Shown here: positions 1 to 64,000 of the stretch, piece after piece
Numbering within the stretch: the stretch's first letter is position 1
Layout: the number at the start of each line of letters is the position of its first letter
DNA from: Gaiellaceae bacterium
GTDB lineage: Bacteria > Actinomycetota > Thermoleophilia > Gaiellales > Gaiellaceae
Direction of reading: 5' to 3'
Length of the DNA: 64,000 bases
Assembly (NCBI GenBank): GCA_021323315.1
Contig: JAJTCQ010000004.1
Location: 1 to 64,000 of the forward strand
The notes under the pieces: model-generated
What the model was told of the DNA's origin: nothing
Database searches by the model: none
Seen by the model: only the letters and a program-made list of their open reading frames with translations
Translations under genes and position numbers: made by a program

Positions 1-164
<164 letters not shown>

Positions 165-186
165 CTATCTACTCCTCCTGAACGAG

Positions 187-519
187 CTAAGCGGCAGCGC
201 CGGCAAGCTTCTTCTTGCCCTTGCTGCCTGTGGTTACGACCTTCGCGAGAACATCCGACTCGCGCAGGATGAGGACGTCGTCCGAGCCGACCTTGATCTC
301 CGTCCCGCCGTACTTGGAGAAGATGATCTCGTCGCCGACCTCGACGTCCATCTTGATGTACTCCCCGTCCTCGTCACGAGCGCCGGGGCCCACGGAAAGG
401 ACCTTGCCGCGCTGCGGCTTCTCCTTCGCCGTGTCGGGCAGCACGATGCCGCTGACGGTGGTCTCCTCGTCATCGAGGACCTCCACGATCAAGCGGTCAC
501 CCAGAGGCTGCAAATCCAT
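187..519 (-). CDS. groES: Co-chaperonin GroES (10 kDa)
   Basis: The 110-residue protein starts [19 protein letters not shown] and contains the mobile-loop segment [20 protein letters not shown] and the conserved GKVLSVGPG strand, all typical of GroES, the heptameric lid of GroEL. The C-terminus has a short lysine/alanine tail ([11 protein letters not shown]) beyond the usual end. The open frame extends upstream to 621, but the true start is the ATG at 517-519: an AAGGAGG ribosome-binding site lies about 8 bases before it, and the upstream extension would run across the CIRCE operator. It is first in the groES-groEL operon and under heat-shock control. Confidence 0.96.
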
Positions 520-556
520 TCGACAGTTCCTCCTTGATACGGAGTTTGTGACAACA

Positions 557-583
557 CTGGCACTCACACCATGAGAGTGCCAG
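557..583 (-). promoter_or_regulatory. CIRCE operator (HrcA binding site)
   Basis: A perfect 9-base inverted repeat, CTGGCACTC, nine bases, GAGTGCCAG, lies 38 bases upstream of the groES start. It matches the CIRCE consensus (TTAGCACTC-N9-GAGTGCTAA) at the core GCACTC/GAGTGC with the exact N9 spacer. CIRCE is the operator of the HrcA repressor that derepresses groE on heat shock. No hrcA gene lies in the window. Confidence 0.93.
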
Positions 584-587
584 GGCA

Positions 588-616
588 ACCATAGCATCCC
601 CACGGCTTGACGCCAA
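588..616 (-). promoter_or_regulatory. Sigma-A-like promoter of groES-groEL
   Basis: Read on the minus strand, a TTGGCG box (complement of 611-616) and a TATGGT box (complement of 588-593) are 17 bases apart, the optimal housekeeping spacing. The predicted transcription start falls inside the CIRCE element just downstream, so bound HrcA would block initiation. This is by motif only. Confidence 0.7.
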
Positions 617-681
617 GCCAAATTGAGTCGATCTCACTCAGATGTCGTTGGTCGGCCGCGAACGAGTGTTACAAAGTCTGG

Positions 682-1122
682 ATGCGCCGGGAGTTCTCTG
701 CAGGAGTGGTCCTCGTACGGCGCATGCGCGGACGCTGGTGGCTCGCAGCGGTGCGTCCACAGGGGAAGCCCGACGGAACCTGGGTACTGCCGAAGGGCCT
801 CGTTGACGCCGGGGAGAAGCCGGCCCAGACGGCCATCCGCGAGGGCTTCGAGGAGACGGGTGTCGCCGGTCGCCTCGGCGAGAAGCTCGGCGACGTCCGC
901 TACGTCTACACGTGGGACGGCGAGCGCGTCTTCAAGATCGTGAGCTTCTTCCTGGCGCACGCGCGGGACGGTCGAATCGGCGACGTCCCTGCCGGGATGG
1001 AGGTCGAGGTCGCGGAAGCACGGTGGCTGCCGCTGGCGGAGGGGCCGACGCTCCTCGCCTACAAGGGTGAGCGGGAGATGGCGGCGAAGGCGGCGGAGAC
1101 ACTGGCGGGCGACCTTCTATAG
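682..1122 (+). CDS. Nudix hydrolase
   Basis: The 146-residue protein carries a perfect Nudix box, GX5EX7REUXEEXGU, from GLVDAGE to REGFEETGV (about residues 40-62), the metal-binding helix that cleaves nucleoside diphosphates linked to another group. The arrangement with an N-terminal REFSAGVVLVRR strand resembles the small diadenosine-polyphosphate or MutT-type hydrolases, but the exact substrate cannot be read. I chose the ATG at 682 because the domain begins four residues later; an in-frame GTG/ATG-like extension to 607 adds no recognisable sequence. It is divergent from groES, and an ASCH-domain gene follows after 14 bases, probably cotranscribed. Confidence 0.85.
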   Translation: MRREFSAGVVLVRRMRGRWWLAAVRPQGKPDGTWVLPKGLVDAGEKPAQTAIREGFEETGVAGRLGEKLGDVRYVYTWDGERVFKIVSFFLAHARDGRIGDVPAGMEVEVAEARWLPLAEGPTLLAYKGEREMAAKAAETLAGDLL

Positions 1123-1136
1123 TTGCGCGGCCGCCG

Positions 1137-1487
1137 ATGCCGACCTTCGCGCTCAACTTCTACAACCCTGCCGTCGCCGAGCAGCTGCGCACCGGCCGCA
1201 AGACGGCGACGATCCGCCTCGGCGACAAGTCGACGAAGTACCGCAAGGGCATGATCGTCACCGTGCTCTGCGGCGCCCGCTACGGGCAGCGCGACCGCAT
1301 ATTCGACGCGGTCATCGACAAGGTCGAGGTGAAGGCGCTGCGCGACCTCTCGCCACGCGAGATCGAGCACGACAACCCGCAGATCCGCCGTGTCGACGAG
1401 CTCCAGTGGTTCCTCGGCCAGCTCTACAACCGCGAGATCGGCGAGGACGACGTCGTCACGCTGATCCGCTTCAGCCAGATCACCTGA
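1137..1487 (+). CDS. ASCH domain protein
   Basis: A 116-residue protein whose whole length looks like an ASCH/PUA-like beta-barrel: the opening ALNFYNPAVAEQLRTGRKT and the following TATIRLGDKS resemble the conserved K-T and R-x-G-x elements of ASCH proteins. The family is predicted to bind RNA and includes some small ribonucleases and 4-acetylcytidine amidohydrolases; nothing here decides which. The ATG lies 14 bases after the Nudix stop codon, suggesting one transcript with it. Confidence 0.7.
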   Translation: MPTFALNFYNPAVAEQLRTGRKTATIRLGDKSTKYRKGMIVTVLCGARYGQRDRIFDAVIDKVEVKALRDLSPREIEHDNPQIRRVDELQWFLGQLYNREIGEDDVVTLIRFSQIT

Positions 1488-1650
1488 GCGGAAGAGCGGA
1501 ATTCGCGAGTGCTTCCGTTCGCGCGACACTCGCAGTTCCTCTGGAAGCAGGCGTGGCTCGACAACGACCCTCCGAGCGCGCCGACGAAGACCTCTCGGAA
1601 GAAACGTCCGCCCCCGCGCACACGATCCACGAGCAGCTCGCGCGCCCGGG

Positions 1651-1932
1651 CTAGCGGCCGGGGCGGCGGATCGTCGTCCCGAACAGCTCGGCAGGGCGAA
1701 CGGGAGCACCGCATTCCTCGCACTCGACCGCGAAGGCAGACGCGATCGGCGCCGAGCAGCTCGGGCAGCGATGCCGGAGCTCGCCTCCGCACTGCGGACA
1801 GGCGCGCGGAAGCTCGTCCTCGTCGTCGAGGAAGTAGCGGAGCGTGTGACCACACGTGAGGCAGAAGGCGACCCAGTCGCCGAGGGTCTTCCGGCGCTCC
1901 TCCTGGATCCAGTTCCGCTTCGGCTTGGCCAC
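1651..1932 (-). CDS. Small zinc-ribbon protein
   Basis: A 93-residue protein with four CxxC knuckles (CLTC, CPQC, CPSC, CEEC), enough for two zinc ribbons, preceded by a basic stretch (AKPKRNWIQEERRKT) and followed by a basic tail. Such proteins are usually zinc-binding nucleic-acid or protein adaptors, but no function can be assigned. Start is the GTG at 1930-1932. No clear Shine-Dalgarno is seen; instead a TACAGT hexamer lies eight bases upstream (complement of 1941-1946), consistent with a leaderless transcript. It diverges from the E1 alpha gene and converges with the ASCH gene across 163 bases in which I see nothing convincing. Confidence 0.75.
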   Translation of the reverse strand: MAKPKRNWIQEERRKTLGDWVAFCLTCGHTLRYFLDDEDELPRACPQCGGELRHRCPSCSAPIASAFAVECEECGAPVRPAELFGTTIRRPGR

Positions 1933-1940
1933 CGGCGACC

Positions 1941-1946
1941 ACTGTA
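1941..1946 (-). promoter_or_regulatory. -10-like box for the zinc-ribbon gene
   Basis: TACAGT on the minus strand ends eight bases before the GTG start at 1932. It fits the TANNNT pattern repeated before several genes in this window. No -35 box is recognisable. Confidence 0.4.
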
Positions 1947-1983
1947 AAGTGGCGGCGACCCAGCGGACGACGGGAGACGCTGC

Positions 1984-3027
1984 ATGGCAGTACGTGAAGC
2001 CGAGCCCGTGGGCTCGCTCCAGGAGGTGAAAGAGGCAGGGCTGGACCGCGAGGACCTCCTCGGGATCTACCGCAGCATGCTGATCACGCGCGGGATCGAG
2101 GAGCGAGGCCACATCCTGTACAAGCAAGGGAAGATCCCCGGGTCGTTCTACACCGGGCGGGGCAACGAGGCCGCAGCCGTCGGCGTCGGCACGGCAATGG
2201 GCCCGAACGACGTCGGCACGCCGCTCCACCGCGACATGGGCGTGCACGTGACGCGTGGCGTCGAGCCGTGGCGCGTGTTCGCGCAGTACATGGGTCGCGA
2301 AGGCGGTCCGACGCGCGGCCGTGACGGCAACGTGCACATGGCCGTCGCCGAGCTCGGCCTGCACACGATGGTCTCGCATCTGCCGGCGATGCTCCCCGTG
2401 GCGAGCGGGATGGCGCTCGCGTTCAAGATCCGCGGCGACCGTCGCGTCGCGGTCGGCTGGTTCGGCGAGGGCGCGGCGGCACGCGGCGACGCGCACGAGG
2501 CGATGAACTTCGCCGGCGTCCGGCAGCTGCCCATGGTGTTCGTCTGCGACAACAACCAGTGGGCGTACTCGACGCCCACGTATCTCTCGTATCCGGTCGA
2601 GCACATCGCGGACCGCGCGGCTGCGTACGGTTTCGAGGGAGTGGTCGTCGACGGGACGGACGTGCTCGCCGTGTACCGCGAGGCGAAGCGGGCGATCGAG
2701 AAGGCGCGCGAGGGCGGCGGCCCGACCCTCGTCGAGTGCCTGACGCTGCGGATGGAGGGCCATGCGGTGCATGACGACGCCTTCTACGTCCCCAAGGAGA
2801 TGTTCGAGCAATGGGCGGCGTACGACCCGATCGAGCGCTACCGCACCTGGCTGCAGAACCATGCGGAGCTGTCGGACGACGAGGAGAACGAGATCACCGC
2901 GACGGTCAAGCGCCTGCTGAACGACGCGCTCGACCGTGCCGACGCGTCGCCGCTGCCGGATCCGGCCACCCTGGAGGGCGGCGTGTTCGCCTCGCAGGAA
3001 GATCTCGACACCCCCCACCACAAGTAG
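1984..3027 (+). CDS. 2-oxoacid dehydrogenase E1 component, alpha subunit (pyruvate or branched-chain type)
   Basis: A 347-residue thiamine-diphosphate-dependent decarboxylase subunit. It has the family phosphate/ThDP motif region with GEGAAARGDAHEAMNFA followed by LPMVFVCDNNQWAYSTP; family members usually have GDG-x-NN, so GEG replaces GDG here. The conserved HRDMG and GRDGNVHMA segments are present too. Together with E1 beta it decarboxylates a 2-oxoacid and transfers the acyl group to the lipoyl arm of E2 in the cytosolic complex. The ATG at 1984 has a GGGAG Shine-Dalgarno about seven bases upstream. It heads an operon with E1 beta two bases downstream and E2 after that. Pyruvate and branched-chain dehydrogenases cannot be separated by sequence alone. 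Confidence 0.92.
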   Translation: MAVREAEPVGSLQEVKEAGLDREDLLGIYRSMLITRGIEERGHILYKQGKIPGSFYTGRGNEAAAVGVGTAMGPNDVGTPLHRDMGVHVTRGVEPWRVFAQYMGREGGPTRGRDGNVHMAVAELGLHTMVSHLPAMLPVASGMALAFKIRGDRRVAVGWFGEGAAARGDAHEAMNFAGVRQLPMVFVCDNNQWAYSTPTYLSYPVEHIADRAAAYGFEGVVVDGTDVLAVYREAKRAIEKAREGGGPTLVECLTLRMEGHAVHDDAFYVPKEMFEQWAAYDPIERYRTWLQNHAELSDDEENEITATVKRLLNDALDRADASPLPDPATLEGGVFASQEDLDTPHHK

Positions 3028-3029
3028 CC

Positions 3030-4004
3030 ATGGCCGAGATGACCTACATCCAGGCGATCTCGGACGCGCTGCGTCTCGAGATGCGGCGCGACCAGCGTGT
3101 CTTCATCCTCGGAGAGGACGTCGGCGTGTACGGCGGAGCCTTCAAGGTCTCGCTCGGGTTCCAGGAGGAGTTCGGGCCCTGGCGCGTCATCGACACGCCC
3201 CTCTCCGAGACGGCGATCGTCGGCGGTGCGACCGGTGCGGCGCTCATGGGACTGCGGCCCGTGGCGGAGATGCAGTTCGCGGACTTCATCTCGTGCGCGT
3301 GGGATCACCTCGTCACCGTCGCCGCGAAGCAGTTCTTCCGCACGCGAACGCCGATTCCGATCGTCGTCCGGCTCCCGTCCGGCGGCGGCTTCTCGGGCGG
3401 GCCGTTCCACTCCCAGAACCCGGAGAGCTCCTTCGCGCACATCCCCGGCCTCAAGGTCGTCTGTCCGGCCACGCCGCAGGATGCGAAGGGCCTGCTGGCG
3501 AGCGCGATCGAGGATCCGAATCCCGTCCTCTACTTCGAGCACAAGCACCTCTATCGCCGGATCAAGGGTGAGGTTCCCGAAGAGCGCTACACGGTGCCGT
3601 TCGGCTCGGCAAACGTGCATCGGGAAGGCGACGATGCGACCGTCGTCACCTGGGGCGCCATGGTCCACACGGCGACCGAGGCGGCGGAGGAGCTCGCGAA
3701 GGAAGGCGTCGAAGTCGAGGTGCTCGACATGCGCACGCTCGTCCCCTGGGACAAGGCGCGCGTCCTCGAGGGCGTCCGGCGCTGCTCGAAGGTCCTCGTT
3801 CTGCACGAGGACACGCGGACCGGCGGCTTCGGGGCCGAGATCGCGGCGACGATCGCCGAGGAGGCGTTCGAGGACCTGGACGCCCCGGTGATGCGGCTCG
3901 CGGCGCCCGACACGCCCGTCCCGTTTTCGCCGCCGCTCGAGAAGGCATACATCCCGCAGGTCGAGGACGTCGTGACGGCTCTACGCGAACTGGCCGCCTA
4001 TTAG
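3030..4004 (+). CDS. 2-oxoacid dehydrogenase E1 component, beta subunit
   Basis: A 324-residue transketolase-like beta subunit. Typical landmarks are FILGEDVGVYGGAFKVS near the N-terminus, RVIDTPLSETAIVGGATGAA, the ADFISCAWDHL helix, and the HSQNPESSFAHIPGLKVV loop lining the active site, with a C-terminal domain opening VLDMRTLVPWD. It forms the alpha2beta2 E1 with the gene just upstream. Start ATG at 3030 lies two bases past the E1 alpha stop, so translation is probably coupled. No E3 (dihydrolipoamide dehydrogenase) gene is in the window; it must be supplied from elsewhere. Confidence 0.94.
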   Translation: MAEMTYIQAISDALRLEMRRDQRVFILGEDVGVYGGAFKVSLGFQEEFGPWRVIDTPLSETAIVGGATGAALMGLRPVAEMQFADFISCAWDHLVTVAAKQFFRTRTPIPIVVRLPSGGGFSGGPFHSQNPESSFAHIPGLKVVCPATPQDAKGLLASAIEDPNPVLYFEHKHLYRRIKGEVPEERYTVPFGSANVHREGDDATVVTWGAMVHTATEAAEELAKEGVEVEVLDMRTLVPWDKARVLEGVRRCSKVLVLHEDTRTGGFGAEIAATIAEEAFEDLDAPVMRLAAPDTPVPFSPPLEKAYIPQVEDVVTALRELAAY

Positions 4005-4017
4005 GCGAGGAGGAACG

Positions 4018-5505
4018 GTGTCGACAGGAACCCAGACCGAGGTCGTGATGCCCCAGATGGGCGTCTCCGTCTCCGAGGGAACGATCACGAAATGGCTCCG
4101 CCAGGTTGGCGACTCCATCGGCCGGGACGAGCCGCTGCTCGAGATCTCCACGGACAAGGTCGACACCGAGGTGCCGAGCCCGGCCGAAGGCGTCGTGACG
4201 CAGATCCTCGTCCAGGAAGGGGAAACGGTCGAGGTCGGAACCGTCCTCGCCACGATCGCGCCGCCGGGCGCGGAGGTCCCACCACCTGCTCCCGCCGAGC
4301 CAGCCGCGCCCCCGGCTCCCACGCCCGAGCCGCAGCAAGCGCCGTCGCCGGAGCCCGAGCCGGCACCCGTCGCCGCCGCTCCCGCGCCCGAGCCGGCGGC
4401 TCCGCAGGTCGCGGCGGCCGCGGCGGGCAACGGCAAGACCTTCGTCTCGCCCGTCGTCGCTCGCATCGCCGCCGAGCACGGCATCGATGCGACGGCCGTC
4501 CCCGGGACCGGGACCGGCGGCCGGGTGACGAAGAAGGACATCCTCTCGTTCATCGAGTCCGGAGCAACCGCGGCTCCGGCGCCCGCTCGGGCTGCCGCCC
4601 CGGCAGTCGAGCCCGCGCCGCCTCCGGAGCCGGTCGCCCAACCCGAGCCCGCAGCGACAGCGGCCGAGCCCGTGCCAGCAGAGCCCGTGGCAGCAACACC
4701 CGCGCCGGTTGCCGAGCCGGCGCGCGCAGCCGCACCTCCTCCTCCCCCGGCTCCGGCGCCTGCCCCCGCGGCGGCCCCCGCGGCCGAGCTCGTCGCCGGC
4801 GAGGCGCTCGAGCCGATGACCGCGATGCGCCGGGGCGTGATGGAGCACATGCGCCGCTCGGTGGACACGGCGGCCCACGTCACGAGCGCGATCGAGGTGG
4901 ACCTGGCGCGCGTCGTCGCACTCCGGCAGAAGCTGAAGCCCGAGCTCGCTGCGCAGACGGTCAATCTCACCTACCTCGCGTTCATCGCGCGAGCGAGCGT
5001 CGACACGCTTCTCGACTACCCGTGGGTGAACGGAGAGGTGCGTGGCCAGAGCATCGTCACGCGGCCGTTCGTCAACCTCGGCATCGCGGTCGCCCTCGAG
5101 GAGGGGAAAGGCCTCATCGTGCCGGTCATCCGGAATGCGCAGGATCTCAACCTCACGGGCACAGCTCGCGCCATCCAGGACCTCGCGGAGCGCGCGCGTA
5201 CCAAGAAGCTCCTGCCCGACGACGTGCAGGGCGGCACGTTCACGATCACGAACCCCGGGAGCTTCGGCACGTTCCACGGGACGCCGATCATCAACCAGCC
5301 GCAGTCGGCGATCCTCGGCACCTACGCACTCGTGAAGCGGCCTTGGGTCGTGCAGGACGAGCTCGGGAGCGACGTCATCGCGATCCGGCCGATCATGAAC
5401 CTCACGCTCACCTACGACCACCGGCTCGTGGACGGCGCGTACGCGGGCATGTACCTGCGCGACCTCCGCGACAAGCTCGAGAGCTGGGACGAGGCGGCGT
5501 ATTGA
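4018..5505 (+). CDS. 2-oxoacid dehydrogenase E2 component (dihydrolipoyl acyltransferase)
   Basis: A 495-residue E2 with domains in the usual order: one N-terminal lipoyl domain (residues about 8-80) with the lipoylated lysine in EISTDKVDTEV (Lys47), a long Pro/Ala/Glu linker, a peripheral subunit-binding domain (FVSPVVARIAAEHGIDATAV to VTKKDIL, about 141-180), a second Pro/Ala linker of about 75 residues, and the catalytic chloramphenicol-acetyltransferase-like domain with the active site YDHRLVDGA near the end. GTG start at 4018 follows a GAGGAGGAA ribosome-binding site. The low-complexity linkers open long spurious frames on both strands. lipB and lipA, which install the lipoyl group, lie 0.8 and 2.4 kb downstream. 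Confidence 0.95.
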   Translation: MSTGTQTEVVMPQMGVSVSEGTITKWLRQVGDSIGRDEPLLEISTDKVDTEVPSPAEGVVTQILVQEGETVEVGTVLATIAPPGAEVPPPAPAEPAAPPAPTPEPQQAPSPEPEPAPVAAAPAPEPAAPQVAAAAAGNGKTFVSPVVARIAAEHGIDATAVPGTGTGGRVTKKDILSFIESGATAAPAPARAAAPAVEPAPPPEPVAQPEPAATAAEPVPAEPVAATPAPVAEPARAAAPPPPPAPAPAPAAAPAAELVAGEALEPMTAMRRGVMEHMRRSVDTAAHVTSAIEVDLARVVALRQKLKPELAAQTVNLTYLAFIARASVDTLLDYPWVNGEVRGQSIVTRPFVNLGIAVALEEGKGLIVPVIRNAQDLNLTGTARAIQDLAERARTKKLLPDDVQGGTFTITNPGSFGTFHGTPIINQPQSAILGTYALVKRPWVVQDELGSDVIAIRPIMNLTLTYDHRLVDGAYAGMYLRDLRDKLESWDEAAY

Positions 5506-5912
5506 CGGAGTCGCTCCGCGGCAGCTGCCTCTGCGGGGGTGTGCGGTTCGAGGTCGCCGAGCCGTTCTCGTACACGACGCACTGCCACTGCGAGTTCTGC
5601 AAGCGAATCTCCGGCGGGTACGGAACCGTCAGCGGGAGGGTTCCGACGAGCGCGATCCGCCTCCTGCAGGGTGAGGAGCTGCTGCGCTCGTACACGCCGC
5701 AGGGTGGATCGGCGAAGACGTTCTGCTCCACGTGCGGCTCCAACCTGTTCGGCGGAGGCTGGCCGGAGTCCGAGAGCTCGAGCGTCCGTCTGGCCGCGTT
5801 CGGGCTCGAGTTCGACCGCAAGCCCGAGGCGCATACTTTCGTCCGCTCCGTCGCGGCGTGGGAGATCCTGCCCGACGACGGCCTTCCGCGGTACGAGATC
5901 CGCGCAACCTGA
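5502..5912 (+). CDS. GFA / CENP-V-type zinc protein
   Basis: A 136-residue protein of the glutathione-dependent formaldehyde-activating (Gfa/CENP-V) fold: zinc-binding CLCGGV, HCHCEFC and FCSTCGSNLF clusters are all present in order. Family members are mostly uncharacterised; the name does not establish formaldehyde or glutathione chemistry. The only start that keeps the first CLCGG motif is the TTG at 5502, which overlaps the E2 stop codon in a TTGA arrangement, pointing to translational coupling with the dehydrogenase operon. Confidence 0.78.
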   Translation: MTESLRGSCLCGGVRFEVAEPFSYTTHCHCEFCKRISGGYGTVSGRVPTSAIRLLQGEELLRSYTPQGGSAKTFCSTCGSNLFGGGWPESESSSVRLAAFGLEFDRKPEAHTFVRSVAAWEILPDDGLPRYEIRAT

Positions 5913-5914
5913 GC

Positions 5915-6331
5915 ATGCCGCAGCGGATCACTCCCTTCATCGGATACGAGGACGCGGCGAAGGCGATCGGGTGGCTCGAGCGCGCGTTCGGGTTCGTCGA
6001 GGACCGCTCGGCGCGCCACGAGCAGGACGGGGTGATCGGCCACGCCGAGCTCGAGCTCGACGGCGCGAGGATCTACCTGTCGACGCCGAGCGATTACGTG
6101 AATCCCCGCCGGATGCGCGAGGAGTCGGAGCTCGCACGACGTGCCTATGACAATCCGTGGGTGATCGACGGGCTCTTCGTCCAGGTCGACGACGTCGATG
6201 CGCACCACGCACGTGCGCGTGACGCCGGGGCGACGATCCTGCGCGAGCCCGAGGAGCCGGGCATCGGCCAGCGCATCTACTCGGCCGAAGACCTCGAAGG
6301 CCATCGCTGGATGTTCGGGCAGCCCGTCTGA
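5915..6331 (+). CDS. VOC (glyoxalase/bleomycin-resistance fold) protein
   Basis: A 138-residue protein starting MPQRITPFIGYEDAAKAI with FGF and HAELELDGARIYL strands, then a second beta-alpha-beta-beta-beta unit ending IYSAEDLEGHRWMFGQPV, the YxxxDPEGHxWxF-like close found in PhnB/YdcH-type VOC proteins. Substrate unknown. The ATG at 5915 comes two bases after the GFA stop, and the gene's own TGA overlaps the lipB ATG, so it is inside the operon. Confidence 0.8.
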   Translation: MPQRITPFIGYEDAAKAIGWLERAFGFVEDRSARHEQDGVIGHAELELDGARIYLSTPSDYVNPRRMREESELARRAYDNPWVIDGLFVQVDDVDAHHARARDAGATILREPEEPGIGQRIYSAEDLEGHRWMFGQPV

Positions 6332-7053
6332 TGCGCGCCGGCTACCTGATGAACCTCGGCTTCGTGCCGTACGGCGAGGCGTTCGAGCTCCAGCGGTCTG
6401 TCGCAGGTGCCGTTTCGCAAGGGGCGGTTCCCGAGACGGTGATCCTCCTCGAGCACCCGCCGGTCGTGACCATCGGCCGCCGGACGGACACGGGCGTCGA
6501 ACTACACATCCCGGAGGACGCCGAGGTCGAGATCGCCGAGACCGACCGCGGCGGCAAGTCGACGTTTCACGGGCCCGGGCAGCTCGTCTGCTACCCGATC
6601 CTCGACCTGAGGAAGCACGGAAAGGACGTGAAGCGCTACGTGCGCGACCTCGAGGAGGCACTCGTCCGCACGCTCGCGGCGTTCGGGCTCGAGGGCATGC
6701 GGTACGACGGCCTGACCGGCGTCTGGATGCAATCCGCGGGAAAACAGGGGCCGAGAAAGATCGCCTCGATCGGTGTGCACGTCTCGCGCTGGGTGACGAC
6801 GCACGGGTACGCGCTCAACGTCGACCTCGACCCGGCACCGTTCACGGAGTGGATCACGGCGTGCGGGCTCGAGGACGCGCAGTTCACGACGATGGCACGC
6901 GAGCTCGAGCGGCCCCTGACGGTGGAGGACGTGCGGCCAGCGGCGATCGTGGCGATCGCGGACGTTTTCGACCTACAGCTCGACGAGATTCCAGCCGACG
7001 ACGGAGCGGGTCTCTGGCCGCAGTCGATCCACGCATCGCTCGCCGCTCGGTGA
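6331..7053 (+). CDS. lipB: Octanoyl-[acyl-carrier-protein]:protein octanoyltransferase LipB
   Basis: A 240-residue cysteine/lysine-dyad acyltransferase that moves octanoate from ACP to the lipoyl-domain lysine. The family block reads RGGKSTFHGPGQLVCYP (usually RGGxVTYHGPGQLVGYP), followed by KIASIGVHVSRWVTTHGYAL with the catalytic lysine at its start, and ITACGLED with the catalytic cysteine. Start ATG at 6331 overlaps the previous stop. With LipA, encoded 0.9 kb further on, it completes lipoylation of the E2 encoded upstream. Confidence 0.95.
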   Translation: MRAGYLMNLGFVPYGEAFELQRSVAGAVSQGAVPETVILLEHPPVVTIGRRTDTGVELHIPEDAEVEIAETDRGGKSTFHGPGQLVCYPILDLRKHGKDVKRYVRDLEEALVRTLAAFGLEGMRYDGLTGVWMQSAGKQGPRKIASIGVHVSRWVTTHGYALNVDLDPAPFTEWITACGLEDAQFTTMARELERPLTVEDVRPAAIVAIADVFDLQLDEIPADDGAGLWPQSIHASLAAR

Positions 7054-7379
7054 CGGTCGACATCCGCCCCGCTCCGCGCCCCGGTTGGGACCCGCTTCCC
7101 TTCGACGGCTGCGTCGGTGTGGTCGGCCGCGTCCTCGTCCGCGAGGACACCTACTTCGTCGCCGAGCTGCGGTTCTCCGAGAACGCGACGATCCACGAGC
7201 ACCCGGGAGACAACGACACGGTCGTCGTGTGCCTCGAAGGGCGCGGCTTCACGTCGGTTGCGGGAGAGACCGCAGCGCTCGAGGAAGGCCAGCAGGCTCG
7301 CTGGCCGAAGGATGTGCCCCACCGACTGTGGACGGAGGGCTCGACCATGCGGACCCTCATGGTCGAGCACTTCGCCTGA
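7050..7379 (+). CDS. Small single-domain cupin protein
   Basis: A 109-residue cupin: EHPGDNDTVVVCLEGRGF corresponds to cupin motif 1, with H and E metal-ligand positions partly kept, and DVPHRLWTEG to motif 2 with its histidine. No substrate is evident. The GTG start at 7050 overlaps the lipB TGA by four bases. It is the last gene of the plus-strand run and converges with another cupin gene one base away. Confidence 0.72.
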   Translation: MTVDIRPAPRPGWDPLPFDGCVGVVGRVLVREDTYFVAELRFSENATIHEHPGDNDTVVVCLEGRGFTSVAGETAALEEGQQARWPKDVPHRLWTEGSTMRTLMVEHFA

Positions 7380-7380
7380 C

Positions 7381-7911
7381 TCAGCCGGGGAACACGTCGT
7401 GGCCCGAGACCGGCGTGTCTTCGGAGAAGCGGGAATACGCGATGCGCGGCTCGCACGTCTCCTCATCGACCCCCGCGCCGTGCTTCGACGCCGTCTCGTT
7501 CACGGGATAGACGATGCCTCTGCCCTTCCGCCGGGCGCCGACTCCGAGGACGACGCACGGACCGTCGCCGGCGCCCACGAAGATGTGCTCCGTCCAGGGC
7601 GGGCAGTGCACGAGGTCCCAGGCCTTCAGCAGCCGTTCCTGGCCTTCGACGATCAGCAGACACTCGCCCGAGAGCACGAGGAAGTCCTCCTGCGCGTCCT
7701 CTCCGTGATACATGCCGTTCGACTTTCCGGGGCTCAGGATGCCGATCCCGATCCCGACCTCGTCGAAGCGGACCTCGTCGCTTTCGAACTGCGCGTAGGT
7801 GTCGAGCTCGCTGTCGAACCAGCGCGCGTCGCGCACGTTCAGGACGAACCAGCCTTCGCCGACCGGACGTAGGCCGTGTCCATCGTGCTCGAGCGCGGCC
7901 TCCGGAACCAC
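7381..7911 (-). CDS. Cupin-domain protein
   Basis: A 176-residue protein with a clear cupin core: SNGMYHGEDAQEDFLVLSGE (motif 1 region with YHxE...E), LLIVEGQERLLKAWDLVHCP, then WTEHIFVGAGDGPCVV (motif 2 with its histidine). The N-terminal half includes a conserved-looking GEGWFVLNVRDARWFDSE segment, where similar proteins of actinobacteria begin. Function unknown. The GTG start at 7909-7911 is taken because the frame is closed just upstream. It diverges from lipA with only 19 bases between them. Confidence 0.75.
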   Translation of the reverse strand: MVPEAALEHDGHGLRPVGEGWFVLNVRDARWFDSELDTYAQFESDEVRFDEVGIGIGILSPGKSNGMYHGEDAQEDFLVLSGECLLIVEGQERLLKAWDLVHCPPWTEHIFVGAGDGPCVVLGVGARRKGRGIVYPVNETASKHGAGVDEETCEPRIAYSRFSEDTPVSGHDVFPG

Positions 7912-7917
7912 CGTCCG

Positions 7918-7923
7918 TAGACT
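7918..7923 (+). promoter_or_regulatory. -10-like box for lipA (leaderless start)
   Basis: TAGACT ends seven bases before the lipA ATG at 7931, so transcription would begin at or next to the start codon. No Shine-Dalgarno precedes lipA. The identical hexamer precedes fumC and the yhaM-like gene. Confidence 0.5.
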
Positions 7924-7930
7924 AGTCGCG

Positions 7931-8851
7931 ATGCAGCGGTCCCTTCCTGTGGCCGAGCGCCCGCGCCGTCCCGAGTGGATGAAGGTTCGGGCGCCGAGCT
8001 CCAGTTCGCGCTACTTCGAGGTGAAGGGGCTCATGCGCGAGGGTGGGCTGCACACGATCTGCGAGGAGGCTCGCTGCCCGAACATCGGCGAGTGCTGGGG
8101 GCGCGGGACGGCGACCTTCCAGATTCTCGGCGACACCTGCACGCGCGCGTGCCGGTACTGCTACGTGCACTCGGGCAAGCCCGACGGGCCACCAGATCCG
8201 CTCGAGCCGCTCAGGCTCGCCCAGGCCGCAGCGCAGATGAAGCTGTCGCACGTCGTCGTGACGTCCGTCGACCGCGACGACCTGCCCGATCGCGGTGCCG
8301 CGCACTACGCGGCGACGATCCGCGCGATCAAGCGCAAGCTGCCCGCCGCGAAGGTCGAGATCCTCACGCCGGACTTCCTCGACGTCGAGGAAGAGGCGCT
8401 CGGCACGGTGCTCGCCGCGCAACCGGAGGTCTTCAACCACAACATCGAGACCGTGCGCAGGCTGCACGCGAGGATGCGCGGAGCAAAGGCGAGCTACGAC
8501 AAGGCGCTCTGGCTGCTGGAGCGCGCCAAGGAGGTCGCCGACTACCCCGTGCTGACGAAGTCCGGGATCATCGTCGGGCTCGGCGAGACGAACGACGAGG
8601 TCGTCGACACGATGCGCGATCTCCGCGCGCACGGCGTCGACGTGGTCACCATCGGCCAGTACCTCCAACCCTCCCCGAAGCACGCGCAGATCGACCGTTG
8701 GGTTCATCCCGACGAGTTCCGCTGGTTCCGCGAGCAGGGCGAGAAACTGGGGTTCGGCTCGGTCTTCTCGGGTCCGCTCGTTCGCTCGTCGTACCGCGCG
8801 GACGAGCAGCGCCACGCGGCAGAGACCAGCCGCGGCGCCGTCGCGTACTAG
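7931..8851 (+). CDS. lipA: Lipoyl synthase LipA
   Basis: A 306-residue radical-SAM enzyme that inserts two sulfurs into protein-bound octanoate. All three signature elements are present: the auxiliary-cluster motif CEEARCPNIGEC (C-x4-C-x5-C), the radical-SAM motif CTRACRYC (C-x3-C-x2-C), and the C-terminal RSSY whose serine ligates the auxiliary cluster. Also seen are NHNIETV and QYLQPS. The ATG at 7931 lacks a Shine-Dalgarno and lies seven bases after a TAGACT box, suggesting its own leaderless transcript rather than readthrough from the lipB operon. A strong hairpin follows the stop codon. Confidence 0.96.
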   Translation: MQRSLPVAERPRRPEWMKVRAPSSSSRYFEVKGLMREGGLHTICEEARCPNIGECWGRGTATFQILGDTCTRACRYCYVHSGKPDGPPDPLEPLRLAQAAAQMKLSHVVVTSVDRDDLPDRGAAHYAATIRAIKRKLPAAKVEILTPDFLDVEEEALGTVLAAQPEVFNHNIETVRRLHARMRGAKASYDKALWLLERAKEVADYPVLTKSGIIVGLGETNDEVVDTMRDLRAHGVDVVTIGQYLQPSPKHAQIDRWVHPDEFRWFREQGEKLGFGSVFSGPLVRSSYRADEQRHAAETSRGAVAY

Positions 8852-8858
8852 GGCGAGT

Positions 8859-8892
8859 GACGAGGGGCCGCACGAAGCGGCGGCCCCTCGTC
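8859..8892. terminator. Bidirectional hairpin terminator between lipA and the subtilisin gene
   Basis: A perfect 13-base stem (GACGAGGGGCCGC / GCGGCCCCTCGTC) with an 8-base loop lies between two convergent genes, eight bases past the lipA stop. There is no T-tract, as with the other hairpins in this window. Confidence 0.7.
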
Positions 8893-8918
8893 GAGCTTAC
8901 GGCTGCTGCCCCGGGCGG

Positions 8919-11150
8919 CTACTTCGTCCGCGTGTACAGAGCAGCGTGTGCGACCTCTTCGCCGCCACTGAACACCTCGAGCCACGCCCAGTCGTCGGTG
9001 GTGTCGAAGCCACGAGGGACGCTCACGGTCACGCGGATCGTCGTGGTCGCCCCTGGAGCGAGCGTCACCGACGAAGGTGAGACCGTGTACGACGCGCCTC
9101 CCGCGAACGGATCGTCGATCGCGAACGTGAAGGTCGCCGAAGCACCCCGCAGGTTCTTGACCACGATCTGGTCCGTGCGGTTCTGTCCTGACCCCGACGG
9201 AACGGCTCCGTAGCCGATGCTGACCGGATCGAGCGAGATGCTCGCCCCGACGGCGTTCGCGGCGTTCAGGAGGCCTGCACCGACGATGTTCGGGTTGTCG
9301 ACGAACACCTCACCGGTCGCCGCATCCTTCAGCACGCCGCGAACGGCCGTGTTGACGATCGCCGAGCGGACGTCCGGCGCGGTCCACGTCGGATGCGCGT
9401 CGAGCACGAGCGCGGAAGCGCCCGCCACGTGCGGCGTCGCCATCGACGTGCCCTGGAAGAACGCCCAGCACGATGGCTCCGTCTGCTCGCACGCCCATGA
9501 CGGCTGCGAGCTCAGCACGTTCACGCCGGGAGCCACGACGTCCGGCTTGATCCGGAACTTCACGTCGGTCGGGCCCTCGCTCGAGAACCCGGCCATGATG
9601 TTGTCGTTGTCCGTGTTGAAGTAGTCGAGCCCGGCGACGATCGTCGTGGCGATGCCGTCGCCCTTCGCCTTCAGCGCGAGGCCGTCCACGAGCCCGAGCA
9701 TGTATGCCGGAACCGTTGGCTGCGCGGGCGTGCCATCGGAAGCCATCGCAGTCGGGTCTCCCGCCACGTTGTTCACGACGAGTACTGCGACCGCTCCTGC
9801 TGTCTGAGCGTTGCGGATCTTGGCCGAGAACGTGCAGGTGCCACGGGAGATGAGTGCGATCTCACCGGCGAGGCTGCCTGCGGGAAGTGCGGAGCAAGCC
9901 GTGGCGAGGCCCGTGACCGAGTTGGTCGCGCCCTCCGTCACGACGTCGAGTGGAGCCGTGAGGTCGTCCTCGACGGTCTCGAACTCGCCCGCCGCCGCGC
10001 CGTAGAGACCTCCGTCGGCCGTTCTCACCGGCGACCCGACGAAGTGCCCGACGCTGCTTGCGCCGACCGTGAGAGCGCGAGCGGCGAACCCCGGCGACTC
10101 GACCGTCTCGTCGCCCGGCCCCGAGTTCCCGGCCGCGACGGCGATGACCATGCCGGCGCGGTCGAACCGCTCGATCGCGTGGACGTAGATGTCCCGGGCT
10201 CCGTTGGAGCCGCCGCCAAGACTCATATTGGCCACGTCGAACCCGAGCTCGAACGCACGCTCGAGGCCGTTGAGGATGTCCTCCGAGCGTGCGCTCCCCG
10301 CGGTGCCGGGGAACACGTTGAAGTTCCCGAGCAGTGCGCGTGGCGCAACGCCCGACGGGTCGTACGGGATGTCGACCGGGCTTCCGGTCGCCGGATCGTC
10401 GATCCAGGCCAGCGTGTGCGCGTTGCACGCGGCCGTGCCCGCGACGTGGGTCCCGTGCCCGTTGACGTCGGACGTGTCGAGACCGTCCTTCGCCACCTTG
10501 TTCCCGAAGACCTCGGCGACGATGACCTTGTCGTTCGTCCCGCCGTTCACGGGATTGTCCGGAGCGTTCCCTTCCGGATAGCCGACGTCGCTGAAGCACG
10601 GGTGCCGGACGTCGATCCCCGTATCGATGATCGCGATCTTCACCCCGTCCCCGGCATTTGTGGGCGTCCCCGGCGAGACTGCGGTCCACGCCTGGAGCGC
10701 GCTGATCAGCGCCAGGTCGGGATCGCCGTCCGCCTGCGGAGTGAACAGAGTCTGGAACTGGGCCCGCACGACCTGAGGCGCAGAGCGGACGAGGTCGAGG
10801 TCGGCGCCGTTGAGGTCGACCGCGACGGCGTGAACTGCCGTGTCGTAGGTGCTCGTCACCCGGGCCTCGGGCACGTGCACGCGAAGCCACCGAACGAACC
10901 CGGCGCGGACCCGGGACAGCCCGGCGCGCTGCGTGCGGACGGCCTTGCTACTGAAGTCGATCCTGCCGCCCGGAGCCGCCTTCGTTGTGGCGGCGACTGT
11001 CAGCGGAGCGCCGCGAAGCTCCACGAGCGCAGAGCCTCCATCGACGGTCGCTGCGGCAGCGGTGCTCCCGGCGACTCCTGCGCCTGCGCCGAGGACCACG
11101 ACGAGCGCGATCGCCGACAGCACGACGACCGCAGTGCGTATGCGGTGCAT
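8919..11150 (-). CDS. Secreted subtilisin-like serine protease (S8) with PA and C-terminal beta domains
   Basis: A 743-residue preproprotease. A signal peptide (MHRIRTAVVVLSAIALVVVL, cleavage after the Ala-rich stretch near residue 34) leads to an I9-like propeptide (about 40-135). The catalytic triad is complete: Asp176 in AIIDTGID, His232 in NGHGTHVAG, Ser569 in GTSMATPHVAG, with the oxyanion AAGNSGP motif. A PA domain (RGTCTFSAKIRNA...VLVVNN) is inserted before the serine. The last about 110 residues form an immunoglobulin/Fn3-like domain of the type found in cell-wall or secreted subtilases. The start is the ATG at 11148-11150, with AAAAGGGGG upstream; an open frame further upstream adds no signal sequence. 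It begins a block of exported enzymes. Confidence 0.93.
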   Translation of the reverse strand: MHRIRTAVVVLSAIALVVVLGAGAGVAGSTAAAATVDGGSALVELRGAPLTVAATTKAAPGGRIDFSSKAVRTQRAGLSRVRAGFVRWLRVHVPEARVTSTYDTAVHAVAVDLNGADLDLVRSAPQVVRAQFQTLFTPQADGDPDLALISALQAWTAVSPGTPTNAGDGVKIAIIDTGIDVRHPCFSDVGYPEGNAPDNPVNGGTNDKVIVAEVFGNKVAKDGLDTSDVNGHGTHVAGTAACNAHTLAWIDDPATGSPVDIPYDPSGVAPRALLGNFNVFPGTAGSARSEDILNGLERAFELGFDVANMSLGGGSNGARDIYVHAIERFDRAGMVIAVAAGNSGPGDETVESPGFAARALTVGASSVGHFVGSPVRTADGGLYGAAAGEFETVEDDLTAPLDVVTEGATNSVTGLATACSALPAGSLAGEIALISRGTCTFSAKIRNAQTAGAVAVLVVNNVAGDPTAMASDGTPAQPTVPAYMLGLVDGLALKAKGDGIATTIVAGLDYFNTDNDNIMAGFSSEGPTDVKFRIKPDVVAPGVNVLSSQPSWACEQTEPSCWAFFQGTSMATPHVAGASALVLDAHPTWTAPDVRSAIVNTAVRGVLKDAATGEVFVDNPNIVGAGLLNAANAVGASISLDPVSIGYGAVPSGSGQNRTDQIVVKNLRGASATFTFAIDDPFAGGASYTVSPSSVTLAPGATTTIRVTVSVPRGFDTTDDWAWLEVFSGGEEVAHAALYTRTK

Positions 11151-11245
11151 ACATCCCCCTTTTCTCGTTTTCTCTCCCACTGGGCACGGCGAATGCCGCA
11201 TCGCCGGTTGTACCCCTGCTTGCACGACTTGAATCACGGATAGCT

Positions 11246-11277
11246 GGCGCCACGCCGTGAAGGCCCGGCGTGGCGCC
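11246..11277 (-). terminator. Hairpin terminator after the glycoside hydrolase gene
   Basis: A perfect 12-base stem (GGCGCCACGCCG / CGGCGTGGCGCC) with an 8-base loop lies 14 bases past the stop codon of the glycoside hydrolase gene. There is no T-tract. Confidence 0.6.
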
Positions 11278-11291
11278 GTCCCCTGGTGGGC

Positions 11292-12704
11292 CTACGACCC
11301 CCGGATCGTGACGCGGCGCGTGAGCCTCTCGCCGTTGATGTCGTTCAGCTCGAACGTGGCCGTATAGGACGCCTTCTTGGCGACCCTGAACCCGCCGAGA
11401 CGGAAGTTGATCGTGCAGTCCGCCTGCAGCGGTGCGGCACGCTGGCCGACGTCGACCAGCCGACCGCCGACCCTCACGCGCCAGGTGACGCCGATCGTCT
11501 CACCCCTCGAATCGACGACGCAGAACCGCCTCGCGTGCAGCGTCACGGCCGGAGAGGCGGCGCCGCGCCGGAACGCCAGCACGGCATTTCGGGCATCGAG
11601 CGGCCGCGCCGCCGACGAGAACCTCGACGGTGTGGAACCTTTGCTGACGCCCGTCCGGGTGTAGAGCCCCGACTCCCAGGGCTGTCCCGGATCGTCCTGG
11701 TACACGAACCAGATGAACATCGACACGAACGGGTACGTGCGGGCGATCGCGATCGCCTCGCGCAGGTAGGCGGCCTGCTTCGAGTACGGCACGCCGAAGG
11801 CATCCTGCGGCTTCGTCTCGTGCCCGTACTCGGTGACCCAGATCGGAACGCTCTTGCGCGTGAAGAGACGCGAGAGATTCTTCTCGAGGTCGGGCAGCGA
11901 GCCGAGCGTGACGTTCGGCCATCTGACCTTCTGCGAGGGCTTCAGGTTAGGCCGGAACGGGTACGGATGGTGCGCCCAGGCGTCGAACTTCAGTCGCGGG
12001 TTGGCTCTCGCCAACGCCTCCAGGAAGCGCCCCGGAGAATGGACCGGGCGAACGCCCGAGGGGTTGTCGGTCCCGCGCGCCGACGTCTCACCGATCGCGA
12101 CGAGGGCGCGCGGGTTCCCCGCCTTGATCCCCTCGTACCCCGCGGCGTAGAGGCGGGCGTAGTTCCTCGGTGCGACCGAGCGGCCTCGCCCGTCGAACTG
12201 CGGAGCGAGGAAGACCTGCAGGTTCGGCTCGTTCCAGACCGACCAGAACCGGACGAAGGGGTACCCGTCGAAGCGTCCGGAGTAGCGCGAAGCGATCGCC
12301 CGCGCGAAGGCCGTGAAGTCGCCGAGGCGCCGCGGCATGACGTTCGGCGTCTTCCCGCCGTTTGCCCAGCGCGGCGTCCCCACGAGCGAGAGGAGCACCT
12401 CCATGTCCTGCTCCTGCGCGGTGCGAATCGCATCGTCGAGGTCGTCGAAGTTGTAGGCCGGATCGAACGGATCCGACGGGAGCGCGGGGCGTTGCCGCGC
12501 GGTCTGGTCCCAGTGCACCAGGAGCCGCATCACCGATGCCCCCTGGCTCGCGGAGGACTCGATCCGACTGGCGCGGTCATCGACCCAGCGGAAGCTCGGG
12601 TCGTCGTGGAATCCGATCCACATCCGCTCTGCCGCATGTGCGGCCGGCGCGGCCAGCGCGGCTGCGGCAAAGAGCACGAAGGCGAAGCGAAGTATTCCTC
12701 TCAC
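11292..12704 (-). CDS. Secreted glycoside hydrolase, clan GH-A fold
   Basis: A protein of about 470 residues with a signal peptide (RGILRFAFVLFAAAALAAPA, cleavage near HAA) and a (beta/alpha)8 hydrolase domain. The acid/base glutamate is in FWSVWNEPN (Glu159) and the probable nucleophile in PIWVTEYGHE, about 120 residues later, the spacing expected of clan GH-A (GH5/GH39/GH53-like) retaining enzymes. The last 110 residues look like a beta-sandwich. The Shine-Dalgarno AAGGAGG sits only one base from the ATG at 12710; the GTG two codons later (12704) has a 7-base spacing and is the better start, so I used it. Substrate is not evident. Confidence 0.85.
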   Translation of the reverse strand: MRGILRFAFVLFAAAALAAPAAHAAERMWIGFHDDPSFRWVDDRASRIESSASQGASVMRLLVHWDQTARQRPALPSDPFDPAYNFDDLDDAIRTAQEQDMEVLLSLVGTPRWANGGKTPNVMPRRLGDFTAFARAIASRYSGRFDGYPFVRFWSVWNEPNLQVFLAPQFDGRGRSVAPRNYARLYAAGYEGIKAGNPRALVAIGETSARGTDNPSGVRPVHSPGRFLEALARANPRLKFDAWAHHPYPFRPNLKPSQKVRWPNVTLGSLPDLEKNLSRLFTRKSVPIWVTEYGHETKPQDAFGVPYSKQAAYLREAIAIARTYPFVSMFIWFVYQDDPGQPWESGLYTRTGVSKGSTPSRFSSAARPLDARNAVLAFRRGAASPAVTLHARRFCVVDSRGETIGVTWRVRVGGRLVDVGQRAAPLQADCTINFRLGGFRVAKKASYTATFELNDINGERLTRRVTIRGS

Positions 12705-12887
12705 GGGCATTCCTCCTTGCGATCGGGGTCTGCACGACACGTGCAGCGGCACAAGGCGTTCCGCAGATCGAGAATCTGCACGGAGCAGACGCTCGATCGC
12801 GGGAGTCGAAGACGGGGTTCGGCCCACCGTAGCGACTCGCATGTGAGGGTTCCGTAAGTAGAGCGTCGGATCGCGTACCTTGAGGAG

Positions 12888-13862
12888 GTGCTCCGGTGCG
12901 TCGCGATCGCGATCGCCGTTCTCGTCGCCGCCTCGGTAGCCGGCTCCGCCGCCGGAGGCGAGAGCCAGCTCCGCGTCCGCGAGTTTCCCCTCCGGGGCGG
13001 CACGCATCCGCACGACGTCGCTCCTGCCCGCGACGGCGGCATCTGGTACACGGCGCAGCACACGGGCCAGCTCGGCTGGCTGAACCCGCGGACCGGGAAG
13101 TCCCGGCTCACACGACTCGGCAACGGCTCGGCACCGCACGGCGTCATCGTCGGGCCGGACGGGGCGCCGTGGATAACGGACGGTGGCCTGAACGCCATCG
13201 TGCGAGTCGATCCCCGCACGCGGAAGGTTCGTCGCTTCGCGCTACCGCGAGGCAGCGCCTACGCAAACCTCAACACGGCGACCTTCGATCGGCGAGGTGT
13301 GCTGTGGTTCACCGGGCAGAGCGGGATCTACGGCCGCCTCGACCCGAAGGCCGGCAAGGTGCGCGTGTTTCGGGCGCCGCGCGGAGAAGGCCCCTACGGG
13401 ATCACGACGACGCCGTCCGGAGACGTGTACTACGCCTCGCTCGCCGGGAGCTACCTCGGTCGAATCGATGTGCGTACCGGGCGGGCGACCGTGCTGCGCC
13501 CGCCGACCGCGGGTCAGGGCGCACGGCGCGCCTGGTCGGACTCCAGCGGCCGGATCTGGATCAGCGAGTGGAATGTTGGCAGGGTCGGCATGTACAACCC
13601 GCGCACGAAGCGGTGGCGGGAGTGGCGCGTCCCCGGCTCGAATCCGATGATCTACGCCGTCTACGTCGACGAGTTCGACATGGTCTGGCTCACCGACTTC
13701 GGCGCCAATGCGCTCTGGCGGTTCGACCCGAGCACGGGCAGGTTCGAGAAGGTCGCGCTGCCGACTGCCGACGCCGCGGTGCGCCAACTCCTCGGCCGAC
13801 GGGGAGAGGTCTGGGGGGCGGAGTCCGGCACCGACAAGCTCGTCGTCGTCTCGACGCGCTGA
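12888..13862 (+). CDS. Secreted beta-propeller, streptogramin lyase (Vgb)-like
   Basis: A 324-residue protein with a hydrophobic signal peptide (RCVAIAIAVLVAASVAGSAAG) and about six repeats of the type HDVAPARDGGIWYTAQHTGQ...RxDPRTGKxRxF, the repeat unit of virginiamycin B lyase-like seven-bladed propellers. Export and the lack of an obvious resistance context make true streptogramin lyase activity doubtful; many relatives of this fold are sugar- or ligand-binding sensors. Start is the GTG at 12888 overlapping a GAGGAGG ribosome-binding site very closely; no other in-frame start is available. A terminator follows. Confidence 0.8.
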   Translation: MLRCVAIAIAVLVAASVAGSAAGGESQLRVREFPLRGGTHPHDVAPARDGGIWYTAQHTGQLGWLNPRTGKSRLTRLGNGSAPHGVIVGPDGAPWITDGGLNAIVRVDPRTRKVRRFALPRGSAYANLNTATFDRRGVLWFTGQSGIYGRLDPKAGKVRVFRAPRGEGPYGITTTPSGDVYYASLAGSYLGRIDVRTGRATVLRPPTAGQGARRAWSDSSGRIWISEWNVGRVGMYNPRTKRWREWRVPGSNPMIYAVYVDEFDMVWLTDFGANALWRFDPSTGRFEKVALPTADAAVRQLLGRRGEVWGAESGTDKLVVVSTR

Positions 13863-13867
13863 ACGAG

Positions 13868-13893
13868 GAAGGGCCGCCCGAGGGCGGCCCTTC
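13868..13893 (+). terminator. Rho-independent terminator after the Vgb-like gene
   Basis: An 11-base perfect stem (GAAGGGCCGCC / GGCGGCCCTTC) with a 4-base loop CGAG, followed by GTTTCCTTC, begins five bases past the stop codon. It lies between convergent genes and may serve both. Confidence 0.8.
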
Positions 13894-13921
13894 GTTTCCT
13901 TCAAGCGGGTCCGTTTTCAGC

Positions 13922-14761
13922 TCACGAAGGCGCTAGCCCGAACGTCGCCAGCCACGTGAGATCGTCCGGCTGGTCGACACGGTACGCGCCGTTGTGTCCC
14001 TTGCATGTGTCCGTCGTGCCGAACGACGTGACTCCTCCGACCACGTTCGACGTGCCGATGAAGTTCGGCCCGCCGGAGTCCCCGAAGCACGTGCCGCCCC
14101 GCTTCGCATCGAACGACGTCGTGAACGCGAAGTCCCCGACGAAGCCGTTGTCGATGCCCATGAGCCGCGGGTGAGCGACCATGCGGATCCGCAGCGCCTC
14201 GTCCTTGAATGCCGCGGCATCCGGGAAGCTCTTCTGGAGGCCATAGCCGACAGCCGTCAGTGACGCATGCTTCGGCAGGTCGCTGAGCTCACCTTCCGAC
14301 GGAAGCGCACCGAACCCCCTGCCGGTGACCGGCGCACTGAGCGTGACCACGCCGAGGTCGTGCAGGAAGAACGCATTCGGGTCGTACTGCGGATGTGTGT
14401 GCGGAGCACCTGCGGCGTCACCGGTGCACGGGTAGCCCGTGATGCCGGCGCACGGATTCGGGCCTGCCGCTGGGTAGCCCGTCCCAAGCGGGATCCCGGT
14501 CGGAAGGCCCGAGGAGAAGAAGATCACGGCGCTCGCCGCCGGCGCCTCCGTGCAGTGGCCGGCCACCATGAACACCGTCGATGACATGAGCGTGCCGGAG
14601 CACCGCCAGAGCGGAACGCCCGCAGCGTTCTTCGCGACCATCAGGCCGACGTACGGATGGCCCTCGCCGTCGGGCTCACCGTTGGTGATCGCCCCAGCCG
14701 GGACGATCCCGATTGCCAGCGCGGTTGCGAGTACCGCGCTCAGCGCTAGAAGCTTTCCCAT
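13922..14761 (-). CDS. Secreted trypsin-like serine protease (S1)
   Basis: A 279-residue protein with signal peptide MGKLLALSAVLATALAIGIV (cleavage near PAGA-ITNG, the new N-terminus resembling the IxGG activation site of trypsins). The triad is complete: His in VAGHC, Asp in HDLGVVTL, Ser in CFGDSGGP. Six or more cysteines are arranged for disulfides. ATG at 14759-14761 has an AAGGGGAG ribosome-binding site. It converges with the Vgb-like gene and is the second secreted protease of this block. Confidence 0.92.
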   Translation of the reverse strand: MGKLLALSAVLATALAIGIVPAGAITNGEPDGEGHPYVGLMVAKNAAGVPLWRCSGTLMSSTVFMVAGHCTEAPAASAVIFFSSGLPTGIPLGTGYPAAGPNPCAGITGYPCTGDAAGAPHTHPQYDPNAFFLHDLGVVTLSAPVTGRGFGALPSEGELSDLPKHASLTAVGYGLQKSFPDAAAFKDEALRIRMVAHPRLMGIDNGFVGDFAFTTSFDAKRGGTCFGDSGGPNFIGTSNVVGGVTSFGTTDTCKGHNGAYRVDQPDDLTWLATFGLAPS

Positions 14762-14844
14762 ATCTCCCCTTCTGCTCGCGCCCGGCCTGTCCGGGCGACG
14801 CATTGACCCTATCCATATCCGGCGGTTGGGAAACTCAGAACAGT

Positions 14845-16173
14845 TCAGCCGTGCGGCTTGGCCATCCGGTCGTAGTCGAGCGCCTGATCGAGCGTGGCCT
14901 CGTCAACGCCGGCCTCGCGGGCGACCTCCCGCAACGGCCGGCCCGACGCCGTCGCCTCCTTCACGATCTCCGACGCCTTGTCGTAGCCGATGTACGGATT
15001 GAGCGCCGTAGCGGCGGAGAGCGTGCTCTCGGCGTACTGCTCGTTTCGCTCGCGGTTCGCCTCGACCCCGTCGACGCACTTCTCGGCGAGCATTCGGGAC
15101 GCGCTTGCGAGGAGGCCGATCGACTGCAGAAGGTTGCGGGCCAACAGCGGGACGTAGACGTTGAGCTCGAAGTGGCCGCCCATCCCTCCGACCGTGATGG
15201 TCGTGTCGTTGCCGATCACCTGAGCCGCGACCTGCGTGACGACCTCGGGAATGACCGGGTTCACCTTCCCGGGCATGATCGAGCTGCCCTTCTGCAGTTC
15301 GGGGAGGAAGATCTCGGTAAGCCCTGCACGCGGACCCGAGCCCATGAGCCGGAGATCGTTCGCGATCTTCGTGAGCGACACCGCGACGACCTTCAGCGCG
15401 CCCGAGGCCTCGACGAGGCCGTCCCGGGCGGCCTGCGCCTCGAAGTGGTCGGCGGGGGCGGAGATCGTCAGACCCGTGTCGGCGGAGAGATGGTCGCGCA
15501 CGCGGGCGGCGAACTCTGGATGGGTGTTCAGCCCCGTGCCGGTCGCAGTGCCTCCGAGCGGGATCTGGCCGAGACGCGGCATCGCGTCCTCGACCCTGGC
15601 GATGCCCTGACGAACCTGCGCCGCATACCCGGCGAATTCCTGGCCGAGCGTCACCGGAACGGCGTCCATGAGATGCGTCCGGCCCGACTTCACGACGTCG
15701 TCGAACTCAGCGGCCTTGCGCTCGAGCGACTCGGCGAGCAGCGTCAGCGCGGGCAGGAGGTCGCTCGCGATCTCGCCGAGCGCGGCGAGGTGCACCGCGG
15801 ACGGAAAGACGTCGTTCGACGACTGGCCCATGTTGACGTGATCGTTCGGATGCACCCCTTCGCCCGCCAGCGTCGCGATCACCTCGTTCGCGTTCATGTT
15901 GGAGCTCGTGCCGGACCCGGTCTGGAAGACATCGATGGGGAATTGGTCGTCGAACTGGCCCTCCGCGATGCGGTCGCCTGCCGCAGCGATGCGGTCGGCG
16001 AGGTCGCGGTCGAGCAGCTCGAGATCGGCGTTCGCGCGCGCCGCGGCGGCCTTGATTCGTCCGAGCCACCGGGCCACGGGAACCGGAATCGGCTCGCCGG
16101 AGACGGGGAAGTTCGCTATCGCCTTCTCGGTCTCCACGCCCCAGAGCGCCTTCTTCTCGGTCGCCTCCGTCAC
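14845..16173 (-). CDS. fumC: Fumarate hydratase, class II (FumC)
   Basis: A 442-residue aspartase/fumarase-superfamily enzyme with the signature GSSIMPGKVNP carrying the catalytic serine loop, the substrate-site block QTGSGTSSNMNANEV, SGRTHLMDAVPVTLGQE, and GGTATGTGLN. It interconverts fumarate and malate in the cytosolic citric acid cycle. The start is GTG at 16171-16173; the N-terminus is about 15 residues shorter than usual, lacking the RxExDxxG strand that precedes ALWGxxT in most family members. A TAGACT box seven bases upstream of the GTG supports this start as a leaderless one. Confidence 0.93.
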   Translation of the reverse strand: MTEATEKKALWGVETEKAIANFPVSGEPIPVPVARWLGRIKAAAARANADLELLDRDLADRIAAAGDRIAEGQFDDQFPIDVFQTGSGTSSNMNANEVIATLAGEGVHPNDHVNMGQSSNDVFPSAVHLAALGEIASDLLPALTLLAESLERKAAEFDDVVKSGRTHLMDAVPVTLGQEFAGYAAQVRQGIARVEDAMPRLGQIPLGGTATGTGLNTHPEFAARVRDHLSADTGLTISAPADHFEAQAARDGLVEASGALKVVAVSLTKIANDLRLMGSGPRAGLTEIFLPELQKGSSIMPGKVNPVIPEVVTQVAAQVIGNDTTITVGGMGGHFELNVYVPLLARNLLQSIGLLASASRMLAEKCVDGVEANRERNEQYAESTLSAATALNPYIGYDKASEIVKEATASGRPLREVAREAGVDEATLDQALDYDRMAKPHG

Positions 16174-16180
16174 CGCGGCG

Positions 16181-16186
16181 AGTCTA
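16181..16186 (-). promoter_or_regulatory. -10-like box for fumC (leaderless start)
   Basis: On the minus strand TAGACT ends seven bases before the fumC GTG. It is identical in sequence and spacing to the box before lipA. No -35 element is recognisable. The remaining divergent gap up to 16461 shows only a GGAGGGGG ribosome-binding site for the oxidase gene. Confidence 0.5.
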
Positions 16187-16461
16187 GCTCCGTCACGTCC
16201 GACTCCTCGCGGTGAGCGAGCTCACGGTCGGAGATGCGCGGGCGCTGTGGGGAAGCAGCCGACACGTACCTCAGCGCGCGCGCATCCGTGCGGCCGTCCG
16301 CGGCGGCACGCTCGCGTGATCACAGGCTGAGGGGCCCGCTCACGGCCTGCGGGGACTCCGCAGCTCGAATGCGTGGAATGTCCCTTGGAATCGCGCGATC
16401 CTCCTGGGAGAATCCGGAACAACCGGCCCGGGGGCCGGGGTTGATCGGGAGGGGGTACACG

Positions 16462-18549
16462 ATGAAGATCGAGCAGCGTCTCACCCGTCGCACGTTCGTG
16501 GCATGGGTCGGTGGCGCGAGCGCGGGGTTCTACCTGTTCGGACGACTACCGGGCACGACCGGCCCCGTTGCGCTCGCCCAGATCCCAGGCGGAACGCTTG
16601 ACCCGACCGTCGTCGACAAGTTCGTGACGCCGCTCCTGATCCCGCCGGTCATGCCGAGGGCGGACACGATCATTCGGCGGGGTCAGACAATCGACTACTA
16701 CGTGATCTCGATGAAGCAGTTCGAGCAGCAGATCCTGCCCGCAGGCCTGCCCGCGACAACGGTCTGGGGCTACGGTGCGGTGAAGTCGGCAAGCCCGAGC
16801 GGCTTGCTTCTCCACAACGCGCCCTCGCTCACGATCGAAGCACAGGCAGATCGGCCGGTGCGGGTGAAATGGATCAACGACCTCAAGGATGCGGACGGGG
16901 ACTACCTCCCGCATCTGCTCCCGGTCGACCCGACCCTGCACTGGGCCAACCCACCGGGCGGCAACAAGGATCGGGACACGCGACCGACCTTCACCGAGAC
17001 ACCCGGCCCGTACGAGGGGCCGGTACCCATGATCACCCACGTGCACGGCGCCGTAGGCGTGGCCGACGACAGCGACGGCTATGCGGAGGCGTGGTATCTG
17101 CCTGCGGCCAAGAACATCCCTCCGGGCTACGCGAGAAACGGCACCTGGTTCCGCTTCTTCGCGGCCAAGGCGGCCGGTTCCTACGGCGTCGGCTGGCCCC
17201 CCGGCTCCGCCGTCTTCCAATACCCGAACAAGAACCGGGCCTCGACGATCTGGTACCACGACCACGCGCTCGGCATGACGCGCCTCAATGTCTACGCAGG
17301 TCCGGCAGGCTTCTACATCGTCCGCGGAGGTACCGCCGGCGACGACGCTGTGGTGGACTCGCGGTCCGGGTCGACGGCACTGCTGCCGGGCCCCGCGCCC
17401 GTGGCCGACGACCCGCCCAACAAGACGTACTACGAGATTCCGATCGCGATCCAGGATCGCGCCTTCAACAGGGACGGGTCACTCTTCTATCCCGACTCAC
17501 GAGAGTTCTTCGACGGCGCAACCGCCGACGATCCGGGCTTCATCCCGGACACCGATCTGTCGCCGATCTGGAATCCCGAGTTCTTCGGGAACACGATCAT
17601 GGTCAACGGGAACACGTGGCCGTACCTGGCGGTCGAGCAGCGCCGCTACCGCTTCCGCTTCCTCAACGGCTGCCAGTCGAGATTTCTCATCCTCGACTTC
17701 AACGGCATCCCGGGAGTCGAGGTCTGGCAGATCGGTAACGAAGGCGGGTTCCTGGCCGCGCCGGTCGACGTCACGGGCAGCCACGGGAACCGCCTCCTGA
17801 TGGGCCTCGCCGAGCGTGCGGACGTCATCGTCGACTTCACGAACGTTCCCTTCGGCAACCACGTGTTGGGCAACGTGGGGCCTGACGAGCCGTTCGGCGG
17901 CGGCGAGCCCGGCGAAGAGCCGCCCGATGGCTTCGATGTCGCAGATCCTGACTCGACCGGCCAGATCATGGAGTTCCGCGTCGGGTTGGCGGAGACGCCA
18001 GATACGACTACGCCTCCACAGTTCCTCGTGTTGCCGGCCATCACGCCGCTCCCGGCGCCCGTGAGGACGCGCCAGCTCGCCCTGGTGGAGGAGATGTCGA
18101 TGCAGTGGGACGGCCCTGCTGCGGCGATGCTCGGGACGGTGGAAGATGGAAGCCCAGTCCACATGATGTGGGCCGACGAGGTCACCGAGAACCCGAACGT
18201 TGGCGACACCGAGATCTGGGACCTCTACAACACGACGGCCGACGCCCATCCGATGCACATTCACGAAGTTGTCTTCGAGGTCGTGGATCGGGAAGGCCTC
18301 GTCCTCGACGACGACGCGGAAGTCGAGACGCCCATCCAGCTCGACGGCAACGTCAGGCCTCCGGAAGCGTGGGAGACGGGCTTCAAGGACACCGTCATCG
18401 CCTATCCGGGCGAGGTCACGCGCGTGAAGGCCCGGTTCGACTCACCCGGCCAGTTCGTCTGGCACTGTCACATCGTCGAGCACGAGGACAACGAGATGAT
18501 GCGGCCGTATCGGATAGGGCCACCGCAGCCCGGACAGCCGAAGCCGTAG
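16462..18549 (+). CDS. Tat-exported multicopper oxidase (CotA / bilirubin-oxidase-like)
   Basis: A 695-residue three-domain multicopper oxidase. The N-terminus has a twin-arginine signal (RRTFVAWVGGASAGFYLFG), so it is exported folded. All four copper-binding blocks are visible: HVHG, WYHDHALGMTR, HPMHIHEV and the C-terminal WHCHIVEHEDNEMM containing the type-1 copper Cys and axial Met. The long form with a DPTVVDKFV opening resembles bacterial spore-coat laccases and phenoxazinone synthases. It would oxidise phenols, bilirubin or metal ions with reduction of oxygen to water. ATG at 16462 follows GGAGGGGG. Confidence 0.93.
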   Translation: MKIEQRLTRRTFVAWVGGASAGFYLFGRLPGTTGPVALAQIPGGTLDPTVVDKFVTPLLIPPVMPRADTIIRRGQTIDYYVISMKQFEQQILPAGLPATTVWGYGAVKSASPSGLLLHNAPSLTIEAQADRPVRVKWINDLKDADGDYLPHLLPVDPTLHWANPPGGNKDRDTRPTFTETPGPYEGPVPMITHVHGAVGVADDSDGYAEAWYLPAAKNIPPGYARNGTWFRFFAAKAAGSYGVGWPPGSAVFQYPNKNRASTIWYHDHALGMTRLNVYAGPAGFYIVRGGTAGDDAVVDSRSGSTALLPGPAPVADDPPNKTYYEIPIAIQDRAFNRDGSLFYPDSREFFDGATADDPGFIPDTDLSPIWNPEFFGNTIMVNGNTWPYLAVEQRRYRFRFLNGCQSRFLILDFNGIPGVEVWQIGNEGGFLAAPVDVTGSHGNRLLMGLAERADVIVDFTNVPFGNHVLGNVGPDEPFGGGEPGEEPPDGFDVADPDSTGQIMEFRVGLAETPDTTTPPQFLVLPAITPLPAPVRTRQLALVEEMSMQWDGPAAAMLGTVEDGSPVHMMWADEVTENPNVGDTEIWDLYNTTADAHPMHIHEVVFEVVDREGLVLDDDAEVETPIQLDGNVRPPEAWETGFKDTVIAYPGEVTRVKARFDSPGQFVWHCHIVEHEDNEMMRPYRIGPPQPGQPKP

Positions 18550-18552
18550 TCG

Positions 18553-19926
18553 CTAGTTCGCGGACGAGATGCTCGCAGTCGCGAGGAGCTCGTCCCAGGT
18601 GCAGAGCTTCACGCGGGGGCGGCCGTGCGGCTCGCCGCGCGAGCGCTCGAGCGCGTCGATCGCCTCCCAGCCCGCATACATCACCAACACGGCCTCGCGA
18701 TCGGCGAGGGCCTCTTCGATCGTGCCTCCCGCGCGCGCGCGCAGCCGTCCGTCGCGGGCATCCTCGAGGACACGCTCTACGGTCTCCGTCGCGTCCTTCT
18801 TGTTCGTCCCGATCACACCGGTCGGGCCACGCTTGATCCAGCCGGCGCAGTAGAGACCGGGAATTGGAGCGCCGCGCTCGTCCAGCACGCGGCCGTCGCT
18901 GTTCGGGATCGTTCCCGACTGCTCGTCGAACGGGACGCCCGGGATCGCAATGCCGCGATACCCCACGCTGCGGAAGACCAGGCCGCATGAGACCGCCTCG
19001 CGTTCGTCGGTCGCAACGGCGCGGACCGATCCGCGCTCGTCGGGCTCGAGTTCGTTGCGCGCGATCTCGATCCCCTCGACGCGCTCCCGCCCGAGGATGG
19101 CGACGGGCGAGGAGCGAAAACGAAGCCGGACCGTCCGTGGCTTCCCCGACGGCTCCCGGGTGGCGAAGTCGCGCAGGATCTCGACGTTTCGCTGGACGAC
19201 GTTCGGCGCGGCCTCCAGCTCCGCCGCGCTCGCCGGATCGAGCTCGAGCTCCGCCGGGTCGACCACGACATCGGCGCCGCCCAGGTTCCCGAGCTCCGCG
19301 AGCTCGGTCGCGGTCCATGCGGCCTGAACGGGCCCGCGGCGGCCGAGGACGACAATCTCGCGGATGCGCGAGGAGACGATCGCCTCGATCGCGGCGTCCG
19401 TGGTGTCGGTGGGAGCGAGCTCCTCGCGCGTCAGCGCGAGCATGCGCGCGACGTCGAGCGCGACGTTCCCGTTCCCGACGACGACGGCACGCTCGTGCGA
19501 GAGGTCGAAGTCGAGATGCTGGTGGTCGGGATGGCCGTTGTACCAGGCGACGAGCTCGGTGGCCGCCCACGATCCCGGCAGGTCCTCGCCGGGGATGCCG
19601 AGTCGCCGATCGGCCTGGGAGCCGACCGCGTAGACAACGGCGTCGTAGAGCGCCGCGAGCTCCTCGTGCGTGACGTCGCGGCCGATCTCGACGTTGCCGA
19701 GGAAGCGGAAACCCGGCCGCGCCGCGATCTTCTCGAACGCGCGTGAGACGGTCTTGAGCTGCGGGTGGTCGGGTGCGACGCCGAGCCGAACCAGGCCCCA
19801 CGGCGTCGGCAGGCGCTCGACCATGTCGACCTCGACCTTCGGATCCTCGCTCGCGAGCAGGGCAGCCGCCGCGTAGAACGCGGCCGGGCCCGAGCCGACG
19901 ACGGCGGCGCGCAGCGGAGCGCTCAC
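18553..19926 (-). CDS. Ferredoxin/adrenodoxin-type NADP reductase (FprA-like)
   Basis: A 457-residue flavoprotein of the adrenodoxin-reductase family: FAD-binding AAVVGSGPAAFYAAAALL at the N-terminus, PTPWGLVRLGVAPDHP, NADPH-binding VVGNGNVALDVARML, and the C-terminal FAD element CAGWIKRGPTGVIGTNKKDA. It moves electrons between NADP(H) and ferredoxins. The start is the GTG at 19926, seven bases after a TAGGAT box on the minus strand. It converges with the multicopper oxidase with three bases between stop codons and lies 29 bases downstream of the ErpA-like gene. Confidence 0.92.
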   Translation of the reverse strand: MSAPLRAAVVGSGPAAFYAAAALLASEDPKVEVDMVERLPTPWGLVRLGVAPDHPQLKTVSRAFEKIAARPGFRFLGNVEIGRDVTHEELAALYDAVVYAVGSQADRRLGIPGEDLPGSWAATELVAWYNGHPDHQHLDFDLSHERAVVVGNGNVALDVARMLALTREELAPTDTTDAAIEAIVSSRIREIVVLGRRGPVQAAWTATELAELGNLGGADVVVDPAELELDPASAAELEAAPNVVQRNVEILRDFATREPSGKPRTVRLRFRSSPVAILGRERVEGIEIARNELEPDERGSVRAVATDEREAVSCGLVFRSVGYRGIAIPGVPFDEQSGTIPNSDGRVLDERGAPIPGLYCAGWIKRGPTGVIGTNKKDATETVERVLEDARDGRLRARAGGTIEEALADREAVLVMYAGWEAIDALERSRGEPHGRPRVKLCTWDELLATASISSAN

Positions 19927-19933
19927 ATGGCCG

Positions 19934-19939
19934 ATCCTA
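19934..19939 (-). promoter_or_regulatory. -10-like box for the ferredoxin reductase gene
   Basis: TAGGAT on the minus strand ends seven bases before the GTG start. It would allow a leaderless transcript separate from that of the ErpA-like gene upstream. Confidence 0.45.
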
Positions 19940-19955
19940 GAGAGGGGTGGTGCTG

Positions 19956-20375
19956 CTAGTGGCTACAGCCGTCGCCGCAGCCGCCGACGTGCGTGCCCTC
20001 GGGCAGCTCCTCGCCCTCGTCCACCTGGAAGGAGTGGCCGCAGCCGCACGAGGAGACGGCGTTCGGGTTGTCGATCTTGAAGCCCGACTCGGAGATCGTG
20101 TTCAGGAAGTCGATCGTGGTGCCGCGAAGGTAGGGCGCGCTGTACGGGTCGACGACGACCGGGATGCCCTCGAGCGCGAGCTCGACGTCACCCTCGGCAG
20201 CGCCGGCGTCGAAGCCGAGGCCGTACTGAAACCCGGAGCACCCGCCCCCCTGGATCGCCACGCGCAGAACGAGGGTCGCCGCGTCGTCCTCCTCGGCCAT
20301 GAGCTCCTTGATCTTCGCCGCCGCGACGGGCGTGAGGGAGATGAGGGTCTCGGTGGGGTGCTCGACGGTAGCCAC
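19956..20375 (-). CDS. ErpA/IscA/HesB-type iron-sulfur carrier with a cysteine-bearing tail
   Basis: A 139-residue A-type carrier: [20 protein letters not shown] holds the first conserved Cys, and SSCGCGHSF the paired C-x-C, the three ligands used to bind and hand over iron-sulfur clusters. Unusually the protein does not stop there but continues with an acidic stretch and [13 protein letters not shown], adding two cysteines and a histidine. The start is GTG at 20375, six bases after a TACCAT box; an overlapping ATG upstream is in another frame. The neighbouring complex I operon, divergent, needs many iron-sulfur clusters, but the link is only positional. Confidence 0.88.
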
Positions 20376-20381
20376 GGGCTC

Positions 20382-20387
20382 ATGGTA
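20382..20387 (-). promoter_or_regulatory. -10-like box for the ErpA-like gene
   Basis: TACCAT on the minus strand ends six bases before the GTG start, giving a probable leaderless transcript. Confidence 0.45.
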
Positions 20388-20486
20388 GCGGACGGGGTCA
20401 CGGGCTCCACCCGCGACTTTGTGACACTCGTATCGCTCATTCTGTGCGGGTTTTCCGAACCCTTCGTGCGCCCGAAGGGGGAGTGC

Positions 20487-20492
20487 TAGGCT
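20487..20492 (+). promoter_or_regulatory. Possible -10 box of the nuo operon
   Basis: TAGGCT resembles the other -10-like boxes of the window but lies 30 bases before the nuoA start, leaving a short leader with a GGGGG ribosome-binding site. Just upstream, CCCTTCG and CGAAGGG (20460-20479) can pair as a 7-base hairpin. No clear -35 is seen. Confidence 0.35.
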
Positions 20493-20522
20493 CGGCTCGG
20501 TCTCGACGTTCCGGGGGTCATC

Positions 20523-20888
20523 GTGCTTTCGAACTGGCTGCCCTTCCTCTTCTACGCCCTCTTCGCGGCAGCCATCCCCGCCACGATGATCGTCGCGTCG
20601 TTCGTCCTCCCGGGCCGCCCGGTGTCGCGGACGAAGCAACGCATGCTGCCGTTCGAGTCGGGCGTGTCGGAAGGCGCCCCGAACCGCGACAAGCGCTTCA
20701 CCGTCAGCTTCTACCTGACGGCGATCCTCTTCATCCTCTTCGACATCGAGATCGTCTTTCTCTACCCGCTCGCCGTGCAGCTCGACGCCCTCGGCTGGTT
20801 CGGCATCGGCGAGTTCCTCGTGTTCATCGCGATCCTCGGCGTCGCCTACGTCTACGTCTGGCGGAAGGGAGCGCTCAACTGGCACTGA
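20523..20888 (+). CDS. nuoA: NADH-quinone oxidoreductase subunit A
   Basis: A 121-residue membrane protein with three predicted transmembrane helices. The conserved loop [23 protein letters not shown] and the FLYPLAV helix are typical of NuoA/ND3, which links the membrane and peripheral arms of complex I near the quinone site. The Cys often present in this loop in other species (ECG) is replaced by serine (ESG). GTG start at 20523 with GGGGG upstream. First gene of the complete nuoA-N operon. Confidence 0.95.
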
Positions 20889-20905
20889 AGCGCGAGCTGC
20901 CCGTC

Positions 20906-21481
20906 GTGAGCGACCGTCCGCTGGCGAAGGCGGGCCTGCAGTCCGAGCGGGTCCTCTGGCCGGACCGTGGCCCCGGTGTCTTCGAGCGCGAGGTCCAGGA
21001 GATCGAGGACGCGCTCCTGCTGACGACCCTCGAGAAGGCGGTTGCGTGGGCGCGGTCGAACTCCGTCTGGCCGGACACGTTCGGCCTTGCCTGCTGCGCG
21101 ATCGAGATGATGTCCATCGTCTCGTCGCGCTACGACATCGCGCGCTTCGGGATGGAGCGCTTCTCCTCGTCGCCGCGCCAGGCGGACCTGCTCATCGTGT
21201 CGGGCCGTGTCACGCACAAGATGGCCGCGCCGATCCGGCAGGTCTACGACCAGATGCTTGAGCCGAAGTGGGTCATCGCCATGGGCGCCTGCGCGAGCTC
21301 GGGCGGGATGTTCAACAACTACACGATCCTCCAGGGCGTCGACAAGATCGTCCCGGTCGACATCCATGTCCCCGGTTGCCCGCCGCGACCCGAGGCGCTG
21401 ATCGAGGGGATCGTCCGGCTGCACGAGAAGATCCGAGGGGGCGTCCCGCCCGCGTACGAGATCCGCGGGGTCGCTGAATGA
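20906..21481 (+). CDS. nuoB: NADH-quinone oxidoreductase subunit B
   Basis: About 191 residues. It carries the N2 4Fe-4S cluster next to the quinone pocket; ligands are in [20 protein letters not shown] and [10 protein letters not shown] long N-terminal part (up to [20 protein letters not shown]) precedes the core. The start is uncertain: I took the GTG at 20906, though neither it nor any alternative just after the nuoA stop has a good ribosome-binding site. It overlaps nuoC by four bases (ATGA). Confidence 0.94.
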
Positions 21482-22023
21482 GCTACGCCGGCGTCCCGGG
21501 CGTGGTCGAGACGCGCGAATCGTTCGACGAGACGACGCTCGTCGTCGACCCGGCACGGCTCGTCGAGGCCTGCACCTCGCTCCGAGACGAGCACGGCTTC
21601 AACTTCCTCGGCGACATCGCGGTCGCCGACTACCTCGGCTGGGGCGAGCAGGAGGTCGCCGGCTACATCGGGACGGCGGGCGGGCGCGATCTCCACGTGC
21701 CCGGTTCGCAGGGTCTCGCGCGCGTTCCGGACCCGAAGCCGAAACGCTTCTCCGTCTCGTACCACCTGCTCCGCGTCTCCGACGACCCCGTGCGGCTCCG
21801 CGTCCAGGTGTGGCTCGACGACGGAGAGGCGATCCCCAGCGTGCTCCCGGTCTGGCCGGCTGCCGACTGGTTCGAGCGCGAGGCCTGGGACATGATGGGC
21901 ATCCGTTTCGAGGGCCACGCGAACCTCGTCCGGATCCTCATGCCCGAGGACTGGGAAGGGCACCCCCTCCGCAAGGACTACCCGCTCGGCGGCGAGCCCG
22001 TCCGCTTCTCGGACGAGGACTGA
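21478..22023 (+). CDS. nuoC: NADH-quinone oxidoreductase subunit C
   Basis: A 181-residue peripheral-arm subunit with the family signature [22 protein letters not shown] and the terminal [11 protein letters not shown]. It is separate from NuoD rather than fused as in E. coli. The start ATG overlaps the nuoB stop and its stop overlaps the nuoD ATG. Confidence 0.94.
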
Positions 22024-23291
22024 TGAGCATCCTTCCGTCCACCCGTATCTACGAGGGGACGCGGATTCCGCACCCGGTCCCCACGATCCTCGAGGTCGAT
22101 CCGGAGAAGCACCGCCTCGACGACATCCTGCGCGTCAACTTCGGGCCGAACCATCCGTCGACGCACGGCGTCCTCCGGCTCGTGGTCGACCTCGACGGCG
22201 AGACCGTCGCGGGAATCCGTGCGGTCATCGGGTACCTGCACACCGGCTTCGAAAAGAACATGGAGCACAAGTCGTGGTGGAAGTCGGTGACCTACGCACC
22301 GCGCATCGACTACGTGGCGTTCCACGCGAACGAGCTCCTCTACGTCCTGGCGATCGAGAAGCTGCTCGGCATCGGGGTCCCCCGCCGCGCGGTCTGGGCG
22401 CGGATGGCGATGGCCGAGCTGAACCGCATCCACTCCCACCTGGTGTGGCTCGGCACGTCCGCGCTCGAGCTCGGGGCAATCTCGCTCTTCTGGTACTGCT
22501 TCGACGACCGCGACCAGATCCTCGACCTCTTCGAGATGGCCGGCGGGGCGCGCATGCACACCCGGTACGTCCAGGTCGGAGGCCTCGCCGAGGACCTGCC
22601 GCCGGCGTTCACCGCGGAGGCTCGGAAGTTCTGCGAGTCGATGCCGAAGTCGGTGGACGAGTACGAGGCGATCCTCGACCGCAACGCCATCTGGCTCGAA
22701 CGGACGAAGGGCGTCGGGCTTCTGTCGGCGGACGATGCTCTTGCGCTCGCGCAGTCGGGGCCGATGCTGCGCTCGACCGGCGTGGACTGGGATCTGCGGC
22801 GCGACATGCCGTACCTCGCCTACGACGAGGTCGAGTTCGACGTGCCCGTCTATCCCAACGGGGACGTGTATGACCGGTACAAGGTCCACATGGACGAGAT
22901 GCGCGAGTCGGTGCGCATCGTCGCCCAGTGCCTCGACAGGCTCGACGAGACGGACGGCGAGCCGTGGATCGCCGACGACCGCAAGGTCGTGCTGCCTCCG
23001 CGCCATGAGCTCCACACCTCGATGGAGTCGTTGATCCACCACTTCAAGATCGTCACCGAGGGCTTCATCGTCCCCGAGGGCGAGGTCTACGTCGCCATCG
23101 AGTCGCCACGCGGCGAGGCAGGCTGCTACCTCGTGTCGGACGGTGGACCGCGGCCCTGGCGCGTGAAGTTCCGCGCGCCGAGCTTCGCAGCCCTGCAGGC
23201 GACGGCCACCATCGTGCAGGGCCTCCTCATCGCGGACCTGATCGCGGCCGCCGGTTCGCTCGATCCGGTCATGGGAGACGCGGACAGGTGA
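22023..23291 (+). CDS. nuoD: NADH-quinone oxidoreductase subunit D
   Basis: A 422-residue 49-kDa subunit that forms the quinone-binding pocket with NuoB. Landmarks: NFGPNHPSTHGVLR, GYLHTGFEKNMEHKSWW (with the conserved His/Lys), DYVAFHANELLYVLAIEKLL, and the C-terminal ESPRGEAGCYLVSDG. ATG at 22023 is in a TGATG overlap with nuoC; the end overlaps nuoE by four bases. Confidence 0.96.
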   Translation: MSILPSTRIYEGTRIPHPVPTILEVDPEKHRLDDILRVNFGPNHPSTHGVLRLVVDLDGETVAGIRAVIGYLHTGFEKNMEHKSWWKSVTYAPRIDYVAFHANELLYVLAIEKLLGIGVPRRAVWARMAMAELNRIHSHLVWLGTSALELGAISLFWYCFDDRDQILDLFEMAGGARMHTRYVQVGGLAEDLPPAFTAEARKFCESMPKSVDEYEAILDRNAIWLERTKGVGLLSADDALALAQSGPMLRSTGVDWDLRRDMPYLAYDEVEFDVPVYPNGDVYDRYKVHMDEMRESVRIVAQCLDRLDETDGEPWIADDRKVVLPPRHELHTSMESLIHHFKIVTEGFIVPEGEVYVAIESPRGEAGCYLVSDGGPRPWRVKFRAPSFAALQATATIVQGLLIADLIAAAGSLDPVMGDADR

Positions 23292-23749
23292 ACGACGCCC
23301 AGATTCAGAGGCTCCGCAAGCAGTACCCGGACCCGCTCTCGGCTGTCATGCCGGCGCTGCGCATCGCCCAGGAGCAGAACGGCGGCTGGCTCTCGCCGGA
23401 CACGATTCGCGAGGTTGCGGACGCGCTCGAGCTCACGCCTGCGTACTGCCTCTCGATCGCGTCCTTCTACGACCAGTACCGGCTCGAGCCCGTCGGCCGA
23501 CGTGTGGTCGAGGTGTGCACGAACGTCCCATGTGCACTGGCCGGCGCGCAGCAGGTCGTCGAGGCCTTCGAGCGCGAGCTGGAAGTGACGGCCGGGTCGA
23601 CACGGGAGGACGGTGAGTACACGCTCGGGACGATCGAGTGCCTCGGCGGCTGCGGCTGGGCGACGGTCGTCGCGATCGACAACCGCCACCGGCTCCGCGT
23701 CACGGCCGACGACGTGCCCGGGATCGTAAAGGAGCTGCGCGGTGCCTGA
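23288..23749 (+). CDS. nuoE: NADH-quinone oxidoreductase subunit E
   Basis: A 153-residue thioredoxin-fold subunit with the N1a 2Fe-2S ligands in VCTNVPCALAG and ECLGGCGWAT. It is part of the NADH-dehydrogenase module with NuoF and NuoG. GTG start at 23288 overlaps nuoD, and the gene's end overlaps nuoF by eight bases. Confidence 0.95.
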   Translation: MNDAQIQRLRKQYPDPLSAVMPALRIAQEQNGGWLSPDTIREVADALELTPAYCLSIASFYDQYRLEPVGRRVVEVCTNVPCALAGAQQVVEAFERELEVTAGSTREDGEYTLGTIECLGGCGWATVVAIDNRHRLRVTADDVPGIVKELRGA

Positions 23750-25067
23750 GCATCCGCAGATCGTGTTCGCCGGAACCGACGGCGGTGCGGTCCTCGACAT
23801 CGATCGGTACCGAGCCGCAGGCGGCTTCTCGGCCCTGGCCAAGACCCGTGCGATGGCGCCGGACGACGTGATCGCGGAGCTGGAAGCCTCGGGGCTGCGC
23901 GGACGGGGCGGCGCGTTCTTCCCGACCGGGCGCAAGTGGGCGTTCGTCCCCAAGCCCGAGGCTCTCCCGAAGCCGCACTACCTCGTCGTCAACGCGGACG
24001 AGTCCGAGCCGGGGTCGTTCAAGGACCGCGAGATCATGCTGCGCGTCCCGTTCCGCTTCCTCGAGGGCTGTCTTATCGCGGCCCACGGGATCCAGTCGCA
24101 GCACGTATTCGTCTACATCCGCGGTGAGTACGAGCGCGAGTTCGAGATCCTGCGCGACTCGCTCGAGGCGGTCCGGAAGGACGACCTTCTCGGCGGAGTC
24201 ACCGTTGTCGTCCACCGCGGCGCCGGCGCCTACATCTGCGGCGAGGAGACCGCGCTCCTCGAGTCGCTCGAGGGCAAGCGCGGCCAGCCGCGCACGAAGC
24301 CGCCGTTCCCGGCGATCGCCGGCCTCTACGCGGCGCCGACCGCGGTGAACAACGTCGAGTCGATCACCACCGTCACGTCGGTCTTCGAGCTGGGCGCAGC
24401 CGAGTACGCGAAGCTCGGCGTCGAGAACTCGACCGGCACGCGCGTCTTCTCGCTCTCCGGCGACGTCGCGAACCCCGGCAACTACGAGCTGCCGCACGGG
24501 ATCTCGATGCGCGAGCTCGTCTACGACATCGGAGGCGGTATCGCAAACGGGCGCGAGCTGAAGGCCGTCATCCCCGGCGGCTCGTCCACGTCCGTGCTCA
24601 CCGCGGACGACATCGACGTGAAGATGGACTTCACGTCGCTCGTGGAGGCCGGCTCCTCCATCGGCTCGGCGGGCGTGATCGTCATCGACGACCGCTGCTG
24701 CATGGTGCAGCTCGGCATCCGCGTATCGCAGTTCTACGAGCACGAGTCGTGCGGCAAGTGCACGCCGTGCCGCGTGGGCACGAAGTGGGTCACGCAGATC
24801 CTCGAGAAGATCGAGGACGGGCGCGCGGCGCAGGCGGACCTCGACCTGCTGCTCTCGGTGTGCGACCGGATCATGGGCAAGTGCCTGTGCCCGCTCGGGG
24901 ACTCCGACGCGATCGCGGTGCTCAGCTACGTCGACCGGTTCCGCGAGGAGTTCCAGGCCCACATCGACCTGGGGCGCTGCCCGTTCGACGGCGAGTCGTC
25001 GCTCGAGGGGATCCTCGCACCGTCGGCCATGCATGCAAGTCAAGGCCACGAGGCGGCGCATGTCTGA
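23742..25067 (+). CDS. nuoF: NADH-quinone oxidoreductase subunit F
   Basis: A 441-residue NADH- and FMN-binding subunit: GLRGRGGAFFPTGRKW (NADH/FMN loop), VNADESEPGSFKDRE, GAGAYICGEETALLESLEG, and the N3 4Fe-4S ligands in SCGKCTPCRVG plus the downstream cysteine in MGKCLCPLG. The usual GAGF(P/S)TG appears here as GAFFPTG. GTG start at 23742. The presence of E, F and G subunits shows this is an NADH-using complex, not a ferredoxin- or F420-using 11-subunit variant. Confidence 0.96.
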   Translation: MPEHPQIVFAGTDGGAVLDIDRYRAAGGFSALAKTRAMAPDDVIAELEASGLRGRGGAFFPTGRKWAFVPKPEALPKPHYLVVNADESEPGSFKDREIMLRVPFRFLEGCLIAAHGIQSQHVFVYIRGEYEREFEILRDSLEAVRKDDLLGGVTVVVHRGAGAYICGEETALLESLEGKRGQPRTKPPFPAIAGLYAAPTAVNNVESITTVTSVFELGAAEYAKLGVENSTGTRVFSLSGDVANPGNYELPHGISMRELVYDIGGGIANGRELKAVIPGGSSTSVLTADDIDVKMDFTSLVEAGSSIGSAGVIVIDDRCCMVQLGIRVSQFYEHESCGKCTPCRVGTKWVTQILEKIEDGRAAQADLDLLLSVCDRIMGKCLCPLGDSDAIAVLSYVDRFREEFQAHIDLGRCPFDGESSLEGILAPSAMHASQGHEAAHV

Positions 25068-27273
25068 GCTCCTCTCGGTCACCGTCGACGACCGCCAGGT
25101 CGAGGTGCCCAAGGGCACGGGCCTCGTGGAGGCAGCGCAGGCCGCGGGGATCGAGATTCCCGTGTTCTGCTACGAGCCCCGCCTGGGCCCGCCCGTCGGC
25201 GCATGCCGGATGTGCCTGGTCGAGATCGAGGGCATGCCGAAGCTCCAGGCCGGGTGCACGCTGACGGTGGCGGACGGGATGGCCATCAAGACGAGCGCCA
25301 CGTCGGCGAAGGCGGCGGAAGGGCAGGAGGCGACTCTCGAGTTCATCCTCGTCAACCATCCGCTCGACTGCCCGGTCTGCGACAAGGGCGGTGAGTGCCC
25401 GCTGCAGGATCTGACTTTCCGCTACGGGCCTGGCAACACGCGGATGTCGTTCTCGAAGCTGACGTTCGACAAGCCCATCCCGGTCTCGCCTCTCATCGCG
25501 CTCGACCGCGAACGCTGCATCCTCTGCTACCGCTGCACGCGGTTCTCCGAGGACGTCGCCGAGGACGGTCAGCTCATCGCGCGGAACCGCGGTGCCCACA
25601 CGGAGATCGCGACCTTCGAGGACGAGCCGTACCGCTCGCCGTTCTCGGGCAACGTCGTCGAGCTGTGCCCCGTCGGCGCGCTGACCTCGACGCTGTACCG
25701 CTTCGACGCACGACCGTGGGAGATCCAGAACGTCCCGACGGTCTGCACCGGCTGTGCGGTTGGCTGCAACACGTCCGCGACGATTCGCGAGGGCAAGGTC
25801 AAGCGGATCCTCTCGCGCAACCACCCGGAGATCGACCGCGGATGGCTCTGCGACAAGGGCCGCTTCTCGTATCCGCACCTGCGCGCCGAGGACCGCATCA
25901 CGTCGCCTCTTCGCCGCGGGAGGAAGGGTCTCGAGGCGACCTCGTGGGACGAGGCACTCGACGAGGCGGAGACGATGCTGCGCGAGTCGCGCGGCTCCAT
26001 CGTGACGGCGTTCTCCGGCTCCGAGACGATCGAGATCGCGTACGCGCTCGGGAGGCTGCTTCGCGGCGGCCTCGACGCACACTCGGCGGTGCTGCCCGAG
26101 GCGACCTCGGACGCGCTGGAGGCTTTCCGCATGCCGTTGAGCGCGATCGGCGAGGCGGGGCTCGTCGTCGTGGTAGGCGACGACCCGGTCGTGGAACGCG
26201 CGCCGATCGTCGACCTCTGGATCAAGGAGGCGCGGCGCCGAGACGCGGAGATCGTCGTGTACTCGCCCACCGGCTCGGAGACAACTGCGCCGGGCGCGGG
26301 TGCGGAGATCTGTCGCGAGCTCGCGTCCGGGAAGAGCCGCGTGGCGAACGCGCTACGCGGCGCCGAGCGCGCCGTGCTCGTCTGGTCGGGCCCGGGAGGA
26401 GGCGGCGGCGCGCGTATCGCGGAACTCGCGCACGCTCTCGGATTCGCCGACAAGCCCGGATGCGGCGCGTTCCACCTTCCCGCCGCCTCCAATCCCCGGG
26501 GGGTTGCACTCGCCTGGGCCGTCGCCGCCGATGCCGACGAGACCAACCCCGAACCCATCGAGCTCCTGATCGTCTCCGGCGACGATGCTGCGTCGAACCC
26601 GGACGTGCGCGCGCTCGCCGAGCTGGCGAACAGGGTCCTCGTCGTCACGATGTTCCACGAGCTCGCCGGTGGCTGGGCCGACCTGATCCTGCCGGCTACC
26701 GCGGCGCTCGAGCGCGACGGCACGTCGATGAACCTCGAGGGCCGCGTCCAGCGCCTCCGCCGCGCGGTGCCTCCTCCGTGCCCCGACGAGCTCGCGTGGA
26801 TCTCGAAGCTCGCGGCCCGCTTCGACGTCGGCCTGGCGCCACACGCGATGGGGGTCTTCGCGGAGGTCGGCGAGCACCTCTTCAAGGACCTGACGCCCGA
26901 GGATCTGGGCCCGCACGCACCGCTGCCGGCACGGCATGCCTATGTTGCTCCCGAGCCCGCGACGACGCCTGCTCCGGTCGAGGACGGGGTCGAGGGGCTG
27001 AGGCTCCACCGCTACCGCCCGCTGTTCTCCGGCCCTGCCGTCGAGCGCGTCCCCGAGCTCGGGTTCCAGCGGCCCGATCGCGACGTCGAGCTCTCCGTCG
27101 CGGACGCCGAGGCACGAGGCATCGCGAACGGCGACGTGGTGCTCGTCAGCTCGAACGGAACGTCAGCGGAACTCCGCGCCCGCGTGAACCGCAAGCTCGT
27201 CGCTGGCGTCGCGCGCATCGCGGACGAACATGCGGGGGACCTCCATCCCTCGGTTCAGGTGGTCAAGGCATGA
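25060..27273 (+). CDS. nuoG: NADH-quinone oxidoreductase subunit G
   Basis: A 737-residue iron-sulfur subunit. N-terminal 2Fe-2S ligands are Cys37, Cys49, Cys52 and Cys66; the His/Cys N5-type motif is in HPLDCPVCDKGGECPLQD; N4 ligands are in CILCYRC and ELCPVGAL; and a further set, VCTGCAVGC with a later WLCDKG, matches the extra N7 cluster of E. coli and Thermus NuoG. A degenerate molybdopterin-oxidoreductase domain makes up the rest and lacks obvious cofactor residues. The start ATG at 25060, eight bases inside nuoF, is preferred over the ATG at 25033, which adds a basic ten-residue leader. Confidence 0.94.
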   Translation: MSELLSVTVDDRQVEVPKGTGLVEAAQAAGIEIPVFCYEPRLGPPVGACRMCLVEIEGMPKLQAGCTLTVADGMAIKTSATSAKAAEGQEATLEFILVNHPLDCPVCDKGGECPLQDLTFRYGPGNTRMSFSKLTFDKPIPVSPLIALDRERCILCYRCTRFSEDVAEDGQLIARNRGAHTEIATFEDEPYRSPFSGNVVELCPVGALTSTLYRFDARPWEIQNVPTVCTGCAVGCNTSATIREGKVKRILSRNHPEIDRGWLCDKGRFSYPHLRAEDRITSPLRRGRKGLEATSWDEALDEAETMLRESRGSIVTAFSGSETIEIAYALGRLLRGGLDAHSAVLPEATSDALEAFRMPLSAIGEAGLVVVVGDDPVVERAPIVDLWIKEARRRDAEIVVYSPTGSETTAPGAGAEICRELASGKSRVANALRGAERAVLVWSGPGGGGGARIAELAHALGFADKPGCGAFHLPAASNPRGVALAWAVAADADETNPEPIELLIVSGDDAASNPDVRALAELANRVLVVTMFHELAGGWADLILPATAALERDGTSMNLEGRVQRLRRAVPPPCPDELAWISKLAARFDVGLAPHAMGVFAEVGEHLFKDLTPEDLGPHAPLPARHAYVAPEPATTPAPVEDGVEGLRLHRYRPLFSGPAVERVPELGFQRPDRDVELSVADAEARGIANGDVVLVSSNGTSAELRARVNRKLVAGVARIADEHAGDLHPSVQVVKA

Positions 27274-28274
27274 CGCCGCAGGTCGAGTGGTACGTGAGCC
27301 TGATCCAGGCGTTCATCGTGATCAACCTCGTGATGGCGACGTTCGCGTATCTGACGCTCGCCGAGCGGAAGATCATGGGCCGGATGCAGCTGCGCTACGG
27401 GCCGAACCGTGCCGGCTTTCGCGGTCTGTTGCAGCCGATCGCCGACCTGCTGAAGCTCCTGAACAAGGAGAGCTTCCAGCCCACCGAGGCGATCAACTGG
27501 GCGTTCATCCTCGGGCCGTTCCTGGCCGCGTTCACCGCGCTCGTGACCTTCTCGGTCATCCCGTTCGGGCCTGGCTGGGAGGTGGGTGGCGTCTACATCC
27601 CCGGCCAGGTCGCAGATCTCGACATCGCCCTGATCCTGGTCTTCGCGGTCGGCTCGCTCGGCGTGTACGGGTTCATCCTCGGCGGCTGGTCGTCCGACTC
27701 GAAGTACGCCCTGCTCGGCTCGATGCGGACGTGCGCGCAGCTCGTCTCGTACGAGGTCGCGCTCGCGCTCTCCGTCCTCGGCGTCGTGATCATGGCCGGG
27801 ACGCTCTCGCTCACCGAGATCGTGGCCGCGCAGGACGACACCTGGTGGTACGCGGCGCCGCAGTTCGTCGGGCTCATCGTGTTCCTCGTCGCAGGAACGG
27901 CCGAGACTGCCCGCGCGCCGTTCGACCTGCCCGAGGCCGAGCAGGAGCTCGTCGCGGGATACCACACCGAATACGGGGGGATGCGCTTCGGGCTCTATTC
28001 GATGTCCGAGTACATCAACCTGATCACGCTTTCGGCCCTGTGCGTGACACTCTTCCTCGGCGGCTGGCACGGCCCTGGCTTCGACGGAGCGTCGTGGACG
28101 GGCCCGCTCTGGTTCATCGGGAAGCTTGTCTTCCTCCTCTTCATCTTCATCTGGATGCGCACGACGCTGCCCCGGCTGCGCTACGACCAGCTCATGCGCT
28201 TCGGCTGGAAGGTGCTGCTGCCGGTTGCGACGATCAACGCGGTGATCACGGCGATCCTGGTGGTGGCGCTGTGA
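27270..28274 (+). CDS. nuoH: NADH-quinone oxidoreductase subunit H
   Basis: A 334-residue membrane subunit with about eight transmembrane helices. It contains the ND1 signatures ERKIMGRMQLRYGPNRAG near the N-terminus, the acidic loop GTAETARAPFDLPEAEQELV lining the quinone channel, and RTTLPRLRYDQLM at the end. The ATG start overlaps the nuoG TGA. Confidence 0.96.
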   Translation: MTPQVEWYVSLIQAFIVINLVMATFAYLTLAERKIMGRMQLRYGPNRAGFRGLLQPIADLLKLLNKESFQPTEAINWAFILGPFLAAFTALVTFSVIPFGPGWEVGGVYIPGQVADLDIALILVFAVGSLGVYGFILGGWSSDSKYALLGSMRTCAQLVSYEVALALSVLGVVIMAGTLSLTEIVAAQDDTWWYAAPQFVGLIVFLVAGTAETARAPFDLPEAEQELVAGYHTEYGGMRFGLYSMSEYINLITLSALCVTLFLGGWHGPGFDGASWTGPLWFIGKLVFLLFIFIWMRTTLPRLRYDQLMRFGWKVLLPVATINAVITAILVVAL

Positions 28275-28768
28275 GCCCGCAGCCCATGGATACCCTCAAG
28301 GGGTTCGGCGTGACCTTCCGCCAGATCTTCCGGAAGCCGATCACGCAGCAGTACCCCGAGTACAAGCGGCCCGTCTATCCGCGCTTCCGTGGCCGCCACC
28401 GGCTGCACACGCACGAGAACGGGCTCGAGAAGTGCGTCGGCTGCTCGCTCTGTGCCGCCGCGTGCCCGGCCGACTGCATCCGGGTCGTGGCCGAGGAGAA
28501 CACGGCGGACAACCGCGTGTCGGCGGGCGAGCGCTACGCCCGTATCTACGAGATCAACATGAGTCGCTGCATCTTCTGCGGCTACTGCGAGATCGCGTGC
28601 CCGTTCGATGCCATCACGCTCGGCAACGAGTTTGAGATCGCGGAGTACTCGCGCGACGACCTCATCTACACGAAGGACATGCTCCTCGCGGAGCCGATCA
28701 AGCGCGTGCCGGTCGCCGATCCGACCCTCTACGACACGCCCGAGCCCGCGTTCAAGACCCGGTCGTAG
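28271..28768 (+). CDS. nuoI: NADH-quinone oxidoreductase subunit I
   Basis: A 165-residue ferredoxin-like subunit binding clusters N6a and N6b through two CxxCxxCxxxCP motifs, CVGCSLCAAACP and CIFCGYCEIACP. GTG start at 28271 overlaps the nuoH stop. Confidence 0.96.
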   Translation: MSPQPMDTLKGFGVTFRQIFRKPITQQYPEYKRPVYPRFRGRHRLHTHENGLEKCVGCSLCAAACPADCIRVVAEENTADNRVSAGERYARIYEINMSRCIFCGYCEIACPFDAITLGNEFEIAEYSRDDLIYTKDMLLAEPIKRVPVADPTLYDTPEPAFKTRS

Positions 28769-28770
28769 CC

Positions 28771-29304
28771 GTGGGCAACGTCCTCGTCTGGATCACCTGG
28801 TTCCTCGCAGCAGCCGCGTGCCTGGGGACCGGAGTCGCCGTCGTGTCGATGACGAATCCCTTCTATTCGGCGCTCTCGTTGATCGGGAACCTGGCGTCGC
28901 TGGCGGTGCTCTTCCTGCTCCTCTCCGCGGAGTTCCTCGCCGCCGCGCAGGTGCTCGTCTACGCCGGCGCGGTCATGGTGATGTTCCTCTTCGTCGTCGC
29001 CTACCTCGGCGGCCGCGCCGACGCGCCGTGGGCGGGCGGGCCGCCGCTCCTGCGCGCGGCAGCAGTCGTCGCGGCGGTCGCGCTGCTCGTGGAGATCGTC
29101 GTCGTGCTCGGCCTCGCCTGGGGAGACGACCTGACCGACCCGGCCGAGGTCTCGGATTCGTTCGGGAGCCCGGCCGAGATCGGCGAGGCGTTCCTCACCG
29201 ACCACCTGCTCGCCTTCGAGATCACCTCGATCGTCCTGCTCGTCGCGGCGATCGGTGGGGTGGTGCTCGGGACGACCCGCGAGAAGGAAGAGGAGGTCGC
29301 GTGA
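28771..29304 (+). CDS. nuoJ: NADH-quinone oxidoreductase subunit J
   Basis: A 177-residue membrane subunit with five predicted helices. The conserved helix AAQVLVYAGAVMVMFLFVV, with the pi-bulge region of ND6, is clear. GTG start at 28771, two bases after nuoI. A hydrophilic loop of about 30 residues (GDDLTDPAEV...) separates the last two helices. Confidence 0.94.
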   Translation: MGNVLVWITWFLAAAACLGTGVAVVSMTNPFYSALSLIGNLASLAVLFLLLSAEFLAAAQVLVYAGAVMVMFLFVVAYLGGRADAPWAGGPPLLRAAAVVAAVALLVEIVVVLGLAWGDDLTDPAEVSDSFGSPAEIGEAFLTDHLLAFEITSIVLLVAAIGGVVLGTTREKEEEVA

Positions 29305-29612
29305 TGGACGGGCCCGATGTGGGGTGGTACCTCATCGTCGCGGCGATCCTGTTCGGCATCGGCGCGCTCGGCGTCATGCTCCGGCGCAGTCCGCTGATCG
29401 TCCTCCTCTCGCTCGAGATCATGCTGAACGCGGCCAACCTCACGCTGATCGCATTCGCGCGCCAGCAGGGCGACCTCGACGGCCAGATCTTCGCGCTCGC
29501 GGTAATGGCCGTCGCGGCCGCCGAGGTTGCGATCGGACTCGGCCTGATCGTCGCGATGGCCCGGCGCCGCATGCTGCTCGACGTCGATCAGGCGAGCGCG
29601 CTCCGCGGATGA
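29304..29612 (+). CDS. nuoK: NADH-quinone oxidoreductase subunit K
   Basis: A 102-residue three-helix antiporter-like subunit (ND4L). SLEIMLNAANLTLIAF contains the conserved membrane Glu, and the last helix holds a second one in AAAEVAIGLGL. A GTG one codon earlier (29301) and this ATG are both possible; GGAGG lies 5 and 8 bases before them respectively. Confidence 0.94.
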   Translation: MDGPDVGWYLIVAAILFGIGALGVMLRRSPLIVLLSLEIMLNAANLTLIAFARQQGDLDGQIFALAVMAVAAAEVAIGLGLIVAMARRRMLLDVDQASALRG

Positions 29613-31492
29613 TCGCCGGCGCCTGGGTCTGTCTCCTCTCGCCGCTCGCCGGGGCGGTCGCGATCACCCTCGCGGGCGGGCGGATCTCGCGGCGCACGGC
29701 GGGCTGGATCTCGACGCTCACGACCTTCGTCGCGTTCGGCGGCGCGCTCATCGCGTTCTTCGGGCTCTGGGGGGAGGGACACGGCGATCGCGAGCACATC
29801 TCGACCGCCTACACGTGGCTCGAGTCGGGCGACTTCGAGGTCGAATTCCAGATCCTCGTCGACACGCTCTCGAGCACGATGATGCTGATCGTCTCGGGGG
29901 TCGGTGGGCTCATCGTCTGGTACTCGATGGGCTACCTGGCCGGCGACGACGAGGAGCGTCGCTACTTCGCCTACATGTCGCTCTTCGTCTTCTCGATGCT
30001 GCTGCTCGTGCAGGCGGGGAACTTCCTCCTCCTGCTCGCCGGCTGGGGTCTCGTCGGCCTCGCGTCGTACCTTCTCATCGGCTTCTGGCACCACAAGCCG
30101 GAAGCGGTCGCCGCTGCGAAGAAGGCGTTCGTGATGAACGCGATCGGCGACGCGACGCTCGCGCTCGGGCTGGTCCTGCTCGTCTGGGAGACGGGAACGC
30201 TGGAGTACCTGGGCGTGTTCGAGGACCTCGACTCGCTGTCGACGACGACAGTGAACCTCGTCGCGGTCGGGCTCCTCGGGGGCGCCGTCGCGAAATCGGC
30301 ACAGATTCCGCTCCACACCTGGCTCCCGGACGCGATGGAAGGTCCGACGCCGGTCTCCGCGCTGATCCACGCGGCGACGATGGTCACCGCCGGGGTCTAC
30401 CTGCTCGTCCGCGCGAGCCCCGTCTTCGAAGCAGCGCCCGACGTGCAGCACCTCGCCGCGATCCTCGGCGCGATCACGCTGCTCGTCGCCGGGGTCGTCG
30501 CGCTCGTGCAGTGGGACATCAAGCGCGTCATCGCGTACTCGACGATGTCGCAGATCGGCTACATGTTCGTCGCTGCCGGGATCGGCGCGTACGGCTACGC
30601 GCTCTTCCACCTCATGACGCACGCCTTCTTCAAGGCGCTGCTGTTCATGAGCGCCGGCGTCGTGATCCATCACCTCGGCGGCGAGCAGGACATCCGCAGG
30701 ATGGGCGGGCTGCGCTCGGTCATGCCGCGCACGCACCTTGCATTTCTCGTCGGCGGGCTCTCGCTCGCCGGCATCCCGATCTTCGCGGGCTTCTGGTCGA
30801 AGGACGGCATCGTCGCGGCAGCGTTCGCGAGCGGGGACACGCTCGGGTACACGCTCTGGGTCGCGGGTCTCGTCGGCGCACTGCTCACGGGCGCGTACAC
30901 GTTCCGGCTCTACTTCACGGTCTTCCGAGGCGAGCCGAGCGAGCTCGTGACGGCGCAGGCCCATGAGGGTCACGGCGAAGGGCCGCTCTCGATGCTCATT
31001 CCGGTCGGGGTGCTCTCCGTGCTTGCGACCATCGGGGGGCTCGTCGTCATCCCCGGCGTCTGGGAGCCGTTCCTGCACTGGATCGACGAGACCGCGGAGC
31101 CACTCGTCATGGCTTCCGTCGCGGAGGACTACGGAACGAGCGCGATCGCGGTCACGCTCGCGCTGATCGGCGCGGGCCTCGCGCATCGCGCGTTCCGGTC
31201 GCAGCGCCAGGTCATCACGAACCCGCGAATCTGGCACGTGCTCGAGCACAAGCTCTACTTCGACGAGCTGTACGACGCGCTCTTCTACCGCCCCTCTGCC
31301 TCCGTCTCCAACGCGCTCCGGAGGAACATCGAGGAGCCTGTCGTCGAGCGATCGCTCGACGAGATCGGCTCCGGGACGATCCAGGTCGGAGGCGAGGTCG
31401 GGCGCGTGCAGTCGGGCCTGCTCCGCACCTACGCGGTCGCCATCGCCTTCTCGGTCGCCGTCCTCGTCGTCGTCTTCGTGGCGGTGCGCTGA
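29609..31492 (+). CDS. nuoL: NADH-quinone oxidoreductase subunit L
   Basis: A 627-residue proton-pumping antiporter-like subunit. Many transmembrane helices, LPDAMEGPTPVSALIHAATMV with the conserved Lys/His pathway region, SQIGYMF and HAFFKALLFMSAG mark it as NuoL/ND5; the C-terminal amphipathic lateral helix is the last about 70 residues. The ATG start overlaps the nuoK stop. Confidence 0.96.
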   Translation: MIAGAWVCLLSPLAGAVAITLAGGRISRRTAGWISTLTTFVAFGGALIAFFGLWGEGHGDREHISTAYTWLESGDFEVEFQILVDTLSSTMMLIVSGVGGLIVWYSMGYLAGDDEERRYFAYMSLFVFSMLLLVQAGNFLLLLAGWGLVGLASYLLIGFWHHKPEAVAAAKKAFVMNAIGDATLALGLVLLVWETGTLEYLGVFEDLDSLSTTTVNLVAVGLLGGAVAKSAQIPLHTWLPDAMEGPTPVSALIHAATMVTAGVYLLVRASPVFEAAPDVQHLAAILGAITLLVAGVVALVQWDIKRVIAYSTMSQIGYMFVAAGIGAYGYALFHLMTHAFFKALLFMSAGVVIHHLGGEQDIRRMGGLRSVMPRTHLAFLVGGLSLAGIPIFAGFWSKDGIVAAAFASGDTLGYTLWVAGLVGALLTGAYTFRLYFTVFRGEPSELVTAQAHEGHGEGPLSMLIPVGVLSVLATIGGLVVIPGVWEPFLHWIDETAEPLVMASVAEDYGTSAIAVTLALIGAGLAHRAFRSQRQVITNPRIWHVLEHKLYFDELYDALFYRPSASVSNALRRNIEEPVVERSLDEIGSGTIQVGGEVGRVQSGLLRTYAVAIAFSVAVLVVVFVAVR

Positions 31493-31496
31493 AGCC

Positions 31497-32927
31497 ATGT
31501 GGACGACGGCGCTGCTCCTGCTCCCGCTCGCCGGCGCACTGGTCGTGGCGATTCTCCCGCTCCCGCGCGAGTCGACGGCCGGGCTCGCGTTTCTGGTTGC
31601 GCTGGGGGAGGTCGCGCTGTGGATCGCGGCCGCCGGACGCTTCGATTTCGACGACGGCGGGCTCCAGCTCGGGACGACGCGCGAGTGGGTCGAGAGCCTG
31701 GGGATCTCGTACTCGGTCGGCTTCTACGGCTTCTCGCTCTGGCTCGCCGGAGCGACGGTGATCGTGTTCGCGGCCGCGATCGGCTACGGGATGTGGGTCG
31801 GCCGTGATCGCTCGCGCGCCTACCACGCGCTCATGCTCTTCCTGCTCGGCGCCGTCGTCGCGACGTTCGCTGCGCAGGACCTGCTCCTCTTCTACGTCTC
31901 CTTCGAGGCGATGCTGATCCCGCTCTACGTCCTCGTCGGCGTGTGGGGCGGCGAGCGGCGTCAGGCGGCGACCGTGACCTTCGTCATCTACACGATGGCG
32001 GGCTCGCTGCTCATGCTCGCCTCCGTGGTCGCGTTCGGCGTCACGCAGGGCACGTTCTCGCTCACCGAGTCGGGGACGAGCGACAACGTCTGGATCTTCC
32101 TCGGCTTCGCCATCGCCTTCGCCGTGAAGGCGCCGCTCTTCCCGTTCCACGGCTGGCTGCCGCTCGCGTACCGCGAGGCCCCGGTGGAGGTCGCCGCCGT
32201 GCTCTCGGCGATCGTCTCGAAAACGGCGATCTACGGCTTCCTGCGGATCGGCATCCCGAAGTTCCCCGAGCCGGCGGACGACCTCTCGGGGCTCATTCTC
32301 GTGCTGGCCTGCGCGGGGCTCGTGTACGGATCCCTGCTCGCGTTCCGCGCTCCTGACCTGCGTGGCGTGATCGCCTACTCGTCGATGGCGCAGATGAGTT
32401 TGATCACGATCGGGGTCTTCGCCTTCGACGACCTGGGGCTCGACGGCGCCGTCCTCCAATCCGTCGCCCACGCCTTCGTGTCCGCGAGCATGTTCCTCCT
32501 CGTGGGGATGGTCGAGCGCCGCTGCGGGACCAGTGACATCGATGCGCTCGGCGGGATGGCTCGCGGGCGGCCGTCGCTCGCAACGGTCGTGCTCGTCGCC
32601 GGGATGATCGCGCTCGCGGTGCCGGGGTCGGCGACCTTCGCCGGCGAGTTCCTGATCATGGCCGGCGCCTACCAACAGGGCTGGGGCTACTCCGTGGTCG
32701 TCGCGCTGGGCATCGTGCTCGCCGCGATGTACACGCTGCGCGTGATCTCGGCGATCCTGCACGTGAAACCCGGACGCGCAGTGCGTGACGAGGCGCTCGA
32801 CCTGCGGCCCGGTGAGCTCGCGCTCGTGCTTCCGCTGCTCCTGCTCTTGCTCGGACTATCCGTCTGGCCCGCGCTCGTGAGCGAGAGCGCCTTCGCCGCC
32901 TCGACGCTTGCGGAGCTTCTCCCGTGA
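31497..32927 (+). CDS. nuoM: NADH-quinone oxidoreductase subunit M
   Basis: A 476-residue antiporter-like subunit (ND4). Landmarks: LLLFYVSFEAMLIPLYVLVG with the conserved Glu, KAPLFPFHGWLPLAYREAPVE, and YSSMAQMSLITIG. ATG four bases after the nuoL stop. Confidence 0.95.
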   Translation: MWTTALLLLPLAGALVVAILPLPRESTAGLAFLVALGEVALWIAAAGRFDFDDGGLQLGTTREWVESLGISYSVGFYGFSLWLAGATVIVFAAAIGYGMWVGRDRSRAYHALMLFLLGAVVATFAAQDLLLFYVSFEAMLIPLYVLVGVWGGERRQAATVTFVIYTMAGSLLMLASVVAFGVTQGTFSLTESGTSDNVWIFLGFAIAFAVKAPLFPFHGWLPLAYREAPVEVAAVLSAIVSKTAIYGFLRIGIPKFPEPADDLSGLILVLACAGLVYGSLLAFRAPDLRGVIAYSSMAQMSLITIGVFAFDDLGLDGAVLQSVAHAFVSASMFLLVGMVERRCGTSDIDALGGMARGRPSLATVVLVAGMIALAVPGSATFAGEFLIMAGAYQQGWGYSVVVALGIVLAAMYTLRVISAILHVKPGRAVRDEALDLRPGELALVLPLLLLLLGLSVWPALVSESAFAASTLAELLP

Positions 32928-34384
32928 TCGACACACCGACCGTCGACTGGCTCGCCCTCTCTCCGACGATCGCCCTTCTCGCAGCGGCAGGGGTTGCGTT
33001 GCTCTCGGCGCTCCTTGCCGGCTGGATGCGGAAGAGCGTCGCCGGCATAGCGGCGCTGCTCGGCTTCGTCGGCGCGGCGGTGTGCGCGGGCGTCGTCTTC
33101 GACGAGAGCTCGACACCGGAAGTCCTGCTCGAGGGGACGATGGTTCGCGACCAGCTCGCAGCGCTGGCGCAGCTCGTCCTCGGCGTGACCGGTGCCGTCG
33201 TCGTTCTTGCGTCTTGGAGCGAGCGGCGGCGCGAGAATCACGCCGAGTACTACGCGCTCCTCGCAACCGCGGGCGCCGGCATGGTGTTCTTCGTCGGGGC
33301 CGACAACCTGATGACTCTCTTCCTCGGGCTCGAATGGTTCTCGCTCTGCCTGTACATCCTGGTCGCGATCGACTCCGAGCGGGAGACGTCGCTCGAAGCG
33401 GGCCTGAAGTACCTCATCGTCGGCGGCTTCGGCTCGTCCGTGCTGCTCTTCGGCTCGGCTCTGGTCTACGGCGCGACGTCGGAGCTGAGCTTCCCCGCGA
33501 TCGCCGCGGCCGACGCGTCGAACGACGCCTTCCTCTACGCAGGGCTCGCGATGATCCTCGCCGGGCTCGCATTCAAGGTCTCTGCGGCTCCGTTTCACAT
33601 GTGGACGCCCGACGTGTACCAGGGCTCTCCGACCTCGATCACCGGGTTCATGGCCGCCGCGACGAAGACTGCCGCGTTCGTCGTGACCCTGCGTGTCCTG
33701 GTCACGGCGTTCCCGGCGCAGGAAGACCTCTGGACCGTCACCGTGGCCGTGCTCGCCGCGATCTCGCTCGTCTGGGGAAACCTCGGCGCGCTCGCTCAGC
33801 GCGACCTCAAGCGGATCCTTGCGTACTCGTCCATCTCGCACGCCGGCTTCATGCTGATGGCCATCGCCGCGTTCTCCGATCGCGGCGCCGAGGCGCTCCT
33901 CTATTACCTCATCCCGTACTCGGCGATGTCCGTCGGAGCCTTCGCCGTGGTCGCCGCCCGCGAGCGCGAGCTGAACGCCCCCGTCACTCTCGACTCGCTC
34001 GCGGGGATGGGCTGGGAACGGCCGTACTACGGAGTCGCGCTCTGGATCTTCATGCTCGGCATGGCCGGGTTCCCGCTGACGGGCGGCATGTTCGGGAAGC
34101 TGTTCGTGTTCTCGGCTGCCTACGATGCGGGCGACTGGTGGCTGGTGCTCCTCGGCGTTGCTGCGACCGCCGTATCCCTCGGCTATTACCTGAACGTCGT
34201 GCGCTGGCTGTACATGCGCTCGGGAGCCGAGCTCCGCCTGGCCCCGGCGGGCGGATCGCCTCCCCGCGACCCGGCGCTTGGCATCGCGATCTCCGCGTCG
34301 GTCGTCGTCACCGTCGGCTCGTTCTTCGTCGTGCAGCCGATCCTCGACGTCGCGTCCGACGCGGCCGGCTCTCTCCCCTTCTGA
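32924..34384 (+). CDS. nuoN: NADH-quinone oxidoreductase subunit N
   Basis: A 486-residue antiporter-like subunit (ND2) with LFLGLEWFSLCLYILVA, KVSAAPFHMWTPDVYQGSPTS and YSSISHAGFMLM. GTG start overlaps the nuoM stop. It ends the 14-gene operon; a weak 6-base hairpin (GGCTGG / CCAGCC, 34502-34521) lies 118 bases downstream. Confidence 0.95.
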   Translation: MIDTPTVDWLALSPTIALLAAAGVALLSALLAGWMRKSVAGIAALLGFVGAAVCAGVVFDESSTPEVLLEGTMVRDQLAALAQLVLGVTGAVVVLASWSERRRENHAEYYALLATAGAGMVFFVGADNLMTLFLGLEWFSLCLYILVAIDSERETSLEAGLKYLIVGGFGSSVLLFGSALVYGATSELSFPAIAAADASNDAFLYAGLAMILAGLAFKVSAAPFHMWTPDVYQGSPTSITGFMAAATKTAAFVVTLRVLVTAFPAQEDLWTVTVAVLAAISLVWGNLGALAQRDLKRILAYSSISHAGFMLMAIAAFSDRGAEALLYYLIPYSAMSVGAFAVVAARERELNAPVTLDSLAGMGWERPYYGVALWIFMLGMAGFPLTGGMFGKLFVFSAAYDAGDWWLVLLGVAATAVSLGYYLNVVRWLYMRSGAELRLAPAGGSPPRDPALGIAISASVVVTVGSFFVVQPILDVASDAAGSLPF

Positions 34385-34544
34385 GGGGAACTTGCTCCGG
34401 CGATCTCGAAGGTTCGCGCAGGCAAGCGTCCATTCAAGGCGCAGGCGATCGACGCCGGTCGCCTCGCGCTCGCCGCTGGAGGCGCGGATCTCCGAGGACG
34501 TGGCTGGACGGTCAACCAGCCCGTCAGTCCGCTCGCTCCTTCTC

Positions 34545-34550
34545 TAGATT
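34545..34550 (+). promoter_or_regulatory. -10-like box for the 89-residue orphan gene
   Basis: TAGATT ends seven bases before the ATG at 34558. The preceding 160 bases after nuoN hold only a weak 6-base hairpin. Confidence 0.45.
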
Positions 34551-34557
34551 TCGGGCG

Positions 34558-34827
34558 ATGCACGAGCGCTGGTTCGGGGCAACGGGACGCAAGGTCCCGG
34601 CGATCGTCCTCGAGGGGACGCTCGACCTGTCGGAGGCGCTCGTTCTCGACGACGTCTCCGACCGGAACGCCATCCACGCCGCGCATCACGCGGGCACGCC
34701 CGTCGTCGTTCGCTGCTCGACTGCGGCGGAGGTGCACGCCGCGCTCTCGCTCGGGCCGGTCGCGTGCGCGCTCGTGACCGACGAAGCCTTGCTCTCTCTC
34801 GATCTGGCCGAGATGACGTACGGCTAG
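34558..34827 (+). CDS. Small protein of unknown function (89 residues)
   Basis: I do not recognise this protein. It starts MHERWFGATGRKVPAIVLEG and ends LLSLDLAEMTYG, with an alternating strand/helix pattern and no signal peptide, membrane segment or metal motif. The segment GTPVVVRCSTAAEVHAALSL reads like a beta-alpha unit. Support for a real gene is the start preceded at seven bases by TAGATT, the same leaderless-type arrangement as known genes in this window, and codon use like its neighbours. It stands alone between nuoN and the convergent LDH2-like gene. Confidence 0.5.
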   Translation: MHERWFGATGRKVPAIVLEGTLDLSEALVLDDVSDRNAIHAAHHAGTPVVVRCSTAAEVHAALSLGPVACALVTDEALLSLDLAEMTYG

Positions 34828-34911
34828 CCCCGTCGTCGCCACGTACTCGATCTGCGCCTGCGATCTCGAGGCGGCAGTGGGGCGTCGCCGTGCAGTCGAG
34901 GTTCCTCGCGT

Positions 34912-35646
34912 TTAGCGGTCGCCCGGCAGCCTCCGGCCGGCGGCGAGCGCTCGCAGCGCGGGCACGGGGTCGTGATCGGGACGTGCGACGACGAGAACGG
35001 CGCCGTGCTCCGGTCCTGCGAGCGCGGACACGAGCAGCTCGAGCCCGACTGCGAGCGCGAATGCCTTGTGCGCGTCCTTTCCGCCGAACGGCACGAGCTC
35101 GTCGTCGCCCGCCCGGCCGACCAGCACGTCGCCGGCCGTCACGGCGCCCATCGAGACGTCGGCGACCAACGCAGGGCCGTCGCTCGAGGGAATCGCGATC
35201 GCCAGCGGATTCGTCCCGGCGAGCGGCGGCCCGCCGTCGGGGTGCGCGAGTCGCTTCGGCGACGTCGCCGTCAACGCCGCGACGAGCCCGCCCTCCGCGA
35301 GCCGGCGCACCCAGTATCCGAGCGTCCCCGTGGGGAAGCAGCGCCGCGCGACGACGACACGTGCTCGCCCTGGCGGATGGGCGAGCGTGGCGCGCACGAT
35401 CTCGTCGAGCACGAGGTAGCCGAGCGCACCGTGCCCGTCCCAGCGCTCGAAGCCCTCCTCCGACTCGACGAGCACCGGCCGCGCCGACGGATCGAGCTCG
35501 AGGGTGGCCAGCCACTCGATGCGCGCGAAGCCGTGCCCGACCTTGCCACGGCGCTCCGCGTCGGCGAAATGCGCAACGAGGACGTCGACAACGTCCGCGT
35601 CGAATCGGAGCCCGAGAAGACGCTCGCGCGCCTCTGCTTCGCTCAT
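34912..35646 (-). CDS. Short malate/L-lactate dehydrogenase-like (LDH2/MDH2 family) oxidoreductase
   Basis: A 244-residue protein resembling the LDH2/MDH2 family of NAD(P)-dependent 2-hydroxyacid dehydrogenases: GHGFARIEWL near the start, GGLVAALTATSPKRLAHPDG, GTNPLAIAIPSSDGPALVADVSMG, and PFGGKDAHKAFALAVGLELLVSAL, the counterpart of the GGHKGYGLA motif. Family members are usually about 330-350 residues, so roughly 90 residues are missing, mainly around the central helices. It may be a compact active form or a diverged one. The ATG overlaps the HAD gene's stop (ATGA). Last gene of the five-gene operon. Confidence 0.72.
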   Translation of the reverse strand: MSEAEARERLLGLRFDADVVDVLVAHFADAERRGKVGHGFARIEWLATLELDPSARPVLVESEEGFERWDGHGALGYLVLDEIVRATLAHPPGRARVVVARRCFPTGTLGYWVRRLAEGGLVAALTATSPKRLAHPDGGPPLAGTNPLAIAIPSSDGPALVADVSMGAVTAGDVLVGRAGDDELVPFGGKDAHKAFALAVGLELLVSALAGPEHGAVLVVARPDHDPVPALRALAAGRRLPGDR

Positions 35647-36323
35647 CGAGTCGAGAACGCCCGGTCGCGGAACCGCAGCACCCGCCAACCCCGCTCGGCG
35701 GCGATCGCGCGCAGCGTCCGGTCCGGGTTCACGGCGACCGCGTGGCCGACTGCCTCGAGGAACGGGACGTCGCTGGCCGAGTCGGAGTACGCGGTGGACT
35801 CGGCGAGGTCGATGCCCTTCTCCCTGGCGAGCGTTGCGAGTGCGTCTGCCTTCGCCCCTCCGTCGAGGCGCCTGGCGAGCCGGCCCGTGTAGCTGCCGTC
35901 GACGACCTCGGCCGTCGATCCGAGCCCACCGTCGAAGCCGAGCTCGGCGACGAGTGCGTCGACGATCTCCTGCAGCGCCGCCGAGACGACGAACGACTTC
36001 TCGCCACGCTCGCGGTGACGCGCGACGAGGTCGAGCGCGTCGCGGTAGACGTGCGGCTTGAAGGCGGAGTCCACGGCCTCGACGACGATCTCGCGCATCA
36101 CCTCGACCGGGACCCCTTTCAGGAACGCCATCCCCGTCTCGGCCGTCCGCCCGACGCGGGAGGTGCCTGCCCCGTAGCGGATGAAGACGAGTTGCGCGAG
36201 CATCGCCTTGGTCCGATCCCGGCGCCGGAGCAGCCCTCGACGATGGAACGCGGGCGCGAGCGACAGCGAGCTGGAGCGCGAGATGAGCGTCCGGTCGAGG
36301 TCGAAAAACGCGGCGCCCGGCAC
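35643..36323 (-). CDS. HAD-IB family phosphatase (SerB-like)
   Basis: A 226-residue HAD phosphatase. Motif I is AFFDLDRTLISRSSS with the nucleophilic Asp at its start (DxDRT type), motif II falls in KSFVVSAAL, and motif III/IV is YSDSASDVPFLEAVGHAVAVNPD. This subclass includes phosphoserine phosphatase-like and lysophosphatidate-type enzymes. Start GTG at 36323 directly precedes motif I. It lies eight bases after mrp and overlaps the LDH2-like gene; a role on a small phosphorylated metabolite made or used by its operon partners is possible but not shown. Confidence 0.82.
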   Translation of the reverse strand: MPGAAFFDLDRTLISRSSSLSLAPAFHRRGLLRRRDRTKAMLAQLVFIRYGAGTSRVGRTAETGMAFLKGVPVEVMREIVVEAVDSAFKPHVYRDALDLVARHRERGEKSFVVSAALQEIVDALVAELGFDGGLGSTAEVVDGSYTGRLARRLDGGAKADALATLAREKGIDLAESTAYSDSASDVPFLEAVGHAVAVNPDRTLRAIAAERGWRVLRFRDRAFSTR

Positions 36324-36331
36324 GCGCCGAC

Positions 36332-37420
36332 CTACGAGAGAACCGTGAGCGGCTTGCGAATCGCGCCCGCCCGAAGCGCGGCGACGGACTCGGCGAGCGC
36401 CACGATGGCGGCTGCCGACTCGGACTCGGGAGCGACCTCCCCGACCGGACAGCCCTCGTCGGCCGCCTCGCGCAGAACGGGATCGAGCGGAATACGTGCG
36501 AGTAACGGGACCCCCATCTCGTCTGCCAGCGCCTGCCCACCCCCCGCGCCGAAGAGCTCCTGACCGGTGCCGACCAGGTACGACATGTTCTCGACGGCAC
36601 CCAGGAGCCGCATCCCGGTCTTCTGCGCCATCTGCGCGGCCCGCACCGCAACCTGCTGCGCGGCGGGCTGCGGCGTGGTCACCACGAGCGCCTCCGCCCG
36701 CGGAAGGAGCTGCCCGAGCGACATCGCGACGTCCCCGGTTCCCGGAGGCATATCCACGAGCAGCGTGTCGAGATCTCCCCAGTGCACGTCGGAGAGGAAC
36801 TGCTCGAGCGCCTTGTGCAGCATCGGGCCGCGCCACATGATCGGCGCGTTCTCCTCCAGGAAGAAGCCGATGGACATGAGCTTCAGGTCACCGCGGACGG
36901 GCGGGACGATCATGTCGTCGACGGCGATCGGCTTCTGGTGGACGCCCAGCATGTGCGGAATCGAGTGGCCGTAGATGTCGCCGTCGAGAACGCCCACCTG
37001 CTCGCCCAGCTCGGAAAGTGCGTAGGCGAGGTTCGCAGTGAGCGTCGACTTCCCGACGCCACCCTTACCCGACGCGACAGCGACGACGCGCGTTCCCGGG
37101 GAGAGCGAGATCGTCCGCTCCCCGGCGTGGCCGCCGCGCAGCCGGGTCACGAGCGCGGCCTTCTCCTCCGGAGTCATGACGTCGAAGCCCAGCCGGACGC
37201 GCGTGACTCCCGGTACGGCGCCGACGTGACGCGCCACCTGCTCCTGGAACGAATCCCGGAGCGGGCAACCCACGACCGTGAGCGCGATCGTGACCGACAC
37301 CGCGCCGTCGTCCTGCACGAGGACGTCTCGCACCATGTCGAGCTCCGTCACGGGCCGCCGGAGCTCCGGATCGATGACGTTCTCGAGCGCCTTCAGGATC
37401 GCGTCGCGGTCCGGTCTCAT
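36332..37420 (-). CDS. mrp: Mrp/NBP35-type iron-sulfur carrier ATPase
   Basis: A 362-residue protein with an N-terminal DUF59/MIP18 domain (LKALENVIDPELRRPVTELD) and a deviant Walker P-loop GKGGVGKST, then DGDIYGHSIPHMLG and DMPPGTGDVAMSL. The family loads and transfers iron-sulfur clusters. The CPxC pair that many homologues have after VENMSY is absent here (MSYLVGTGQELFG), so cluster bridging through that motif is not possible. ATG at 37420 overlaps the upstream phosphatase stop (ATGA). Confidence 0.9.
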   Translation of the reverse strand: MRPDRDAILKALENVIDPELRRPVTELDMVRDVLVQDDGAVSVTIALTVVGCPLRDSFQEQVARHVGAVPGVTRVRLGFDVMTPEEKAALVTRLRGGHAGERTISLSPGTRVVAVASGKGGVGKSTLTANLAYALSELGEQVGVLDGDIYGHSIPHMLGVHQKPIAVDDMIVPPVRGDLKLMSIGFFLEENAPIMWRGPMLHKALEQFLSDVHWGDLDTLLVDMPPGTGDVAMSLGQLLPRAEALVVTTPQPAAQQVAVRAAQMAQKTGMRLLGAVENMSYLVGTGQELFGAGGGQALADEMGVPLLARIPLDPVLREAADEGCPVGEVAPESESAAAIVALAESVAALRAGAIRKPLTVLS

Positions 37421-38229
37421 CGGGCCGAGCGTACCTGCAGGGCGGCGGCGAGCTGGGCGACGAGCTCGGGCGAAGCCGCGGCCGCGAGCCGGGAGCGAGC
37501 GCCCAGGTCGAGCGGGGCAGCGTCGAACGGCGGGTCCTCGAACAGGTCGACGGCCAGACCGCACTCCCGCACGAGCAGCTGCGCAGCGGCGATGTCCACC
37601 GACCGGGCCGGCTTGAGGCAGACGACCCCGTCGACCCGACCTGCCGCGAGCTGGCACAGCGAGAGCGCGAGCGACCCCATCACGCGCACTCTCCCGGCGA
37701 GACCGATCACACCACGGATGCGCTCGGCGATCGCCGGCGTCGTCGTGCCCTCGAAGGAGAGAATTTCGATGGCGTCCTTCGGTCCGATCACGCCGAGCCT
37801 CCCGCCGTTCAGGAACGCGCCGCCGCCGCGCTCGACCGTCCACTCCTCCCGCGTTCCGAAGTCGTAGACGTACCCGAACGACACGTCTCCCATCGCCGGG
37901 CCATCAGCGACCGCGAGCGAGAACGAGAAGAACGGGATCCCTCGCTTCGCGTTCACCGAGCCGTCTATCGGATCGACGACGACGTGTCGCGCGCCGCCCT
38001 CGCCGAACGTCCGCGTCCCGAGCTCCTCGGAGACGAGCACGAAATCCTCGTCGAGCGCAGCGAGACGCGCGACGACGGCGTCCTCCGCCGCCTGGTCGAT
38101 GGCCGTCGTCTCGTCACCGCCGACGCCGAGCTGGAGCACCGGCTCGCGCTCGACACGCGTGGGCAGCCGCTCGAGCACGGCCGTGATGTCCTCGACGCAG
38201 AGGCGACAGGTCTCGAGCCAGTCCCTCAA
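37417..38229 (-). CDS. Inositol monophosphatase-family phosphatase
   Basis: A 270-residue lithium-sensitive-phosphatase fold: GGDETTAIDQAAEDAVV, SEELG, and the metal-binding VVVDPIDGSVNAKRGIPFF, with a late RSVDIAAAQLLVRECG matching the second aspartate motif (WDxAAG-like). Substrates in the family include inositol phosphate, fructose 1,6-bisphosphate and 3'-phosphoadenosine 5'-phosphate. The only good start is the TTG at 38229, overlapping the DUF1015 stop as TTGA, so expression is probably coupled to that gene. Confidence 0.85.
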   Translation of the reverse strand: MRDWLETCRLCVEDITAVLERLPTRVEREPVLQLGVGGDETTAIDQAAEDAVVARLAALDEDFVLVSEELGTRTFGEGGARHVVVDPIDGSVNAKRGIPFFSFSLAVADGPAMGDVSFGYVYDFGTREEWTVERGGGAFLNGGRLGVIGPKDAIEILSFEGTTTPAIAERIRGVIGLAGRVRVMGSLALSLCQLAAGRVDGVVCLKPARSVDIAAAQLLVRECGLAVDLFEDPPFDAAPLDLGARSRLAAAASPELVAQLAAALQVRSAR

Positions 38230-39305
38230 GGGGCCACCGGATGGAAGAGAAGGCCGGACAGCGGCTTCGGGAAGAAGTACGTGCTCTTCGGCGGCATCGG
38301 CTCGCCGCGTCGCGCCACGGCGAAGACGTCCGCGACCCGCGGCCGACGCAGGATGAACGCGACGTCGGCTGCTTCGCTGTCGACCTCCGCGAGGGCCGCC
38401 TCGAGGCTGGGCGTGTAGCGAATCCCGTCGAGGCCGTGACGGTCGACGAGCTCCACGTCGAGCTCGCCGGCGAGGCCGTACACGAGCCCCACCCCGCCGC
38501 GGCGATACCTGATGGCCGCAGCGCGCTCGTAGCCGGCCCCCTCGAGCCGCGCGAGGCCGTCCTCCATGCTCGAGGCCGGCTGCTCGTCCGCATCGCTCGC
38601 GAGCTCCGGACGACCCGAGAAGACGCGATGCGTGGGAAAGAGCTGCAAACCTGCGTCGTCGGTCGGCACGACGAGAGCCATGATCCGCACGGGCACACCG
38701 AGCTCCTCGCCGAGCTCCACGGCGCTCTCGTAGCGATGGTGCCCGTCCGCGACGAGCAGCTCGGCGTCCCGCAGCCCGTCCGCCGCCTCGGCCGGGAGCC
38801 GCCAGAGCGACGTGCCGGCGACGGCGAGGTCGGGGGTCGTCTCGGGAGGTGACGGCGCGAAGGCGGTCTCCGCGAGCAGGAGGATCGGCTCGGGCTGCAC
38901 CCGCGTCTCCTGCAGCAGGCGACGCCGCTCCTCGCGAATGCGCGGATGCGTGCGCTCGTGGGGAAGGACGCGTCCCTCCGCGTAGGGCATCGCAGCCAGC
39001 GAGACGATCACTCCGTGCCGCTCGCGGGCGACGCCGTCCGGGCCGACGAACTCCTCGCGCGCAAGCCACACCGACGATGCATCGTCCCGCTCGAGGATCC
39101 CCGCCGCGAGCCAGTCGCGGTACAGCTCCCCCGCAGCAGCAGCCGACTCGGGCAAGGTCACGTGGACGACGTTGTAGGGACTGCGCGTGTACAGCGCCGC
39201 GCGCTCCTGGTCGGAGACGGCGTCGTACGGCGGCGCGACGAGGTCGGCCAGCGCGCCGGCCGCGCCGGCGTAGCGGACGGCGCGAAACGGCTGCACATCG
39301 GCCAT
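38226..39305 (-). CDS. DUF1015 family protein
   Basis: A 359-residue protein matching DUF1015: ADVQPFRAVRY at the N-terminus, LVAPPYDAVSDQE, NVVHVTLPE, LLVADGHHRYESAVELGEEL and PKSTYFFPKP are all family hallmarks. DGHHRY suggests a catalytic or ligand site, but the function is not established; I recall such genes near serine-biosynthesis genes in some Firmicutes, which would fit the SerB-like phosphatase in this operon. ATG at 39305 lies seven bases after TACGCT. It is the first gene of a five-gene operon whose members overlap. Confidence 0.85.
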   Translation of the reverse strand: MADVQPFRAVRYAGAAGALADLVAPPYDAVSDQERAALYTRSPYNVVHVTLPESAAAAGELYRDWLAAGILERDDASSVWLAREEFVGPDGVARERHGVIVSLAAMPYAEGRVLPHERTHPRIREERRRLLQETRVQPEPILLLAETAFAPSPPETTPDLAVAGTSLWRLPAEAADGLRDAELLVADGHHRYESAVELGEELGVPVRIMALVVPTDDAGLQLFPTHRVFSGRPELASDADEQPASSMEDGLARLEGAGYERAAAIRYRRGGVGLVYGLAGELDVELVDRHGLDGIRYTPSLEAALAEVDSEAADVAFILRRPRVADVFAVARRGEPMPPKSTYFFPKPLSGLLFHPVAP

Positions 39306-39312
39306 CGCGGCG

Positions 39313-39318
39313 AGCGTA
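39313..39318 (-). promoter_or_regulatory. -10-like box for the DUF1015 operon
   Basis: TACGCT on the minus strand ends seven bases before the DUF1015 ATG. It lies in a 42-base divergent gap that also holds the box for the gene on the other strand. Confidence 0.45.
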
Positions 39319-39335
39319 CCAACGGGTTTGAGCCA

Positions 39336-39341
39336 TAGACT
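39336..39341 (+). promoter_or_regulatory. -10-like box for the YhaM-like gene
   Basis: TAGACT ends six bases before the GTG at 39348. With the opposing TACGCT box it makes a back-to-back leaderless promoter pair. Confidence 0.5.
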
Positions 39342-39347
39342 CGGGGC

Positions 39348-40187
39348 GTGGCCACGATCGCCGAGCTCGTCGCGGACCGGACCGTCGAAGGCGTGTTCGC
39401 GGTCGCCAAGAAGCAGCGCAGGCGCACGCGGGCAGGCGCCGCGTATCTCGCCCTCGAGCTCGTGGACGCCAGTGGCCGCGTGGACGCACGGGTCTGGAAC
39501 GACGTCGACCTGCTCGACCAGCGCTTCGGGGAGGGCGACGCCGTACGGGTGCTCGGTCGCGTCGAGCGCTTCGGAGGAAGGCTCCAGGTGCAGGTGCGTA
39601 CGGTCGAAGCCGCCGAGGACACCGACCCGGCCGAGCTCACGCCTTCCCTGCGGCGCGACGCGGACGAGCTCGACGGCTTCTTCGAGTTCCTCGCGGCCGA
39701 GATCTCCCACGAGGGACTTGCCACTGTCGTCGACTCCTTCGTCCGGGACGCGGACGTCCGGAGAGCGCTTCGCTCGCTCCCGGCGGCCGGCCTCGAGGGG
39801 CACCACGGCTACGCGGGAGGCCTCCTCGAACACGTGGTCGGGGTCGCGACCCTCTGTCGCGAAACCGCACAGCTCCATCCGCGTCTCCGACAGGACCTCG
39901 TGCTCGCCGCGGCACTCCTCCATGACGTCGGCAGGATCCGTGAGCTCGGTCCGGGGCCGTCGTTCCGGCAGTCCGACGAGGGCCGGCTCCTCGGGCACGT
40001 CCACCTCGGGCTCCGGATGATCGAGGAGCGCGCCCGCGACCTCGATCCGGCCGTCCTCGCCGAACTCCTGCACGCCGTCGCGTGCCACCACGACCGCCCC
40101 GCCGCACGCACTGCCGAGGCAGCCGTGCTCTACCACGCGAACCAGCTCGACGCCCAGGCCGCGACCCGCCCGGTCGGCGACGACTGA
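39348..40187 (+). CDS. YhaM-like 3'-5' exoribonuclease (OB fold plus HD domain)
   Basis: A 279-residue protein with an N-terminal nucleic-acid-binding OB-like region (AYLALELVDASGRVDARVWND, VRVLGRVERFGGRLQVQV) and a metal-dependent HD phosphohydrolase domain: HHGYAGGLLEHVVGV, ALLHDVGRIREL, and HAVACHHDRP. This is the layout of YhaM, which degrades single-stranded RNA and DNA from the 3' end. The protein is slightly shorter than YhaM of Bacillus. GTG start without a Shine-Dalgarno, six bases after TAGACT. Confidence 0.85.
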   Translation: MATIAELVADRTVEGVFAVAKKQRRRTRAGAAYLALELVDASGRVDARVWNDVDLLDQRFGEGDAVRVLGRVERFGGRLQVQVRTVEAAEDTDPAELTPSLRRDADELDGFFEFLAAEISHEGLATVVDSFVRDADVRRALRSLPAAGLEGHHGYAGGLLEHVVGVATLCRETAQLHPRLRQDLVLAAALLHDVGRIRELGPGPSFRQSDEGRLLGHVHLGLRMIEERARDLDPAVLAELLHAVACHHDRPAARTAEAAVLYHANQLDAQAATRPVGDD

Positions 40188-40193
40188 TCCAGC

Positions 40194-41027
40194 GTGGCGG
40201 CAGTCCTCGCGCTCGGCGGTGCCGTGTGCTGGGGCGCCGGTGACTTCCTCGGCGGCCTCGCGTCACGACGGATGGCGGTCATCGCCGTGCTTGCGATCTC
40301 GCAGGCGATCGGCCTGGCCGGCGTCCTCGTCTGGGTCGTCGTCGCGCACGAAGCCATCCCCGGTATCGGGGAGCTGCTGCCCGCGGCCGCTGCTGGCGTC
40401 GCGGGTCTCGTGGGGCTCGGCGCGCTCTACCGCGGGCTCGCGATCGGGGCGATGGGAATCGTCGCGCCCATCTCGGCCGCATCTCCGCTCGTCGGTCTCA
40501 CCGCGGATGCGGTGCAGGGAACGATTCCCGCTGCGCTGCAGTGGCTCGGCATCGCACTCGTCCTCGTGGGCATCGCGACGCTCTCACGCGAGCCGCCCGA
40601 CGCTGGAGGCCGCCGCATCGCGAGCGGGGTCGGTCTCGCACTCGTCGCCGCGCTCGGATTCGGGCTCTTCGTCGTCGGGCTCGACGCGGGATCGGACGAG
40701 AGCGCGGCGTGGGCGGTCGTCGCCGCCCGCGCGACGTCCGTCTCGATCGCGGTCGTCGTCGCGCTCGTCCTGTCGATCTCGCTGCGACCGCAACGCGGGA
40801 ACTGGCCGCTCCTCGTCGGCATCGGCGTCGGGGACACGCTCGCGAACGTGCTGGTCGCGATCGCGTCGACACACGGTTCCGTCGGCATCGTCGCCGTGCT
40901 GAGTGCGCTGTACCCGATCGTGACGGTCCTGCTCGCGCGGCTGTTCCTCGACGAGCGGCTCACGACGCCCAGGCGAGTGGGCGGCGTGATTGCGATCGCA
41001 GGCGCCGTGCTGGTCGCAGCGGGCTGA
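40194..41027 (+). CDS. DMT/EamA-family transporter
   Basis: A 277-residue membrane protein with about ten predicted helices in two EamA repeats; CWGAGDFLGGLASRR begins the first, and YPIVTVLLARLFLDERLTTPRRVGG is the typical EamA end with its D/E-R motif. The exporter's substrate is unknown. GTG start six bases after the YhaM-like stop, likely cotranscribed. Confidence 0.85.
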   Translation: MAAVLALGGAVCWGAGDFLGGLASRRMAVIAVLAISQAIGLAGVLVWVVVAHEAIPGIGELLPAAAAGVAGLVGLGALYRGLAIGAMGIVAPISAASPLVGLTADAVQGTIPAALQWLGIALVLVGIATLSREPPDAGGRRIASGVGLALVAALGFGLFVVGLDAGSDESAAWAVVAARATSVSIAVVVALVLSISLRPQRGNWPLLVGIGVGDTLANVLVAIASTHGSVGIVAVLSALYPIVTVLLARLFLDERLTTPRRVGGVIAIAGAVLVAAG

Positions 41028-41085
41028 AGTCACGACGCCGCCGCCACCCACTGCGCTCTCGACCGCTCCACTCGGGATACTGGTC

Positions 41086-41220
41086 GTGCTCGTGACGATG
41101 GCGATCGCGGGAGTCGTCGGGCTGATCGCCGTATCAGCGCGGCCAGCGATGTCACGGCGGTCGGTGTCGGCTTCGGAGTCGCGTGTCAGCTTCCTCGCCG
41201 GGGGACCGACCGAGGCCTAG
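41086..41220 (+). CDS. Possible 44-residue single-helix membrane protein
   Basis: A short frame with one strong transmembrane segment (VLVTMAIAGVVGLIAVSA) followed by a basic/serine-rich tail. GTG at 41086 or ATG at 41098 could be used; neither has a clear ribosome-binding site. Its TAG shares the CTAG tetranucleotide with the ychF stop codon on the other strand. In so GC-rich a sequence this may be chance; low confidence. Confidence 0.25.
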   Translation: MLVTMAIAGVVGLIAVSARPAMSRRSVSASESRVSFLAGGPTEA

Positions 41221-42152
41221 ACGTTGAAGCGGATGTTGAGGACGTCTCCGTCCTCGACAACATAGGTCTTGCCTTCCAACCGTTGAAGCCCCCTCCGCGC
41301 CGCCTCGGCGTGCGATCCGCACTCGAGGAGATCGTCCCACCGGATGACCTCGCAGCGGATGAAGCCGCGGGCGATGTCCGAGTGGATCGACTCGGCCGCG
41401 TCGAGTGCCGTCCGGCCGTGCCGGAGGGTCCACGACCGCGCCTCCGTGTCTCCGACGGTGAAGAACGTGATGAGGCCGAGCGCCTCTTTCAAGCGCACGA
41501 CGAGGTCGTCCAGCGCCGACGCTCCGGAGCGGAACTCCGCCGCCTCCTCGTCCGAGAGCTCGGCGAGCTCCATCTCGAGCGCGCAGTCGATCCCATCGGG
41601 GCCGTTCTCGAGCGGGATGAGCGGCTTCGTCGTCAGGGGCTCGAGCTCGGTGGGAAGCTCACTCGGCCAGTCGGACAACGGGTGGCCGGCGTCGAGGTGC
41701 GCGAGCAGGCGCTCTGTCAACTCGACCTCCTGCCGCTTGGCGCGATCGCCGGATTTCGCCTCCTTGCGAACGCGCTCGAGGCGGCGGTCGACGTGCTCGC
41801 GATCCGCGACGATCACCTCCAGCCGCAGCGTCTCCAGGTCCGCGGCGGGCTCCGCACCGTCGGAGAAGCCGTCGAGGACGGCCAGCAGTGCGTCCGCCTG
41901 GCGGAGCTCGCCGGGGATCTCCCCGCGCCCGGGGGCGTCGACGACTCTGATCGCCGCGGGCGTGACCTTCTTCGAGCCGACGACCTCCGCGAGGCGCTCG
42001 AGGCGCTCGTCGCGAATCACTGCCATGCCGAGGTTCGGCTTCTGCGTGACGTCCGCGTATGCCGTGACCTGGGCTCCGGCCCGTGTCAGCGCGTTGAAGA
42101 GCGTCGTCTTCCCGGAGTTGGGAAGGCCGACGATGCCGACCCTGAGTGCCAT
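41217..42152 (-). CDS. ychF: YchF-like GTPase/ATPase, compact form
   Basis: A 311-residue Obg-family protein. G1 is GLPNSGKTTLFNALTRAGAQ, followed by the YchF-typical YADVTQKPNLGMAVIRDERLERL. G3 is VVDAPGRGEIPG instead of the usual DIAGLVKGAS, and the loop after it is shortened; I could not find the NxxE-type G4. A TGS-like C-terminus (LGLITFFTVGDTEARSWTLR, then AARRGLQRLEGKTYVV and DGDVLNIRFNV) is well kept. Normal YchF is about 360 residues. YchF binds ribosomes and responds to oxidative stress. It ends a minus-strand operon beginning with ftsH. Confidence 0.87.
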   Translation of the reverse strand: MALRVGIVGLPNSGKTTLFNALTRAGAQVTAYADVTQKPNLGMAVIRDERLERLAEVVGSKKVTPAAIRVVDAPGRGEIPGELRQADALLAVLDGFSDGAEPAADLETLRLEVIVADREHVDRRLERVRKEAKSGDRAKRQEVELTERLLAHLDAGHPLSDWPSELPTELEPLTTKPLIPLENGPDGIDCALEMELAELSDEEAAEFRSGASALDDLVVRLKEALGLITFFTVGDTEARSWTLRHGRTALDAAESIHSDIARGFIRCEVIRWDDLLECGSHAEAARRGLQRLEGKTYVVEDGDVLNIRFNV

Positions 42153-42158
42153 GCGCCG

Positions 42159-42383
42159 CTAGTTGGCGAAGCCGACTCGCGACTCGCGCGCGTACCGCTT
42201 CACGTAGAGCACGCGGTCGAGGACCAGGGTGACCGTCCCCTCCTGTGCGTCGAGCGCGAGGGTCGATGACGCGCCCGCGCCGAGGTTTCTGTCGAGCGCG
42301 TCCGCGCTGTCGGCCGTGACGAGCCAGCTGAGGATCTGCCCGCCCGCGAACCCGATCTCGACACGAATCAAGTCGTCAGCCAC
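42159..42383 (-). CDS. Small conserved-looking protein of unknown function (74 residues)
   Basis: I do not recognise the family with certainty. The protein starts VADDLIRVEIGFAGGQILSW, predicts as mostly beta strands, and ends with LDRVLYVKRYARESRVGFAN. GTG at 42383 has a GGAGGTGG ribosome-binding site about seven bases upstream, which strongly supports it as a real gene. It overlaps the epimerase stop by eight bases and is followed by ychF after six bases, so it is part of that operon. Confidence 0.7.
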   Translation of the reverse strand: MADDLIRVEIGFAGGQILSWLVTADSADALDRNLGAGASSTLALDAQEGTVTLVLDRVLYVKRYARESRVGFAN

Positions 42384-42774
42384 TCGCAACCACCTCCGTG
42401 AGGACACCGTGGACGGAATCCGGATGGACGAACGCGACCTCGAGACCGAACAGCCCCTGCCGCGGGACGTGGTCGATGAGCTGGGCTCCCTGAGACTCGA
42501 GCTCGTCGAGCGTCGCGCGCAGGTCATCCGTGGAGAGCGCGACGTGATGTACGCCCGGACCGCGTCGCGCCAGAAAGCGCGCAACCGGCGTGTCGTCCCC
42601 GGTCGGCGTCACGAGCTCGATGCGGCCCTCCCCGACCAGCATCGACGCCGCCTCCACGCCCTGCTCGCGAAGCGGCTCGCGGTGCTCGAGACGTGCGTGG
42701 AAGAGGTGCTCGTAGGTCGCGATTGCCTCGTCGAGATCGGTGACGGCGACGCCGAGATGGTGGATCCCGCGCAC
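42376..42774 (-). CDS. Methylmalonyl-CoA epimerase-like VOC protein
   Basis: A 132-residue VOC-fold protein. IHHLGVAVTDLDEAIATYEH at the start and GPGVHHVALSTDDLRATL in the second half match methylmalonyl-CoA epimerase, with metal-ligand histidines in HHLG and HHVA and glutamates in IELV and VLTEVV. It would interconvert the D and L forms during propionyl-CoA use. The mutase is not in the window, so the assignment rests on sequence type alone. GTG start at 42774, 23 bases after ftsH. Confidence 0.82.
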   Translation of the reverse strand: MRGIHHLGVAVTDLDEAIATYEHLFHARLEHREPLREQGVEAASMLVGEGRIELVTPTGDDTPVARFLARRGPGVHHVALSTDDLRATLDELESQGAQLIDHVPRQGLFGLEVAFVHPDSVHGVLTEVVASG

Positions 42775-42797
42775 GCTCGCGACTCTACCCGGCGACT

Positions 42798-44288
42798 TCA
42801 GTCACGCATGGGAAGAGCGCGCACGGTGCCGACCGTCTCGGACGAGTGCGACTCCGGCACGGTATCGGCGAGCAGAGCCTGGAGCTCGGAGCGGTCGAGC
42901 GTCTCCTTCTCGAGCAACGCAGAAGCCACGCGATCGAGCGCGGCGCGGTGCTTCTGGAGCAACCGCTTCGACTCCTCGTACGCGTGATCGGTCAGCCGTG
43001 CCTGCGCGGAATCGCGGAGACGCTTCGTCTCCTCCGAGAGTGCGTAGTTGTCCGCGCGCATCGTCCGCGACGGCGCGACGTCCGACATGCCGTACTCGAA
43101 AACCATCGAGCGGGCGATCGCGGTCACGCGCTCGAGGTCGTTGGCCGCTCCGTTCGTGATGCGCCCGAAGACGATCTCCTCGGCAGCGCGACCCGCGAGG
43201 AAGACCTTCATGAGGTCGACGAACTCCTCGCGCGTGTGCATGTAGCGATCCTCGGTCGAAGTGTTCAGCGTGTAGCCGAGGGCCTGTCCGCGCGAGACGA
43301 TCGTTGCCTTCTGCGCCGGGAAGAGGTCGCCGACGAGGTGGGACATCACCGCGTGCCCGGCCTCGTGGTAGGCCAGGATGCGCTTCTCCTTCTCGGAGAC
43401 GACGCGCCGCTGCTGGAGTCCCGCGACGATCCTGTCCATCGCCGAGTCGAAGTCGTGCTGGCGGATGTGCTGCGCGCTCGTGCGGCCGGCGAAGATCGCC
43501 GCCTCGTTGCAGAGGTTCGCCAGATCGGCTCCGGTGAGCCCGGCCGTCTGCCGGGCGATCACGCCGAGGTCGACGTCCGACGCCAGCGGTTTGTCGCGTG
43601 TGTGCACCCTCAGGATGGCCTCGCGACCGGCGACGTCGGGCGCCGCGACGAGCACTTGGCGGTCGAAGCGACCCGGTCGCAGCAGTGCCGGATCGAGGTC
43701 CTGGAGTCGGTTGGACGCGGCCATGACGACGACCTCGTCACGCGCGTTGAAGCCGTCGAGCTCGACGAGGAGCTGGTTCAGCGTCTGGTCGTGCTCGCGA
43801 TGGAACCCGCCGCCGATCCGAGCAGTGCCGACCGCGTCGAGCTCGTCGATGAAGACGATCGACGGCGCATGTTTGCGCGCTTCCTCGAACAGCTTGCGGA
43901 TGCGTGCAGCCCCGAGGCCCGCGAACATCTCGACGAACGACGAGGCGCTCTGCGAGTAGAAGTTCGCGCCCGACGCGCTCGCAACAGCCTTCGCGACGAG
44001 CGTCTTGCCGGTACCCGGAGGCCCGTGCAGCAAGATTCCGCGCGGTACGCGAGCGCCGAGCTTCTCGAAGCGCTTCCGGTCGCGCAGGAACTCGACCACC
44101 TCGACGAGCTCCTCCTTCGCCTCGTCGAGCCCGGCGACGTCGTCCCACGACACGTCGACCTGCGACCCGCGCACGACCGGGGCCGGTTTTGCCCGCGGCA
44201 TGAACCTGAGCGTGTACAGGAGGAGGAGGATGACGATGCCGAAGAACACGATCGGCAGCCACGTCAGCAGCGTGTTCTCGAGATCCAC
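42798..44288 (-). CDS. ftsH: FtsH-type AAA+ zinc metalloprotease with a single N-terminal helix
   Basis: A 496-residue membrane-anchored protease. Only one transmembrane segment ([20 protein letters not shown]) precedes the AAA domain; the second helix and the 70-100-residue extracytoplasmic domain of standard FtsH are missing, and the total is about 120-150 residues below normal. Walker A GPPGTGKT, Walker [11 protein letters not shown], the pore loop (SSFVEMFAG, the usual FVG-type loop), the SRH ending in LRPGRFDRQ, zinc site HEAGH and the third ligand region [12 protein letters not shown] are all intact. GTG at 44288 stands beside an inverted repeat (44291-44310). Confidence 0.92.
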
Positions 44289-44290
44289 CT

Positions 44291-44454
44291 AGTGGTGCCT
44301 TCGGGGACCACGGCCATGATTCGTCGGCGAAAACCGAGCAGGCCTAGGACGCAGGAAGGCCGCGTACCAATAGGTATGTGGCCGACCGAGGACGACGGCA
44401 TGCGAAGCGTTTGCAGCCACGCGAAGCATGGGTGTGGTTCCCGGAGGCACCACT
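44291..44454. repeat. 20-base inverted repeat upstream of ftsH
   Basis: Two arms, 44291-44310 and 44435-44454, are inverted copies with 18 of 20 bases matching and 124 bases between. Each arm alone can also fold into a small hairpin (TGGTGCC...GGGACCA type). The inner arm ends two bases before the ftsH GTG. The stretch between, from the DUF1385 stop at 44489 to ftsH, holds no gene; it also contains TACCAATAGGTA near 44365-44376. Confidence 0.6.
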
Positions 44455-44488
44455 TGCGCTATCGGCAACGCGCCGACGGCGCTTGAAG

Positions 44489-45277
44489 CTACGCGGTGGG
44501 GCGCTCGAGCGCGAGGCAGGCGTCGCGGGCGGCGTTTGCGACTTCGAGCTGCTCCTCGGACGGCTCGGCCGTCGAAAGGTGGCGCTGGAGCTCGAAGCCG
44601 GGTCGCGCGAGCGCGCGAGCGAGCGGGTGCCGCGGGTTGCGGGCGACCCAGGAGAACACCTCGACCGAGCCCCCGATCGCGCCGGCGGTCCCGACCAGGC
44701 GAGCGAGGTTGCGCGTCCCCGCCGGCGCCTTCGCGGCGACGACGTTCGCCGCGAGAGAGGACGCGACCATCGGCGCTACGAGCTGCGAGCCGCAGCGCAG
44801 GTGCTCCTTCGGCGCTGGCGTCCCGCCGTTCTCGTACGTCCCGATCGAGATGTGCTCGGCGCCGTGATAGGCGGCGAGGTCCTGGCCGCGAAGCGCGAGG
44901 GCGGCCGGGAGGAACGCGACCCCGGCGGCCGCAACCTCGCGCGTGCCCGCCGAGAGCTTCGACCGGCGCAGGACGCGCGCGGCCACGGCGGTTCCGAGAA
45001 TCGCGGCGAGCACGCTCGGCCGCTCGAACGGGAAGCGCGCCTGCGGGATCGCCCGGCGAACCGTCGGGAGGAGCGCAAACGCCTCGGCAAGGGCGATCGG
45101 GCCGCGGAGCACCGGCATCCGCTGCCGCATGGCGGGCGCGAGATGCGGCTTGCGACCGGACGCAACCCGGAGCGCGCCGCTCTCGTCGCGCACCGCGCAA
45201 CCCCAGGCCGTCGGCCCGTGTACGAGCACGCCGTTCTGGAGCGCCATGCCGCCGAGCCTGACCGGAGTCTCGTCCAC
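44489..45277 (-). CDS. DUF1385 (YqhQ-like) membrane protein
   Basis: A 262-residue protein with features of DUF1385: RLGGMALQNGVLVHGPTAW at the N-terminus, RQRMPVLRGP, then AYHGAEHISIGTYENGG followed by RCGSQLVAP. Several hydrophobic segments lie between about residues 80 and 205. The function of YqhQ is unknown. The GTG start is two bases past the pabC stop, so it is the last gene of the zwf-pab operon. Confidence 0.8.
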   Translation of the reverse strand: MDETPVRLGGMALQNGVLVHGPTAWGCAVRDESGALRVASGRKPHLAPAMRQRMPVLRGPIALAEAFALLPTVRRAIPQARFPFERPSVLAAILGTAVAARVLRRSKLSAGTREVAAAGVAFLPAALALRGQDLAAYHGAEHISIGTYENGGTPAPKEHLRCGSQLVAPMVASSLAANVVAAKAPAGTRNLARLVGTAGAIGGSVEVFSWVARNPRHPLARALARPGFELQRHLSTAEPSEEQLEVANAARDACLALERPTA

Positions 45278-45279
45278 GT

Positions 45280-46110
45280 TCAGACCTTAGCCGCCAGCTC
45301 GCGAAGCGCTGCCTGCAGTACGTCGGCTGCCGGCCCACGCACGAGCGGGCTCCCGTCGATCTTCGTCAGCGGCATGAGCTCGCGAACGGACGACGAGGTG
45401 AAGGCCTCCTCCGCGGCGAGCACCCGCTCGAGTGGATAGATGCCCTCCTCCACGCGATAGCCGGACGCGGGCGCGAGCTCCATGAGCGTCGCCCGAGTGA
45501 CGCCGGCGAGGATCCCGAGATCGAGCGACGGCGTGTACAGCGTGTCCCCGACACGCCACCAAACGTTCGTGACCGTGCCCTCGAGGACGATCCCCTCCCC
45601 GTCCACGAAGAGCGCCTCGTCGGCGCCGCGCCGTCGCGCCTCGTCTTCCGCAGCCATGTTCACCGCATAGCTCGTCGACTTCACGCCGGGCAGCAGCCAG
45701 GGCGCCGACGCCCGCACTCCGAGCAACGAGATCGCGGACGCCCCACGCTCGCGTGCGGACTCGATCCACTCCGGGACCTCGCCCAGGAGGGCCAGGGCCG
45801 AGGGGATCCCCCGGGCAGGGCCTGCCGTCCACACGAGCCGCAGCGTCGCGTCGCCGTGCCCGGCCTTCGGCAGCACGAGACCTACGAGAACCTGGAGTCG
45901 ACGGCGTTCCACCGCCGGGAGCCCGATGCTCGCAGCTGACGCGGTGAGCCGGTCGAGATGCTCCTCGAGCCGGAACGGACGTCCTCCGTACACGCGCAGC
46001 GTCTCGAAGGCGGCACGGCCCCGGAGGAGCCCCTCGTCGTCGGCCCGGATGACGGGCTCGGTGGGGTCGACCAGACCGCGGCCCGTGACGGCGAGCGCGA
46101 GGACGCTCAT
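45280..46110 (-). CDS. pabC: Aminodeoxychorismate lyase / class-IV aminotransferase (PabC-like)
   Basis: A 276-residue PLP fold-type IV enzyme: RGRAAFETLRVYGGRPFRLEEHLDRL, the catalytic lysine region GVKSTSYAVNM, and EGTVTNVWW with GILAGVTRATL. In class IV, branched-chain and D-amino-acid aminotransferases look similar; the four-base overlap with pabB decides for aminodeoxychorismate lyase, which releases pyruvate to make 4-aminobenzoate for folate. ATG at 46110, chosen over an upstream open extension because it lies in an ATGA overlap with pabB. Confidence 0.86.
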   Translation of the reverse strand: MSVLALAVTGRGLVDPTEPVIRADDEGLLRGRAAFETLRVYGGRPFRLEEHLDRLTASAASIGLPAVERRRLQVLVGLVLPKAGHGDATLRLVWTAGPARGIPSALALLGEVPEWIESARERGASAISLLGVRASAPWLLPGVKSTSYAVNMAAEDEARRRGADEALFVDGEGIVLEGTVTNVWWRVGDTLYTPSLDLGILAGVTRATLMELAPASGYRVEEGIYPLERVLAAEEAFTSSSVRELMPLTKIDGSPLVRGPAADVLQAALRELAAKV

Positions 46111-47183
46111 GTCAGTGCGGCCTCGGGAAGCCTCGAGCCGAGCGCGTGCAGTAGCGGCCGAGCCTTGACCCATGATTCCTCGACCTCGGTCGCCGGGTCG
46201 GAGTCCCAGACGATCCCACCGCCGACCCAGAGGTGGATGCTTCCCTCCGCGATCGCGAACGTCCTGATCGTGAGCGCGAGGACGAAATCCCCGTTGCCGT
46301 AGATCCGCCCGATCGCACCCATCGAGGCGCCGCGACCCACGGGCTCGAGCTCGGCGATCAGGTCGACCGCCGCGATCTTGGGCGCGCCCGTCACGGAGCC
46401 GCCGGGAAACGTCGCGTGCAGGATCTCGGCCAGCCCGACCGTCTCACGGAGCCTTCCCTCGACCGTCGACACCATGTGCTCGACGCCGGCGAGCTCTTCC
46501 GTCACCATGAGCTCCGGCCAACGGACCGTGCCGGGCCGGCAGACGCGCGAGAGGTCGTTCCGCTCGAGGTCGACGATCATCACGTGCTCGGCCGCGTCCT
46601 TCGCCGAGGCACGCAGCTCGGCGGACCCCCCGCGCGGGCGCGTGCCCTTGATCGGCATCGTCCACACCCGGTCACCGCGGCGAGCGAGAAAGAGCTCGGG
46701 CGACGCGGACACCACCGCCCACCGCTCCGTCACGAACGGCTCGGGGTGGAGCGGGCGCAATGGAGCGAGCCGCGCCACGAGGGACCGCGGGTCGCCCTCG
46801 AACGGAGCCCGAAGGTGCTGGACGACGTTGACCTGGTAGACGTCGCCCCGCGCGATCGCATCGCGCACGGCCTCGATCGCGGAGCGGTACTCCGCCGCCT
46901 CCCAGGAGCGCTCCCACCCGCCCAGCGCAAACCCGTGCTTGTAACGATCCGTCACAAGGGAATCCGATGGAAGACGGCACGCGGCGAGCGGCAGCGCGGG
47001 ACACGACTCGACCGGCGACGTCGTCCTGTCTCTTCGAATCGCGTTCGAAAGGCCGTAGCCGAGGTACACCTCGGCGACGAGATCGTCGGCGCCGTCACCG
47101 AAGAAGCCGCGGTCGAGCAGCCACGCCTCGAGACGCTCGAACGCGACGTCGGGGTCGCGAAGCTCGAGGAGCTCGTCAGGCAC
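46107..47183 (-). CDS. pabB: Aminodeoxychorismate synthase component I (PabB)
   Basis: A 358-residue chorismate-binding enzyme lacking the usual first quarter of TrpE/PabB. The catalytic blocks are complete: PIKGTRPRG, EHVMIVDLERNDLSRV, and ATFPGGSVTGAPKIAAVDLIAELEP, with WVGGGIVWDSDP near the end. The PIKGTRPRG loop, with lysine after PI, is typical of PabB rather than TrpE. It overlaps rpe by eight bases at the start and pabC by four at the end. The glutaminase pabA is not in the window. Confidence 0.88.
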   Translation of the reverse strand: MPDELLELRDPDVAFERLEAWLLDRGFFGDGADDLVAEVYLGYGLSNAIRRDRTTSPVESCPALPLAACRLPSDSLVTDRYKHGFALGGWERSWEAAEYRSAIEAVRDAIARGDVYQVNVVQHLRAPFEGDPRSLVARLAPLRPLHPEPFVTERWAVVSASPELFLARRGDRVWTMPIKGTRPRGGSAELRASAKDAAEHVMIVDLERNDLSRVCRPGTVRWPELMVTEELAGVEHMVSTVEGRLRETVGLAEILHATFPGGSVTGAPKIAAVDLIAELEPVGRGASMGAIGRIYGNGDFVLALTIRTFAIAEGSIHLWVGGGIVWDSDPATEVEESWVKARPLLHALGSRLPEAALT

Positions 47184-47868
47184 GTGCGGGCTCCGTGACG
47201 AGGTCGACGAGCCGCGCATGGGCCGCGCCGGGATCGTCGCTCCAGAAGATCGCGCTGCCGGCGACGAGGAGGTCTGCGCCCGCGTTTCGGGCGGCGCGAG
47301 CCGTCTCGGCATTGATGCCGCCATCCACCTGCAGTCGCACGGCAGCCGGAAGAGCCTCACGCAGCCGAGCGATGCGGTCGAGCGCGTCCGGCATGAAGGC
47401 CTGGCCCGAGTAGCCCGGATGGATCGACATGCACAGGACGAGGTCGGCTCCGTCGGCGGCTGCGACCGCGTCCTCCACAGGGGTCTCGGGGTTGAGTGCA
47501 ACGCCCACTCCGAGGCCGAGCGAACGCGCGTGCGCGATCGCCCGCGCCGGCTCGTGGCTGACCTCGACATGGAACGTGACGCTGTCACCGCCCGCCTGTG
47601 CGATCGCCTCGAAGTGCTTCTCGGGCTCGCTCACCATGAGGTGGCAGTCGAGCCGGGCGCCCCACCCGCGCGTCAACGGCGAGATCGCGGCGACCACGAC
47701 CGGCCCGATCGTGATCTCGGGAACGAAGTGCCCGTCGCCGACGTCGAAGTGGAAGATCTTCGCGCCCGCGGCGTGGAGCAGCTCGAGCTGCGCGCCGAGA
47801 CGTGAGAAATCGGAGGCGTAGATCGACGGCTCGATCTCGACCGCGTCTGCCCACTCGGCCCAGCTCAT
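47176..47868 (-). CDS. rpe: Ribulose-phosphate 3-epimerase
   Basis: A 230-residue TIM barrel. EPSIYASDFSRLGAQL, FHFDVGDGHFVPEITIG (normally DVMDGHFVP, here Gly for Met), LDCHLMVSEPEKH, CMSIHPGYSGQAF and LQVDGGINAETA give the metal-binding His/Asp set and the phosphate site. It interconverts ribulose 5-phosphate and xylulose 5-phosphate, following zwf, ten bases upstream, in the pentose phosphate pathway. ATG at 47868. Confidence 0.9.
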   Translation of the reverse strand: MSWAEWADAVEIEPSIYASDFSRLGAQLELLHAAGAKIFHFDVGDGHFVPEITIGPVVVAAISPLTRGWGARLDCHLMVSEPEKHFEAIAQAGGDSVTFHVEVSHEPARAIAHARSLGLGVGVALNPETPVEDAVAAADGADLVLCMSIHPGYSGQAFMPDALDRIARLREALPAAVRLQVDGGINAETARAARNAGADLLVAGSAIFWSDDPGAAHARLVDLVTEPARA

Positions 47869-47878
47869 GCGACTCAAA

Positions 47879-49270
47879 CTAGTGCTGGGCTTCCGGCTCT
47901 CGCCAGCCGCCGTGGTCTTCGGCGAGCGCATCCGCCGAAGCGGGCCCCCACGAACCGCGCTCGTACGGCTCGATCGGGCTCGGCGCATCGAGGAGCGGCT
48001 GCACGATCCGCCACGTCTCCTCGATCACCTCCCAGCGGGGGAAGAGCGTGCTGTCGCCGCGAAGGGCGTCGACCAGCAGCCGCTCGTACGGTCCGGGAGG
48101 CTCGCCGAGCTCCTCGGCGAAGTCGAGGTCGAGCGACACGGGCTGCGAGACCTCCTTGCCGGGCGTCTTCGCCCGTAGGAAGATCGACATGCCGGCCTGC
48201 CGCCCGATCCGAAGGACGATGTCGTCGTGGCCGGGGCAGTCGAGCACGTGCGTGCCCCACCGCAGCTGCGGCACACGCTGGAGACGGACCACGATCTCCG
48301 TCGCCGTTCTGGCGAGCGTCTTCCCCGTACGGACGAGGATCGGTACCCCGGCCCAGCGCCAGTTCTCGATCTCGAAGCGGAGAGCCACGAACGTCTCGGT
48401 GTCCGAGTCCGGCCGGACACCGTCGACGTCGCGGTAGCCGACGTACTGACCGCGAACGGCCGTGGCGGGGTCGGCCGCCGGCATCGCCCGGAAGACGTCG
48501 GAGCGGCGGCGCGGGATCGCATCCGCGTCTCCGGACGGCGGTTCCATCGCGACGAGCGCGAGGACTTGCAGGAGATGGTTCTGCACGACGTCCCTGACCG
48601 CGCCGACCGGGTCGTAGAACGAGCCACGATCCTCGACACCGAAGTCCTCGGCCATCGTGATCTGGATGGACTCGACGTGTTCCCGGTTCCAGACCGGCTC
48701 GAAGAGCGCGTTCGCGAACCGGAGGTACATGATGTCCTGGACCGGCTCCTTCCCGAGGAAGTGGTCGATTCGAAACAGCCTCTCCTCGGGGAAGATCGCG
48801 GTCAGGCGCTGGTTCAGGTCCCGTGCCGATGCGAGGTCGGTGCCGAAGGGCTTCTCGACGACGAGCCGGGCCCCCTCGCCGACGAGGCCCTCGGCCGCAA
48901 GCTCCTCTGCAATCTCGTCGAACATCGCCGGTGGAGTCGCCAGGTAGAAGACGGGCGTCGTCGCATGCCCGAGGGCGGCTCGCAGGCGGTCGTACAGCGG
49001 GCCCTCCTCCGCGTCTCCGCCGACGTAGCTCATTCGCGCGAGAAGGTCGTGGAGCACCTTCTCGTCGAGATTTTTCTTCTTGGCGGTGATCGCCTCTGTT
49101 ACGTGGCCCAGGAACTCGTCCTCGGACAGTCCCCTGCGTCCAACCCCGACGACCGGGCACACGAGGAGGCCCTGCTGCATCAGGTCGTACAGCGCGGGAA
49201 GCGTGCTGCGACGGGCGAGGTCGCCGGTGATCCCGAAGAGCACGAGCGCATCGGCGTCGTGACCGCTCAC
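47879..49270 (-). CDS. zwf: Glucose-6-phosphate 1-dehydrogenase
   Basis: A 463-residue enzyme with the NADP fingerprint GITGDLARR (residues 13-21; usually GASGDLAxR), [11 protein letters not shown], and the active-site [21 protein letters not shown]. The GTG start at 49270 overlaps the upstream peptidase stop; the open frame continues far upstream without homology and is not used. It is the first dedicated step of the oxidative pentose phosphate pathway and the main NADPH source, coupled here to rpe and folate-precursor genes. Confidence 0.95.
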
Positions 49271-50562
49271 GAGAACAGGAGCGACTGCGCGACCGATCGC
49301 AGCATCTCGACGCCGAGCTCGAGGTCGTCCACCTTGATCCGCTCGTCGGCGGAGTGGACGAGCTTCGTCGCGAGCTCCGGGTCCATATGCCGGATCGGGA
49401 AGAAGCCGTAGGCGACGGTTCCGAACGCCTGCCGGAGGTAGTGGCTGTCGGTGAACCCGGGGCAGGCCATCGGCGCCAGTCGCGCGCCGGGCTCGATCGA
49501 CTCCGTGTAGCGCTCCAGCGCATCCCAGAGTGGCGTGCCCAGGGGCGAGCGCGTCCCGCCGGTCGCCTCGTCGAACTCGAGGTCGTAGCGGCCGTTGCCG
49601 AGCGCGGCGCGGATGAGCGGCTCGACGTCGGCCGGCGTCGTCTCCGGAAGCAGCCGGCAGTCGACGGTGATCTCGCAGAGGGCCGGTATGACGTTCCGCT
49701 GGTGCGACGCGTCGATCATGGTCGGCGAGAGCGTGAACGCCAGCAGCGGTTCGACGAGCGCGGGCAGGAGCGGATGCACCGCCGCTGCACGAGCGAGCGC
49801 CTCCTCCAGTGGCGGGGCCTCTCCCAGAACCGCCTCGAGCAGACCTTTTGCCTCGGGGATGAGCTCCTGCGGCGGCTCGTACGCGCCGAGCGCCTCGAGG
49901 TAGCGCGCCGCCTTGACGAGTGCGTTGTCCGCGATCCCCGGCATCGACGCGTGACCGCTTCGGCCGTGGACGCGAATGGTGAACGGCGCCGACATCTTCT
50001 CGGCGGACGCAGCGAAGTAGACGGCGTTGCCGCCGAGGACGAGCCGCTCGCCGGCGCCTTCGTTGAGCGCGTAGTCGCAACGGACGGCGTCGGGATGCTC
50101 GGCGCAGAGCCACATCAGCCCGTACCCGTCGTCGCCTCCGACCTCTTCGTCCGCAGTCGCGATGAAGAGAAGGTCGCCGGACGGCGCGAAGCCCTCGCGC
50201 GCAAGAGATGCGAACGCGACCGCGTTGGCGGCGACCTGGCCCTTCATGTCGAGCGCGCCGCGACCCCAGACCTCGCCGTCGACGAGATCGCCCGACCACG
50301 GGTCGCGAGCCCATTCGGCGGGATCCGCGAGCACGGTGTCCGTGTGACAGAGAAATGCGAGGGTCGGCCCGTCGCCGCCTTCGATCCGCGCCACGAGATT
50401 CGCACGCTCGGGAGCGCGTGCATACAGCTCGCCCGCGATCCCGTTCTGCGCCAGGTAGTCGCGGAGGAGGTGCGCCGCCTGCGTCTCGTTCCCCGGAGGA
50501 TTGACGGTGTCGAGCCGAAGGAGCGACTGCAGGAGCGCGGTGACCTCGTCGCGGCGCGACAT
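49267..50562 (-). CDS. M20 family zinc peptidase/deacylase
   Basis: A 431-residue M20 enzyme: metal site residues in [34 protein letters not shown], and the dimerisation lid domain with [13 protein letters not shown]. The final [12 protein letters not shown] has the last metal-ligand His. M20 includes carboxypeptidase G2-like and ArgE/DapE-like proteins; the substrate is not clear. It is divergent from rarA with 23 bases between their starts, and begins the six-gene operon containing zwf and pabBC. Confidence 0.85.
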
Positions 50563-50585
50563 CCGGCCGGGAGCATACTTCGCGC

Positions 50586-51863
50586 GTGGCCGACCTCTTC
50601 TCGGAAGCCGCGCGCGAGCTCCAGGCCGAGAACGCACCGCTCGCGGTGCGTCTGCGGCCGTCCTCGCTCGACGACCTCGTCGGCCAGCAGCACGTGCTCG
50701 CGCCGGGATCGGCGCTCCGACGGGCGATCGAGGAGGACCGCCCGCCGTCGATGATCCTCTTCGGCCCACCGGGCACCGGCAAGACGACGATCGCGCGCAT
50801 CGTCGCCGAGCGCACTGGGGCCGCGTTCGAGGAGATCTCCGCCGTCTCCGCCCGCGTGGACGACGTCCGCGCCGTGATCGCCCGCGCCCGAGACCGCCTG
50901 GGGGGGAACGGCGTGCGGACGATCCTCTTCATCGACGAGATCCACCGCTTCAACAAGGCCCAGCAGGACTCGGTCCTGCATGCGGTCGAGGACGGGCTCG
51001 TTACCCTCATCGGGGCGACGACGGAGAACCCGTACTTCGAGGTCAACTCCGCACTCCTCTCGCGCTGCACCGTCATCGAGTTGCAGGCGCTCTCGGAGGA
51101 TGAGCTCGTCACGATCCTCGAACGGGGAGCCACGGCGCTGGGAGCGGAGGCGACCCCCGACGTGCTGGGTCTCCTGGCCACACGTGCGGGCGGCGACGCG
51201 CGCGCCGCGCTGCAGATCCTCGAGCTGGCGCACGCAACCGCCGAGTCCGAGGGGGGCACGGTGACCGAGGAGCACGTGCTCGACGCCTCACGCAAGCGTC
51301 CGCTCCTCTACGACCGCAAAGGTGACCAGCACTACGACTTCGCCTCCGCGTTCATCAAGTCGATGCGCGGCGGGGATGCGGACGCGTCGGTCTACTACCT
51401 GGCCGCGATGCTCGAGGCCGGTGAGGATCCGCGCTTCATCGCGCGCCGCATGGTCATCCTCGCGTCGGAAGACGTGGGCAACGCCGATCCGAACGCGCTC
51501 GTGGTCGCGGTCGCGGCCGCACAGGCACTCGAGCACGTCGGCCTTCCCGAGGCGGCGTTGAATCTTTCGCAGGCGGCCATCTACCTCGCGCGGGCGCCGA
51601 AGTCGAACGCCTCCGCGGTCGCCATCTGGGAGGCGCGCGAGGACGTTCGCGAGCACGGGAACGCACGACCGCCGGCCATGCTCCGCTCGACCGGGCACAC
51701 GCGCGCCGCGAAGGCGCGCGGCCACGGCGAGGGCTACGTCTACCCGCACGACGACGAAGCCGGCTTCGACCTCTCCTACCTTCCCGAAGAGCTGCGCGGG
51801 CGGCGGTACTATCGGCCGTCCGGTCAGGGAGAGGAGCAGGCGGATGGCGGTGAGGACAGGTGA
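50586..51863 (+). CDS. rarA: Replication-associated recombination protein RarA (MgsA)
   Basis: A 425-residue AAA+ clamp-loader-like ATPase: [10 protein letters not shown] near the N-terminus, Walker [10 protein letters not shown], Walker [17 protein letters not shown], sensor [19 protein letters not shown], and a C-terminal helical domain ending in a YxxYPHDDExGF-like motif typical of RarA. It acts at stalled replication forks. GTG start at 50586; a 20-base overlap joins it to the peroxiredoxin gene. Confidence 0.94.
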
Positions 51864-52311
51864 CGCGGCACCCGAGTTCGATCTCGAGGTGGATCACGAC
51901 GAGCGCGTGATCCTCTCGGAGCTGCGTGGTCGGGCGAACGTCCTCCTCGTCTTCCATCCCTTCGCCTTCACGCCGGTCTGCGAGGACGAGGCCCGAGACC
52001 TGCAGGAAAATCTCCAGTCCTTCCGCGACGCCGGGACGGAGATCGTCTTCGTCTCGTGCGATCCGTCCGCCGCGCGACAGGCGTGGAAGGCGGAGCTCGG
52101 CGCGGAGTACACGTTCGCATCCGACTTCTGGCCACACGGCGCCGCCGCGAAGGCCTACGGCGTCTTCAACGAGTCGAACGGCGCGCCACACCGCGGGACC
52201 TTCCTCATCGACCGCGACGGCACCGTCATCTGGTCGCTGGTGAGCGAGCGCGACGAGCGTCGCGACGAGATGGTGCCGGAGTCGCTCGACGCCCTCGCCC
52301 TCTCGGAGTGA
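51844..52311 (+). CDS. Peroxiredoxin (AhpE/Bcp type)
   Basis: A 155-residue thiol peroxidase. The peroxidatic cysteine is Cys46 in FHPFAFTPVCEDE (PxxxTxxC); a further Cys sits in FVSCDPS. No C-terminal resolving cysteine is evident, which suggests a one-cysteine or AhpE-like mechanism. GAGAGGAGCAGGCGG precedes the ATG inside the end of rarA. Confidence 0.9.
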   Translation: MAVRTGDAAPEFDLEVDHDERVILSELRGRANVLLVFHPFAFTPVCEDEARDLQENLQSFRDAGTEIVFVSCDPSAARQAWKAELGAEYTFASDFWPHGAAAKAYGVFNESNGAPHRGTFLIDRDGTVIWSLVSERDERRDEMVPESLDALALSE

Positions 52312-53075
52312 CCCTCACCCTCCACGAGTGGGGTGATCCCGGGTCGCCGCGCGTCGTCTGCCTGCACGGCGTGCGCAACCACGGCGCCCACTTCGGGCCG
52401 CTCGCCTCACGGCTCGCCCGCTACCACGTGGTCGCGCCCGACCTCCTCGGTCACGGGCATTCGCCGTGGGAGCCGCCGTGGGACATCGGCGCGCACGTCG
52501 CCGCCATCGTGGAAACGGTCGGTGCTCGCGAATCGGTCCTCATCGGCCACTCCTTCGGCGGCAGGCTCGCGTTCGAGCTCGCGGCGCGCGCGCCGAAGCT
52601 CGTGCCGAAGCTCGTGCTTCTCGACCCGGCCATCCTCCTCCCCGGCCACGTTGCGCTCGCCGCGGCCGAGAATGCCCGGCGCGAGAAGTCCTATGTCTCC
52701 TTCGACGAGCTCGTCGAGCACCGCTACGAGGAGAGCCAGCTCCTCCGCGCTCCGCGCGAGCTCGTCGTCGAAGATCTCGCGGCGCACGTCGAGACCGGCG
52801 ACGACGGCCGCGTCCGGTATCGCTACTGCCAGTCGGCCGTGGTGGCGGCCTACGGAGAGATGGCCGCGCAGCCGCCGCGCTTCGAGGACGTGCGCGTTCC
52901 GACCCTCCTCGTCCTGGGAGAGCGCTCGTACCTTCCGTACGACCATCTCCTCGACGCGCACCGTGCGGCGCTCGGCGAGCTCCTCGAGGTGATCCGCGTC
53001 CCTGGGAGCCACTCGGTCACCTGGGATGCGCTCGACGAGACGAGCGCCGCGATCTCGGCGTTCCTGACGCGCTAG
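52308..53075 (+). CDS. Alpha/beta-fold hydrolase
   Basis: A 255-residue serine hydrolase with CLHGVRNHG (oxyanion hole), the nucleophile elbow GHSFGG, and the catalytic histidine in GSHSVTWD, plus a short lid (KSYVSFDELVEHRYEESQ). The substrate is unknown. GTG start overlaps the peroxiredoxin TGA. Its stop codon shares CTAG with the stop of the convergent M20 gene. Confidence 0.85.
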   Translation: MTLTLHEWGDPGSPRVVCLHGVRNHGAHFGPLASRLARYHVVAPDLLGHGHSPWEPPWDIGAHVAAIVETVGARESVLIGHSFGGRLAFELAARAPKLVPKLVLLDPAILLPGHVALAAAENARREKSYVSFDELVEHRYEESQLLRAPRELVVEDLAAHVETGDDGRVRYRYCQSAVVAAYGEMAAQPPRFEDVRVPTLLVLGERSYLPYDHLLDAHRAALGELLEVIRVPGSHSVTWDALDETSAAISAFLTR

Positions 53076-54205
53076 GCACAGAGCTCGGCACCCACGGCCG
53101 AGTAGATCTGAGCACAGCATTCCAGCGAGTTGACGTCGACCCATTCCACCTCCGAGTGCAGGCCCTCTCCGGTCGGCCCGAAGACGACCGTGGGGATGCC
53201 GGCGCTCGCCAGCAGCGCCGAGTCGGCCCAGAATGGGACGCCGACCGTCGTCGGGGCCGATCCGAGCACGCGCGTCGCCTGCCGCCTCACACATTCGACG
53301 ATCTCCGCGTCCTCCGCGACCTCGAACGGCTCGCGCGAGATCGACGCCCGTGCATCTGCGCGGAAGTCGGGATCTCCCTCCCCCGCGCGCGCGACGATCT
53401 CGAGCAGCTCCCGCTCCGCGAGCTCGGCCGACTCGCCGGGAGTCGTCCTGCGCTCTGCCTGGAGCGTGCAGCGAGCCGGGTAACTCGAGAACTCCTGCCC
53501 GCCCTCGATGAGCGACGCATGGACGCTGCCGCTGCCGAGACGCGGATGGCGCGGCGCGGCGCGCAGACGCGCGTCGAGCTGTTCGATTCCCACGAGCACG
53601 CGGCCCATCTTGGCGATCGCATCGATCCCGAGCTCCGAGCGCGAGCCGTGCGCCGCTTTCCCATGCACCTCGACCTCGAGATGCACGAAGCCGCGGTGCG
53701 CGACTGCAAGCCGCATCTCGGTCGGCTCGGCGACAATCGCCGCGTCCGCTCGGACGCCGGCGGCGACTGCCTCGGTGCCGATGCTCGCGAACTCCTCGTC
53801 GGCCACCGCGGTCACGATCACGTCTCCGCGCAACCCACGCCGCTTCGCGTCCACCGCAGCGAGCAAGCACGCCGCGAGACTTCCCTTCATGTCCTGCGCC
53901 CCGCGGCCGTATAACCGCCCGTTCTCGAGCCTCGGGACGAACGGCTCGGTCATCCCGACCACGCCGACGGTGTCCATGTGCGCGTTGAGCATCAACGAGC
54001 GGCCGCCACCGGAACCGCGGGCGATCGCGACGACGTTGGCTCTGCCCGGGGCGAGCTCCGTCAGCGTGGCCTCGAGCCCGGCCCGCTCGCACCACTCGGC
54101 GACGAACCGCGCCACGCCCAGTTCGCCGGAGCCGCCCTCGACGAGGTCCGGATTGATCGACTCGATTGCGACGAGCTGCGCCGCCAGCTCGGCGACGTCG
54201 CTCAC
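53072..54205 (-). CDS. M20 family deacylase (ArgE/DapE-like)
   Basis: A 377-residue M20 enzyme: LNAHMDTVGVVG, YGRGAQDMKGSLA, ADEEFASIG and EVHGKAAHGS give the metal centre and lid; the terminal FGPTGEGLHSEVEWVD has the last ligand His. The pattern SINPDLVEGGSGE is typical of acetylornithine deacetylase-like members. It begins directly after the aminotransferase stop (TAGGTG), so both form a small operon that may process an N-acylated amino acid. Confidence 0.83.
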   Translation of the reverse strand: MSDVAELAAQLVAIESINPDLVEGGSGELGVARFVAEWCERAGLEATLTELAPGRANVVAIARGSGGGRSLMLNAHMDTVGVVGMTEPFVPRLENGRLYGRGAQDMKGSLAACLLAAVDAKRRGLRGDVIVTAVADEEFASIGTEAVAAGVRADAAIVAEPTEMRLAVAHRGFVHLEVEVHGKAAHGSRSELGIDAIAKMGRVLVGIEQLDARLRAAPRHPRLGSGSVHASLIEGGQEFSSYPARCTLQAERRTTPGESAELAERELLEIVARAGEGDPDFRADARASISREPFEVAEDAEIVECVRRQATRVLGSAPTTVGVPFWADSALLASAGIPTVVFGPTGEGLHSEVEWVDVNSLECCAQIYSAVGAELCA

Positions 54206-55558
54206 CTAGACGACGTACTCGTCGGCGATGGTGAGCGTCTCGTCGAGAATCGCGAGCCCTTCGTCGACCTCGTCGCGCGTGATCGTGAGCGGTGGGACGA
54301 CCATGACCACGTTCCAGTGCGTCATGAGGTAGAGGCCGCGCTCGAGCGCTGCCTTCGCGAGGCGGGCGACCGGCGCTGCAGCATCGCCCGCCGCGTTGAA
54401 CGGCACGAGCATCTCGCGCGTCTCCCTGCTCTTCACGAGCTCGATGCCCCAGAAGCACCCGAGCCCACGCACCTCCCCGATCGACGGGTGCCGCACCGCG
54501 AGCGCGCGCAGCCCGTCGCCGAGGTACGCGCCGACGTCGGCGGCGTTCTCGACCACGCCCTCCTCCCGGAACGCCTCGATCGAGGCCACGGCCGAGGCGC
54601 ACGCGAGCGGATGTCCCGCATAGGTCAGGCCGCCGGGGAAGAACCTGCTCCGCACCCACTCCTTCAGGTGGTCGCGGATGACCATCGCGCCGAGTGGGAC
54701 GTACCCCGAGTTGATGCCTTTCGCGACGGTGATGATGTCGGGGACGACGTCCCAGTTCTCGCACGCAAACCAACTCCCGGTCCGCCCGAAGCCGGCCATG
54801 ACCTCGTCGAGGATCAGCAGGATCCCGTGCCGGTCGCAGACCTCGCGGATCGCCTGCAGGTAGCCGGGCGGCGGCGGGATCACCCCGTTCGTCCCCGTCA
54901 CGGTCTCGAGGATCACCGCCGCGACCGTGTGCGCTCCCTCGTACTCGAGGATCTCCTCGAGGTGCGGCGCTCCCGTGCAGACCGGGCACGGGTCGGGATG
55001 TCCCGCTGGGCAACGGTAGGTGTACGGGTCGAACATCCGCACCACTCCGCCCATCCCGGGCTCGTTCGGCCAGCGCCGCGGATCGCCCGTGAGAATGATC
55101 GAGCCGTGCGTCGCCCCGTGGTACGAGCGGTAGCGCGCGACGATCTTGTGCCGACCGGTCGAGAGGCGCGCGAGTTTGATCGCGTTCTCGTTCGCCTCCG
55201 CACCCGAGTTCGTGAAGAAGGACATGCACAGATCGCCCGGCGTGACCTCCGCGAGGAGACGCCCGAGCCGCGAGCGCGACTCGTTCGCCATCGGCGGGCC
55301 GATCGTGGCGAGCTTGTCCGCCTGCTCCTTGATCGCGGCGATGATCTTCGGATGCTGGTGGCCGATGTTGACGTTGACGAGCTGGGACGCGAAGTCGAGG
55401 TACCGCTTCCCGTCGTAGTCCCAGAAGTGGCGTCCTTCGGCGCCCGCCACAGCGATCGGGTTGATCGCATCCTGCGTCGACCACGAGTAGAGGACGTACT
55501 CCTTGGCATCGGCGACGATGTCCGCGCCGAGATTCGGGTTCATCTCGGTGGTCACCAC
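54206..55558 (-). CDS. Class-III (omega) aminotransferase
   Basis: A 450-residue PLP enzyme of fold type I: NSGAEANENAIKLAR, SYHGATHGS, LILDEVMAGFGRTG, and the catalytic lysine in ITVAKGINSGYVPLGAM. The YVLYSWSTQDAINPIAV opening resembles beta-alanine/taurine:pyruvate aminotransferases. I prefer the GTG at 55558 because a TAGGAT box lies eight bases upstream and no ribosome-binding site fits the ATG at 55543, but the latter is possible. A short inserted segment has five cysteines or near-cysteine motifs (CPAGHPDPCPVC). Confidence 0.87.
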   Translation of the reverse strand: MVTTEMNPNLGADIVADAKEYVLYSWSTQDAINPIAVAGAEGRHFWDYDGKRYLDFASQLVNVNIGHQHPKIIAAIKEQADKLATIGPPMANESRSRLGRLLAEVTPGDLCMSFFTNSGAEANENAIKLARLSTGRHKIVARYRSYHGATHGSIILTGDPRRWPNEPGMGGVVRMFDPYTYRCPAGHPDPCPVCTGAPHLEEILEYEGAHTVAAVILETVTGTNGVIPPPPGYLQAIREVCDRHGILLILDEVMAGFGRTGSWFACENWDVVPDIITVAKGINSGYVPLGAMVIRDHLKEWVRSRFFPGGLTYAGHPLACASAVASIEAFREEGVVENAADVGAYLGDGLRALAVRHPSIGEVRGLGCFWGIELVKSRETREMLVPFNAAGDAAAPVARLAKAALERGLYLMTHWNVVMVVPPLTITRDEVDEGLAILDETLTIADEYVV

Positions 55559-55566
55559 GGATCCCG

Positions 55567-55572
55567 ATCCTA
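55567..55572 (-). promoter_or_regulatory. -10-like box for the aminotransferase operon
   Basis: TAGGAT on the minus strand ends eight bases before the GTG start at 55558, again the leaderless arrangement. It is 48 bases from the divergent LuxR-type gene. Confidence 0.4.
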
Positions 55573-55619
55573 GCGCCGTCACGGTTGCGAAGACTCGTCG
55601 CGTTGCGCACGATCCGCTC

Positions 55620-58217
55620 GTGACCGAAGTCGCAGCGGGCGCCGACCTCCTCGAGCGCGACGACGCCCGCGCGCGGCTCGATGCCGATTTGGAGCACGCG
55701 CGACTCGGCGTCGGTCGGGTCGTCCTCGTCGGCGGCGAGGCGGGCGTCGGCAAGACATCAGTCGTGCGCTCGTTCACGGCACGTCACGAGCAGGCGCTGC
55801 GCGTCGTCTGGGGTGCGTGCGAGGCACTCTTCACGCCACGCCCGCTCGGGCCAGTCCTCGACATCGCCCAGCGGCTCGAGGGCTTCCAGGCCGTAGCTCC
55901 GACGACCGACACGGAGCGCGCCGGCTTCTTCGCAGCCTTCTTGGACGAGCTCCGCTCCCATCCGACGATCGCGGTCTTCGAGGACGTACATTGGGCGGAC
56001 GAGGCGACGCTCGATGCGCTCAAGTACCTGGGCCGAAGGATCGACGACGTGCCCGCCATGCTCGTCCTGACCTTCCGCGACGACGAAGTCGGCTCGAATC
56101 ATCCCCTCCGCCAGGTCCTCGGAGACCTGCCCTCCTCGGTCACGAGCCGCGTGACGTTGCAGCCGCTCTCGGTCGTCGCCGTCGCGGAGCTCGCTCGCCG
56201 CGCCGAGAAGTCGGCGCGAGGAATTCACGAGGCCACGGGAGGCAACCCCTTCTTCGTGACGGAGGTGCTCGCAGGCGACGGAGGAGACGTGCCCACGACG
56301 GTTCGAGATGCCGTGCTCACACGGGCGAGCCGACTGAGCGCGGGCGGGCGCCGCCTGCTCGACGCCGTCGCGGTCGTGCCGGCGTCCGTCGAGGTCTGGC
56401 TGCTCGAGGAGCTCGCCGGTGAAGACTTCACCCACCTCGCAGAGTGTCTCGCGTCCGGGATGCTGACGCCGACTCGGAGCGGAGTCGGCTTCCGCCACGA
56501 GCTCGGCCGCCTGGCGATCGAGCACGAGCTTGCGCCCGACCGCCGCATCTTGCTGAACGAGAAGGCGTTCCGCGCACTGGCCGCTCACGCGCCGGACGAC
56601 CTGAGCGCGCTGGCTCATCACGCGGACGCCGCCGCCAACTCCGACGCGGTGCTGCGGTTCGCGCCGGCCGCGGCGAGGCGCGCCTCGGACGTCGGTGCTC
56701 ACCGCGAAGCAGCCGAGCACTACGCGCGCGCGCTGAGCTACCACGCGGCCGAGGACGCGGCTCGCCTCTCGCTCCTCGAGGGGTACGCGCTGGAGATCGG
56801 ACTGACCGGGCGCTACGCAGAGGCGCTCGAGGTCCGGCGGGCGGCCATCGCGCTCGCTCGGGACCTGGGCGACCGGCTCCGGCTCGGCGAGAACCTGGCG
56901 CGGCTACCGCTGGCGATGATCTCACTCGGCCTCAACGACGACGCCGAGAAGGCGAGTCGCGAGTCGGTCGAGATTCTCGAGCAGCTACCTCCGGGACGTG
57001 AGCTCGCGTACGCGTACAGCGCCCAGGGCACGCTCCGCATGCTGAGCCGCGACAACGCCGAAGGCGTCCGGTGGGGCAAGCGTGCCCTCGACCTCGCCGT
57101 GCAGGTCGGTGATGCCGACATCGAGGCCCTCGCCCTCAACACGATCGGCACCTCGTACGTGATGGCAGGCGAGATCGAGGTGGGGGGCGGGTATCTCGAG
57201 CGCAGCCTCGACGTCGCCACCGAGCACGACCTGCATCAGCGCGTGGCGAGTGCCTACAGCATGCTGGCTTCAGGGCTCGGCGAGATGTACGAGCTCGAGG
57301 AGTCGCAGCGCTGGGCGGGCGAGTTCGTCGCCTTCGCGACGCGGCACGATCTCGACACCGCGTACATCCGCTCCTGGCTCGCGGCAACCCACGTCTACCT
57401 CGGTCGCTGGGACGAAGGCGCCGCACTGGCGCAGGAGCTCCTCGCCGACGAGATCAGCGCCATCAGCCGCATCACCGCACTCATCGCGCTCGGTCGCGTC
57501 CGTATGCGCCGTGGCGACCCCGGCAGCGCCGACGTCCTCGACGAAGCGCTCGACGCGGCACTGGCGGGCGGCCACCTGCAGCGACTCGGCCACCTCCGCG
57601 CCGCCCGTGCGGAGGCTGCCTGGCTGGCCGGCGACCCGACGCGTGCGGTCGCAGAGGCATGTGCGGTCTACGAGCTCGCGCTCGAGAAGCGTCATCTCTG
57701 GTTCGCAGGGGAGCTCGCGTACTGGCAGTGGAAGGCCGGTGCGCTGGACATGGCACCGGACTGGATCGCCGAGCCTTACGCCAGGCAGATCGCAGGCGAT
57801 GCCCGTGGAGCCGCAGAGGCGTGGGCGTCGCGCGGCTGCGTCTATGAGGCCGCGCGCGCGCTGTCGGAAAGCGGCGACGAAGCGCTCTTGCGCGAAGCGC
57901 TCACGGGGCTCGAGCGGCTTGGCGCGCAGCCGCTCGCCCGGAGCGTGCGCCAATCGCTTCGCACCCTCGGTGCCTCGGTGCCGCGTGGGCCGCGGGCCTC
58001 CACGCGCGAGAATCCCGCGGCGCTGACCGCGCGAGAGTTCGGGGTTCTCGAGCTCGTCGCCCAGGGGTTGCGGAACGCCGAGATCGCAGATCGTCTCGTG
58101 CTCTCGCGCAGAACGGTGGATCACCACGTGTCCGCGATCCTGCGTAAGCTCGACGCTCGCACTCGCGGCGAAGCCGTCGCGACGGCCACGCACCTCGGCA
58201 TTCTCGAAGATAGGTAG
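55620..58217 (+). CDS. Large ATPase-LuxR regulator (LAL family), copy 1
   Basis: An 865-residue regulator. Walker A GGEAGVGKT is at residues 38-46, Walker B in IAVFEDVHWADEAT, then a long tetratricopeptide-like helical region (about 340-780), and a C-terminal LuxR helix-turn-helix (LTAREFGVLELVAQGLRNAE to SRRTVDHHVSAILRKLDA). LAL regulators bind inducer or partner proteins through the middle part and act as transcriptional activators. No DNA site can be read. GTG at 55620 is the best start; no clear ribosome-binding site is present. A paralogue follows at 59125. Confidence 0.9.
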   Translation: MTEVAAGADLLERDDARARLDADLEHARLGVGRVVLVGGEAGVGKTSVVRSFTARHEQALRVVWGACEALFTPRPLGPVLDIAQRLEGFQAVAPTTDTERAGFFAAFLDELRSHPTIAVFEDVHWADEATLDALKYLGRRIDDVPAMLVLTFRDDEVGSNHPLRQVLGDLPSSVTSRVTLQPLSVVAVAELARRAEKSARGIHEATGGNPFFVTEVLAGDGGDVPTTVRDAVLTRASRLSAGGRRLLDAVAVVPASVEVWLLEELAGEDFTHLAECLASGMLTPTRSGVGFRHELGRLAIEHELAPDRRILLNEKAFRALAAHAPDDLSALAHHADAAANSDAVLRFAPAAARRASDVGAHREAAEHYARALSYHAAEDAARLSLLEGYALEIGLTGRYAEALEVRRAAIALARDLGDRLRLGENLARLPLAMISLGLNDDAEKASRESVEILEQLPPGRELAYAYSAQGTLRMLSRDNAEGVRWGKRALDLAVQVGDADIEALALNTIGTSYVMAGEIEVGGGYLERSLDVATEHDLHQRVASAYSMLASGLGEMYELEESQRWAGEFVAFATRHDLDTAYIRSWLAATHVYLGRWDEGAALAQELLADEISAISRITALIALGRVRMRRGDPGSADVLDEALDAALAGGHLQRLGHLRAARAEAAWLAGDPTRAVAEACAVYELALEKRHLWFAGELAYWQWKAGALDMAPDWIAEPYARQIAGDARGAAEAWASRGCVYEAARALSESGDEALLREALTGLERLGAQPLARSVRQSLRTLGASVPRGPRASTRENPAALTAREFGVLELVAQGLRNAEIADRLVLSRRTVDHHVSAILRKLDARTRGEAVATATHLGILEDR

Positions 58218-58305
58218 CGGCTCGGCTCAACCTGGGCAGTCATGCCGATGCGGTCGCAGTGACCGGCTTCTACGGTCGGAGCGTCATCTCAGGAAAGGAG
58301 ACGCT

Positions 58306-58599
58306 TTGGACACCTACGTGATCTTGCGCCGGAGCGGGTGGAAGGACGCTGCCGAGCTGGGCGAGGCCGCCGAGCGGTCGTCCGCCGAAGGCGAGCGGAT
58401 GTCCGACGACGTTGCCTGGATCCGCAGCTACGTGCTCGAGGAGCGCGACGGTCGTGTCGGCACGGTGTGCGTCTACCAGGCGACGAGCCCGGAGGCTATC
58501 CGCCGCCACGCCGGCGAGGCGATGCTTCCCGTGGACGAAATCATCAAGGTCACCCAAACCGTGTTTGTCAGGCCGGATCCAGTGCCGGCAACTGCGTAG
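58306..58599 (+). CDS. DUF4242 small protein (SCO4226-like)
   Basis: A 97-residue protein: TYVILRRSGWKDAAELGEA, WIRSYVLEERDGRVGTVCVY, and a final AMLPVDEIIKVTQTVFV match DUF4242, a ferredoxin-like fold whose best-studied member, SCO4226 of Streptomyces, binds nickel. Few metal-ligand candidates are obvious here. Start is the TTG at 58306, which has an excellent AAAGGAG ribosome-binding site eight bases upstream, so the unusual start codon is well supported. It lies 88 bases after the first LAL gene. Confidence 0.8.
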   Translation: MDTYVILRRSGWKDAAELGEAAERSSAEGERMSDDVAWIRSYVLEERDGRVGTVCVYQATSPEAIRRHAGEAMLPVDEIIKVTQTVFVRPDPVPATA

Positions 58600-58615
58600 A
58601 GGAGAGGGGGAAAGG

Positions 58616-59017
58616 ATGTTCCTTCGTATAGCGCTGTTTGTCCTCCCGGCCGTGCTCGCCGTGTTCCTGGCGGGGGTCGCCCAGGGCAATCCACCAGGCA
58701 TTACTGATCTGGAGCAGACCGACAAGACCTGGGACTGCGAGCCGTACGTGCCGATCGCAGGCAACTACCAGCACTGCGCTCCGCCCGGCAAGCCGTCGGT
58801 GACGGAGCTCCTCGCCGGCACGAACGTGCCGAGTATCGAGCTTCGCGTCTTCGACTTCACGACGGGCGAGTTCGCGGGAATCGAGTCGCTGATGCGCGCG
58901 GACCTGTACCAGGGCCTGGCCTGCCATCAGGACGGCCAGGACGAGTGGGGACTGCTGGACCTCCCAATCGACTACCGAGCATGCCATCGGTTCGAGACGG
59001 GGAACCCGCCGCTCTAG
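58616..59017 (+). CDS. Secreted four-cysteine protein of unknown function
   Basis: A 133-residue protein I do not recognise. It has a signal peptide (MFLRIALFVLPAVLAVFLAG, cleavage near AQG) and a mature part with four cysteines (TWDCEP, QHCAPP, LACHQD, RACHRF), suitable for two disulfides. The ATG at 58616 has GGGGGAAAGG directly upstream. It is 16 bases after the DUF4242 gene and likely cotranscribed. A strong hairpin with a GGGAAGA loop core follows its stop codon. Confidence 0.72.
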   Translation: MFLRIALFVLPAVLAVFLAGVAQGNPPGITDLEQTDKTWDCEPYVPIAGNYQHCAPPGKPSVTELLAGTNVPSIELRVFDFTTGEFAGIESLMRADLYQGLACHQDGQDEWGLLDLPIDYRACHRFETGNPPL

Positions 59018-59028
59018 CCGTCCCGTCA

Positions 59029-59073
59029 CGCGGAGGCGCCAGGCAGCAGGGAAGACTGCCCGGCGCCTCCGCG
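59029..59073 (+). terminator. Hairpin after the secreted four-cysteine protein gene (GGGAAGA loop)
   Basis: Arms CGCGGAGGCGCC (59029-59040) and GGCGCCTCCGCG (59062-59073) pair perfectly; after one A-C mismatch, GGCAG and CTGCC continue the stem, with loop CAGGGAAGA. There is no T-tract. It acts as terminator or RNA element before the second LAL gene, and resembles the hairpin at 62076-62124. Confidence 0.65.
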
Positions 59074-59124
59074 GTCGACTGCGTGCCCCTTGAATGCGGC
59101 GCCGTCGCGGACGAGGATGTCCGG

Positions 59125-61740
59125 GTGGCGAATCTCGCTCAGTCGGGCCGGACAACGTCGCCGCTCCTCGAGCGCGACGTGGCATTCGACGCGCTCAGCT
59201 CAAACTACGAAACTGTCACTCGAGATCGTCGAGGCCGCCTCGTCCTCATCCGCGGTGAGGCCGGGATCGGCAAGACGGCTCTCGTCGAGTACTTCTGCGC
59301 GGAGCACGCTCGCAAGGCTCGGGTGCTGGTGGGCGCGTGTGACTCCCTGTTCACGCCGACACCGCTCGGACCGATCGTCGAGATCGCTCGCTCGACGACC
59401 AGCGATCTCGGCTGGATCGTCGAAGACCGCCCGACACCTCATCGAGTTGCCATGGCGCTGCTCGAGGAGCTCGAGGGAACCACGACCGTCCTCGTGGTCG
59501 AGGACGTGCACTGGGCGGACGAGGCAACCCTCGATGTCCTTCGTCTGCTCGGCCGTCGCGTGGGCCAGGTCCCGGCGCTAGTCCTCGTGACGTACCGCGA
59601 CGACGAGCTCGATCGCCTGCATCCGCTGAGGAGAGTCTTGGGCGAGCTGGCGAGCATGCATGACGTCGTGCGCATACCGCTCACAGCGCTGTCACGGGAT
59701 GCGGTCGATCAGCTCGCAGGGGTGTCGGCACGAGATGGTCGGGCCGTATACGAGATGACAGCCGGCAACCCGTTCTTCGTCTGCGAGGTTCTCGCGGGCG
59801 AGGACGCGGAGATCCCGCCTACGGTTCGCGATGCGGTGCTCTCGCGAGTGGCCCGGGTCGAAGACTCGGCGCAACGCTTGCTCGAACTCGTCGCCCTAGC
59901 GCAGCCGAGGACCGAGTTCCAGCTGGTCGAGACACACGCTTCCCTTGACGCTCTCGATGCATGCCTGAACGGCGGGTTCCTAGTCATGGACGACGGCACG
60001 GTCTCCTTCCGGCACGAGCTCGCCCGGCGTGCGGTCGAGGAAGCCGTTGCGCCGGGCCGAGCGCTCGAGCTCCATCGGAAGATCCTGACGAGCCTAGAGG
60101 AATCGACAGCGCCGCCCGATCTCGCCCGCCTCGCTCATCACGCCGAGGGCGCACGGGATGGGGAAGCCGTTCTCCGTTACGCACCGGCAGCCGCGGAACG
60201 CGCGGCTTCGTTCGGGGCGCATTGGGAAGCGGCCGCGCAATACGGACGGGCGCTTCGCTTCGCCGACGACGTCGATCCCAGTCGACGAGTGAGCCTGCTG
60301 GGCCTCCACTCGTTCGAGTGCTTCGTCACGAACCAGGAAGACGGAACATTCAGGTCGATCGCGGAGGCCGTCGACCGTCTCCGCGGGCCCGGTGCGGAGC
60401 TCCAGCTCGGCGCCATGCTGCGATGGCGGGCGACCGCCTACCTGGTCTGGGGCCAGACCGCAGAAGCCGAGCGCAGCGCGGGGGAGGCTGTCTCGGTCCT
60501 CGAACAGCTCGAGCCCGGACATGAGCTCGCCATGGCATACAACGTACGGGCGTCGATTACGAACCTTGACGACAGTTCGGAGGAGACGCTCGACTGGACC
60601 GGTCGCGCCCTGGAGCTCGCCGACCGCATCGAGAGCGTCGAGGCGCGGATCGCCGCGCTGGTGACGCAAGGAGCGCGCATAGTCATGGACGGCCTGCCGG
60701 ACGGATGGTCACGGATCGACGAGGCGCTTCGGCTCGCGCAACAGGAAGGTCTGGACAATCAGGTCGGTCGGGCGTACGCGCTCGCCGGGATCGCGGCGTC
60801 GCGCGAGAGATCGCTTACGCGCATGCGCCAGTACGTCGAGCCGGCGCTGCGGTTCTGCGACGAGCGTGACCTCAACGTCTGGGGTGACTTTCTCCTGGCG
60901 ACACGCGCCTGGCTCGAGTTCGAGGAGGGCGACTGGCGCAGCGCAGATGCGACGCTGGCCCAGGCACTGGCGCGCAACTGCACGGTCATGCTTGCACAGG
61001 CGAACATGATCCTCGGGCTCCTCCGAGCTCGCCGCGGCGACCCGGACGCGCGAGAACCGCTCGCGGAGACCGAGAAGGTCGTCGTCACCGCCGGCTCGCT
61101 GTGGTGGACATCGCAGCTCGCCGCGGCAAAGGCGGAGACGGCCTGGCTGGAGGGCCGCCCTGAGCTCATCGGCGAAGCGACGGAGGACGCGTTCGCGATC
61201 GCCCTCGAGCGCCGGGCATCGTGGGCCGTGGCCGAGCTCGGCTATTGGCGCACGGCCGCCGGTCTCGACGTCGAGCTTCCTGACTACGCGCGTGGGCCAT
61301 TCGCGGCGCAGGCGCGCGGCGACTGGGTGAATGCGGCGAAGCAGTGGGCCCGGTCCGGTTGCCCGTACGAGGCCTCTCTGGCGCTCGGAGAAGGCGACGA
61401 GCCGGCTCAGCGCAATGCTCTCGACGAACTAAACAGGCTGGGCGCCCGACCTGCGGCACGCATCGTCGCCCGCAGACTTCGGCAGGGCGGGGCGCGCGGC
61501 GTCAGGGTTGGACCACGCACGGCGACGCACAGGAACCCGGCAGGGTTGACGACACGCGAAGCAGAGGTCCTCGACCTACTGCGCGAAGGCTTGCGGAACG
61601 CCGATATCGCGCAGCGGCTCGTGGTCTCGCGGCGAACCGTCGACCACCACGTCTCTGCGGTCCTCCGCAAGCTCGGCGCACGCTCCCGCAGCGAAGCGGT
61701 AGCAGCAGCTGGCCCTCTCCGCATCGAGAAAGATGAGTAG
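59125..61740 (+). CDS. Large ATPase-LuxR regulator (LAL family), copy 2
   Basis: An 871-residue paralogue of the protein encoded at 55620. Walker A RGEAGIGKT is at residues 43-51, Walker B VLVVEDVHWADEAT, and the C-terminal LuxR domain reads LTTREAEVLDLLREGLRNAD to SRRTVDHHVSAVLRKLGA. The two proteins match closely at both ends and in EMTAGNPFFVCEVLAG versus EATGGNPFFVTEVLAG, but diverge in the tetratricopeptide-like centre. The GTG at 59125 has GAGGA seven bases upstream; a GTG at 59083 is possible. It is followed by another small exported protein gene. Confidence 0.9.
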   Translation: MANLAQSGRTTSPLLERDVAFDALSSNYETVTRDRRGRLVLIRGEAGIGKTALVEYFCAEHARKARVLVGACDSLFTPTPLGPIVEIARSTTSDLGWIVEDRPTPHRVAMALLEELEGTTTVLVVEDVHWADEATLDVLRLLGRRVGQVPALVLVTYRDDELDRLHPLRRVLGELASMHDVVRIPLTALSRDAVDQLAGVSARDGRAVYEMTAGNPFFVCEVLAGEDAEIPPTVRDAVLSRVARVEDSAQRLLELVALAQPRTEFQLVETHASLDALDACLNGGFLVMDDGTVSFRHELARRAVEEAVAPGRALELHRKILTSLEESTAPPDLARLAHHAEGARDGEAVLRYAPAAAERAASFGAHWEAAAQYGRALRFADDVDPSRRVSLLGLHSFECFVTNQEDGTFRSIAEAVDRLRGPGAELQLGAMLRWRATAYLVWGQTAEAERSAGEAVSVLEQLEPGHELAMAYNVRASITNLDDSSEETLDWTGRALELADRIESVEARIAALVTQGARIVMDGLPDGWSRIDEALRLAQQEGLDNQVGRAYALAGIAASRERSLTRMRQYVEPALRFCDERDLNVWGDFLLATRAWLEFEEGDWRSADATLAQALARNCTVMLAQANMILGLLRARRGDPDAREPLAETEKVVVTAGSLWWTSQLAAAKAETAWLEGRPELIGEATEDAFAIALERRASWAVAELGYWRTAAGLDVELPDYARGPFAAQARGDWVNAAKQWARSGCPYEASLALGEGDEPAQRNALDELNRLGARPAARIVARRLRQGGARGVRVGPRTATHRNPAGLTTREAEVLDLLREGLRNADIAQRLVVSRRTVDHHVSAVLRKLGARSRSEAVAAAGPLRIEKDE

Positions 61741-61828
61741 CGCCACCGTCAGCAATTAGGCACTTCTACCGCAGACGTCCCGCCCGCCCGGCGACACCAT
61801 CGTCGAGTCAAAGCAAAGGAGACTCGCG

Positions 61829-62068
61829 ATGAGACCTTGGCATCCTCTCTACGTCGCTCCCGCCGCAATGCTCGCCGCTGTGGCGGTCTTCGCCGGAGGC
61901 TTCTGGGCCGGTCTAGCAACGGCTGACACGGGTGGCCCGGCGGCACCTACCACTCAACCCTTTCCCGACTGGTTTCTTCCCATCTGGGATGCGTACGACC
62001 GCAACCCGGCTGTCACGCCTGCGTTCGACTTCGCATCGCTGTATTCCGGCCAGGTCGCAAGCGAGTAA
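61829..62068 (+). CDS. Small exported or membrane-anchored protein of unknown function (79 residues)
   Basis: An unrecognised 79-residue protein. The N-terminal half is a signal or anchor (LYVAPAAMLAAVAVFAGGFW, then ATADTGG as a possible cleavage site), the rest a short proline- and aromatic-rich peptide (QPFPDWFLPIWDAYDRN) without cysteine. ATG at 61829 has AAAGGAG eight bases upstream, almost the same ribosome-binding site as the DUF4242 gene. It lies 88 bases after the second LAL gene. A long hairpin with a GGGAAGA loop core follows. Confidence 0.68.
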   Translation: MRPWHPLYVAPAAMLAAVAVFAGGFWAGLATADTGGPAAPTTQPFPDWFLPIWDAYDRNPAVTPAFDFASLYSGQVASE

Positions 62069-62075
62069 GCGCACC

Positions 62076-62124
62076 GCGCGGAGGGCGCCGGACAAGGGGG
62101 AAGATGTCCGGCGCCGCTCCGCGC
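62076..62124. terminator. Hairpin after the 79-residue protein gene (GGGAAGA loop)
   Basis: Arms 62076-62094 (GCGCGGAG then GGCGCCGGACA) and 62105-62124 pair along 19 bases with one bulged G; the loop is AGGGGGAAGA. It sits between this gene and the convergent dihydropyrimidinase gene, so it may terminate both. It shares loop and stem plan with the hairpin at 59029-59073. Confidence 0.7.
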
Positions 62125-62134
62125 AGCTTGTGGT

Positions 62135-63541
62135 CTAGCGAGCGGCCGTCGGCAGGAGCTCCTGCCCGAACGCCGCCCGTTCGACGAATTCACCGACGCC
62201 CGGCTCTGCGACGAGCTCGCCCTCCTCGACGAGCACGTTCCCGCGGAGGAGGACGATCTCCGGTGAGCCGGTAACCTCCGTGCCCTCGTAGAGGTTGTAG
62301 TCCGTCTTCGAGTGCTGCGTCGCCGCCGTGATCAGATGCCGGCGCTCCGGGTCGAAGATCACGATGTCGGCGTCCGAGCCCGGCGCAATCGTGCCCTTGC
62401 GCGGATAGAGGCCGAACAACTTGGCGGGATTCGTGGCCAGGAGCTCGACCATCCGGTTCAGGGAGATGCGACCGGCGCGCACGCCGAACTCGTGCATCAT
62501 GTGCAGCCTGTTCTCGAGGCCGGGGCCGCCGTTCGGGATCTTCGAGAAGTCGTCCTTGCCGATCGACTTCTGGCCGTCCCAGAGGAACGCGCAGTGGTCG
62601 GTCGAGACGACCGAGAGGATGTCCGAGCGGATGGCGTGCCAGAGCACCTCCTGGTTCTCGATCGCGCGCGGCGGGGGCGTGTAGACGTATTTCGCGCCCT
62701 CGAAGTCGGGTCGCTCGAGGTACGTGTAGTCGACGAAGAAGTACTGCGTGCAGGTCTCGCCCCACACGTCCCAGCCCTGTTCGCGGGCACGCGCGATCGG
62801 GTCGACCGCCTCCTTGCACGACACGTGCACGACGTACAGCGGGGCGCCGGCGACGCGGGCGAGCTGGATCGCGCGGTTCGTCGCCTCGCCTTCCGTCTCG
62901 GGCGGACGCGTCAGAGCGTGGAAGTGCGGCGCCGTGTTCCCTGCCGCGAGCGCCTGCTGCACGAGGACGTCGATGGCGTCGCCGTTCTCGGCGTGCACCA
63001 TCACGAGCGCGCCCGTCTCGGCCGCGACCTCCATTGTCCGGAAGAGCGTCTCGTCGTCGACCATGAGCGCGCCCTTGTAAGCCATGAACAGCTTGTACGA
63101 CGTGACCCCCTGCTCCGGCAGGCGCGCGAGCTCCTCCAGCGACCCGCCCTCACGGAGGTCGGTGACGGCGATGTGGAAGCCCATGTCGATGATCTGTTTC
63201 CCCTCGCGCTTGCCGTGCCAGGTCTCGAGCGCCTCGGCGAACGAGATGCCCGGTGACTGGATGCAGAAGTCGACATGGCACGTCGTGCCCCCGAATGCGG
63301 CGGCGGTCTGACCCGAGGTCACGTCGTCGATCGTCACCGTGCCGCCGAACGGCATGTCCAGGTGCGTGTGCGGGTCGACGCAGCCCGGCAGCACGTACTT
63401 GCCCGACGCGTCGATGACCCGGTCAGCCTCGACGTCGAGCGATTCGCCGATCATCGAGATCCGCTCGCCCTCGACGAAGACGTCACCGACGTAGTCGTCG
63501 GCGGCCGTGAGGATCCGTCCACCCGAGATCAATGTCGACAC
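62135..63541 (-). CDS. hydA: Dihydropyrimidinase / D-hydantoinase
   Basis: A 468-residue amidohydrolase. Metal site elements: DPHTHLDMPFGG, the carbamylated lysine in SYKLFMAYKGA, VMVHAENGD, YVVHVSCKEAV, and the aspartate of VVSTDHCAF. It hydrolyses the ring of dihydrouracil, dihydrothymine or hydantoins. The GTG start at 63541 follows a GGAGGTGA ribosome-binding site. Downstream of an ABC solute-binding protein gene on the same strand, it probably belongs to a pyrimidine or hydantoin uptake and breakdown operon extending beyond the window. Confidence 0.93.
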   Translation of the reverse strand: MSTLISGGRILTAADDYVGDVFVEGERISMIGESLDVEADRVIDASGKYVLPGCVDPHTHLDMPFGGTVTIDDVTSGQTAAAFGGTTCHVDFCIQSPGISFAEALETWHGKREGKQIIDMGFHIAVTDLREGGSLEELARLPEQGVTSYKLFMAYKGALMVDDETLFRTMEVAAETGALVMVHAENGDAIDVLVQQALAAGNTAPHFHALTRPPETEGEATNRAIQLARVAGAPLYVVHVSCKEAVDPIARAREQGWDVWGETCTQYFFVDYTYLERPDFEGAKYVYTPPPRAIENQEVLWHAIRSDILSVVSTDHCAFLWDGQKSIGKDDFSKIPNGGPGLENRLHMMHEFGVRAGRISLNRMVELLATNPAKLFGLYPRKGTIAPGSDADIVIFDPERRHLITAATQHSKTDYNLYEGTEVTGSPEIVLLRGNVLVEEGELVAEPGVGEFVERAAFGQELLPTAAR

Positions 63542-63608
63542 GTCATCTCACCTCCGTCCGGCCGGCCCCGAGCCGCTCCGAAGAACGGCCCGGAGCCGTG
63601 CCTCGTCG

Positions 63609-64000
63609 TTACTTGCCGCCTTCCCTCAGCGTCACGACCGACTTCTTGAAGCTCTTGCCGGTGACGTCCCAGCCCGCCTTCTTCAGGTTTGCGATCGCCT
63701 TTTTCGCGAGATCCGTCCGGTAGGAGGCCTTCGTGGCCGGCTTCTTGATGACCTTGTACGTCTTCGCGATCGTCGCCGTCCGCTTGAACTCCAGGGGGTC
63801 CATCAGGCCGACCCCGAGCTTGTTCGGCCAGATCAGTGCGTTGACCTCGTTCATCTGCCAGCGCTGATGACCCTTGGGCAGCGCCGGCCCGTTCCTCAGC
63901 ACGATGTTCGTGCACGCGGCGAGGTGGTCGCGGCAGTAGATCCAGCCCTTGAACGAGGCCTCGAGGAACTTGACCGCGGTCGCCTGGTTCTTCGCGTCCT
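63609..64000 (-). CDS. ABC transporter solute-binding protein, C-terminal part (runs off the window)
   Basis: About 130 C-terminal residues are present, reading ...AVKFLEASFKGWIYCRDHL and on to the stop at 63609. The sequence resembles the C-terminal lobe of NMT1/THI5-like (nitrate/taurine/pyrimidine-type) periplasmic-binding proteins: FKGWIYCRDH and LGVGLMDPLEFKRTATI are in the usual positions. The frame stays open to the window edge. Linked with the dihydropyrimidinase 67 bases downstream, a pyrimidine-related ligand is likely but inferred. A poor inverted repeat near 63567-63598 may be its terminator. Confidence 0.75.
   Translation of the reverse strand, partial: DAKNQATAVKFLEASFKGWIYCRDHLAACTNIVLRNGPALPKGHQRWQMNEVNALIWPNKLGVGLMDPLEFKRTATIAKTYKVIKKPATKASYRTDLAKKAIANLKKAGWDVTGKSFKKSVVTLREGGK

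Follow-up and report, generated by a model that had tools for sequence, protein, structure and literature searches.

The window analyzed here is a 64,000-nt stretch of DNA from a Gaiellaceae bacterium (GCA_021323315.1, contig JAJTCQ010000004.1, positions 1-64,000 of the forward strand). On its minus strand, from 39305 down to 34912, five genes follow one another, with neighbors either sharing 4 bases or lying 8 bases apart. The layout given in an earlier note on this DNA, namely five genes that overlap by four bases or lie within ten, was thus confirmed throughout. The genes, together with a remnant on the opposite strand, are listed below.

38226..39305, minus strand: DUF1015 protein, 359 aa, ATG start; PF06245, E 3.4e-44
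37417..38229, minus strand: IMPase-family phosphatase, 270 aa, TTG start within TTGA; PF00459, E 1.8e-27
36332..37420, minus strand: Mrp/ApbC-type P-loop NTPase, 362 aa, ATGA; PF10609 with N-terminal PF01883
35643..36323, minus strand: HAD-IB phosphatase, 226 aa, GTG start, 8-base gap; TIGR01490
34912..35646, minus strand: short LDH2-fold protein, 244 aa, ATGA; PF02615
34832..34913, plus strand: frameshifted remnant, the first ~29 residues of a convergent gene that is present here in relatives

The remnant, which abuts the LDH2 stop, is that of a DUF1028-like gene. Four-base gene overlaps are frequent in compact genomes; we infer that the five genes of the window are probably co-transcribed.

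Gene order and spacing were assessed in 37 loci, comprising the window and 36 family loci, using frames anchored by tblastn, in which a few negative gaps (e.g. -526) are start-choice artefacts. Three f2 loci (L055-L057), where a longer LDH2 sits elsewhere, were left out of these counts, and the gene calls of the neighborhoods came from a codon model, with some starts wrong and some genes missed. The same strand and order were found for DUF1015-IMPase in all 25 loci having both genes, and likewise for IMPase-Mrp (26/26), Mrp-LDH2 (30/30), Mrp-HAD (10/10), and HAD-LDH2 (9/9). This conservation of order, unlike the overlaps, goes beyond chance. The complete five-gene set was detected in seven of the 37 loci, and its tight form (largest gap 40 bp) only in the window and L031; the supposition that the set is conserved outside this genome therefore held for the gene order, but the strict five-gene form proved nearly unique.

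A single pathway of all five genes, as the earlier note had proposed, was not borne out by these comparisons. The HAD gene is patchy: among 30 loci with both Mrp and LDH2, it was detected in 9. Of the 22 family genomes examined, four yielded no LDH2 and a fifth, G007, has a broken copy; no LDH2 was found in the single-contig genome G006, where transposase-like gene pieces follow HAD. Two loci (L039 and L058) carry LDH2 with no match to Mrp, and one (L118) carries HAD with LDH2 absent. Contig ends truncate a number of the loci, so that not every missing gene is a true absence. In addition, the IMPase-Mrp distance is at least 700 bp in 19 of 26 loci, and functionally unrelated flanking genes are also kept in place: of the 14 family loci retrieved with a DUF1015 call, 13 have a YhaM-like gene next to it, and EamA, YchF, VOC, FtsH, and Nuo genes recur as flanks. 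The flanks, the IMPase-Mrp spacing, and the missing, broken, or Mrp-less LDH2 would suit ordinary co-transcribed neighbors, which share a promoter and a conserved place and no pathway, in a lineage that simply keeps its gene order; we give this explanation somewhat less than an even chance. What argues against it is that DUF1015 and IMPase are coupled in 24 of 25 loci and again, between different flanks, in 4 of the 5 inspected loci of family f5, and that HAD and LDH2 overlap in every one of the nine loci having both. The cluster is loosely conserved, with the close coupling of DUF1015 and IMPase at its core. An attempt to read the role of the operon from the wider class failed: apart from f1, f5, and a single f3 genome, the inspected class loci showed no IMPase and no Mrp next to DUF1015.

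By sequence and by predicted fold, DUF1015 is a relative of the free serine kinases SerK and SbnI. A DUF1015 profile searched against PDB sequences gave only four matches up to E 10, namely three SerK sequences (4.4e-4 to 5.0e-4) and 1vk1 (7.5e-6), in alignments that start at the DGHHR region and extend across the C-terminal lobe; a more diverse profile returned the same four matches alone, more weakly (5.9e-4 to 5.9e-3). For the predicted structure (pLDDT 94.4), all nine Foldseek matches at or below 0.001 were SerK, 1vk1, or SbnI. In the VIA comparison, the best superposition was that on SerK 5x0k (Z 14.9, 220 residues, rmsd 4.0). The two-lobe fold of SerK, including its ParB/Srx-like domain, was recovered by both methods, with 212-220 residues and Z 13.4-14.9 for SerK of Thermococcus kodakarensis (TK0378; 5x0b, 5x0k) and 1vk1 of Pyrococcus; Z 12.5-13.3 was obtained for SbnI of Staphylococcus (5uje, the highest, 6nr6, and 5ujd), before a drop to 5.9 for Srx and 5.2 for ParB. 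On the other hand, the identity to SerK and 1vk1 is 16-20%, and the best alignments leave a stretch of about 88 residues at the N-terminus of DUF1015 unmatched (28 in two others).

The DGHHR motif of DUF1015 (residues 187-191) aligns in the profile with that of SerK and 1vk1, where it serves as the phosphate-binding G-x-x-R motif, and the C-terminal K-T region aligns in sequence as well. H116, E117, D187-R191, H226, and R227 were invariant in alignments of 37 and 40 rows (37/37 and 40/40), which have five sequences in common. The catalytic Glu of SerK is E30, mutants of which appear in PDB titles. E117 falls near its expected place by aligned range only (model residues 89-359 against SerK 6-240), as the diverse profile aligned the DGHHR and C-terminal parts and did not align E30 residue by residue. 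Searches of the open-licence literature of PubMed Central found no function for DUF1015, and papers on glycine riboswitches with serA/serC and on the reductive glycine pathway added nothing about it. According to the SerK paper, bacteria had yielded no clear-cut homologues (PMC5120207). SbnI is part of staphyloferrin B biosynthesis, according to a title cited in a ParB-fold paper (PMC12704722), which also describes a SerK-like protein that binds CTP rather than ATP, a point that counts against the kinase reading.

The genomic surroundings of DUF1015 in other phyla also point to serine. Samples were centered on Ignavibacteriales (L184; Bacteroidota) and on Carboxydothermus (L176) and Anaeromassilibacillus (L152) (both Bacillota); the phylum labels rest on the named center record and on general taxonomy. 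DUF1015 occurred in 54 of 61 Bacteroidota-centered and 30 of 61 Bacillota-centered genomes, and in 106 of 119 genomes of the window's own class. A same-strand serA/serC/AGT-like gene lay within 1.5 kb of DUF1015 in 18 of 30 Bacteroidota-centered loci (the best-scoring 30 of 54 matching genomes) and in 8 of 31 Bacillota-centered loci (DUF1015 located in 29). The two Bacillota samplings share all genomes except the center, the second added one new locus (L293), and repeats were counted once. Such a neighbor was seen in 3 of 80 named loci (the best 80 of 582) and in none of the other 77; L252, L286, and L293 of the two phylum samples repeat places among these named loci, and none of them has a serA/serC neighbor. 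In the window's class, serA/serC neighbors of DUF1015 were found in none of 30 loci (the best 30; 106 genomes matched), and in its family in none of the 24 loci with DUF1015 located. Because of these results in the class, the family, and 77 of the 80 named loci, the link to serine is one taken over from other phyla, whose clusters (Bacteroidota-centered, Bacillota-centered, and Chloroflexi loci) have the DUF1015 family in common with the window, whereas in the window's family DUF1015 adjoins IMPase. Among 37 relatives, serA was over the cut-off in 29, and serC-like matches were found in 34; none of the latter exceeded the cut-off of TIGR01366, but of the 14 controls just one did so.

Published work describes a serC - NAD(P)-binding - DUF1015 gene order in Porphyromonas (PMC11316588), COG4198 genes preceded by glycine riboswitches (PMC2211319), and, in a single Clostridium species, a glycine riboswitch over serC and serA (PMC3766115). 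The glycine riboswitch upstream of DUF1015 known from PMC2211319 was rejected for the present set, as no hit at the gathering score was obtained in window positions 34000-43000 or in the 50 DUF1015 loci scanned (16 + 20 + 14), many of which spanned 1.5 kb flanks only. These represent 48 distinct places, L286 repeating L176 and L293 repeating L152.

The SerK fold of DUF1015 might instead serve another small substrate, such as a hydroxy acid or inositol, with the IMPase reversing or following that step. The close pairing with an IMPase-family phosphatase in both the window's family and f5, along with the lack of serA/serC neighbors in the 24 family loci, would fit this explanation; we nevertheless regard it as unlikely, given the serA/serC neighbors in the samples of three other phyla and the specific match of DUF1015, in sequence and in fold, to SerK and SbnI. 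The phosphoserine-centered pathway of the earlier note is accordingly retained in part: the kinship of DUF1015 with free serine kinases and its frequent place beside serA/serC-like genes in the other-phylum samples speak for phosphoserine, and the extension to a five-enzyme pathway is unsupported.

Both phosphatases were assigned to their families. The IMPase scored 97 bits with PF00459 (cut-off 27), and its metal-binding motif, DPIDGS in the window copy, recurs as D[PG][ILV]DG[ST] in all 24 family copies longer than 200 aa, followed in 20 of them by [VWA]D[IVL]AA. Its best NCBIfam match, which is also the top match for the IMPase of five relatives, was the FBPase/IMPase model PRK12676 at 170 bits. 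Such a match raises the idea of a gluconeogenic module, in which the IMPase would be the fructose-bisphosphatase of the cell, supplied by serine-derived 3-phosphoglycerate. With a score under the model's cut-off of 264 and a GlpX-type FBPase already present in 39 of 41 relatives, this role was rejected for the IMPase, and we consider the module very improbable. The HAD-IB protein scored 155 bits with TIGR01490 (cut-off 98.3) and 45.8 bits with the SerB model TIGR00338, far under the cut-off of 144.15. No SerB match over the cut-off was found among 61 relatives, so that the IMPase or HAD protein might fill the role of SerB. This argument carries little weight, given that the same cut-off was cleared by just 7 of 14 control genomes; for that reason, the low score is also compatible with SerB activity of the HAD protein.

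The Mrp protein has the deviant Walker A motif KGGVGKS and a NUBPL/ParA domain. In Mrp/ApbC proteins, a C-terminal CxxC is the cluster ligand motif; this motif was found in none of 33 family Mrp copies, nor in that of the window, which makes the earlier label of an Fe-S carrier doubtful.

The short LDH2 matched PF02615 at 103.7 bits (cut-off 38.8) over profile positions 10-187 of 333, and its fold superimposed on known LDH2 structures with Z 23.4-25.9 over 237-244 residues. It has in common with the LDH2/malate-lactate dehydrogenases (AllD, DpkA, and L-sulfolactate dehydrogenase) the full fold, the GHG His (His38), and the Asp (Asp163). In contrast to these enzymes, whose aligned chains have 312-361 residues, the window protein, at 244 aa, falls short of the full LDH2 length (about 330 aa) through internal and C-terminal deletions, lacking a loop and the C-terminus, and the His of NSxHxG is replaced by Pro (Pro105). 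This Pro was found in 28 of 28 alignment rows and stands opposite the His of 3uoe, 1v9n, and 2g8y in the HMM alignment. In G003 and G006, a D-2-hydroxyacid dehydrogenase-like gene adjoins the cluster; as a stand-in for LDH2 it was rejected, since in G003 it coexists with LDH2, on the opposite strand.

We therefore read the locus as a probably co-transcribed string of genes built on the tightly coupled pair of DUF1015 and IMPase, in which DUF1015 is most likely a phosphotransferase of the free-serine-kinase (SerK/SbnI) type; we hold this proposal as a whole to be about evenly balanced between right and wrong. In the proposed mechanism, DGHHR in the ParB/Srx-like lobe would grip the nucleotide phosphates, while the serine hydroxyl would be activated by an acidic side chain, probably that of E117, to yield O-phosphoserine. 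Beside serA/serC-like genes, as in other phyla, serine could by this means enter or leave the phosphoserine pathway, along the route of serine, O-phosphoserine, 3-phosphohydroxypyruvate, and 3-phosphoglycerate. In the window's family, which has serA and a serC-like gene at other places, DUF1015 would be made with the IMPase-like phosphatase and sometimes with HAD-IB; phosphoserine or a neighboring metabolite could be the substrate of either phosphatase. The short LDH2 and Mrp are conserved neighbors with at most a putative share in this chemistry. The kinase activity, its substrate, the catalytic residue, the direction of flux, and the substrates of the phosphatases are what we infer here. If a phosphoserine phosphatase were made alongside a serine kinase, the donor of the kinase would be spent in vain, unless the phosphatases use another substrate.

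More tentatively, and with considerable doubt, DUF1015 might constitute a large, so far unrecognized bacterial branch of free serine kinases, the kinase of the window's family having left serA/serC and been wired to phosphatases and an altered, miniature LDH2 as a separate phosphoserine branch. If DUF1015 were such a major branch, many bacteria would run the interconversion of serine and 3-phosphoglycerate via O-phosphoserine, and the serine-kinase role, if true, would add a step to the serine, glycine, and cysteine metabolism of many bacteria. DUF1015, a common family of unknown function, hereby gains a testable role, and the odd five-gene operon is best read through DUF1015 and IMPase rather than as a five-enzyme pathway.

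Each of the five genes gave a Pfam match, and the packing described in the earlier note, with its overlaps and its single gap, was confirmed:

39305-38226, minus strand, DUF1015
38229-37417, minus strand, IMPase-like gene, TTG start within TTGA
37420-36332, minus strand, Mrp, ATGA overlap
36323-35643, minus strand, HAD-IB, GTG start after an 8-base gap
35646-34912, minus strand, short LDH2, ATGA overlap

All genes except DUF1015, which had no NCBIfam match, were also supported by NCBIfam, and among the matches listed a curated cut-off was passed by HAD-IB alone (TIGR01490, TIGR01488). The window belongs to contig C20 of a 1.5-Mb genome that is 53% complete, and no tRNA genes were found in its 64 kb. 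Between the Nuo operon and the cluster, an 89-aa protein (MHERWFGATGRKVPAI..., 34558-34827) without a Pfam match has relatives at the same position in many family loci. Comparison with a related locus (L036) further revealed that 34832-34913 is what remains, with a frameshift, of the opening ~29 residues of a gene, presumably DUF1028-like, that in relatives encodes 274 residues and runs convergent to LDH2; the rest of that gene gave no further match within the window.

Pairwise gene order was counted over the window and 36 further loci of the Gaiellaceae (37 loci). Order and strand were constant for DUF1015-IMPase in 25/25 loci with both genes (24 spaced by ≤30 bp), for Mrp-LDH2 in 30/30, for Mrp-HAD in 10/10 (six at ≤30 bp), and for HAD-LDH2, which overlap, in 9/9. 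The same held for IMPase-Mrp in 26/26 loci, five of them spaced by ≤30 bp and 19 by ≥700 bp, with intervening genes in relatives that we take from their sequences to be DUF72-like, transporter-like and others. HAD was seen in nine of the 30 loci holding Mrp and LDH2, the full set was detected in 7/37, and the tight form was confined to the window and L031. Unrelated flanking genes also recur at the family loci.

Beyond the family, five loci of family f5 were inspected, and in four of them IMPase came directly after DUF1015, either overlapping it by 4 or 8 bp or standing 19 bp away; DUF1015 overlapped an IMPase-like gene in three named actinobacterial MAGs (L131-L133), and Mrp lay 21 bp after DUF1015 in one genome of family f3 (G038). 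At the other class loci inspected, DUF1015 had no IMPase or Mrp gene next to it. Another coupled partner, a 268-aa gene that by eye looks metallo-hydrolase-like, is overlapped by DUF1015 by four bases in two Fimbriimonadaceae loci (L170, L198).

The most informative member of the cluster is DUF1015. When a 37-sequence DUF1015 profile was searched against all PDB sequences, only four distinct sequences matched up to E 10, namely the Pyrococcus structure 1vk1 (7.5e-6) and three sequences of the Thermococcus kodakarensis free serine kinase SerK (4.4e-4 to 5.0e-4), with alignments reaching from DGHHR across the C-terminal lobe. With a second, more varied profile of 40 sequences, the identical four, and no others, came back at weaker scores. 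The predicted structure (mean pLDDT 94.4) gave nine Foldseek matches at ≤0.001, every one SerK, 1vk1 or the staphylococcal free serine kinase SbnI. In VIA-align, Z was 14.9 over 220 residues for SerK and 13.3 for SbnI, whereas sulfiredoxin (5.9) and ParB (5.2) scored well below. H116, E117, D187-R191, H226 and R227 were invariant in 37/37 and 40/40 alignment rows, and P338, K340 and K347 were kept in 36/37 (one gap) and 40/40. The SerK-like fold alone does not prove the reaction. The SerK authors state that they found no clear-cut homologues among bacteria (PMC5120207), and the relevant part of a 2025 ParB-fold survey places 'DU1015' among fused domains with no function attached (PMC12704722); no paper assigning a function to DUF1015 was found in the open-licence PubMed Central literature.

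By the same procedure in all groups, DUF1015 was located and 1.5 kb on each side was inspected for same-strand genes resembling serA, serC or a class-V aminotransferase. Such a neighbour was present at 18/30 loci of a Bacteroidota-centred sample (best-scoring 30; 54 genomes matched), at 8/31 of a Bacillota-centred one (DUF1015 located in 29), and at 3/80 loci of named records (best 80 of 582), all three being Chloroflexi with serA upstream of DUF1015. None was found at 30 loci of the window's class (best-scoring 30; 106 genomes matched) or at the 24 family loci, of 39 given, in which DUF1015 was located. Given the handful of such genes per genome, we estimate well under one chance neighbour per sample. 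At the Chloroflexi locus L149, Pfam confirmed a PGDH with ACT domain and a class-V aminotransferase. These neighbourhoods agree with two published papers: in two Porphyromonas species, serC, a gene for an NAD(P)-binding protein and DUF1015 stand consecutively (PMC11316588), and COG4198 genes, presumably those of Firmicutes, are preceded by glycine riboswitches (PMC2211319). No glycine riboswitch was found in 50 scanned DUF1015 loci (48 distinct places) or the window stretch. The scans also showed a selenocysteine tRNA (RF01852; L149 7860-7955), downstream of the aminotransferase, serA and DUF1015 cluster, and a c-di-GMP-I-GGC riboswitch (RF03167; L269 2796-2882) close to one DUF1015 locus in the Bacillota-centred sample.

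The HAD-IB protein fits TIGR01490 and reached 45.8 bits on the SerB model, against a cut-off of 144.15. SerB passed in 0/61 relatives, a weak negative because only 7/14 control genomes pass. Among 37 relatives, serA was above cut-off in 29 and serC-like matches occurred in 34, none above the TIGR01366 cut-off (passed by 1/14 controls); the two adjoin in, for example, G006, G010 and G002, whereas the half-complete genome that holds the window gave no match to either. The IMPase keeps the DPIDGS motif and lies nearest to PRK12676 (FBPase/IMPase), below the model cut-off; since GlpX FBPase occurs elsewhere in relatives, an FBPase role would be dispensable. Mrp, regarded in the earlier note as an Fe-S carrier, showed the CxxC motif in 0/33 copies.

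The short LDH2 (pLDDT 91.8) was predicted to adopt the full LDH2 fold (Z 25.9), without one loop and the C-terminal part. It retains the GHG His and the Asp, which we take to be the usual LDH2 dyad, whereas Pro replaces the conserved NSxHxG-loop His in 28/28 rows. It was matched in 29/37 family genomes (including a contig-end piece in G025 and a broken copy in G007), in 3/5 genomes of family f2 as a longer form at a different locus, and weakly in two of family f3, giving 34/61 overall. In a 119-genome class sample, matches at E≤1e-50 were confined to the Gaiellaceae (18/22 genomes); those at 7e-21 to 1e-12 in five genomes of other families look like ordinary LDH2. The f2 relative (L055-L057; ~300 aa), which keeps the internal loop and is flanked by different genes, resembles a stage midway from full LDH2 to the 244-aa protein. 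Counting against linkage are LDH2 without a Mrp match in L039 and L058, its breakage in G007, and the failure to find it in G006, G028, G020 and G163. In the single-contig genome G006, gene pieces that are presumably transposase-like directly follow HAD in LDH2's place (L118 10944-11755).

The earlier note had proposed a small-molecule pathway, possibly around phosphoserine. The five genes are a real, family-conserved gene string rather than a demonstrated five-enzyme pathway, and the sequence of DUF1015, its predicted fold and its neighbourhoods in other phyla converge on free-serine kinase chemistry.
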